IMG/VR virus record: IMGVR_UViG_3300035137_000008
Coordinates: 1 to 31,555 of that record
Reading direction: 5' to 3' (one strand)
From: a virus
Length of the DNA stretch: 31,555 nt
A model generated the notes under the pieces. The model was given only the letters and a program-made list of their open reading frames with translations. It was not told the origin of the DNA and made no database searches. Below, in pieces: positions 1 to 31,555 of the stretch. Both the position numbers and the translations under genes were made by a program. Positions within the stretch are counted from its first letter, which is position 1; each line of letters opens with the position of its first letter.

Positions 1-45
1 CCCGATAAACATTATACACATACACACAATGATTAGTTTTTTCAT
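1..45 (-). CDS. Start of a small exported or lipoprotein-like gene, cut by window edge
   Basis: An ATG at 45-43 follows a strong AAGGAGG Shine-Dalgarno sequence and opens a frame that runs off the window edge. The 15 visible residues (MKKLIIVCMCIMFIG) have a lysine pair followed by a hydrophobic run, as in a signal or lipoprotein peptide. It lies just downstream of the holin-like gene, so an outer-membrane spanin or other lysis accessory is possible. The function cannot be read from so short a piece. Confidence 0.55.
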   Translation of the reverse strand, partial: MKKLIIVCMCIMFIG

Positions 46-54
46 GCTTCCTCC

Positions 55-240
55 TTATTTTTTAAATGCGTTTTTGATTGCTGTCAGCAAGCCTGCAACC
101 CACTTTAGTTTTGCGCCTAAAGCATCGTCCCATTTAGTGTCGTTATTTAGCATCCACTTCCCTGCTGCTGCGCATACAGCTGTTAAAAACCCAGCTACAA
201 GGATAATGATAGGCCAATATTCTTTAATAAAGTCAATCAT
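55..240 (-). CDS. Small one-TM membrane protein, holin-like
   Basis: This 61-residue protein has one strongly hydrophobic segment at about residues 8-28, then a polar, lysine-rich amphipathic C-terminus ending in KK. The start is supported by AAGGAGG seven bases upstream and by an ATGA overlap with the stop of the endopeptidase gene. Size, topology and position directly behind a peptidoglycan endopeptidase suggest a holin or other lysis membrane protein, but no family-specific motif is visible. The call rests on context. Confidence 0.7.
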   Translation of the reverse strand: MIDFIKEYWPIIILVAGFLTAVCAAAGKWMLNNDTKWDDALGAKLKWVAGLLTAIKNAFKK

Positions 241-1211
241 ATATGAGCCTCCTTGTTAAAAACAGATCCCATTGCTACATGCATATGGGTATGGTGGTTA
301 AACTTTGTTCCAGGGTCGCGCTGAACATTTTGACCAAATTCAATGTACGCTTCCTGGCCGTATTTAAGCTGAATCTTTGAACTCATATAGCTGTAGATAG
401 CATCAGACACACGAATATTAGGCGATTTAAAAACCGTATACAAATACCTCATCAACCAGTAATTCCGTTCCCAATCGAATATCTTTGGATTAATCTCGAT
501 ACCCGGTGTTTTCCAAATGTCGGTTATCGGCCAGCACCAATCTCCCGGCTTTCCGGGTCGGTATTGAGTGGTGTTACTCTCAGACAAAACATAATAATCA
601 AAGTCGGCCGTCATTTTATCGTTATGCCCTTCAGGGTGCCCCCCTGCGCTGCCTACTATTGGGGAACAATCGCCAACCCGTAGGTATCGATCAAGACGAT
701 CCGGAAACGAATGAAATAGCCGTTTAGCAATCGCGTCTATGATTTCAAAATGGCTGTCAAGCATGTAGCTGTCAGTTGTGTTTCCACCATAAATCAGATA
801 GTTAGACGCTTCTAAATCACGGCTGTACTGTACAATCATATTAGAGTCGAGCACATTGCCCCTTACTAAATCAGATAGCTTCTCGTCAGGGACAAGCTTT
901 TCCGGTATGATGTCATACCCGACATAAGTGTTCCACATACCACACTGAATAATCAGATCATTGGAGCAGAAAAACTCCAGGACAGCAGCACCGTTTGGGT
1001 CCATCACCAGCTTGTTCAACTCATCAGGTAAAATTGACAGGCTTCCATATGGGGCGACTTTCTTAGAAATGGTTTTAGCGTATAATCCCTTGTATTGCTT
1101 ATATATTTTAATATCGAACGCAGTCGTGTACCTTGAGTTATTAAAAACATTTACGGCTGTTGCCCACCCGTTTTTATCAAGCACCGCGTATGGGATTATA
1201 TATTTTCTCAT
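237..1211 (-). CDS. Putative LAS-type (MepA/M74-like) peptidoglycan endopeptidase, likely endolysin
   Basis: The protein has 324 residues. The C-terminal half carries the zinc-ligand pattern of LAS metallopeptidases (the group of MepA, M15 and VanX enzymes): H196-x6-D203 within GGHPEGHNDKMTADFDYY, and H309-M-H311 within NHHTHMHVAMG. These enzymes cut peptide crosslinks in murein with one zinc ion. Residues 1-185 are unlike any family I recognise and may be a binding or positioning domain. There is no obvious signal peptide, so it would need the holin for release. It overlaps the holin-like gene by four bases and follows a membrane coiled-coil gene, forming a lysis cassette. The peptidase class is fairly sure; substrate and M74 versus M15 assignment are inferred. 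Confidence 0.75.
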   Translation of the reverse strand: MRKYIIPYAVLDKNGWATAVNVFNNSRYTTAFDIKIYKQYKGLYAKTISKKVAPYGSLSILPDELNKLVMDPNGAAVLEFFCSNDLIIQCGMWNTYVGYDIIPEKLVPDEKLSDLVRGNVLDSNMIVQYSRDLEASNYLIYGGNTTDSYMLDSHFEIIDAIAKRLFHSFPDRLDRYLRVGDCSPIVGSAGGHPEGHNDKMTADFDYYVLSESNTTQYRPGKPGDWCWPITDIWKTPGIEINPKIFDWERNYWLMRYLYTVFKSPNIRVSDAIYSYMSSKIQLKYGQEAYIEFGQNVQRDPGTKFNHHTHMHVAMGSVFNKEAHI

Positions 1212-1217
1212 GGGCTT

Positions 1218-1499
1218 TTACTCATCTTCATACCCGGCCTTCTCAGCTAAAAACCGAATCATTGATCCAAGTTCGCCAATTTCCCTGTTCATGTTAGATA
1301 AAATCTTAGTCCTGTCTTCGCTTACCTTTTCGAGTTTCAATAGTCTGGTTTCTTGGGATGCAACCTTGCGCTCGTTTGCGTTCACAGTGGAGATAAGCCA
1401 TATCATACCGCCCGCAACAAGAATCGATGAAACAGAAACGACAATCTTCGAAATGGACGTTATCAGTGTCTTGTTTTCACATAGGATTTTTTTTACCAT
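1218..1499 (-). CDS. Membrane-anchored coiled-coil protein, possible i-spanin
   Basis: The 93-residue product has a short N-terminal tail, one transmembrane segment at about residues 14-35, then a charged heptad-rich stretch to the end. This is the topology of Rz-like inner-membrane spanins, which bridge the periplasm at lysis. I chose the ATG at 1499, ten bases after AAGGAG; a TTG at 1508 would add three residues but lies too close to that site. It precedes the endopeptidase gene by six bases. No sequence family was recognised; the spanin role is inferred from topology and location. Confidence 0.65.
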   Translation of the reverse strand: MVKKILCENKTLITSISKIVVSVSSILVAGGMIWLISTVNANERKVASQETRLLKLEKVSEDRTKILSNMNREIGELGSMIRFLAEKAGYEDE

Positions 1500-1568
1500 A
1501 TTATCCAATCTCCTTCTAATGAAATATGTTGCCTATGAGTGCCTATTGCTTTTCCAATCATCATTTCT

Positions 1569-3065
1569 TTAATATAACCAGACTTCAATATCATCAAACC
1601 ACAAGTCACCTATCGTTGCGTAACTATAAAGCTGCAAACTGGCAAAATGAGCATTAGGCGGTACACGAAAATAACCGCATACCCTTGTCCAATCAGTCAC
1701 CCCTGACACTCTTTGTGCTGAAAACTCTTTAGTGCTGATTAGAGTCTCATCCCTTGAATAAAACTTAATTAATACAGACCCGTACCCGTCTGTTAAGTTA
1801 CTCTTTACCCAGGCTGAAAACAGAACGGATTGCTTGTCTCCTATGTCTATGGCTTGAGTTGCTGAACCGTTAGCGGCACCGGTTGTTCCTGTAGCTTTAA
1901 GCGCATCGGCGCCCGCATAATAGGTAACGGCGTCTATCGAATGCGTTACGTTCGCGGAATTGTTGATGGTCCAGTAAGTAGTGTCGCCTGTTTCAAGACC
2001 CGGGTTTCCAATCTGGTTGAAATACGCTGAAAGCCTTGGTGATTCACCAGGGTCTGCAATTAGTGACACATTATTCCAACGGTAAACAGGATATCCGCTG
2101 TCAACCTGTACGAGTTCGGAATCGTCCGCATTGCCATACGTATAGAAATGAGTCCCGTTAAACGTACAGTAAATATTATCATCATCAGAGTTAATCCAAA
2201 CGGCTTTTGTGGTTCCTGCGGTGAACATCCCGCCCTCAAAAAACACTGTCAGCTTGCTTCCTGTGTCGTTTGAAAACAGCCCGAACGGATAAGCGTTGCT
2301 ATCCTCGAAATGACAGCCGGAAAAAAGAAAATTACCCTGCTCCAATTCAAGATCGATATCGTTGTAATCAAACGCAGTGCCATAAAAATACATGTCTGCG
2401 TTCCCCGGATAGGGCGCGTAAAATGCCGTTGAATCATGCGAAGCGTTAGTGCCGTTGTAAATAGACCCGCCGAAAAAAGAAATGTCCTCCCCTGCCGATG
2501 TCCCTAATTGGGCGTTTATTCCGTATCTATGAAAATCGTGACTCACGAGGTTATGAAATTGATTTCGCCATGTGTACGTGTCTAAGTACAAATTGTCCCT
2601 GAAACCGCTTATCTCAATGTTCCTGAAAACCACCCCGGCCGTGTTTCCGTCAGTATCACGGCCTATAAACACACCGTCAAGAGTCGAGCTGTCAGAGTCA
2701 GGGCCTATAACAGTCAAGCCGTTTATCTCATATACCGCGTTGTTGTCTTGTGACGCGCTTGGTACGAATCTTACTGCGTACCCGGAGGTCAAGTTTGAAG
2801 CATCTAAGGTCAGTCCACTTCCGTTAAAAGAAAAAACTCCAACCGGAATGTCAAGAGTATCGGTCAAGACTATGGTTGATCCGTAGATGTTAAGTGGCTT
2901 CCCTGAAGTTGTGTGCTTGACAATAAGGTCTTCAAATTCACCCTGCCCGCTTATTTTTCTTATGTCTCTATCACGCGGGGAACCAGGCACGCTCAAACCA
3001 TAAGATAATATAGGAACTACTAATAAAATCAAAACCAACATTGCAATAGGGAGTATTTTTTTCAT
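1569..3065 (-). CDS. Exported beta-helix protein with C-terminal jelly-roll-like domain (tailspike or depolymerase candidate)
   Basis: The protein has 498 residues. The N-terminus (KK then about 17 hydrophobic residues) is a clear signal peptide, probably cleaved after residue 22-24. Residues about 40-340 show short repeats of beta strands, turns and N/D/G-rich loops (for example VFRNIEISGF and FHNLVSHDF), as in parallel beta-helix, pectate-lyase-like proteins used as phage tailspikes. Residues about 350-498 resemble a CBM-type jelly roll, starting GNPGLETGDTTYWTI and ending LWFDDIEVWLY. No catalytic residues could be assigned. The start shares TAATG with the preceding gene. An export signal is odd for a virion protein, which is assembled in the cytoplasm; the product may instead act at the cell surface. 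Confidence 0.75.
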   Translation of the reverse strand: MKKILPIAMLVLILLVVPILSYGLSVPGSPRDRDIRKISGQGEFEDLIVKHTTSGKPLNIYGSTIVLTDTLDIPVGVFSFNGSGLTLDASNLTSGYAVRFVPSASQDNNAVYEINGLTVIGPDSDSSTLDGVFIGRDTDGNTAGVVFRNIEISGFRDNLYLDTYTWRNQFHNLVSHDFHRYGINAQLGTSAGEDISFFGGSIYNGTNASHDSTAFYAPYPGNADMYFYGTAFDYNDIDLELEQGNFLFSGCHFEDSNAYPFGLFSNDTGSKLTVFFEGGMFTAGTTKAVWINSDDDNIYCTFNGTHFYTYGNADDSELVQVDSGYPVYRWNNVSLIADPGESPRLSAYFNQIGNPGLETGDTTYWTINNSANVTHSIDAVTYYAGADALKATGTTGAANGSATQAIDIGDKQSVLFSAWVKSNLTDGYGSVLIKFYSRDETLISTKEFSAQRVSGVTDWTRVCGYFRVPPNAHFASLQLYSYATIGDLWFDDIEVWLY

Positions 3066-3478
3066 TATTTTACGATCCCTTTAAATATTAATGTCGCGGT
3101 CCCACCGCCATCCATGTTCGACAATGAATATGTAGGATTATCCAACGGGGTAATAAGCCAGAAAGCGTCTGGTTGGTCTCTATCTCCAGACGTTGCGCTT
3201 GTATATGACTTTGAAAAGAACGGGACCCCATCTTCATCATCTATTGATAGATCCACGGTGTCATCCGTTGAAGTTATAAGCTTTACCTCATAAAGATACG
3301 TCCCGAGCAATTTTGTAGGGAGCACTTCGGTTGCAACATTATCGTTGCATGATATCTTTGCCGCATACTTGAGAGAGCCGGATTCATTCTCTGACCACTG
3401 GTCTTCGAGCGAAGCGCCTGCATACGCAATAGCCGCAATTAAAAATATGTAAGTAATTAAAAAAAATACCTTTTTCAT
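3065..3478 (-). CDS. Small exported protein of unknown function
   Basis: The 137-residue product begins with a classic signal peptide (MKKVFFLITYIFLIAAIAYA, probable cleavage after AYA). The mature part is acidic, beta-rich and without recognised motifs. AGGAG lies six bases before the ATG, and the stop overlaps the start of the beta-helix gene, so the two exported proteins are likely made together. Possible roles are a partner of the beta-helix protein or a surface factor; neither can be shown from sequence. Confidence 0.65.
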   Translation of the reverse strand: MKKVFFLITYIFLIAAIAYAGASLEDQWSENESGSLKYAAKISCNDNVATEVLPTKLLGTYLYEVKLITSTDDTVDLSIDDEDGVPFFSKSYTSATSGDRDQPDAFWLITPLDNPTYSLSNMDGGGTATLIFKGIVK

Positions 3479-3487
3479 TTTATGCTC

Positions 3488-3901
3488 CTATATTCTTAAG
3501 GTAATATAAATATACCCAGCATTCGCTGCACCTGCACCTGCGACCACCGGTGTTATTTTTTCATCTACAAGATACGGAAACCCATTATCGCTTGTCACCG
3601 GTGTTCTGTAGTTTGTCGTGGATGTAAGACTTTGTGGGGCATTTGCTCCTACTCCCATTAAGATATCAACCCCATTGCCGTCTACAACAGTGACATCATA
3701 CAGGTCTAAAGGTTGCGTATCCCCAGTATCCGGCGCGAACCTAGCTCCTACTATTGCCCCAGTGATATTTATGCCGCCTTCCCCGGATACATCTCCACTT
3801 CCATCCGCAACCCAACGCCAACCGATTTCCCTGGTTTGAAGGTACATACCCCTAAACATTGTCGGCCCTATATCTTTAATTATTGAGCAAGTTCCAGCCA
3901 T
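3488..3901 (-). CDS. Small virion-locus protein of unknown function
   Basis: A 137-residue protein without signal peptide or membrane segment. It is rich in Gly, Asp, Val and Thr, suggesting a beta-sandwich fold, and ends in beta-like YIYITLRI. The ATG follows the stop of the giant gene directly, with GGGAGG inside the giant gene's last codons as ribosome site. Position between the giant internal protein and the exported proteins suggests a decoration or tail accessory role, but I recognise no family. Confidence 0.65.
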   Translation of the reverse strand: MAGTCSIIKDIGPTMFRGMYLQTREIGWRWVADGSGDVSGEGGINITGAIVGARFAPDTGDTQPLDLYDVTVVDGNGVDILMGVGANAPQSLTSTTNYRTPVTSDNGFPYLVDEKITPVVAGAGAANAGYIYITLRI

Positions 3902-6900
3902 TTAAGCAGCCTCCCTCATCCGTTCCTTTTTTGACGGTCTAAAAGCTCTTTTGAGCATTGTTTTAATCGTTTTTGGTGTTATCTTGGACATATGCGGGTA
4001 CTTGCTCGCGCCTTTGTTATAAGCGTCTATGTCGTTTTGAATTTCCACCCACTCTGATTTTAACCGTTTATGCATTGGTCGTAAATAGAATTTTTTTATA
4101 CGTGCATAGATGTTCGTTTTAATTTCAGAATAGTTGCGTTCAATCTTTGACTCTTTCCATTGTTTTTCTCTTATTTCTGCTACCCTCGATGGGTTAAATG
4201 ATAGTCCCCTTATCAAAGCATCAGTAAGCGTCGCCCGGGCCTGGTCCTTTCCGTAAAATATTGGGGTGTTGTTTCTGGTCGTCAGCCCTTCGGTATATTC
4301 CCTGTACGCCTTAACCGGGCTTGATAGGGCAAGCGGAAGAATACCCTCAATGCCTTTCGAAATATCACCTCTTATGATATTCCGGCCTCCTTCATATATA
4401 TCGCTGATTACGCTCCCAGGGGCCCCCACAAGGTCGTTTAGTGATGTCGGGACATCAAGTATGTTAATTGCCAAAGACCCCTTTAAAGATATTCCACGGC
4501 CTCCTAACCCTACGATTCCGTATCTTGCATAATTCGAAGCGGTTCCACCGAACTCCTGGCCTACCCATTTGTAAAAGCTTTCTTCAGGATCATCGGCGCC
4601 GAGCATTTGCCCTATTGCAGAAAGTATAGGAGTTGCTACCGATGCCCCAGCGCCGGCCAGAATAGCGGGGGCAAACATCATATAAAGCGCCGCTTTCGGG
4701 TTTTTCTGGTTAAAACCGAGATCCTTCATGGTCAAAAGGTAATTGTGTGAGAAGGTCCGGAACACATAAAACACCTGTGCCATCTTGGCCGCTGGGTTAC
4801 CGCCTCGGGCAAGGTGCGGGTAGTTCGCTTTCCCGTATTCGGCATGAGCCTTGTCTGAGACCGTCTTTGCAGTCTCAAGTGCATCCATGTGGTTCTGGGA
4901 AGTCCATTCGCCTTTATGCTGTGCCTTGATCCCCTTGTACGCGCCGAGGATTGTACCAACCCGGTTAATCTGCTCAGTAACACCAAAGCCCATCATTGAC
5001 AAATCCGTTATGTTGCTCCATGCCCTTCCGAGTTTAGACTGAAGAACCGAAAGCGCCTCTTTGTTATATTGCGCCTGGTGCCATCCTTTATCCTCTATGT
5101 GGTCAATAGCTCGTTTCGTCCACTTATCGAGATTTTTCTTTTCCCCGAATTTATAGGTTTTGTAATTCCTGAGTGCGTTCGTAATATGCCCAAAAGTTTT
5201 ATTTATCGGGATACCTGCATAACCGTTCATTGTAGCCGGCACCGCGGCCACCATGTTCGTAAGGTTGACTACGGGAGCCGATACCCTGCCTGCCAAGTAT
5301 TTCAACACAGCGATGCCTTTCATGGTGCCTATGATCCGGTCGATTGATTCCTGGTTGCGGAGCATGTCCTCCATGTAGGTTTTGGCGTCCTTGTAGGCGT
5401 TCTTCTGTTTGATCGGATCTATTCTACGGGTCTGGACTTCTTTTTTCCAATCTTCGTAGTCGGCCTCGTCACCGGCCCCTTCGATCCGTTCTCGGTATTC
5501 GCCCCATGTTTCCTGAGTCCCGGTAAGCGCCCGCACCATGGTAAGCGCCATGTTCTTTTTGGCTTCGCCGCCGGCCAAGCTTCTGGAATATTTTGTTATG
5601 GCGATAAGTGGATTTTCCTCGTATCCAACATAAACCTCTTCACCGGTTTTCTTAGATCGGCGTATCATATGAGAACGTGCGCCCCGGGCTTTGAATAAAT
5701 CCGCCACCTGTTCGGCCAGGGCCTCAAGCATGAAGTTCTGAAAAGTGATATCGTGGTCGACATCTCCCTTTTTACTCGATAGAGCTTCGTTCATCATTGC
5801 CTCGAACGCCGCCACCTGCCCGACCATTTCAAACACGTCTTCCGGCATTTTACGAGTTGGTGCCACATCAACCTGATAGCCTTTCTTTTCAAGTCTTGTC
5901 TTTTTGAACATCATAGCCGTTCGGCTGTCAAAATGATGAAGCTCCGGATTTGCACCTTCCTTTTTCGCCCACAAAGAATATTTTCCCGGTTTCCGTATCC
6001 TCGGGAAATAATATCCCCTGGCGTCACCCATTTCGGCAAGCGCCTTTTTCAAATTAATTTCCTTTGTTCCGGTCGATGATTTTACCTTTATCTTTCTAAT
6101 CGGCTCCCCTTGCGCCTCCGCTTTTGCAATCAGGTCGCGCATAGGCTGCATAAGAAGGTTAAAGCCATTGTTTGTGATCGTCCTGAAGGCTATCAGGGCT
6201 TTTACCTGCTCATCTGTCCAGCCGTTCTTTTTGGCATTGTGTGCCTCTTTCTGAAGTGCAAAATTGAGCGCTTCCTGCTCTGACTTGAATTTGCTCTTCA
6301 GGGCTATACCGTTCGGGCGTTTTACAACCCAGATATCACCGTCCTGTTCCAGCTTATACCCGATCTTATCCCGGTCCCTGGAAACAAGATATTCCTGAAG
6401 TTTTTTGAATCCGGGCTTGTCTGTTTTCTCAAGATTCCGGATTGTGGCGTTCTGGTCCTCGCCGTTCTGGTCAATGTTGAGCGTGTTGAAAAGATGCTCT
6501 TTATTGTCCTTGTTCCGGGAGCCTGCTTTGTAAATCTCCCACATTGACGGGACTTTGTTGAAATAGTGCATCGGCACTGAAAGCAGTCTGTCAAGAACTG
6601 TTGTATCGGGTCTTCCCGTCTCGACACCTTCCAAAAGGTTTTTGGCGTACTTTTTCAGAAAATCCCATGATGCGTAGGTGCTTTTTTCGATGTGATCGTC
6701 TATTGTTTCCCCGTCTATTCTGAACTGCGTCATGCCTTGGTATAGGGCTTTTTGGCGCATTTCTGGGGTTATGGGAATGGTCCAAACTTCTTTCCCTGGT
6801 AGCGTAGGAGGTTCCTTGCCGTCAACATCGGCTTCAGACTGATACCACATATTCGGTTCTTCAGAAAGGTTAGTCTTTTCGACCTTCGCATTCCCCCAAG

Positions 6901-9900
6901 ACGCCTTATTGAAAAACTTGTTGACTTCGGCGGGGAGGATACGATCATAGAAACCCGCCATTCCTGTGTTGGAAACCGTTATTTCATCGCCTTCAAATGT
7001 TCCTGACTGATCCGGGCTTTCAATAATCTTATCGCCCATAGATTTGCCAATGGCATCAGATATAGCGTTTTCTTTTTCAACCGTATCAACGACTTTTGAG
7101 CCGTTCTTGTATCCGACAAGTTGGATGCCTTTATCCGTTTTTGTCCATTCGATTTTATCGACTTCTTTTTGTAGTGCTTCCTCGTAACGATCAATTTGTG
7201 CCCTACCCGGAGTCCAAGCAATAGAATCATACCCGTTCTCTGCGGCGTAGCGTACCACTCTGCGAAGTGCCAAGCCGACATAACCTTTTGTGGTTGACAC
7301 AAAAGGACCGCTAATGTATGATGCTTGCTGTGAAGCGCCTGACTTAGATAGGAGTTTATTATGCCAATTGATAAGATTTGTGAGAGATGCGGAAAAACCT
7401 TTTCCGTCCGGCCCAGCCGCGCCGCCAAGAGATTTTGTTCCAACGTCTGCTATAGGCCCACCGCTTTCGCTGTTTGCAAGAACTGCGGCGTTACTTTCTC
7501 CCGTCCTCCCAGCGCCATTAGTAGATCTATCGACAACTTCTGCTCCCGCTCCTGCTACTTTACCAGCGAGGGTGCTACCAGGCAAGCCACCATGATAAAT
7601 GCTATCAGGGGAAAGAAGCCCCACAACTTCGCGGGTACTAAGATCGCTTGTCTTCAATGTGGGAAGGAGGTTTATGTCGCCCCGTCCAGAATCAAACGAG
7701 GACAAAAGTTTTGTTCTAAGAGATGCGCCGACCTCTCTCGCAGAGTTGAGGACCGCAAGCCCTATCCTCCTCCTGGTTTTATCAGATATTGGCTTAGAGA
7801 ACACCGCATTATTGTTGAGGATATCATCAAGCGTCGTCTCAAAACCATCGAGGAGGTCCACCACATCGATGGGGACCCCACTAATAACAGCCCTGCGAAC
7901 CTGATCGTGCTTAAGAATAGCCAGCACTCCACCGTCACCTGCCTCAATAGGCATCACAGAACTCAACTTAGCGCCGAAGATATCCTTTCCAAGTTCCCCG
8001 ACGCCCTGTGGCTTGGTAATTTCACTGATAGCCTTTCGGTTTGACGCGGCCCAATCCGACTGAATCTCTTCCAAAAAAAGTATCTTCTCTCCATTTGGGC
8101 CTGTGCGGTCGTTCATTCGGACGTGAACCACGATGTTGGGTTCGTCGAAGTGGGGCGATTTGTATATATCTCCTTTTTTTGTTTGTTCCATACCAGTTTC
8201 GAGTAATTTATTAAGCCTGTCCAGCTCCTGCTTTTCTGCTGCCGAAGCCGTACCGTACAATTCTTCATATGACAAATCGCGGCCATACTTTTTTCTTAGT
8301 TCATCTTGGTATCCAAGGAGTTCATTGTTGATGGCATCCTCATTTATAGGGACTGTTTTTGTTGGCAACGTCAGCAACACTTCCCGGTAATTTTCCTTTT
8401 CGCCTTCCATTTGCCATTGGGAGAACTTGGTATCGTCGGGTTGGTATCCATCTGCATAAATATTATACGACGATACCAAATCTTCTTCAGAAAACCCGTA
8501 TTCGTTTTTATATCTTTCATCAATCTCTTTTAAAAGAATATTAGCTTTATGTTGCGAAATCTGCCCACCGTAATCACGTTTTCTCTCTACCTCGTACCTC
8601 TCACCTTTATATGCCTCAAGCAATCGCTTCTGTTCTGGCGACCATCTTTTTCTCTCGCCCTTAACAACCTCCTCTATTTTCACGTTGTTTTCTGCAAGAT
8701 AATCAAGCACCTGCTGCTTTGTGATCTTGCCTTTTTGGTCGTCAAGCCATTCAATGAGCCCTGAATGATCCAACTCTTCAGCCTTGAACAGCCCTTTATT
8801 AGCCCAAGAATTGACGGCCTGCTTTATTTGCCCCGGCGTTCCTGCCCCTGGCAACTTTTCGTGTAAAACCTGCTCAAGCTTTGATACCCATACCGGGGCA
8901 AGGACATTTTCGTTCTTAGACGCCTGAAGCCCGACCCCCCTCGGGGTTTCTCGAACCTCACCAATCTCAAGATTACCGAAAATATCTTCAGCCGTCTGGA
9001 ATCCGGCACCCCTGAGAAGGTTGCGGAGTTTCGTGAAAAATGTCTTCAACTTCGCATATATGCGTTTCACAAGTTTCGATGACGGTTCAGTTCCATCGGT
9101 CTGGTATACGGCGTATCCCTCTGCTGCGTCCTCTTCATTGCCCTTATACATCTTCATAAGGGTTTTGTATTGTGCGTCTGTGAGTAGCCACCGGGCAGCC
9201 ATATGGAAAAGCTCATGGTATGCTGTGCGCTCCATGGCCATCAGGTCTTGAGCGAGTGCGATCGTTATTACAGATTCAATGTCATTCGTGTCGGTTACAC
9301 CGAGTGTCGCTCCTTTTTGATCGGCCTTGGCCTTGATAATTGGTTGAAGCTTCACACGGAGTTTATCGACCGGGAAACCTGATCGTTCGATTGCTGATAG
9401 GACAAGCTTTGATGCTGTCTGAAGGTCAGCGAGTTTTGCTGTGGTTTCTCCTTTTCTTTCCTGTTTTTCGGTTTTATCAACCTTTTTTGCGGTCTGTTTT
9501 TCAGGTGTTTCACGTGAAACTTTTTCTTGTTTGGTTTCTTTTGGTTTCGGCTCTGGCTTACCAGCAAGCTTTATCTCATGCATCTTACCGTCTTTTGCGG
9601 AAAGAACGATAGAATCTACTGTTATTTCTTTACCTTCGAAAGCTTTATCGCCTACATATTTTTTGCCTTCCCCATTTTTTACATATGCTATTGTCGCATG
9701 AGGGAGATAATCCTTGAAGGTTTCCCCCGGCAGGTCAACAGTATCTCCTACTTTTTTATTCGCAGCTTTCAGGTCCTCGCTTTCAATATCGACCTTTACA
9801 ACATCATAATCGTCTGTTTCGAAAATAGAAACCTTCCCCATCTTTGCCTTTATAGGCCCGAGCCCTTCAAATACGGGAGCGATTTCTTTCGGGTCCACCG

Positions 9901-12115
9901 TTTCCATCCCGTATCGAACGGTGATGTGTGGGTTATCCTCACGACCGTATGAATCGTCATTCGGGTCGGTATAAATCTCATTCTCTGGGATATTGTTAGC
10001 ATATGCCTTTATTTCACCGGCTTCTTTTTCTGGTATATTTATTTGAGTGCTGCTGTAATCATGTGTCTGAGTTTTTCCCTCGGTTTTATCTAATCCGCCT
10101 CGTTGACCGGCTTGTGATGGCGGTACCAGTAATTGATCGCCGCCTGCTTCTTCGCCTTCTTTAACGCTGCCTTTCGGCTCAGCCCTTCCTTCCGATACTT
10201 CCCTGCCAGGTGGTTTCTCTCCTTCTTGTATTCCAGTGGCATTAGGTTCCTCCTTCATCCTGACACCGACAAGCTCTCTTTCGAGTTCATCAAGCAGGGA
10301 CATTTCATCGGTTGTAGCCGCCCTCAGAGGCGTTTTAGAGCGTCTTTCTGTTTTACGTTGCTCTACCTCTACGGGTCGGCTTAAAACACGCCTGTCTGAC
10401 TTCCTACGGCCAAAATCTATGGCTTCCGGGGTGACAACCGCTGGCTTAATTGATTCCTCTTCGGTGGTTGATCCAGGTGCCACCCCGGGCTGAGCCCTTT
10501 CCGGTCCCTTTTCATGCTTGAATGTTTCTCCAGGAGACAGCCCTTGCCCACCTTCATATTCTTCTACAGCCGCAAGAGCTTTTTTTATTGCCTCCCTTAC
10601 TTCAAGCTCTCTGCTTTTCTCATATTTATCAGATCTCAAAATTCCTTTTTGGATCGCTTTTTTTCTATCATCTAATTCCTGCGCTAAGTCGGATGCTTTC
10701 TTAACCATTTCACCAGCAAAGGTATCCGGCCTTATTATAGGAACATTTGAACTCGCCAATCTTTTACCGCTCCTGCGCTGAAATTTTTGTATATCAGGTT
10801 CAATTTCTGCTGCCTGTCTTATTTTTTCAATCCGTTGTCTTTCCTTATCTTCAAAAACAGCAGCAGAGTCCGCTGCCGGTGATTGCGATGGATAGCTTTC
10901 AAATACTTTTGCGGACTCCATTGCGCTTTTATTGAAATTCGGCTGAGTGATGGGCTCTGTAATTTCCTGTATGTTCTCTTGGGTTATCGGTTCTATCGGG
11001 AAAGCTCTTTTGCCAAGCTCGACATTGTTTTCAAATGCCTGTATCGCTTCATCCGGAGTGGTTGCATTACCGATATTCGCTTTTATCGAAAGTTCACGAT
11101 CAATTGCTTTCAGGTCTTCAGGCTCAAGTAACCCACGGCTTGTGATGTCTCCACGGGCAGCGCCATATGTTGCGCCACCAATACCGGTCAAGCCTGTCAA
11201 CACCACTGTAGGCCCAACGACATTCAGAGCTTCGGCAAGTGGCTGTGCTTCTGGCCGTATGGCTGTGTATTTCTCAACCGCTGCTTCACCAGCCTGCTGT
11301 CCTGCTTCCGTGCTCACTTCAATCCCAAGGGACTTGAAAAAGTCAGTTATTACCTGTTTTGCCCCTCTTTTTGCTATTACACCTTCAGACAATCCAAATA
11401 GTTTTGTTAGTCCCTTTGTGCCAAAATATTCGCCGGCGCCTTCGATGCCTGCGGTCGTTAGACCGGCCGGGCCTAATGCAAGCCCTATGATTTTATCGGC
11501 TTCTTCGTTCCTTCCTTCAGCCCTTAATTGCTTTGCCCTATCTTCTGCATTTTCAACTGTCTGCTCGTACTGATTAGCAGCGAAGAGCATAGCCGTTCCT
11601 ATCGGCCCAACTGTTACCGCTGGGATAAGTGAAGGTGCGGCCATCTTTGCACCTTCGTAGATCGTTTTTCTGACAGGGCCATATTCTTCTGTTCTACCTC
11701 CAAACCATTGTTTTTCCTTTTCATCAGCCCATTTTTTTATTGATTCACCGATATCAAAAGCGCCTTGTTTGAACTCTTTTATTTTCTGTTCAACCATGAA
11801 CGGAAAAGCTGCGATCGGATGGTGTTTTTTTAGGAGGTCTATTGTCTCGGGTTCAAGTTCAATATTCCCTGGTAAGGGAGGTAACGATACTCGTGTAAGC
11901 GCCTGGCCTGCGCCTGCAAGCGTTCTGGGCAATTCTGTGGTAGCACTTGCGGCTAACCCGGTTCCGACAGCTTCAATAGCGCCATTTGGCTGGCTTAGGT
12001 CAAGAGCGTACTCACCGAGCTTAGACTTCCAACCGCTTCGAAGTTGTCGGCTTGCTTCAGACCATACATCTTCTTCGGAATTCATTTCATTCAGTGCGTC
12101 TTCAAAAATGCCCAT
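3902..12115 (-). CDS. Giant polyvalent protein (2737 aa) with 2H phosphoesterase and zincin domains
   Basis: One uninterrupted frame, probably packaged in the virion and injected with the DNA. Visible regions: hydrophobic Gly/Ala segments (about residues 155-330); a 2H phosphoesterase-type domain (about 685-850) with H730-x-T732 in NPHITVRYG and H806-x-T808 in LPHATIAYV; a zincin-like peptidase with H967ELFH971 and a likely third ligand E999; a polyvalent-associated segment at about 1073-1150; a conserved phage domain from about 1320 with EEIQSDW at 1349-1355, resuming at G1603-P-F; and a long C-terminal part resembling LPD38-type polyvalent regions (F-R-T-F-x-x-N-Y-L pattern). Residues 1358-1585 are antisense to the HNH gene. 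The start shares TAATG with the preceding gene. Architecture matches the polyvalent proteins described by Iyer and colleagues; activities are inferred from motifs. Confidence 0.93.
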   Translation of the reverse strand: MGIFEDALNEMNSEEDVWSEASRQLRSGWKSKLGEYALDLSQPNGAIEAVGTGLAASATTELPRTLAGAGQALTRVSLPPLPGNIELEPETIDLLKKHHPIAAFPFMVEQKIKEFKQGAFDIGESIKKWADEKEKQWFGGRTEEYGPVRKTIYEGAKMAAPSLIPAVTVGPIGTAMLFAANQYEQTVENAEDRAKQLRAEGRNEEADKIIGLALGPAGLTTAGIEGAGEYFGTKGLTKLFGLSEGVIAKRGAKQVITDFFKSLGIEVSTEAGQQAGEAAVEKYTAIRPEAQPLAEALNVVGPTVVLTGLTGIGGATYGAARGDITSRGLLEPEDLKAIDRELSIKANIGNATTPDEAIQAFENNVELGKRAFPIEPITQENIQEITEPITQPNFNKSAMESAKVFESYPSQSPAADSAAVFEDKERQRIEKIRQAAEIEPDIQKFQRRSGKRLASSNVPIIRPDTFAGEMVKKASDLAQELDDRKKAIQKGILRSDKYEKSRELEVREAIKKALAAVEEYEGGQGLSPGETFKHEKGPERAQPGVAPGSTTEEESIKPAVVTPEAIDFGRRKSDRRVLSRPVEVEQRKTERRSKTPLRAATTDEMSLLDELERELVGVRMKEEPNATGIQEGEKPPGREVSEGRAEPKGSVKEGEEAGGDQLLVPPSQAGQRGGLDKTEGKTQTHDYSSTQINIPEKEAGEIKAYANNIPENEIYTDPNDDSYGREDNPHITVRYGMETVDPKEIAPVFEGLGPIKAKMGKVSIFETDDYDVVKVDIESEDLKAANKKVGDTVDLPGETFKDYLPHATIAYVKNGEGKKYVGDKAFEGKEITVDSIVLSAKDGKMHEIKLAGKPEPKPKETKQEKVSRETPEKQTAKKVDKTEKQERKGETTAKLADLQTASKLVLSAIERSGFPVDKLRVKLQPIIKAKADQKGATLGVTDTNDIESVITIALAQDLMAMERTAYHELFHMAARWLLTDAQYKTLMKMYKGNEEDAAEGYAVYQTDGTEPSSKLVKRIYAKLKTFFTKLRNLLRGAGFQTAEDIFGNLEIGEVRETPRGVGLQASKNENVLAPVWVSKLEQVLHEKLPGAGTPGQIKQAVNSWANKGLFKAEELDHSGLIEWLDDQKGKITKQQVLDYLAENNVKIEEVVKGERKRWSPEQKRLLEAYKGERYEVERKRDYGGQISQHKANILLKEIDERYKNEYGFSEEDLVSSYNIYADGYQPDDTKFSQWQMEGEKENYREVLLTLPTKTVPINEDAINNELLGYQDELRKKYGRDLSYEELYGTASAAEKQELDRLNKLLETGMEQTKKGDIYKSPHFDEPNIVVHVRMNDRTGPNGEKILFLEEIQSDWAASNRKAISEITKPQGVGELGKDIFGAKLSSVMPIEAGDGGVLAILKHDQVRRAVISGVPIDVVDLLDGFETTLDDILNNNAVFSKPISDKTRRRIGLAVLNSAREVGASLRTKLLSSFDSGRGDINLLPTLKTSDLSTREVVGLLSPDSIYHGGLPGSTLAGKVAGAGAEVVDRSTNGAGRTGESNAAVLANSESGGPIADVGTKSLGGAAGPDGKGFSASLTNLINWHNKLLSKSGASQQASYISGPFVSTTKGYVGLALRRVVRYAAENGYDSIAWTPGRAQIDRYEEALQKEVDKIEWTKTDKGIQLVGYKNGSKVVDTVEKENAISDAIGKSMGDKIIESPDQSGTFEGDEITVSNTGMAGFYDRILPAEVNKFFNKASWGNAKVEKTNLSEEPNMWYQSEADVDGKEPPTLPGKEVWTIPITPEMRQKALYQGMTQFRIDGETIDDHIEKSTYASWDFLKKYAKNLLEGVETGRPDTTVLDRLLSVPMHYFNKVPSMWEIYKAGSRNKDNKEHLFNTLNIDQNGEDQNATIRNLEKTDKPGFKKLQEYLVSRDRDKIGYKLEQDGDIWVVKRPNGIALKSKFKSEQEALNFALQKEAHNAKKNGWTDEQVKALIAFRTITNNGFNLLMQPMRDLIAKAEAQGEPIRKIKVKSSTGTKEINLKKALAEMGDARGYYFPRIRKPGKYSLWAKKEGANPELHHFDSRTAMMFKKTRLEKKGYQVDVAPTRKMPEDVFEMVGQVAAFEAMMNEALSSKKGDVDHDITFQNFMLEALAEQVADLFKARGARSHMIRRSKKTGEEVYVGYEENPLIAITKYSRSLAGGEAKKNMALTMVRALTGTQETWGEYRERIEGAGDEADYEDWKKEVQTRRIDPIKQKNAYKDAKTYMEDMLRNQESIDRIIGTMKGIAVLKYLAGRVSAPVVNLTNMVAAVPATMNGYAGIPINKTFGHITNALRNYKTYKFGEKKNLDKWTKRAIDHIEDKGWHQAQYNKEALSVLQSKLGRAWSNITDLSMMGFGVTEQINRVGTILGAYKGIKAQHKGEWTSQNHMDALETAKTVSDKAHAEYGKANYPHLARGGNPAAKMAQVFYVFRTFSHNYLLTMKDLGFNQKNPKAALYMMFAPAILAGAGASVATPILSAIGQMLGADDPEESFYKWVGQEFGGTASNYARYGIVGLGGRGISLKGSLAINILDVPTSLNDLVGAPGSVISDIYEGGRNIIRGDISKGIEGILPLALSSPVKAYREYTEGLTTRNNTPIFYGKDQARATLTDALIRGLSFNPSRVAEIREKQWKESKIERNYSEIKTNIYARIKKFYLRPMHKRLKSEWVEIQNDIDAYNKGASKYPHMSKITPKTIKTMLKRAFRPSKKERMREAA
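5354..5407 (-). repeat. Copy A of an 18-residue coding repeat (inside the giant gene)
   Basis: This segment encodes QKNAYKDAKTYMEDMLRN at residues 2237-2254 of the giant protein. The same 18 residues are encoded at 25139-25192. The two DNA copies match at 45 of 54 bases, and every difference is synonymous. Confidence 0.85.
7294..7322 (+). promoter_or_regulatory. Sigma70-type promoter for the HNH gene
   Basis: A perfect TTGACA (7294-7299) is followed by a 17-base spacer and TATGAT (7317-7322, five of six consensus bases). The predicted start is near 7329, leaving a leader of about 30 bases before the ATG at 7361. The -35 box lies in giant-gene codons that look conserved, while the -10 box lies at the edge of the presumed insertion. 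Inferred from sequence only. Confidence 0.7.
7349..7354 (+). promoter_or_regulatory. Ribosome-binding site of the HNH gene
   Basis: TAGGAG sits six bases upstream of the ATG at 7361, an ideal spacing. An in-frame TAG at 7349-7351 closes the frame upstream, so this start is the only sensible one and supports independent translation on the plus strand. Confidence 0.75.
7361..8044 (+). CDS. HNH homing endonuclease with three zinc ribbons, nested antisense in the giant gene
   Basis: The only plus-strand gene I accept; 227 residues. Three Cys4 zinc-ribbon repeats come first: C7/C10 with C26/C30, C39/C42 with C61/C65, and C97/C100 with C118/C122. The HNH nuclease follows, with H167-H168 in EEVHHIDGDPTNN, N176 or N180, and H189, as in free-standing phage homing endonucleases. 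Translation signals are excellent: TAGGAG six bases before the ATG, and a near-consensus sigma70 promoter 39 bases upstream of the ATG. Its codons lie exactly opposite those of the minus-strand giant gene, and both frames are open throughout. The stop TGA is the complement of giant-gene codon S1358, three residues after a conserved tryptophan. No intron core or intein motif is present, so I read it as a direct insertion of an endonuclease gene. Confidence 0.88.
   Translation: MPIDKICERCGKTFSVRPSRAAKRFCSNVCYRPTAFAVCKNCGVTFSRPPSAISRSIDNFCSRSCYFTSEGATRQATMINAIRGKKPHNFAGTKIACLQCGKEVYVAPSRIKRGQKFCSKRCADLSRRVEDRKPYPPPGFIRYWLREHRIIVEDIIKRRLKTIEEVHHIDGDPTNNSPANLIVLKNSQHSTVTCLNRHHRTQLSAEDILSKFPDALWLGNFTDSLSV
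9506..9521. promoter_or_regulatory. parS-like palindrome inside the giant gene
   Basis: TGTTTCACGTGAAACT matches the bacterial parS consensus TGTTTCACGTGAAACA at 15 of 16 positions, with a perfect 14-base palindromic core at 9507-9520. parS is the ParB-binding centromere site of most bacterial chromosomes. On the minus strand it encodes V-S-R-E-T at about residues 866-870 of the giant protein, in a Lys/Glu-rich linker where codons are free to vary. Binding by a host or phage ParB is inferred, not shown. Confidence 0.55.
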
Positions 12116-12885
12116 TAGAATTCATATCCGTCTTTTTTTGCTAATTCTTTGGCTTTTTCGACGTTTCCATTGGCTTTTTTAATATACTCTTTTGCCTTCT
12201 CAATGGTCAAGTCACCTTTCATATTCGCGCTACCGCCTAAAAGGCCTCCGGTTGAAGCTATGCCTGTGATATCTTTAACTTTAGGGTTGTCTTTCCAAAA
12301 TAGCAATGAAAGCCCAGGCTGGTCTTCCCTTCTTTCGTTTCCGAACCCGATTTTAAAACCATATTGATCGGCTAAAGATTGTACAACCTTCTGCTGGTCC
12401 TCTGTAAGCCCTCTTTCTGCTGATATAGACCCATCGATGCCAATCGTTACAGGAATACCGTTTTCGCCCAATGCAATAGATAACATACTGATTCTATCCT
12501 GACGCTCCTGCTCAGTTTCAGGTTTTGCCATCTGCTTGCCTGCAGCTACTTTAGCGTTTGCCTCACCAGTGGCAGCTATTTCTTCCAACCTGTTTTTATG
12601 TTGCTCACCGAGTTTTTGCATTTCAAAAGCTCTTTTGCCGGAAACATCTGATCTTAGAAGCCCGCCTTCCATCTTTTTTAATTCAGACGTGTTCGATAAA
12701 GCCCTTTTTTCTGCTGCAACTTGGCGGTTTTCTGCCCTACCTTCAGATCGGATATCAAACTCTTCCTGAACTTCCATGCGAGCCCGCTCAGCCAACTTAT
12801 CAAGCTTTCTACGGGATATCTCAGTGATACCACTGCCAAGGCCCATGGCACCGCCTAAAAGCCCTCTTAAAAGAGTGTTAGCCAT
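12115..12885 (-). CDS. Putative internal virion or ejection protein (256 aa)
   Basis: The N-terminus has a short glycine-rich hydrophobic stretch (LLRGLLGGAMGLGSGI), then a long charged helical region at about residues 25-130 rich in E, K, A and R, likely coiled coil. The C-terminal third is mixed. GGAGGGG precedes the ATG by six bases, and the gene overlaps its neighbours on both sides (8 bases upstream, TAATG into the giant gene). The order of small glycine-zipper and helical proteins before a giant protein is typical of podophage ejection proteins. No named family recognised. Confidence 0.7.
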   Translation of the reverse strand: MANTLLRGLLGGAMGLGSGITEISRRKLDKLAERARMEVQEEFDIRSEGRAENRQVAAEKRALSNTSELKKMEGGLLRSDVSGKRAFEMQKLGEQHKNRLEEIAATGEANAKVAAGKQMAKPETEQERQDRISMLSIALGENGIPVTIGIDGSISAERGLTEDQQKVVQSLADQYGFKIGFGNERREDQPGLSLLFWKDNPKVKDITGIASTGGLLGGSANMKGDLTIEKAKEYIKKANGNVEKAKELAKKDGYEF

Positions 12886-13309
12886 TTTGAACCCCTCCGA
12901 GTATTCCTGTTTGCTGTTGGCCCTGGCCGCCCTCTATGTCCTGGCCCAACTGAACAACCTCTTCTTTTGTCATTTTACCGGATGCAACAGCTTGTTTTAA
13001 ATAGATTCCAACCGCTTTTCTGATCATCTGGTCAAGAGTCTTATCGTCAATCTCAATACCTGATTTGTCTATCATGAAGATAATTAATTCCCTTACCCCA
13101 TGATATTTTACAGCCCAATCGAAAGTTATCCCGTTTTTTGCTGCCTCATCTTCAACCCGGTTTACAATCGTAACGAGAAGTTTTGGGAGTTTATTCGGGT
13201 CCTGCTTCAGTTTGTAAAGCTGACTTTTCGCTACTTTTATGCAGTAACCAACGAAAATATCATGCTTTTTTTGCTGATCGTCTGAAACTTTCATTTGTTC
13301 TTCTTTCAT
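12878..13309 (-). CDS. Unknown virion-locus protein (143 aa)
   Basis: A charged, mainly helical protein with a Gln/Gly-rich C-terminal tail (GGQGQQQTGILGG) and no membrane segment. The ATG overlaps the stop of the preceding gene (ATGA) and has GGTGGGAG just upstream. A second ATG five codons later is possible. Its place between two presumed ejection proteins suggests a role in the internal head or in ejection, but I do not recognise the family. Confidence 0.65.
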   Translation of the reverse strand: MKEEQMKVSDDQQKKHDIFVGYCIKVAKSQLYKLKQDPNKLPKLLVTIVNRVEDEAAKNGITFDWAVKYHGVRELIIFMIDKSGIEIDDKTLDQMIRKAVGIYLKQAVASGKMTKEEVVQLGQDIEGGQGQQQTGILGGVQNG

Positions 13310-14037
13310 GCTCCCACCTTTACGAGACCACCGGTTTCAGGGTCGTATTTATAAATTGTTGGCGATTTAAACCCCATAACGGTTGGTCGCCCTGGTTCAA
13401 GATTCAAATCAGTTATGCCTTTTATTTTCCTCGCGTCTCTTGCCAAACGGTCGCGTTCCATTGCCAAAGCAAGTTGATCATTTGCAGCTTCGCCCTCCAT
13501 GGCGCCCTGGGCAATACCGCTAAGTGTTTGACCTGCAAGAAGCCCGACATTCGGCCTTGATTCGATAAAATTGACGCCTTTCTGCAACAACTCAGGAGTT
13601 TTTTCAACTACGTTTGTTGCCAAATTAAATGATTCAGCTGTGTTCCCGAGTGCGTCGGCCGCCACTCCTGGTTCAAGAAGTCCTGACGGGACTGATTGGG
13701 CTGAAGATGCCACTTCTCCAGTCGTTTTCAAAGCTGACTCCCCGATATTCCCGGGAGTTCCGGCAAGCCCGCCCCCTGAACCTACTCCACCACTTGAAGC
13801 GATAGAGAAACCTTTAGCTATGCCTCCGGTTATCCCACCGATGATAGCTCCTTTCAAGGCGCCCTGTAATATGTCTCCACCTGTCAAGGCTGAAGTCGCT
13901 GCACCTATTACAGCTCCGTAAATAGCGCCGGTATAAACAGCTGAAACGACTGCGGTAGCTGTAGCTGTAGCTGCAGCAGTAGCTGTACCACCAGCTATAA
14001 GACTTGCAAATGCTCCTCCTACCATTGAGGCTGGCAT
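13306..14037 (-). CDS. Glycine/alanine-rich membrane-active protein, candidate ejection pore protein
   Basis: Residues 1-95 of 243 are almost entirely Gly, Ala, Thr, Ile and Val, with GxxxG and GAxxGA spacings (for example GALKGAIIGGITGGIAKG), as in glycine-zipper proteins that insert in membranes. The middle is polar and the C-terminus contains a charged helix (residues about 185-210). Podophage ejection proteins that form the transmembrane channel often look like this. AGGAG lies seven bases before the ATG. A short TA-repeat in the protein comes from a hexanucleotide repeat in the DNA. Function inferred from composition and position. Confidence 0.65.
   Translation of the reverse strand: MPASMVGGAFASLIAGGTATAAATATATAVVSAVYTGAIYGAVIGAATSALTGGDILQGALKGAIIGGITGGIAKGFSIASSGGVGSGGGLAGTPGNIGESALKTTGEVASSAQSVPSGLLEPGVAADALGNTAESFNLATNVVEKTPELLQKGVNFIESRPNVGLLAGQTLSGIAQGAMEGEAANDQLALAMERDRLARDARKIKGITDLNLEPGRPTVMGFKSPTIYKYDPETGGLVKVGA
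13955..13984. repeat. Short hexanucleotide tandem repeat (GTAGCT)
   Basis: Three GTAGCT units, one variant unit and one more GTAGCT follow each other. They encode alternating Thr-Ala in the glycine/alanine-rich protein. The array may vary in length by slippage; six-base steps would keep the frame. Confidence 0.75.
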
Positions 14038-14456
14038 CGTGCTTCTCCTTTCGTTATTCCAAATATTAAAAGATCATGCATTTTCATTTTTTTCATAAAT
14101 GCGTTCTTTATTTTACCTTCCTGCTTCATTCCTAACGACTTTATGCACTTTATCATCAAGCGGTTGTAAGCAGGTATCATGCATATTATTTTTAAACATT
14201 CTGATTCTGTGAAGATGCTTTTGCCTACATCCCTGCATATTTTTGATCCTTCCCCCCAATAACAAGGATGGACACCCCCATGGATTTCGCAACAGTACCC
14301 ATTTATTGATTTTATCAAAAAAGCGCCGGCCATTCGTTCGCCATCGAATACGCCCAAAAAATCACCGTCTGGGAGTGATGGCCCGGTATCATCACACATA
14401 TATTTCATAATCGGTGACCATGCTTCTAATGGGTCTGTTATTTTCCGTACGTCCAT
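14019..14456 (-). CDS. GNAT-like N-acetyltransferase domain protein
   Basis: A 145-residue protein with GNAT-like order: DFLGVFDGERMAGAFLI (beta strands 2-3), GGVHPCYWGEGSKICRDVG (acceptor and CoA-loop region), an I-P-A-Y-N strand, and YNRLMIKCIKSLGMKQEG, the typical C-terminal helix and GF/GM-x-x-E-G ending. Acetylation of a virion or host protein would be expected, but the CoA loop is not canonical. I start at 14456, where GGAAG is correctly spaced; an upstream in-frame ATG at 14486 lies inside the preceding gene and lacks a ribosome site. The gene sits among presumed ejection proteins, as GNAT-like genes do in some P22-like phages. Substrate unknown. Confidence 0.7.
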   Translation of the reverse strand: MDVRKITDPLEAWSPIMKYMCDDTGPSLPDGDFLGVFDGERMAGAFLIKSINGYCCEIHGGVHPCYWGEGSKICRDVGKSIFTESECLKIICMIPAYNRLMIKCIKSLGMKQEGKIKNAFMKKMKMHDLLIFGITKGEARCQPQW

Positions 14457-14458
14457 AT

Positions 14459-16123
14459 TTATTCTTCCATATACTGACCGCCCCAAGGATTTTGATTAAA
14501 ATACCCAGTATCTTCCATCCAGGTAATCAATGGCTTTGTTGTAAGAGACCGCTTCCACCTGAAGAGAAATGTCCTGAAAATTGCCTCCGGCTGCCCCGGG
14601 TACTTTTCTTTCAGCTGGTTGATGACATCTCTTCCACCCATTACTTCTATTTCTTTATCGGTCAATGTTTCGGATTCACTGACTGTTTGCATTTTCCCCA
14701 TCCATGATTCGAAAGATTGGTCAGGATTTAATTCTATCCACAAGCTTTTTAAAACTCTTATTTGAGCGTTTGAATACCCTTCATCTTTATATTTTGAGAT
14801 TACGTCCTGACCTCCCATGGCTGCTATTTCAGATGCAGACAACTCGCTATTATCAATGTTACTATCCTGGTTTTCTGTGTCCACGCCTATTCCTGTCTCT
14901 GTTGTCCCTCCACCCTGATCGCCCGGGTCTCCCGGCTCTTCTTCTCCCCAATCGAGCATAACCTCATACGTTGAAGCAAGCATATTCAGATCCGACCTGA
15001 AAGCTGCATCGAGGTAATCAAGCGCCGCCTGCCTATCAGGTTCCGTATCGAAATCAGGACTCATCAAGATATTAGTTCGGTCAACCGAATATTGCGCGAA
15101 TAGATTGTTTGCTGCTACCCCGAAGTTGTTCTGTCGGTCAAGATTCCAACTGGTTATATCATGCGCCCGGACTGCTTCGTTTTCGAGCGTTTGCCAGTTT
15201 TGACGGTTATTCTGAAGCGCTGTTTCTTGTGTCCATTGCTGTGCAGACATTGCGGCCGTCTGATTGAATTCCTGTGTGGACAACTGAGAAGCTTCCTGAT
15301 AATCCGCCGCGGATTGTCGTAGGGTTTCAGCTGCACCCTGCGCCTGAAGTGCTGAATTTATATCACCTTGTAATCTATACAGATTCGCCTGATATTCATA
15401 CTCCTTGGCCTTTGCAAGAGCAGCCTGCATCGCCTCCTGAGATGAAAGCTTTGACGTTATCATTCCTTGTTGTGCGGTATTCAGGTTTGTCTGGTAAGAG
15501 TTTGCATCCTGCTGGGCTATCGGAAGGGCTGATTCAATCGCCGCTTTTTCTCCGGATCCAGCCGCTATGCTGGTATTAAGCAAACCTCTTGCGTTTGCAG
15601 TCCTTGCAGCTCCGGACCTGGCAGACCTAATATAATGGCTGTCCGAATTGGTTATCCGATTCAGTATCCCTTCGACCGTGTATTCAGGGTCTGACTTTGC
15701 CATTAAATCGTTTGTTGACAGCGCTTGAGGGCCACTTGAAACAGGCGGATTTGCCGGTTGAGTTGAGACACCGCCACCGGGAGCCGTTTGGTTTCCTCCC
15801 TGCTGATATCCTTGCAAATCACCACCGAGTAAAGACCTTGTTGCGATATTATTACTTTTAGTTGGCCCTTGAGCGGTCCACCCACCCGGGCTAAACCCTT
15901 CGGTGTTTTTCTTGAACACATCACTTCCAACTGTACCGTATGGCGTTTCGTATCCCACCCCGGCTTTTTCAGCTTCGACAAGATAGTTCCGGACTATGGA
16001 AGGATCTGAACTCGGCGCACCAGAAGAAGGAATTGCCATAGCTGTCCAACCCTCGTAATTATTTGATGGGCCGTAAGCTATCTCATCCGTATCTTTGTTT
16101 TTCCACCAGCCTTGAGTAAGCAT
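14459..16123 (-). CDS. Large helical internal virion protein with duplicated C-terminal module
   Basis: 554 residues. Residues 1-75 form a separate N-terminal part, followed by a Gly/Pro/Gln linker (about 100-135). Residues about 145-390 are helical, Ala/Gln/Asn-rich and without membrane segments (for example ARGLLNTSIAAGSGEKAA). A low-complexity Gly/Asp/Glu linker (393-425) leads to two related modules of about 51 residues: 428-478, with EIAAMGGQDVISKYK, and 487-538, with EIEVMGGRDVINQLK. GAGAGG lies five bases before the ATG. The helical middle suggests an ejection or internal core protein. No catalytic motif seen. Confidence 0.75.
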   Translation of the reverse strand: MLTQGWWKNKDTDEIAYGPSNNYEGWTAMAIPSSGAPSSDPSIVRNYLVEAEKAGVGYETPYGTVGSDVFKKNTEGFSPGGWTAQGPTKSNNIATRSLLGGDLQGYQQGGNQTAPGGGVSTQPANPPVSSGPQALSTNDLMAKSDPEYTVEGILNRITNSDSHYIRSARSGAARTANARGLLNTSIAAGSGEKAAIESALPIAQQDANSYQTNLNTAQQGMITSKLSSQEAMQAALAKAKEYEYQANLYRLQGDINSALQAQGAAETLRQSAADYQEASQLSTQEFNQTAAMSAQQWTQETALQNNRQNWQTLENEAVRAHDITSWNLDRQNNFGVAANNLFAQYSVDRTNILMSPDFDTEPDRQAALDYLDAAFRSDLNMLASTYEVMLDWGEEEPGDPGDQGGGTTETGIGVDTENQDSNIDNSELSASEIAAMGGQDVISKYKDEGYSNAQIRVLKSLWIELNPDQSFESWMGKMQTVSESETLTDKEIEVMGGRDVINQLKEKYPGQPEAIFRTFLFRWKRSLTTKPLITWMEDTGYFNQNPWGGQYMEE

Positions 16124-16135
16124 ATTTACCTCTCT

Positions 16136-17032
16136 TTAAAATTCACACCCAAGCATACCACCGCTGTACGTATCGTATGTTTGTGTCCAGTTAACCGTGC
16201 CGGCCGCTCCGTCCTGGCCGTCCGTACCGGTCCCACCGTTTCCTGACGCGCCAATATCATACTCGTAATCCCCACCGTTTCCGGCCGTACCACCGTCCCC
16301 GCCACCGCTGTCTCCGGACCCGTTTGTGCCTGCCGTGCCTGGCTCAGTAACTTCATTAGCAGCGTCCCCGCTATAAACAATATGGCCGTTAGACTGCGTG
16401 CCTGCCAAACCTTTAGCGCCGCCATTGGCCGTAACCGTCCCCATTACCCTTGTTTCGTATGTGATATCAACTGTACCGCCCTGGCCTCCGCCACCGCCGC
16501 CACCTGCTCCACCACCTCCTGCATAGTCATACCCACCACCGGATATATAGTAAGCGAGCGTTTGGATAGCGCCGCCGTTCTGACCGTCTTCTCCGTTAGC
16601 ATGAACCGTGCCATAATTAATAAACTGTTTCGCTTTTATAATAACTATACCGCCTGCGTCCCCACCGTCTCCACCTGCGTTTCCGGACCCGCCATAGGCT
16701 ATACCATGAGCATAAACGACCACACGACCACCACCGCCGCCGCTTGGCCCGCCGCCACCGCCACCGCTTGTGCCGTTCGAACCGTTGTTGCCATTATTCC
16801 CGTCACCTACCCACACGCCACCGGCACCGCCGGTTCCTTCGTTTGTGCTCGAATCTGTAATAACTCCGGTAGCATATATATATAACTGGTTTTTAACATG
16901 GACCGTGTATCCCGCGGTATCAAGCGTGACACCGGTGTTAACGACTAGATTATTATAATTCTTAACCCCGGTTAAAGTGGTATCGGTGCTTATCACCACA
17001 TTACCGTCAGCGCCTGTGCCATAAACCGTCAT
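16136..17032 (-). CDS. Glycine-rich adhesin-like fibre protein
   Basis: 298 residues. Residues about 1-60 are beta-rich (VVISTDTTLTGVKNYNNLVV). The rest contains long runs of Gly with short hydrophobic strands between them (GGGGGGPSGGGG, GGGGAGGGGGGGQGG), the pattern of polyglycine-II sandwich tip adhesins such as phage S16 gp38 and of glycine-rich exported proteins. The start overlaps the previous fibre gene by four bases (ATGA), so the two are probably made together. Likely role: distal receptor-binding part of the tail or head fibre. The C-terminus ends GGMLGCEF. Confidence 0.75.
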   Translation of the reverse strand: MTVYGTGADGNVVISTDTTLTGVKNYNNLVVNTGVTLDTAGYTVHVKNQLYIYATGVITDSSTNEGTGGAGGVWVGDGNNGNNGSNGTSGGGGGGPSGGGGGRVVVYAHGIAYGGSGNAGGDGGDAGGIVIIKAKQFINYGTVHANGEDGQNGGAIQTLAYYISGGGYDYAGGGGAGGGGGGGQGGTVDITYETRVMGTVTANGGAKGLAGTQSNGHIVYSGDAANEVTEPGTAGTNGSGDSGGGDGGTAGNGGDYEYDIGASGNGGTGTDGQDGAAGTVNWTQTYDTYSGGMLGCEF

Positions 17033-18042
17033 GAATAATTCCCCGCACCATAATTACCGTAAATGGAGGTCCCGTCGTATGCCAGCGTCACCATGTCAAC
17101 TTCGTTCGCGCCGGTAGATAATATCGGCGCCACTCCTTGAGGCCATAAAACGCCGTCCCAGTCTGTAATAGTCCTGCCGCCGATACTGTCTTGCTTTATC
17201 CATAAAGTGTGCGTGCCAGATTTTGACGGAGCGGTCCAGCTGAAAGCTGCGTCCCCCGCACCGAATGTAAAAAAGTGTTTATGCCCAACACGTAAGTCCA
17301 CACCGACAGTGCCCGTCCCTGAAACGGTGTTTACCGTAAACCCTACCGAATGCGCCTGGCAGTCCAGTTCTCCGCCTAATTGCGGGGTTGTATCCTCAAC
17401 AACATTAGCTATTTTAGTTGCTACCTGAGCACCTACATAAGTGGCGACTGAGAGGTCCCTTGTCTCATTTGCCCCTTCGTTGTTCGTGCTGAGCGCGACC
17501 GATCCATCAGTCGAAACAACCTTGTTTTCATGAGTGCCTGGGGTCGTATCGTCTTCAGATATCACCAATCCGGACCCGGCCGCTATCGCCGCGATTGCTT
17601 CGACAACATCCTGAAGAGCTGCGTCACCGGTCATGCTCTGCAGCTCTGCATTACCAGAAGTAGAATTATATTGGATCGCTGCAAACTTATCTTTGATTAT
17701 GTCACCAGGCTGAAGAGTCCCGCCGGATTGCCTTGTAATCGTTACAACTCCGAGGTTGTTAACATTTGCCGTCGCTGCGCCGGTATTTGTTTCTGCGGCC
17801 TTGAATTTTACGACCATGCCATCTTTATATTCATCAGGGGCATGGGGCATTGTGATGATATGGGCATTAGTTGTTCCGGAATCGATTCCATACTGGGTTA
17901 ATCCGAGTTTAATCTGGTCCTCTGTAGGTAAAAGATCAAACCCATCTTCGATCGCATCGAAAACGACTCTCCACGTTGCGGCATATGCGATTCTTCCGTC
18001 CGCAAGATTGGTCGATGTGAATGTAAAATATCCGTTACTCAT
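17029..18042 (-). CDS. Fibre-like protein (337 aa)
   Basis: The protein is beta-rich and of the composition seen in phage fibres: many G, T, N and V residues in short alternating strands. The N-terminus (residues 1-60) may be the attachment part. A segment at about 70-130 (VKFKAAETNTGAATANVNNLG) is common in tail-fibre proteins. The C-terminal part from about 215 (TPQLGGELDCQAHSVGF) resembles a small beta module often found in fibre repeats. It overlaps the tail nozzle gene by four bases. Receptor recognition is inferred from composition and position. Confidence 0.7.
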   Translation of the reverse strand: MSNGYFTFTSTNLADGRIAYAATWRVVFDAIEDGFDLLPTEDQIKLGLTQYGIDSGTTNAHIITMPHAPDEYKDGMVVKFKAAETNTGAATANVNNLGVVTITRQSGGTLQPGDIIKDKFAAIQYNSTSGNAELQSMTGDAALQDVVEAIAAIAAGSGLVISEDDTTPGTHENKVVSTDGSVALSTNNEGANETRDLSVATYVGAQVATKIANVVEDTTPQLGGELDCQAHSVGFTVNTVSGTGTVGVDLRVGHKHFFTFGAGDAAFSWTAPSKSGTHTLWIKQDSIGGRTITDWDGVLWPQGVAPILSTGANEVDMVTLAYDGTSIYGNYGAGNYS

Positions 18043-20213
18043 CGTCTAAATGCCCTAATATCATAATGTATTGTTATTCCCTGCAAGGTATGCGGTTCAG
18101 CATAAATCGCCTCTGATACAAACGCAAAGGCAATATTCGTTCCGCTTCCGTTGATCGATACGGTACCGGAACCTACCGCGCTGCCTCCGAGCCTGAATGC
18201 GCCCAATTCTGACATACCAAGAATTCCACCACCGGAATATGTTTGAAGAATGCTGAGGTTGCCATTATACATATCGACGAGATAGTCCATGACATCTTCG
18301 CCGGAATATTCAGAAATAAGCTGTTGAGTGTTCTCAGCTTCGCCATATGAAAAAGCCGCAAACACGTATATTGACGCATCTACCGGGCCATCAATTTCAG
18401 GGATCATTCGCCTGAATCGCTTTTTATTTGAAGGCGAATTCAAGTGGTTATAATGAGTCCTTGCAATCGCAGTAACGGCACTGCCATTCATTGAAGTACC
18501 CGAATCGAGTTGATAAACAAACCCATCATCAGACCCAAAAAACAACTCTTCGTTACCGTCAGCGTCCTCTGTTGATACACTGCATATCGGCTGATCTTCG
18601 TATAGACTTCTGGTCACGCCAATGACCTTATTTCCGCTGAAAGTAATTGTAACCCCGTATTTATCATCGAAAAATAATCTATACTGATTTTTACTTCTGA
18701 CTCTTAACGAGCATTGGGCGTTTTCTTTTTTCCGGTCAATAAATGGCTTCATCTGCGTGGCGATTGTGTTCGCTTTAAAATCACCGTATTCCTGAACGGC
18801 TGCAAGAGACGTCACGCCCCTATCATCAAGATAGATTCCGTTGTTTCCCAACATTTGAGCAGTCCACTCTATTGCACCCGACTCTTCAGAAAGTGCTGAA
18901 AGTGTCCAATCGTCAACGCTTGTGCCGTTCAGGAAATTTGTTGAATTCCTGGATAAAATAGCGAGTGTGCCACCAGGTACCACCATAAGAGCTGTTATAT
19001 CATCGCCTATTCCTAATTCCGCCGCTCCGGTAACCGGGTCCCATTCATACGGTGTGCCAGGGGAAGAATGCTGCAAAGAACCGCCTGGAAACGCGAAGAA
19101 CAGATGTTTTTTAAAAGCCGCCAGATGGGTTGGTTTATCAACCGCCATCCCGGTTGTTATCTGAACAAAAGTGGACCCGTCCCATTCAAAGCCTTTATTC
19201 GCTCCATCAACTCCGTACATTCGGTAATAATCAGAAGCCCCATAGAAATTATGGTTTATGAATTCATATCGACCGGAAGCGGCAAGGGTAACAGCTGTTG
19301 AATCACTGGCGATTGTTGCTACATTTGATGCGCCTCCGGATATATTTAGATTTTCTGCCTCAAACGTACCACTTTGAGAATAAAGTATAAAAGTGCCAGC
19401 AGCGTCTCCTCCTGCCCATGTGCCTGAAGTTACAATGATTCTTTTAACTGTCGCGCTTGCCCCACTGGTAGCGCCGACAAGAACATCGTCTTCGGATACT
19501 TCTGTCGTTCCTCCGCTGGTGAAAGCAATTGTATTCCCGAGATCGCATTCGGTCCAACCGCTCGTTGACGATTTATGCATAACAGCTGCCGTACCGCCTG
19601 AATTATTTCGGAAAGCGTACTTGACACCATTATATTGCCACACGCCTAATATGTTCCCTGATCCGGGTACGGCTGCTATCTGGTCTCTTGCATATTCAAT
19701 TGCAGCCTGGATATACGTATCGTCCAGCGTGGATGTTGACCCGTATCTCTCGTTCGCCGTGCCGTTAGCCACCGCTTTTGTAACTGCCGACTCTTGTAGA
19801 TTCTCATCGTCCTCGAATGTGCCTGATACCTCAGTAAGAACCAGATACCCAGCGGCATCAGACCCACCATAAGAGCCTGATTCAACTACCTGGGTTAAAA
19901 GAATGCCGGTAGCGCTTGAGCTCTGGCCGGTGACTGTAGCTTCGGCCGTGAACGCTGCATCAGATGCGTCAAAGTTCAGAATCCAGTAGGAAGCGTCCGA
20001 TGGCTTATTATGACCATCGTATGCTTCATATCCTTGGAATCGTTTATACCTTGACCCCTCATCGCACTCGTAATTGAGAGAAAAAATAAGCGACCCCGGG
20101 GAAACCTTGTTCGGAGGAGATATTTGGTCTTCTCCTCCTTGCAGAGAATAGTATCTTTCGCGTGGTTGTCCTCTGACAGCCCGCTTATTCGGTCTTGGAA
20201 CTCCTAAACTCAT
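18039..20213 (-). CDS. Putative tail tubular or nozzle protein (724 aa)
   Basis: A large beta-rich protein directly behind the connector gene, with four-base overlaps on both sides. The N-terminus (SPPNKVSPGSLIFSLNYECDEGSRYKRFQGYEAYDG) resembles the start of podophage stabilisation or nozzle proteins. Residues about 85-140 and 235-290 are two related modules containing 'VTGQSSSATG' and 'VGATSGASATV' followed by a W/Y-G-G-D/S-D-A-A-G-(T/Y) motif, a common insertion in such proteins. Residues 330-600 contain short blade-like motifs (AAFKKHLFFAFPGGSL) that suggest a propeller. Likely forms the short tail tube tip. Confidence 0.7.
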   Translation of the reverse strand: MSLGVPRPNKRAVRGQPRERYYSLQGGEDQISPPNKVSPGSLIFSLNYECDEGSRYKRFQGYEAYDGHNKPSDASYWILNFDASDAAFTAEATVTGQSSSATGILLTQVVESGSYGGSDAAGYLVLTEVSGTFEDDENLQESAVTKAVANGTANERYGSTSTLDDTYIQAAIEYARDQIAAVPGSGNILGVWQYNGVKYAFRNNSGGTAAVMHKSSTSGWTECDLGNTIAFTSGGTTEVSEDDVLVGATSGASATVKRIIVTSGTWAGGDAAGTFILYSQSGTFEAENLNISGGASNVATIASDSTAVTLAASGRYEFINHNFYGASDYYRMYGVDGANKGFEWDGSTFVQITTGMAVDKPTHLAAFKKHLFFAFPGGSLQHSSPGTPYEWDPVTGAAELGIGDDITALMVVPGGTLAILSRNSTNFLNGTSVDDWTLSALSEESGAIEWTAQMLGNNGIYLDDRGVTSLAAVQEYGDFKANTIATQMKPFIDRKKENAQCSLRVRSKNQYRLFFDDKYGVTITFSGNKVIGVTRSLYEDQPICSVSTEDADGNEELFFGSDDGFVYQLDSGTSMNGSAVTAIARTHYNHLNSPSNKKRFRRMIPEIDGPVDASIYVFAAFSYGEAENTQQLISEYSGEDVMDYLVDMYNGNLSILQTYSGGGILGMSELGAFRLGGSAVGSGTVSINGSGTNIAFAFVSEAIYAEPHTLQGITIHYDIRAFRR

Positions 20214-20878
20214 ACAAGTGGCTCACTTAATCCCGGAAGTGGATGTTGGTCAAGTTCAAGTTCGGACAATGCTCTCAGGTATTCTTTCTCACCATGAGAA
20301 TATAGCTCATCCGCGCCTTCATACACCCCATAGAACATCAATGCTCTCCAAACAATTACCCATTGGAATTGATCGGGTATTAATGGCTCGTCGTCATCTG
20401 CAGTCATTGTTTGAGGACGTTTCCAATATTCCCCGTTCACTGTGTATTCATCGTTAGGGGTATGGCCTAAGATTATTGAGTTATTTGGTTTAATCGAGAA
20501 TGCGACTGGCCTTCTTTCAAGTGCCCGCGCACTGCCGAATAGATATATCCTCCTGAATTCATCCCATGGTGTGAAATCAATCCATGCCTCATCATTTACA
20601 GATGAATAGAGCCTTACATCATCAGTCTTCCAGTTCCCAAGCTCAGAGGCTCCGGCAGCTGCTGGCGTGTAGGTCTGCGTCCCGTCAGTTGTCGTGAAAG
20701 AAAAATCATCACGTAAAAAATCCCAATCGTAATGAAGCGCCTGTATTCGGTAATAGGCGTTATCATTCCAGGAAACGAGTCTTCCGGTTTCCCCGGTTTG
20801 GCTTTCGGATGATGTCGGCTCATCACCGCTGGCGCCGGCTTCAAGCCATAGAGCCTGTAAAAGCTGGAGTCTTGTCAT
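20210..20878 (-). CDS. Head-tail adaptor or tail tubular protein A-like connector
   Basis: 222 residues starting MTRLQLLQALWLEAG, the usual opening of podophage adaptor proteins that ring the portal. A C-terminal segment PDQFQWVIVWRALMFYGVYEGADEL matches the typical helical end of the family. I choose the ATG at 20878, which overlaps the upstream stop as ATGA; an upstream in-frame ATG at 20905 would give nine extra residues with no ribosome site. The following nozzle gene overlaps by four bases. Fairly confident from both sequence pattern and gene order. Confidence 0.78.
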   Translation of the reverse strand: MTRLQLLQALWLEAGASGDEPTSSESQTGETGRLVSWNDNAYYRIQALHYDWDFLRDDFSFTTTDGTQTYTPAAAGASELGNWKTDDVRLYSSVNDEAWIDFTPWDEFRRIYLFGSARALERRPVAFSIKPNNSIILGHTPNDEYTVNGEYWKRPQTMTADDDEPLIPDQFQWVIVWRALMFYGVYEGADELYSHGEKEYLRALSELELDQHPLPGLSEPLV

Positions 20879-21312
20879 TTTTCGGCCATTATAGCTTCTG
20901 CCCATGCAGGGCCTTTAGGGTTCGGGTCGTAAACGATCTGGAACGGCTCGGCAAGCTCGGATGCTTCCTGCATAATCTTTTTTTCCGGCGTCATAGGGTT
21001 TGGGGTTACCTGCTCATACCGGGTTACCCTGTTCCGGAGCATTGCCTCGACATATTTCCTTTTGATGGTCTGTTTTACGCCCCTGACGAGTGGCTGATTG
21101 ATACCGTTTACCTGCGGGACGATGACTTTCGGGCGTGATTTGTCTGTGGTAGTTGCAACGACGACAACAAGCTTCTCTTGCATGAAAGCTTCTTTCTCGG
21201 CTGCGGTTTTGAAATCAGGCCCTTGGACAGACTCGATAGGCTCTTGTGCTCCATATTCCGGGAGCGTGTCTGTTTTGGTTCCTTCAACATCTATGGTTTT
21301 TTGCTTTGGCAT
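20875..21312 (-). CDS. Conserved phage protein of unknown function (145 aa)
   Basis: Acidic N-terminal tail, then a core with VIVPQVNGINQPLVRGVKQTIKRKYVEAMLRNRVTRYE, a pattern I recognise from hypothetical proteins between capsid and connector genes in podophages. There is no membrane segment. AAGGAGG lies four bases before the ATG. It is the first gene after the terminator at 21329-21373, and its stop overlaps the adaptor start as ATGA. Likely a minor head or connector component. Confidence 0.7.
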   Translation of the reverse strand: MPKQKTIDVEGTKTDTLPEYGAQEPIESVQGPDFKTAAEKEAFMQEKLVVVVATTTDKSRPKVIVPQVNGINQPLVRGVKQTIKRKYVEAMLRNRVTRYEQVTPNPMTPEKKIMQEASELAEPFQIVYDPNPKGPAWAEAIMAEK

Positions 21313-21328
21313 AACGCCTCCTTGCTTT

Positions 21329-21373
21329 AAAAAAAATACCTATCCGTCTACACTATGCGAACGGATAGGTATT
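21329..21373 (-). terminator. Intrinsic terminator after the capsid gene block
   Basis: On the minus strand a perfect 13-base stem (AATACCTATCCGT at 21361-21373 with its complement at 21335-21347) and a 13-base loop are followed by eight U residues (21329-21336, overlapping the stem base by two). It lies 29 bases after the 165-residue protein gene and just before the next ribosome site. The long loop may make it partly read-through, allowing high capsid and lower tail expression. Confidence 0.8.
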
Positions 21374-21401
21374 ATCATTTTAGATACTTACCTGTTGCCG
21401 G

Positions 21402-21899
21402 CTACGCGCAATAGCTGGACCCGAGCCCAACTGTCGGAAGCGCGAAAATGTCGATGTAGGTATCAGTAACCCCGGCTGCGCTCAATGCAGTTGTCCCGGG
21501 CGTGAATGTCGTTGCTGATGTAACTTCGACCAGGACCGCACCAACAGGGCAATACCCTTCTGTCATTTTCGGCCACTGGATTGTCTTCAGGCCGTTGGAA
21601 ATATCTGCCGTCTCATACGTATCGCCCTGCACTACCTTCATAGTACCGGATGCGTTGAGTCCGAGCAGGAACAGGCACATAGATGCGGTGTCGGCATCGG
21701 GATTCACGGCGTCCCCGGAAAGCGTCCAAACATCGTCGGCATCTGCCTTATGATAGGCGATACCTTCGATGCAGAAATCAACTCCGGCACCATTCGGCGC
21801 TGAAAATTGAACTTTCGTGGAAGTCCCGCCAATAGCAAGTCCAGCTTTGCTCAGGCACAGGGTTCCACCTCTTACTTGGTCATCATTTAAGTTAAACAT
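21402..21899 (-). CDS. Putative head decoration or minor capsid protein (165 aa)
   Basis: A Gly/Ala/Thr-rich beta-type protein with four or five scattered cysteines and no signal or membrane segment. AGGAGG precedes the ATG by nine bases. It is the last gene of the capsid block before an intrinsic terminator, so it should be produced at high level with the major capsid protein. Position and composition suggest a decoration or head-fibre protein. No family recognised. Confidence 0.7.
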   Translation of the reverse strand: MFNLNDDQVRGGTLCLSKAGLAIGGTSTKVQFSAPNGAGVDFCIEGIAYHKADADDVWTLSGDAVNPDADTASMCLFLLGLNASGTMKVVQGDTYETADISNGLKTIQWPKMTEGYCPVGAVLVEVTSATTFTPGTTALSAAGVTDTYIDIFALPTVGLGSSYCA

Positions 21900-21933
21900 T
21901 TTTAAAATCCTCCTGTTTGTTGTGTCACCCTGT

Positions 21934-22929
21934 TTAGGACGGGTAAGCCCTTAAGAGAGCATAGTTGATCTTATGGGCCGTCAAAGGGTTCGCGCTGAAT
22001 TCACAGGTCAATATGCCCGCGGCTGATACATAACTCTTGACGATAGAGTCTGTGTCATCCGTAACCCCCCATGCAGTTATGGGCAGGTCCGTGGTCAACG
22101 CCCCTGTTACCGTTATGTCGTTTGAATACGGGGTAGCTACTGCGTCCGCGACGGAAGTGTGAATACCGGCATACGCAATGTAATGAGACGGCTTGAAAGT
22201 TCCCCGCGGCCTCAAAATCACGTAATTGAGTACATGGGTTGAACTCGGGTCTGTGGACAAAACGACAGTGAGTGTATCCGCAGATACTTGCGCCTGCTCG
22301 ATAGTGTCGGTATCGTCCGTGTCCCCGAAACAGACAAGTGCCTTATCTCCCGCCTGCGCACCGGTTACGGTGATGGTTTCCGTATCGTCCCCGCCAACCG
22401 TTGTATGCGTCCCGGCTGCGAATATGTCCCACTCAGGAACGCATTTGTTGCGCATAACGGCATATTGATAGTCATGGACCGTGGAAGGATCGGCGCTTGT
22501 TGCCAGCTGTAGAAAAGATTTCCCGGCTGTTACAATCGCCTCCGGCTGGTCTGCGTCGTTGCCGGCGAACCATCCGACAAGAGGAATGTCGTTTTCCTCG
22601 CACAGATCCAGTAAGACTTCATCCGTCTGGCTTCCGTCTGTCGCGTCCTTGATGCCTGCGTATTTAAACCCATACCCAAGCACCGGGCCGTCAGGCACGA
22701 ACAGGGCCGAACTCGGTGAGCCGATATTAATCCATCTCGGGCACATACCGAGGGTTGCATTAGGTAGAATGAACTTGCATCCTGCTGCGTACCCCGCAGA
22801 TCCAGCACCAGGGATGGAATCGCCAACGGCAAGGGTTTCGTACTTATTCCCGACCGACAGCATTGCCAAAATGGACTTTTGAGCCCTCGGGTCGGCAATG
22901 TCTTTAATGTACTGCATAAGTTTGCTCAT
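21934..22929 (-). CDS. Virion protein with three related beta modules, probable head decoration
   Basis: 331 residues. After an N-terminal part with a conserved-looking GDSIPGAGSAGYAAGCKFI segment, three divergent modules of about 72-77 residues follow: 86-160 (from YGFKYAGIKD to YAVMR), 169-240 (from DIFAAGTHTT to YVILR) and 251-327 (from IAYAGIHTS to YALLR). Each holds beta strands, a D-D-T-D or N-D-A-D stretch and a late T/V-H-x(3)-Y. AAGGAGG stands upstream of the ATG. Located next to the major capsid gene and before another small head protein; likely decorates the capsid surface. Not a family I can name. Confidence 0.72.
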   Translation of the reverse strand: MSKLMQYIKDIADPRAQKSILAMLSVGNKYETLAVGDSIPGAGSAGYAAGCKFILPNATLGMCPRWINIGSPSSALFVPDGPVLGYGFKYAGIKDATDGSQTDEVLLDLCEENDIPLVGWFAGNDADQPEAIVTAGKSFLQLATSADPSTVHDYQYAVMRNKCVPEWDIFAAGTHTTVGGDDTETITVTGAQAGDKALVCFGDTDDTDTIEQAQVSADTLTVVLSTDPSSTHVLNYVILRPRGTFKPSHYIAYAGIHTSVADAVATPYSNDITVTGALTTDLPITAWGVTDDTDSIVKSYVSAAGILTCEFSANPLTAHKINYALLRAYPS

Positions 22930-22964
22930 GTGGTCCTCCTTTTATTAGACCGGGCAAAGTTTGG

Positions 22965-24014
22965 TTATGCGTCAAGGTCGGTAACACAAGCCTCAATGCG
23001 CTGCATCCAGTTCTCGTTCAACCTGACGGAGTTGTAATAGAAGCCTGCGCCGACATACCCGAATTTCCCTGCGGGGTTGGCGTGGTTCTTCTGATCATGC
23101 CTGATATGGGTCGGTGTAACACCGGAGTATCCATAACCTTTCAGGGAAACATGGCCCCAGGCGTCTTCCGCCATGACTACCATCGGGTAGACATCGAGGG
23201 TCGTATCATCTGCGGCAAGCATTCCTGTGGTTCCTATCGCGGCACCACCTGCCAGGAACGGAGTGAACAACGGGGAAACGATGAACCTGAATTCCTCACA
23301 TACACCGATTTCACGATTATGCAGTTTTTTCACTGCGGACCCGTAGGCCTCTTTGGAAATGAAATTCGGTAGATCCCGAATATCAGCGGAGCAATCTGTC
23401 GAACAGAATACGATGTACCCTTCCGGCGCCGTGCCGGTACCGAAGTCCGGGCCTGCCTTGATCATGCTGGTAACAGGAGTTGCACGGTTGTTGCTCATGG
23501 CCCTGACTGCCTGCCGCAGTTTCGGGAGCGTGATTTTCGAGTTAACACTTGATCGTGCGCTACCGTTGGCATAGATAACGCTCGATCCGCTTTTTACCTG
23601 GCCATAGGCCACAAGTTCCGCGATTTCCGCGATTACCCGGGCGGTCTGCCGAATCATGGCATCAGGAATGTTGTCCTCATACATCAAAGCGGAATCGCTT
23701 GAGTATTTGAAGAGGACATCATAGTTGTTCAGGGTGACGGTAACATCCGTAAAGTCTACGGTGTTTGCGTCAGGGGTTGTACCCTCGGCGTAAATGAAGT
23801 TCGCCGGGGTGATTTGAGGGGCGCCGGTTGTCGATGACATATTGAACGGATCCAATCGACGGAAAGAAACGGTGTTCGTGTTTCTCTGGGGGTGCTCCCT
23901 CATCATACCGAACTTTCCAAGCGCCTGAATAGTTTCGACTTCTTTCAGGAGCTTGAGCTCGACATACTGAGTGTTTCTACTGGCTACTGGTGTTGCATAC
24001 TGTTGCATACCCAT
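22965..24014 (-). CDS. Major capsid protein, N4-gp56 family
   Basis: 349 residues with the recognisable features of the N4-gp56 family: an N-terminal arm, then HPQRNTNTVSFRRLDPF, the TPANFIYAEGTTPDA loop before TVDFTDVTVTLNNYDVLFKYS, and AEIAELVAYGQVKSGSSVIYAN, which leads into the central domain. The C-terminus ends in the family-like GAGFYYNSVRLNENWMQRIEA. It assembles the icosahedral shell with an HK97-type fold. GAGGAG lies upstream of the ATG. It follows the scaffold gene by three bases, as expected for co-assembly. Confidence 0.9.
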   Translation of the reverse strand: MGMQQYATPVASRNTQYVELKLLKEVETIQALGKFGMMREHPQRNTNTVSFRRLDPFNMSSTTGAPQITPANFIYAEGTTPDANTVDFTDVTVTLNNYDVLFKYSSDSALMYEDNIPDAMIRQTARVIAEIAELVAYGQVKSGSSVIYANGSARSSVNSKITLPKLRQAVRAMSNNRATPVTSMIKAGPDFGTGTAPEGYIVFCSTDCSADIRDLPNFISKEAYGSAVKKLHNREIGVCEEFRFIVSPLFTPFLAGGAAIGTTGMLAADDTTLDVYPMVVMAEDAWGHVSLKGYGYSGVTPTHIRHDQKNHANPAGKFGYVGAGFYYNSVRLNENWMQRIEACVTDLDA

Positions 24015-24017
24015 GGT

Positions 24018-24995
24018 TTATGTCTCCTCTGCCTCGATCTGCTTCCATACGACCCGGCGTTGCTCCTCGGGGGGAAGATCGTCAAAGCCTTTGTCATTGA
24101 CCTTTCCACGACTTGTTTGTGTCGTCTCCGAAGCTTTCAGCCTAGCCTCTTTTTCTGCGTTGATCTCGGCTGCTGATTTTTTTGGTTTTTCTTTTTTCGC
24201 TTCGCCGTAGGCTTTTAAAACCGTTGCGGCATCCTCGACCTTTGAACTTGCCGTAAGTTTTTTGATGTCATCGGGTTGTTTTTCGAGCCAGGTTTTATAC
24301 TCATCGGTAACGATTGTTTTTTTCCAGCCGGGAAAATCATCACTTAACTGGATTTCGGCCTCCAAACGCTCGATTCTCGCCAGGGAGTTGGTCTCTTTCT
24401 GAGTCAAACTACCTTCAGCTTGTTTCTTTTCGAGTTCCGCCTTTGAATCTTTAAGCTGTTGAACATGATCCTCAAGAGCTTTGACCTTTGCGTCTAGACT
24501 CTTTGCCGTACCCGTGATAGCATTGTAAAGCTCCGGATCGCTCTCCTTGAGGTCTGCAAGGGCTTTCTTGCTGCGCTCCGTTTCTTCCAATTCTTCAGGG
24601 GTCGGTTTGTTTGCATCTTCTTCAGCTTTCTTTTTGGCGGCTTCAGCTTCCTTCTGCTTGGAGTTGTAATAATCGTTGTGCATTGCACCGATGCGGCCTT
24701 CAGCGCTTTTGAGGCGTTGATCCAAACTCCCTATTCCGGATTCAACCGTTGATTGAATTGTTTCAAGGGTCTTGCGTAGACCAGGGCTGACACCTTCCCA
24801 GGCATCTTCCTGGGGTGTCTCCGTGGATTCGTCGTCTTTCCCCTCTTCTCCGGTCGGTTCACTTGGTTTCGTCTCTTTTTCCTCTGGGGGTTTCGGCGTG
24901 GCTTGTGTACCAGGCGTTTCGTCAGTCTCCCAGATTTCCGCTGCTGCTTTGGCCCTTTCTTCCTGCTGCTCTTTGATCTCCTCTTCCGATGGCAT
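24018..24995 (-). CDS. Scaffolding protein
   Basis: 325 residues, extremely charged: residues 1-70 acidic with Pro/Glu/Thr, 75-230 a long coiled coil in K/E/A-rich heptads, 230-275 an ordered segment (LSDDFPGWKKTIVTDEYKTW), and a basic C-terminus. Composition and position immediately before the major capsid gene are typical of phage scaffolds that shape the procapsid and then leave. GAAGGAGG precedes the ATG. It is the first gene after the terminator at 25056-25092, so it must be reached by read-through or by a promoter I could not identify. Confidence 0.85.
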   Translation of the reverse strand: MPSEEEIKEQQEERAKAAAEIWETDETPGTQATPKPPEEKETKPSEPTGEEGKDDESTETPQEDAWEGVSPGLRKTLETIQSTVESGIGSLDQRLKSAEGRIGAMHNDYYNSKQKEAEAAKKKAEEDANKPTPEELEETERSKKALADLKESDPELYNAITGTAKSLDAKVKALEDHVQQLKDSKAELEKKQAEGSLTQKETNSLARIERLEAEIQLSDDFPGWKKTIVTDEYKTWLEKQPDDIKKLTASSKVEDAATVLKAYGEAKKEKPKKSAAEINAEKEARLKASETTQTSRGKVNDKGFDDLPPEEQRRVVWKQIEAEET

Positions 24996-25055
24996 CGTTT
25001 ACCTCCTTCACCCATGTTTCCAGGGGTGGCTTGCGGCGTTTCCGGCGCGTTGAAT

Positions 25056-25092
25056 AAAAAAAGGGCTCCGATCATAATGATCAGGAGCCCTT
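25056..25092 (-). terminator. Intrinsic terminator before the scaffold-capsid block
   Basis: On the minus strand a nine-base stem (AAGGGCTCC/GGAGCCCTT, 25061-25069 with 25084-25092), a bulged base and five further pairs around a three-base loop are followed by seven U residues (25056-25062, overlapping the stem). It separates the small head genes from scaffold and capsid. No U tract follows on the plus strand. Confidence 0.85.
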
Positions 25093-25138
25093 AAATAGTG
25101 GTCGTTGCCTGTTATGTTTGTGGCTACTTTTTAACTAT

Positions 25139-25192
25139 ATTCCTTAGCATGTCTTCCATGTAGGTCTTTGCGTCTTTGTAGGCGTTTTTCTG
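25139..25192 (-). repeat. Copy B of the 18-residue coding repeat
   Basis: In the -1 frame relative to the 79-residue gene this encodes QKNAYKDAKTYMEDMLRN, exactly as at 5354-5407. Eight of 18 codons differ, all synonymously (nine base changes). Similarity stops sharply at both ends: I-x before, I-V-K-K-stop after. Confidence 0.85.
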
Positions 25193-25383
25193 AATGAATT
25201 CACATTGCTATAATCCTTTTTAGGGTTTTTTGACTCAGTGTTATCAACTTTAATTGACACTTCTTTGAATCGTATATACCTTAATTCCGGTCTGTTGTCA
25301 AGCTCTATCGTGTAATACAGACCATACGAGCTAAAAAGCGATTCAAGTTCAGCTTTTAGTTTTTCAGCTTCAGATCTCGTCAT
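25144..25383 (-). CDS. Small head-module protein, possibly frameshifted at its 3' end
   Basis: In the open frame the product has 79 residues, starting MTRSEAEKLKAELESLF. The ATG overlaps the previous gene. No family is recognised. The last 16 codons look wrong for a protein: in the -1 frame the same DNA encodes QKNAYKDAKTYMEDMLRN, identical to residues 2237-2254 of the giant protein, followed by IVKK and a stop at 25124. A -1 shift at the A5 run near 25189 would give an 86-residue protein (to 25124). Either a frameshift mutation or read error occurred, ribosomes shift frame here, or the segment is a recombined fragment. Confidence 0.6.
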   Translation of the reverse strand: MTRSEAEKLKAELESLFSSYGLYYTIELDNRPELRYIRFKEVSIKVDNTESKNPKKDYSNVNSFRKTPTKTQRPTWKTC

Positions 25384-25654
25384 TCGATAGCATCTCCAAT
25401 AGTCCGGACTTTTTTTCGCTAGTTTCAGGCAAGGCGATAAGGTCTTGAAGGATTCTTACCTGTCCCCGGTAAAACTCGGTATCCAGTTCGTCGTTTGAAC
25501 GGCTGATACATTCGTCTGTGGCCGTTTTAAGACGTTTCTCTGCCCATGCCTTGATAAATACCCATGTAGATGACGCCGGTTCCAGGTATGAGTGCTCCGG
25601 GTTTAACGTTCCGAATGATTGGGGCTTTTGTTTCTTTTTCTTGAATAAACTCAT
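25370..25654 (-). CDS. Small conserved-type phage head-module protein (94 aa)
   Basis: A charged 94-residue protein with a basic N-terminus (LFKKKKQKPQ) and an amphipathic helical core (VFIKAWAEKRLKTATDECISRSND, then FYRGQVRILQDLIALPE). This pattern occurs in small unnamed proteins next to podophage capsid genes. The ribosome site of the ATG at 25654 is weak; AAGGAAGG sits about 20 bases upstream, before a five-codon ATG frame. Its end overlaps the next gene. Function unknown. Confidence 0.65.
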   Translation of the reverse strand: MSLFKKKKQKPQSFGTLNPEHSYLEPASSTWVFIKAWAEKRLKTATDECISRSNDELDTEFYRGQVRILQDLIALPETSEKKSGLLEMLSNDEI

Positions 25655-25743
25655 AGAATTCTGGACATGCCTTCCTTATATTAATGTGAAAAAGGAGGTT
25701 ACATTTGTGAAAATCAAGTTCACATCTGTCTTTTTTTTGTTCA

Positions 25744-26088
25744 TCAATCCTCCATCTCGTCCCACATTTCTTTCCGCTCACGGGTCTTGACATCCAGGTC
25801 CTCACCGATCTCTATGGCTGTCATCTGAATTTCAATACGTTTCCTTGGGCCGTCCTGCCGGTCGCTGTCATTAACCGATTTCGAAACGACTCTGCCGACT
25901 GCACGGACCATCACCTTATCATCGACGTTCAGATCTCCGATATCGAGCTTGTCAACCAGCTTCCCATCGAAATCAAGGCGGGTGCCGTATGGATATTCCG
26001 GACCGCCATAATCTTCTGTCTTTGAGGCGGCAACCGGGCTATCATACATCTCTTTCTTTTCAGCTTTGGTTAGTTTTAGGCTTTTCAT
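25744..26088 (-). CDS. Capsid-staple-like protein (114 aa)
   Basis: The opening MKSLKLTKAEKKEMYD, the central GGPEYPYGTRLDFDGKLVDKLDI and the following beta-rich GDKVMVRAVGRVV-type region match, from memory, small phage proteins annotated as capsid staple proteins, which cover capsomer contacts. GGAGG lies four bases before the ATG. It is the first gene after the repeat-rich gap at 26.1-26.5 kb, so transcription of the head block may be controlled from there. The family call is moderate; reality of the gene is likely. Confidence 0.7.
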   Translation of the reverse strand: MKSLKLTKAEKKEMYDSPVAASKTEDYGGPEYPYGTRLDFDGKLVDKLDIGDLNVDDKVMVRAVGRVVSKSVNDSDRQDGPRKRIEIQMTAIEIGEDLDVKTRERKEMWDEMED

Positions 26089-26108
26089 TGTACCTCCATT
26101 TTAAAGAT

Positions 26109-26289
26109 GGAAACTTTTATGGAAACATGCCGGGAAAAGTTTCCTGGAAACATCGGTGGAAACTTCAGGAAACATTTATACTATATCTATTGGTTATCAT
26201 TAAATAAAAATATGTTTCCATTAGTGCTCAAGACCGTCCGCCCTAACATATGTTTCTCGAAACATGTTAGGGGCGGAAACAGGAAACAT
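26109..26289. repeat. Cluster of GGAAAC(AT) half-sites, candidate operator or origin-like element
   Basis: GGAAAC starts at 26109, 26121, 26146, 26158, 26168, 26275 and 26282, and reads on the other strand at 26214-26219; four of these extend to GGAAACAT (26121, 26146, 26168, 26282) and the inverted copy to ATGTTTCC (26212). A near-palindrome with TGTTTC and GAAACA arms (26251-26264) lies between. Several spacings are 10-12 bases, about one helical turn. An AT-rich stretch at 26174-26215 divides the sites. The cluster lies just upstream of the capsid-staple-like gene. Binding by a regulator or replication protein is inferred. Confidence 0.6.
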
Positions 26290-26402
26290 TTAGAGTTTTT
26301 TGCCTCAATCAATGTGTCTTTGGTTCCAGACTTCCAGAACTCGTCTATCAGGCTGTCTATCAATGTTTCTATTTTTTCGCTCAATCTGGAGGGCCCTTTC
26401 AT
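26187..26402 (-). CDS. Doubtful small open frame across the repeat cluster
   Basis: From the ATG at 26402 the frame gives 71 residues. The first half (RLSEKIETLIDSLIDEFWKSG) looks helical and protein-like, while the second half is translated repeat DNA. There is no convincing ribosome-binding site. It could be a real small gene whose end was rewritten by the repeats, a remnant, or chance. I list it because it is the only candidate in this 428-base gap. Confidence 0.22.
   Translation of the reverse strand: MKGPSRLSEKIETLIDSLIDEFWKSGTKDTLIEAKNSKCFLFPPLTCFEKHMLGRTVLSTNGNIFLFNDNQ
26238..26276. repeat. Long imperfect palindrome (hairpin)
   Basis: Arms CCGCC-CTAACAT and GTTTC pair with their complements on the right, with one bulged G and a two-base bulge (26250-26251), around a tiny TC centre: about 16-17 base pairs in all. 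No U run follows on either strand, so it is not an intrinsic terminator. It is part of the GGAAAC cluster and could be a protein-binding palindrome. Confidence 0.65.
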
Positions 26403-26422
26403 TTGCCGCGTAAAAACCAAAC

Positions 26423-26486
26423 ATCGGAATTTTACGTCTTGCCCTAAAATTCTTATCGGAATTTTACGTCTTGCCCTAAAATTCTT
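26423..26486. repeat. Perfect 32-base tandem duplication with internal hairpin
   Basis: Two identical 32-base units lie head to tail at 26423-26454 and 26455-26486. Each contains perfect eight-base inverted arms GAATTTTA and TAAAATTC around a ten-base centre (CGTCTTGCCC). There are no spacers, so it is not a CRISPR array; no U run follows, so not a normal terminator. It lies 30 bases downstream of the 79-residue gene after the portal. A regulator-binding or RNA-structure role is possible. Confidence 0.85.
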
Positions 26487-26516
26487 AATTGCATTTTGGG
26501 CGGTTCGTATCTTTTA

Positions 26517-26756
26517 TCATTGGAAAGCGTTCCCTTGTTCCAGCAAAACGAACCGTTCAGATACTTCAAAGTTTGCTACATATTTGCCTCTTGTACGATC
26601 GAACCTGAACGGTTCCGTACATCTTCCAGTACATCCTATCTCTTTTCCATATTTTGGAGTTTCTGCATATCGATCTACAGGCATAAAATTTGGTAATTCC
26701 ATTGTCCTATCGACTTCATTCGGTTTTATATACGATACTAATTCACATATTTTCAT
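26517..26756 (-). CDS. Small unknown protein following the portal gene (79 aa)
   Basis: The ATG overlaps the portal stop as ATGA, a strong sign of translational coupling. The 79-residue product has charged, aromatic and proline residues evenly spread (ELPNFMPVDRYAETPKYG, FRFDRTRGKYVANFEVSERF) and a C-x3-C pair (CTGRC). No family recognised. It is the last gene before the repeat-rich gap. A minor head role is likely only by context. Confidence 0.62.
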   Translation of the reverse strand: MKICELVSYIKPNEVDRTMELPNFMPVDRYAETPKYGKEIGCTGRCTEPFRFDRTRGKYVANFEVSERFVLLEQGNAFQ

Positions 26757-28993
26757 TGCTGAAACGCCTCCCCCGGTGCTGCACGTTGCCCGGGCTCAGA
26801 AACAGGAGTTGCCACCTGCTCGGCCGGTTTCGTCTTCACAACAGATAGTTCCCGCTGAAGATTTAGTTTGTATGCCGATTCGGTTAATTTGGCTTTCAAG
26901 TCTGCAAGTGTTAGTTTGCTTTCCTCCGCCATCTCCATTTGTTTAATAGCAAAGTCGAATTGTTTCAACTGCATTTCGTGGTCTCGCTCGACCTTTGCGG
27001 CCTGTTCCTTCGCCTTAATTTCTGCTATATCGAAGTTTTGGCGCAGTTTTTCCTTTTCCATTTCGCCGCTTGCCTTGATTTTTGCGGTTTCGATCCTCGG
27101 GTCTGATGGGGGTGGTTGCTGCCGGCGTTCTTCTTCGAGTTGTTTGATCTCGGTATCAGATTTCATGATGTCCATTTTCAGGATGTTGGCAATAACTTTC
27201 GCGCCCTTCTTCCAATCGTACCAGATTGAGAAGTCCGGGTCACCCTTCAGCAAAAGCAGGTCCTTGACCATGTTCGCCTGATGCTGCTTCTCAACGAGGA
27301 TACGGGCGCCTTTCGGATCAACATTATAATCACCCTTGTATTCCGATGGGCATTCAGGGTCTTGCATGTTGAGGTCATAATATCGCGTGAGGTGCGGGAC
27401 TGTGATTTCATCATCCCATAGAACAGCACGGTTTCTATTCGCCACGTTGGAAGAATCCACCAGTATATCGGTCTGCCCGAGTGTTTCAGGCATGTCTCTC
27501 TTTTCACCTTGGAACAGCATTGGGGTAGTGGTTTCCATGTCCATGAAGCGGAGTGCCAGCTCTATAATCTGCTGTAATGCTGCCTGGTTGTTTGTAATCT
27601 GCATGACGTTGAGCGCTTGCCGAACGTCTTTGATGTCCCTGGGAGCGACCCACATTGACATACAACCGATTTTTTCTTGCAATGTGACACTTTCCGACCT
27701 GATGACATGCGCCCCGGCCATCTCCCTGGCATTATCCATCATAGCCCTCCATGCCGCGGTAATGACTTTCTGAGACCATGCCGCGGCCCGGGGGTTTCCG
27801 GACCCGAATACTGAACCGGATACTTCAGACCATTGAAAAAAATCATAAATCAGGTCTTTCCCGTCGCAGGGATAAATAGCGGCTTTGATCGGGATATCGT
27901 TCGCCATGATCACACAGGCGGTATAGCTTTCGTCTTCGAGGCCTTCGCAGTCGCAACCCATTGCGATCAGGTCTTCTTTGTCAACGTCTCCGTGGTATTC
28001 CCATTTTTCGTACGCAAGCCCGGATGAAACAACGTCCTGATTGACAGCATACTTCCCCGGCTGCCCCTTGATCGGAACAGTCGTTGTCCTTTTAGGGGAA
28101 TCTGAAAGAACAATTTCAATGAGTTCCGGAATATAACCCTGGTCGACCATTTTTTTCAGGTCACGCAATTCCCGGGGAAGGATTGTGCCGCGTTCCCAGA
28201 TATATGGCGCCTTCCGGATATTGTCACCGCAACCAGGGGCAGGATATACACAGTCCGGATCGACTGAATATGATTCCGGCTTGCGCTGTTCGATTCGTTC
28301 TTGGCTCCATGCGCTTCCTGATTCGTCCTTTGTCTCTACCCATTTCCGTTGGATACGCCTGACAACAACAGGGCCCTTGAGCACTCCGGTACCGAGTTTT
28401 GCAGCGTTAAAAACGACTTTCCGACATTCAGCGTTGAACTTGCACTCTGTCAGTTGGTCGTCGATGTATGTTTCCATACCGGCCATGCGTTTATCCGCCT
28501 TTTCCTTCTTTTTCCTGGCTATGTCGGATATTCGTATTTGCTGGCCTGACTGCTCATCAACTACCATATTGTCGTTTATATCCACGGCTGGGCTGGTGTC
28601 GGCCATAGCACCGTCCATATCAGGATCCGGAGTTGCCTTTAATCCCCAATTACGGTCATTTGTCGGCATGATGGTGTCTGAGAACCTGCCGGCGCATACC
28701 TCTGTACGACCCCGTATGACATTGACAACTACCTTTGATCCCTTTTTTGTGGCATTCGACTGCGGCCTGATCACCTTTCCGGTCACATAATCCATCATTG
28801 GAGATGGTGGGGAACCGTCCTGGTTTGCGGAAAGAGCCTCGTTATAGATTTTTTCGTCCTCTACCCATCTTTGTTCACATCCGTCTGATGCCCGGGCCTG
28901 GATCGCCTCATCACGTTTTGTTAAAAGGGATTCCGCGAGCGCGAGTATCCGCTTTACACGCTCCCCACCTTGCGTCTTATCTGTTTTATCCAT
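26753..28993 (-). CDS. Portal protein
   Basis: 746 residues, the size of P22-type portals. It lies between the terminase genes and the scaffold, as expected. The N-terminal 60 residues are helical. The middle contains the alpha/beta core with portal-like segments (YDFFQWSEVSGSVFGSGNPR, AWRAMMDNAREMAGAH, TTPMLFQGEKRDMPETLGQ), which resemble the wing and stem regions of podophage portals. Residues about 630-715 form a long charged coiled coil, and the tail is Gln/Pro-rich. The portal ring is the DNA gate of the head and docks the terminase and connector. The start has GGAAAG seven bases upstream and overlaps the previous gene by eight bases. Confidence 0.88.
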   Translation of the reverse strand: MDKTDKTQGGERVKRILALAESLLTKRDEAIQARASDGCEQRWVEDEKIYNEALSANQDGSPPSPMMDYVTGKVIRPQSNATKKGSKVVVNVIRGRTEVCAGRFSDTIMPTNDRNWGLKATPDPDMDGAMADTSPAVDINDNMVVDEQSGQQIRISDIARKKKEKADKRMAGMETYIDDQLTECKFNAECRKVVFNAAKLGTGVLKGPVVVRRIQRKWVETKDESGSAWSQERIEQRKPESYSVDPDCVYPAPGCGDNIRKAPYIWERGTILPRELRDLKKMVDQGYIPELIEIVLSDSPKRTTTVPIKGQPGKYAVNQDVVSSGLAYEKWEYHGDVDKEDLIAMGCDCEGLEDESYTACVIMANDIPIKAAIYPCDGKDLIYDFFQWSEVSGSVFGSGNPRAAAWSQKVITAAWRAMMDNAREMAGAHVIRSESVTLQEKIGCMSMWVAPRDIKDVRQALNVMQITNNQAALQQIIELALRFMDMETTTPMLFQGEKRDMPETLGQTDILVDSSNVANRNRAVLWDDEITVPHLTRYYDLNMQDPECPSEYKGDYNVDPKGARILVEKQHQANMVKDLLLLKGDPDFSIWYDWKKGAKVIANILKMDIMKSDTEIKQLEEERRQQPPPSDPRIETAKIKASGEMEKEKLRQNFDIAEIKAKEQAAKVERDHEMQLKQFDFAIKQMEMAEESKLTLADLKAKLTESAYKLNLQRELSVVKTKPAEQVATPVSEPGQRAAPGEAFQQ

Positions 28994-29255
28994 TTCCTAT
29001 CTTTCCGCTGAATTCTGCTGAAACATCGTTTCCGTTTCCGAATGCGTTCGAGATTTGTGCCAGGGCTTCATTCGTGCGCCTGACGTTCTCGTTGTACCGG
29101 CCGATGAATTCACCAAGTTCTTTGCATAGCTGAAGGTGATTTCTTGACAGATCCTCTATCTTCTTTGCCAATGATTTCATCTCGTTGTCAAGCTCAATGC
29201 GGGTTACAAACTTCGCAACTTCCTTTTTCTTTTTGGTGTAGACTTTTTTTTCCAT
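28986..29255 (-). CDS. Small coiled-coil protein between terminase and portal (89 aa)
   Basis: A basic N-terminus (MEKKVYTKKKKEVAKF) is followed by heptad-rich helix at about residues 18-70 and a Gly/Asn-rich tail. It starts two bases downstream of the terminase stop and overlaps the portal start by eight bases. Small coiled-coil proteins in this position are frequent in podophages, but no function can be assigned. Confidence 0.68.
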   Translation of the reverse strand: MEKKVYTKKKKEVAKFVTRIELDNEMKSLAKKIEDLSRNHLQLCKELGEFIGRYNENVRRTNEALAQISNAFGNGNDVSAEFSGKIGNG

Positions 29256-29259
29256 GGTA

Positions 29260-30558
29260 TCATATCCCTATGTAATCGTCCGACGGTTGATAGTAGTTTT
29301 CCAGGCCTGAACTTAGCGGCATGGTTTCCTCGTTGGCCATTTTATCAGCGTTACAGCATATATATCTTATTGTGTCACCGCCATGAGCGAACTCATCAGC
29401 TAACGGGTTGGCTTCAACCCCTGTTGTTTTGCTAATGTGCCTTCTATACCTTTTCCCGCATTCAACGATACTTGCAGCTTTATTTTTATCAAAATACATC
29501 CTGTGGAACTGAAGTTTTGCGTTTCTTATTCCTTCTTCGACTGATAACTGTACTATTTCATCCTTTGGAGCAACATCCCAATTCAGCGCTTTCAATATAT
29601 CCTCTGTGCTTTTACCACCGCTGTTGATAGTACTGGTGTAACCATCATGAGGTAGCCACCATTTTCCCCAATTTAGATTTTTCTTTTTCAGGTCTGCCGA
29701 CAACGTACCCCAATCGTTATAGCCGCCATCGATGCTTTCTATCACTTGTATTGCTGACATATGGACTTGAATTAAGGCGACAAATAATGAATTCCCTTTC
29801 CCAATGTCAGTCACTAAATGGACTTTTAGCATTGGATTATATGGAATGTTGCATATCCTGCCTTGCCTTTCTGCCTCTGCGATCTGTTTGAAAAAAATAG
29901 CCCCTTCCACTGCCGGCCGGCACTTGCCGTTCCAGACATGATCATATTCATCAGGGTCATCTTGCTTGCATTTTAACCGCTCTTTCGTCAAAGCTTCAGG
30001 CATCCATGGGTTATTCCGATATGTCGTGTGGATTACGATAGCATCTTCAGGCGGGTTTTTTACAAATCTCACGTATGTATCATCAGTTTCAAGATCGGGG
30101 TTAAATGATACGAGAAGTTGGCTAATTGGGGTTCTGAATATTGTCGGTAAAAGTATCCCCCAGCTACGCTTTGTGATTGCCTCGGCCTCTTCGCACCATG
30201 TTCTTGTCACCCCCTCGTAGCTTTTGATTGATCTTGCTGTATGATCCGACAACCCAGCGAACATGAATTTAGTCTCGTTTACCGTGCTCCTGATTTCTGT
30301 TTCGTAAACGTCATAAGCGGCTGATAGGCCCAGAAGCTCTATTTGATCCTTTAAAAGTTGGTGCACAGATTCTTTGATGTTTTTCTGGATCTCCCTTGTG
30401 CATAAAACCCTGTGGGAAGTGGCGTACCCTTCGCACAAAAGTATCCTCGCTATCGTCCAGGAGCGCATCCCCGCCCTGCCGCCATATAGAATTTTATACT
30501 GTGCGTCCGCTAGCATTGGCAGCATGATATCTGCTATTTCAGGGTTTATCGTTGGCAT
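29260..30558 (-). CDS. terL: Terminase large subunit, PBSX-like
   Basis: 432 residues with packaging ATPase and nuclease parts. The Walker A region reads GGRAGMRSWTIAR (residues 26-38), where related enzymes have GGRGSGKS: the usual lysine is R32. Walker B with catalytic acids is RTWCEEAE (E123/E124). The coupling motif is SFNP (151-154). Possible nuclease acids are D251 (VTDIG), D305 (LPHDG) and D395 (AHGGDTIRY). It pumps DNA through the portal and cuts concatemers. The ATG lies inside the small-subunit gene's last codons (20-base overlap). Family is sure; the arginine in the P-loop needs checking. Confidence 0.9.
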   Translation of the reverse strand: MPTINPEIADIMLPMLADAQYKILYGGRAGMRSWTIARILLCEGYATSHRVLCTREIQKNIKESVHQLLKDQIELLGLSAAYDVYETEIRSTVNETKFMFAGLSDHTARSIKSYEGVTRTWCEEAEAITKRSWGILLPTIFRTPISQLLVSFNPDLETDDTYVRFVKNPPEDAIVIHTTYRNNPWMPEALTKERLKCKQDDPDEYDHVWNGKCRPAVEGAIFFKQIAEAERQGRICNIPYNPMLKVHLVTDIGKGNSLFVALIQVHMSAIQVIESIDGGYNDWGTLSADLKKKNLNWGKWWLPHDGYTSTINSGGKSTEDILKALNWDVAPKDEIVQLSVEEGIRNAKLQFHRMYFDKNKAASIVECGKRYRRHISKTTGVEANPLADEFAHGGDTIRYICCNADKMANEETMPLSSGLENYYQPSDDYIGI

Positions 30559-31105
30559 CTTCGACTGATTTAACCACCCATTCTATTTTATCAGGATATA
30601 GGTTCTTACCGCCAGGCCCGGAGGCTTCCAGCTTATCCGTGAAAAGCTTCAGGTGTTTCCCCAATAATTCAAGGCTGCCTTTTTTGTCCCAAAGGCGAAT
30701 CTTGCTCGTGTATTCAACGTCAGACCCATCATGTCCGGGTTTGTTCTTTGTGACAACCTCAATGCTTGATATGGCTGCTGAGACTTCTTTAGGAAGTTTG
30801 TGCACAGGTATTAGATTCCCGTCATCGTCAAACAACTTTGACGCATCGATGAACGCAAGCTTGCAGATTTCTTTTAAAATAGTGTCTGAATCGATATTGA
30901 ATTTTTCGGCTCTTATATCCATCCTTCGCTGGATTTCTTTTTTGATTATATCTTTTTGAAGCAATTGATACCCAATATAAGGAGCTGATTTCGTTGAATA
31001 TCCTGCTTTCAGCGCCGCCTGCGACGCATTCAGGTCAACGAGGTAGTGCTTACAGAACAATTTCTGCTTAATGGTTAACTTTCTGTCTTTTCCCCTTGGT
31101 GCCAT
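30539..31105 (-). CDS. terS: Terminase small subunit (Terminase_2 type)
   Basis: 188 residues. The start MAPRGKDRKLTIKQKLFCKHYLVDLNASQAALKAGYS is the characteristic N-terminal helix-turn-helix of the Terminase_2 family, which recognises the packaging site. A coiled oligomerisation region (about 45-75) and the GSLELLGKHLKLF motif typical of the C-terminal part follow. I begin at the ATG at 31105, preceded by GGGGTGAT; an in-frame ATG at 31138 would add eleven residues with no ribosome site. It overlaps the large-subunit gene. Confidence 0.9.
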   Translation of the reverse strand: MAPRGKDRKLTIKQKLFCKHYLVDLNASQAALKAGYSTKSAPYIGYQLLQKDIIKKEIQRRMDIRAEKFNIDSDTILKEICKLAFIDASKLFDDDGNLIPVHKLPKEVSAAISSIEVVTKNKPGHDGSDVEYTSKIRLWDKKGSLELLGKHLKLFTDKLEASGPGGKNLYPDKIEWVVKSVEDANDKP

Positions 31106-31148
31106 TATCACCCCAACAGATCTCTTGCAAATTTGCATTCAGGGCACA

Positions 31149-31490
31149 TTACGGGCCCGGTTTCGGACATATTTTGACGCCTCCAGATTTTACCGGCGCA
31201 CAGAAATTTAACTCATTGTCGCGCATTACACAAAATAAACATTCTGATAACTGACTTAGTGTATCGTGTTTTAGGACGTCGCTCATGTCGAGATGATATT
31301 TAAGCGCCTCAAAAATTTCATGCAGTAGGGTTTCTGCTTGCGACGATTCCGGCGCATTGCTGTCTAGCTCTATCTCCTGCGTTGACGAACAGCATGTGCC
31401 TGAAGTGTTATGAGTATGTCGTGCTGACACAGGGTCTATTTTGACAGTGTAGTTATGTCCCAGGATTTTCAGGTTGGCCGGTATTTTCAT
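31149..31490 (-). CDS. Small metallopeptidase-like phage protein (HExxE motif)
   Basis: 113 residues. Motif LLHEIFEALKYHLD at about 56-69 matches a family of small phage proteins with HEIIEA, which look like zincins where the second metal histidine of HExxH is glutamate. Flanking segments (ETLLHEI; SECLFCVMRDNEL) fit that family. Enzymatic activity is not established for such proteins. The start overlaps the preceding stop as ATGA, with GGGGAT upstream. It stands directly before the terminase genes. Confidence 0.7.
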   Translation of the reverse strand: MKIPANLKILGHNYTVKIDPVSARHTHNTSGTCCSSTQEIELDSNAPESSQAETLLHEIFEALKYHLDMSDVLKHDTLSQLSECLFCVMRDNELNFCAPVKSGGVKICPKPGP

Positions 31491-31555
31491 TTTAAGACAT
31501 CCCCGCTAACGCCCCGGACACAGGACAAAGCCTGTTGACCAGGTGTTTGTTGATA
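31487..31555 (-). CDS. C-terminal end of an upstream gene, cut by window edge
   Basis: The frame is open from the window edge and ends with TGA overlapping the next ATG (ATGA). The 22 residues seen end in ALSCVRGVSGDVLK. The overlap and codon phase match the coupling seen in the rest of the operon. Function cannot be read. Confidence 0.4.
   Translation of the reverse strand, partial: YQQTPGQQALSCVRGVSGDVLK

Follow-up and report, generated by a model that had tools for sequence, protein, structure and literature searches.

A 54-nt repeat with silent differences links a PLxRFG giant gene to the head module of a phage genome and is probably a captured mosaic scrap

What does it mean when a phage encodes the same 18-residue peptide twice, once inside a giant gene and once among its head genes, with every difference between the two copies silent? 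The question is raised by the window, the whole 31,555-nucleotide stretch of viral DNA that was analysed. The resident copy is situated at 5354-5407 on the minus strand, where codons 2237-2254 of the giant protein gene encode QKNAYKDAKTYMEDMLRN inside the PLxRFG (NF032893) domain. The second copy, referred to as the scrap, is a 54-nt piece at 25139-25192, also on the minus strand, which encodes the same QKNAYKDAKTYMEDMLRN and is identical to the resident copy at 45 of 54 positions. The nine nucleotide differences are spread over eight codons, and each of them is synonymous in the giant frame. The first-pass annotation had reported a peptide encoded twice, 20 kb apart, with eight of 18 codons differing and no residue changed, and both statements are confirmed here at the nucleotide level. 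When the window was compared with itself by blastn, the pair was the sole repeat with E <= 1e-4 (47 nt, 89 %, E 1.4e-10), and the similarity is therefore not due to chance.

The ends of the scrap are sharp. Its homology to the giant gene covers exactly 54 nt and extends into neither flank, and the same limits are observed against L015, the closest relative; the abrupt edges described earlier thus hold against two giant genes. The edges coincide with codon boundaries, and the span amounts to roughly one helix predicted for the giant protein in a low-confidence model. The repeat might also be an artefact of metagenomic assembly or amplification, as the window is a single IMG/VR virus record. Such an artefact would take two joins 54 nt apart between sequences that are just 83 % alike, ordinary sequence and a good terminator lie beyond the scrap, and the window holds no other distant duplication, which makes this explanation extremely unlikely.

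The giant protein gene (3902-12115, minus strand) encodes 2737 aa, of which residues 2035-2730 match NF032893, “PLxRFG domain-containing protein”, with 137.4 bits, above the curated cutoff of 100. The AlphaFold model of this C-terminus is weak, with a mean pLDDT of 60. Other parts of the protein deserve mention on their own account. Residues 726-817 form a weak 2H-phosphoesterase/Acb1-like stretch, which matches phrog_755 (E 1.5e-6) and, with scores under the respective cutoffs, Pfam Acb1 (anti-CBASS; 19.9 bits, cutoff 27) and TIGR02258. If real, an anti-CBASS-like domain carried in the virion by a polyvalent protein would be worth a separate look. The protein also carries an HExxH motif (HELFH) in the residue stretch AYHELFHMA; zincin-like peptidase domains with an HExxH motif are known in polyvalent proteins (PMC5512222).

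Comparison with related genomes reveals which copy came first. Thirteen virus contigs and one contig of a Desulfobacterales MAG, 14 related records in all, have an orthologous segment at the equivalent position of a PLxRFG-type giant gene. Its context is conserved, and in most of them RR(I/V)DP lies upstream and LRN at the end. Each of the 14 records, including G022, contains the segment once, and a second copy is absent from all of them. Because 14 relatives have the segment in the giant gene and none has it twice, the giant-gene copy is the original, the direction runs from giant gene to scrap, and the second copy is special to this phage. Beforehand, a one-off insertion of the giant-gene fragment among relatives had been named as an observation that would speak against the first-pass reading; a one-off is indeed present, but it is the copy at the small gene and not the giant-gene fragment. 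We also note that G022 (L031/L036, 62614 bases) is the only relative found that combines a giant-gene C-terminus with a capsid gene (60 %) as in the window.

Searches for the source of the scrap covered several collections. The exact peptide pattern gave no match in viral contigs, and a relaxed pattern found only the L015 contig, whose one copy lies within its giant gene. Neither a protein search in phages nor the terminator pattern identified a donor. The donor phage may be unsampled.

The scrap belongs to a phage-specific insert at about 24996-25383 (minus strand), located between the gene at 25370-25654 and the scaffold-position gene at 24018-24995. The insert comprises a 79-codon ORF, the scrap and a terminator, and occupies ~375 bases between the flanking genes. 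It is missing from all nine related contigs whose portal, scaffold-position and capsid genes are homologous to those of the window (L003, L004, L005, L006, L007, L009, L011, L013 and L014, some of which are near-duplicates of each other). In these contigs, the counterpart of 25370-25654, assigned by homology or by position, overlaps the scaffold-position gene or lies within ~65 bases of it, and neither an extra gene nor the scrap is observed ahead of the scaffold-position gene. The presence of the segment as a native part of 14 giant genes, together with the absence of the insert from nine head modules, gives good support to the earlier suggestion that the fragment was imported from a related phage.

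The small ORF (25144-25383, minus strand, 79 codons, 36 % GC) runs into the scrap in a different frame (...RKTPTKTQRPTWKTC), and its stop codon lies within the repeat, at 25144-25146. Its Pfam match to DUF669 over residues 7-67 is marginal (22.3 bits against a cutoff of 21), and because a six-frame DUF669 scan of the window did not recover the ORF, the match is a lead only. Searches of IMG/VR (with 8-mer patterns), of phages and plasmids and of the 26 related records detected no relative of the small ORF; nor did one of 85 genomes of the class of the giant-gene MAG, a search that had no positive control and is weak alone. An intrinsic terminator with a long GC-rich stem followed by a T run is located downstream of the scrap at 25061-25093 (minus strand). 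The stretch 25050-25230 folds stably as RNA (z -3.4), mostly owing to the terminator stem. The scrap region matches no Rfam family and contains no tRNA.

The insert resembles a moron, the term for a small additional gene lodged between conserved genes of a phage, in being a low-GC small ORF with a terminator between two conserved head genes. A promoter-like site above chance was not detected next to it. Its ORF differs from a moron in overlapping the upstream gene and in running with its end into the scrap.

Nearby and elsewhere, a few further features were recorded. A low-GC stretch at 26089-26752, between the portal-position gene and the gene at 25744-26088, contains a 32-nt tandem repeat without mismatches (26423-26486) as well as several repeats of the GGAAAC type. 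It also holds a possible 79-codon gene at 26517-26756 on the minus strand that has no relative among the compared loci, and the ORF at 26107-26946 on the plus strand, which has no family match, was not counted as a gene. A 42-nt repeat in G021 (L039-L041), with copies at 22479-22519 and 38488-38529 that are 93 % alike, 16 kb apart and at two gene boundaries, was considered as a parallel case and rejected, as it is instead the terminator-like intergenic sequence ATACCGGCTTTTTTATTGGCC.

The silent character of the differences calls for an explanation. Nine randomly placed changes would all be silent with a probability of ~1e-7 to 2e-6, depending on transition bias. A single neutral change is silent with a probability of only ~0.2, so that a copy left untranslated for long would carry replacements. 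Read in the small-ORF frame, the same DNA gives residues that differ (IRSNRRTPTRTPKPTWRTC vs VNSFRKTPTKTQRPTWKTC, flanks included). As the differences are silent in the giant frame and many are replacing in the small-ORF frame, the selection and divergence that shaped them took place in the giant frame. A diversity-generating retroelement, with the two copies as template and variable repeat, was tried and rejected, since three of the nine differences fall off adenines with the scrap as template and eight of the nine with the resident copy as template. Two accounts are left, namely a recent capture from the giant gene of another phage, already silently diverged, or ongoing selection on a copy that is translated. 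The former needs ordinary phage recombination only, while the latter needs an expression route, and none is visible.

The second account can be followed through the peptide frame itself. The scrap lies in a stop-to-stop stretch of 27 codons (25127-25207, minus strand) that reads QCEFI-QKNAYKDAKTYMEDMLRN-IVKK with TAG on both sides, the upstream TAG being five codons before the peptide. The earlier reading that the peptide is followed by IVKK and a stop therefore stands, but the peptide does not end the small ORF, which uses another frame. The open stretch holds no ATG, GTG or TTG ahead of the peptide. A programmed -1 frameshift out of the small ORF was rejected, as the junction codons AGA AAA ACG (in the small-ORF frame) provide no canonical X XXY YYZ heptamer. 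A Shine-Dalgarno-like AAGGA is present 8 nt ahead of an ATG; TGA directly follows that ATG, and the peptide would be in frame with it if there were one base fewer. Ordinary start signals for the peptide frame are thus absent. Given a TAG just upstream and the lack of both a usual start and a canonical slippery site, there is no sign that the peptide is produced, and the scrap is most likely untranslated in this frame.

These observations bear on the possibility that the peptide is functional, in which the small gene would yield a helix of the giant protein through a -1 frameshift or a non-standard start, and the helix would dock a partner, direct packaging or compete with the giant protein of a rival phage. 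Identity at 18 of 18 residues despite nine nucleotide changes is what such a module would display, as are the codon-boundary edges, the extent of about one predicted helix and the near-frame AAGGA-ATG pair. The lack of a usual start or canonical slip site, the close upstream stop, the absence of a second copy from every relative and that of the insert from related head modules oppose it, and we regard it as quite unlikely. In a narrower version, which is very unlikely, one PLxRFG helix, made by recoding or from a non-standard start, would attach to giant proteins and serve either in packaging, as a tag, or as a dominant-negative inhibitor of relatives that co-infect. The docking or packaging tag put forward in the first-pass annotation finds no footing in a peptide that is out of frame with the small ORF and has neither a usual start nor a canonical slip site, and protein-level selection on both copies is unsupported, given that no expression route is visible and no relative of the small gene was found.

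The codons of the two copies differ in character. Those of the scrap are typical of the giant gene of the window. The resident segment, by comparison, has a GC3 of 0.94 (G or C in the third position of 17 of 18 codons) vs 0.46 for the gene, a value matched by just 0.07 % of the 18-codon windows of the giant gene. L015 shares five of the nine differing bases with the scrap and one with the resident copy; other relatives lean the opposite way. The polarity of the changes, judged from the sequences, modestly favours an outside donor giant gene with a silent history of its own. The GC3 outlier hints that the resident segment is a short recombined patch, and thereby allows a later overwriting. Hence the scrap could be a snapshot of the former giant gene of this very phage, whose resident segment was afterwards replaced through homologous recombination with a relative richer in GC3. 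The typical codons of the scrap, the extreme GC3 of the resident segment and the closeness of L015 to the scrap at silent sites agree with this order of events. Against it, a second event is invoked although a single one would do, the patch of high GC3 is short, and a mildly raised GC3 is seen at the same segment in several relatives; on balance, we consider this reading unlikely.

The 54 nt might also be a regulatory, recombination or processing site in both places, with the peptide as a by-product. Among giant genes, the segment keeps the same codons somewhat more often than expected; when this was retested with codon usage accounted for, the excess shrank to 71 observed vs 54.6 expected (~2 % rank), a signal that is weak because the rows are related. 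The scrap is also close to the terminator. However, the changes follow the codon pattern exactly, which is not required of a DNA site, no Rfam family is matched and the relatives have no second copies. A DNA- or RNA-level element is therefore highly improbable.

Taken together, the scrap is probably a recently captured mosaic piece of the PLxRFG giant gene of a related phage, most likely without function. We infer a donor whose giant gene had diverged silently from that of this phage, with purifying selection acting on both before the capture. A 54-nt piece would then have been captured recently by non-homologous (illegitimate) recombination and would have landed at the 3' end of the small insert between two head genes. 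DNA just ahead of a terminator, at the end of a gene, presumably does little harm, and scraps may be tolerated there. Too little time would have passed since the capture for decay, such that only the silent differences remain. The failure of the exact peptide to identify a donor in viral contigs counts against the captured scrap, as does the slightly raised same-codon conservation, and ends on codon boundaries around one helix would suit a functional module.

Phage mosaicism has been attributed to illegitimate and homeologous recombination (PMC2327257). The scrap is like the mosaicism described there in being a sharp-edged patch with no flanking homology, inserted in one phage only and at a gene boundary. 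It differs from the usual case in being unusually short, in having its source in the interior of a giant gene and in sharing a genome with a resident copy that has diverged. Its donor gene would be of the PLxRFG giant or polyvalent type (NF032893; PMC5512222), with the peptide belonging to the conserved C-terminal domain; in contrast to that full domain, the scrap spans about one predicted helix and is no domain on its own.

The locus illustrates that a repeat with only silent differences can mimic selection on both copies where only the donor gene was under selection, prior to the capture. Read as a probable capture, the scrap is also a record of mosaicism on a very short scale, with a patch that comes from within a giant gene. 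Were the peptide produced, it would suggest a binding helix in the PLxRFG proteins, which are poorly understood.

Follow-up and report, generated by a model that had tools for sequence, protein, structure and literature searches.

A GGAAAC repeat array between the head genes of a tailed phage is a candidate iteron-type replication origin

Introduction

What is a dense cluster of short repeats doing among the head genes of a tailed phage? The question arises from a virus record of 31,555 bases (hereafter the window, meaning the whole stretch of DNA analysed), which holds the structural half of a tailed phage with its genes on the minus strand: small and large terminase, portal, major head protein and a Gp10-like protein, together with an SU10-type adaptor and tail and lysis genes. 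The repeats occupy a 428-nt gap (26089-26516) between the Gp10-like gene and the portal with its adjoining 79-aa ORF. A first-pass annotation of this DNA had offered three functions for them, namely an operator for the head genes, a replication origin or a segregation site. To decide among these, we examined the layout of the array, its occurrence in relatives of the phage, and the genes that lie next to similar arrays in other viral contigs.

Results

The array combines nine iterons with an AT-rich stretch

We found nine GGAAAC sites within 26109-26287 (seven on the plus and two on the minus strand), so that the reported cluster in both orientations is real, and its count of eight was one too low. 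The first six are GGAAAC(TT) at 26109-26114 (plus), GGAAAC(AT) at 26121-26126 (plus), GGAAAC(TT) at 26139-26144 (minus), GGAAAC(AT) at 26146-26151 (plus), which forms a GTTTCC-T-GGAAAC dyad with the site before it, GGAAAC(TT) at 26158-26163 (plus) and GGAAAC(AT) at 26168-26173 (plus). They are followed by the AT-rich section that the first-pass annotation had placed amid the sites, a stretch of 40 nt with 87.5% AT (26174-26213) that is a putative melting element and is flanked on its other side by the remaining three: GGAAAC(AT) at 26214-26219 (minus), GGAAAC(AG) at 26275-26280 (plus) and GGAAAC(AT) at 26282-26287 (plus). An outlying site with one mismatch, AGAAACAT, lies at 26363-26370 (minus). 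The previously described TGTTTC-TC-GAAACA palindrome is present at 26251-26264, at the centre of an imperfect inverted repeat that spans 26238-26276, and the half-sites of the palindrome are themselves one-mismatch iterons (AGAAACAT at 26250, minus, and CGAAACAT at 26258, plus), each one mismatch away from GGAAACAT. The DNA folding of 26095-26295 was better than that of shuffled sequences (z = -4.45), as was the hairpin of the inverted repeat in minus-strand RNA (z = -3.36).

The start codon of the Gp10-like gene (25744-26088, minus; Pfam 'Major coat protein-like') lies 20 nt from the first iteron, and the far side of the gap is bordered by the 79-aa ORF (26517-26756, minus), which has no family match, and by the portal gene (26753-28993, minus; PHROG head-tail adaptor). 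The gap had been called the only large one; it is the largest in the window, and another of 357 nt is found at 1212-1568. The same gap also contains a perfect tandem duplication (26423-26486) of the 32-bp unit ATCGGAATTTTACGTCTTGCCCTAAAATTCTT, each unit being partly self-complementary. A minus-strand ORF at 26187-26402 runs into the array; its first ~40 codons are protein-like, it has no clear ribosome-binding site, and the array may have disrupted a small gene here. No Rfam family or tRNA was found in the window.

Neither composition nor codon use accounts for the array, and we therefore rejected a chance origin of the cluster. Nine GGAAAC copies per 200 bases is the top count of any hexamer in the window, whereas GGAAAC itself reaches at most two per 200 bases anywhere outside the array, and there is no second GGAAAC cluster elsewhere in the window. 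At the density seen elsewhere in the window, 212 nt should hold 0.26 copies (Poisson P ~1e-11), and Markov simulations of the whole window (n = 450, 150 each of order 1, 2 and 3) gave at most four per 200 bases, which places the count clearly above composition, the opposite of what the first-pass annotation had named as refuting its reading. Within the window genes, GGAAAC occurs 37 times (mean 23.2, sd 4.3 and maximum 34 in 300 synonymous-codon shuffles); this in-gene excess is modest and does not yield clusters.

The array does not resemble parS beyond its outer arms

The palindrome shares the outer arms TGTTTC...GAAACA with parS, whose consensus is a 16-bp TGTTTCACGTGAAACA-like palindrome that ParB recognises as a whole 16-mer. 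This likeness had suggested a segregation site bound by ParB, a reading that we now consider extremely unlikely, because the other copies in the array read GTTTCC and not the parS half GTTTCA, and because the centre of the palindrome has two bases and not four. Moreover, many of the half-sites in the array are unpaired, unlike in parS, and no parS match with up to three mismatches was found inside the array. A site that does speak for parS in this genome lies elsewhere: TGTTTCACGTGAAACT at 9506-9521, inside a gene for a 2,737-aa protein, matches the consensus at 15 of 16 positions, which makes it parS-like and not an exact parS; a match with at most one mismatch occurred in 0 of 100 shuffles. 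The 2,737-aa protein (3902-12115) matches the anti-CBASS protein Acb1 weakly, at a score below the cutoff (E = 0.00064).

Relatives of the phage lack the array

If the array served the head genes as a conserved operator, relatives would be expected to keep it. We obtained 82 usable portal loci (80 by portal search, L342, and others) and, after excluding those cut off within the portal, counted 75, and in 70 of them the sequence continued for 600 nt or more past the portal. None of these 75 loci (31-48% portal identity) had a 250-nt stretch with four or more GGAAAC anywhere in the DNA fetched, and in the relatives no hexamer exceeded six copies in the 1.5 kb that follows the portal, versus nine in the window. 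The motif is thus absent from relatives at this distance, an outcome that the first-pass annotation had named as counting against its reading. The relatives do keep the order of portal, small genes, scaffold-position gene and capsid, and since gene order is kept and the array is not, the array appears, by comparison with these distant relatives, to have been added to a variable spot in one lineage. Near DNA relatives were not found among annotated phages. The GGAAAC cluster was also lacking in MW202426.1 and OR779980.1, which are relatives by capsid and portal, the GGAAAC pattern was found in 0 of five relatives' records, and none of five MAG contigs (bacterial genome contigs with capsid relatives) carried the array. 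An AACAAG cluster in L342 was considered as an array and rejected, as it is coding sequence.

These observations bear on the idea of a late-gene operator, in which the GGAAAC sites would be bound by an HTH regulator of the phage that acts on a promoter within or close to the AT-rich stretch and thereby on the minus-strand genes for the Gp10-like protein, scaffold and capsid. Such a role would fit an array that includes an AT-rich stretch and begins 20 nt before the start codon of a head gene, and some dense arrays in other contigs (L021, L071 and L249) adjoin an HTH or regulator-like gene. The absence of a comparable array from all 75 relatives' loci weakens the case for a conserved head-gene operator, however, and the window has no second cluster, promoter-like matches in the region are at chance (2 found versus 2.3 expected), and most such arrays elsewhere, among the matches listed, adjoin the 3' end of a helicase gene and not a promoter. 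The operator therefore stays as a rival explanation, one that we regard as unlikely.

The helicases of the relatives were assorted: among 17 larger records, DnaB was found in 3 and an SF3 helicase of the DUF5906 type in 2. This suggests that replication modules were swapped in the group, so that origins could be exchanged together with their initiators or on their own. In G048, which is related to the window (33% portal identity), a GACGTT array starts ~40 nt 3' of an SF3 helicase.

Dense GGAAAC arrays in other viral contigs follow primase/helicase genes

Two pattern scans of viral contigs returned at least 237 loci with GGAAAC sites. Among the matches listed, the highest count per 250 nt was three in 116 loci, four in 61, five in 21 and six to thirteen in 39. 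Of the latter (dense arrays, with at least six GGAAAC in 250 nt), 34 of the 39 listed had sites in both orientations, and the dense arrays share the layout of the window, with spacings of mostly 6-13 nt, inverted groups and, in many, an AT-rich spacer, which is missing from some helicase-linked arrays. The sites in arrays were mostly extended to GGAAACA (114 of 150, versus a background of 34%; 6 of 9 in the window). The array pattern read backwards had 0 matches in the 34 array records listed, and the window palindrome in flexible form had 0 matches in viral contigs.

In 20 of the 34 dense mixed loci among the matches listed, no more than 120 nt separate the array from the 3' end of a primase/helicase gene, and some arrays overlap that end; these 20 include near-duplicates (L160/L166, L152/L212, L044/L126 and L175/L233/L248). 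The neighbours include RepA-like AAA_25 proteins, some with a C-terminal HTH (L061 and L110), Prim-Pol plus AAA_25 (L160, L166 and L175), VapE-type SF3 helicases (L205, L229, L251, L044 and L126) and D5-type SF3 helicases (L152 and L212). Two further arrays are equally near a 3' end, that of an integrase gene in L169 and that of an exonuclease gene in L218. In a Pfam comparison covering the top 25 families per set, the 101 neighbour proteins of the 34 dense loci listed included AAA_25 (11), VapE-like (7), DUF5906 (7) and Prim-Pol (5), and none of these four was among the 25 of 81 families listed for the 117 proteins of 34 three-site control loci. The input comprised 101 of 134 ORFs for the dense loci and 117 of 148 for the controls; those left out were mostly short ones, ORFs over arrays and the giant ORF of L202. 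Similarly, phmmer with 13 queries, drawn from the dense loci themselves, which count by construction, placed a helicase no farther than 2 kb away in 22 of the 34 dense mixed loci versus 0 of 5 dense same-strand, 0 of 116 three-site, 1 of 61 four-site and 1 of 21 five-site loci, all among the matches listed. The Pfam comparison is free of this circularity. For the other 12 of the 34 dense arrays among these matches, phmmer found no helicase in the locus.

Some dense arrays adjoin integrase or terminase genes. One lies beside an integrase gene (L169, 3042-3202) and one beside a terminase-linked ORF (L230, 1692-1811), both in records without an AAA_25 or VapE match. The L230 array overlaps the start of the ORF that precedes the large-terminase gene, and in the window the TerL and TerS genes are ~3 to 5 kb from the array, which would be compatible with the small terminase subunit binding the array as a packaging (pac) site. 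We consider this very unlikely, as helicase genes precede most arrays among the matches listed and relatives with related terminases lack the array.

Arrays 3' of VapE genes are found independently of the motif

To guard against circularity, we fetched 80 VapE loci by protein similarity, independently of the motif, and used 78, two being excluded for too little downstream DNA. In 50 of these 78, the 400 nt directly 3' of the gene held one hexamer six or more times, although the query (A3) was built from four array-bearing proteins and its nearest matches include those loci. The top hexamer averaged 6.5 copies in these 400 nt, versus 3.0-3.4 in the other 400-nt bins (63-80 loci each), which were taken between 4.8 kb upstream and 2.4 kb downstream of the match end and where at least six copies occurred in 2 loci only, in the adjacent bin. 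GGAAAC itself was present in at least four copies 3' of VapE in 10 of 78 loci and upstream in 0 of 78. The hexamers of 28 non-redundant loci included GGAAAC, CGGCAA, GGCACA, GGACAA, GGAACA, GTGAAC, AACAAG, AATTAC, GCAATA and GTGGTA, among others, some being registers of one longer iteron. As the hexamers differ between VapE genes, GGAAACA would be one specificity among the iterons found 3' of initiator helicases. The wide variation of the iterons between related VapE helicases (L262-L341, 400 nt 3' of the genes) suggests that the origin specificity of these helicases changes rapidly.

One genome carries a second array at a distance. In G033, one array lies 3' of the VapE gene and a nine-site array lies 13 kb away (L349, 11697-11936; 51697-51936 of the record), between metallopeptidase-like and integrase-like genes (named from their translations), with an AT-rich centre near-identical to that of the helicase-linked one. 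G033 is a precedent for an array remote from a helicase gene, and the window array could likewise be a second, remote initiator-binding locus, serving copy control or as a reserve origin, while the main origin lies beside the helicase gene. However, a second dense array was found in only 1 of 7 records read through, and we hold this to be distinctly unlikely.

Discussion

Together, these observations favour the origin among the functions first proposed: arrays of the same hexamer lie 3' of primase/helicase genes, and the VapE loci agree without reference to the motif. We favour, with moderate confidence, an iteron-type replication origin as the identity of the array; at the least, it would be an initiator-binding locus of this type. 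By motif and layout, the window array would fall in the class of arrays 3' of primase/helicase genes. It has copies of one short iteron in both orientations within ~250 bp, and an AT-rich region with iterons on both sides. It does not lie directly 3' of an initiator or helicase gene; no such gene was found among the window proteins searched, and the initiator is presumably encoded elsewhere in the genome, outside the 31.5 kb of this fragment. GC skew has no sign switch at 26 kb and gives no support for an origin.

We propose that a phage initiator helicase, either of the SF3 VapE/D5 type or of the RepA-like AAA_25 type, would bind the GGAAACA sites with its C-terminal winged helix or HTH as the DNA-binding part, melt the AT-rich stretch at 26174-26213 and then load itself. 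Initiator binding, melting and origin activity of the array are here predicted by analogy. Alternatively, the array might be a transplanted or captured origin, its iterons read by the initiator of another replicon (a co-resident prophage or satellite), so that the phage would be replicated by, or would titrate, a foreign initiator apart from its own replication module. This is suggested only because the array is lineage-specific and remote from any helicase gene, and we think it decidedly improbable; if true, it would be replication piracy through captured iterons.

The iteron-origin reading places an otherwise orphan repeat cluster in a class that can be tested, the iteron origins of phage primase-helicases. 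The rule that emerges puts a hexamer array in the first 400 nt beyond the 3' end of the gene. It covers roughly a dozen iterons and offers a sequence-based prediction of origins and of initiator specificity. If the head cluster does hold an origin away from its initiator, such origins would move independently of the initiator gene. In one open-access library, we found no paper on a GGAAAC/GTTTCC phage origin or iteron, nor on a vapE gene with iterons and a replication origin, and among the papers listed by a looser search of the same library for GGAAACA/TGTTTCC phage repeats, none was on such an array, judging by titles and the openings of abstracts.

Among known systems, the iteron of phage P4 is GGTGAACA, which resembles the GTGAACA repeats 3' of the L322 helicase; the window array differs from P4 in its hexamer. 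Because adjacency to an initiator was looked for and not found, we do not assign the array outright to the PICI/P4 origins, although it may work like them. Phage-satellite origins, including those of PICI/SaPI (pri-rep-ori), consist of an AT-rich stretch flanked by iterons, as in the window, and lie 3' of the initiator gene (PMC6092414). The PICI/SaPI origin is directly 3' of its initiator, whereas the window array lies between the portal and Gp10-like genes, and the window element differs further in being a phage with its own head genes and 31.5 kb in which no initiator was found. The P4 origin (ori/crr) is alike in that the winged helix of a primase-helicase, the alpha protein, binds the origin repeats, with unwinding and priming to follow (PMC4234260). 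The pRN1-type plasmid origin lies 3' of a primase/SF3 replication gene and works when relocated; unlike the window array it has no iterons, but both contain a hairpin, which in pRN1 is a large stem-loop (PMC4234260).
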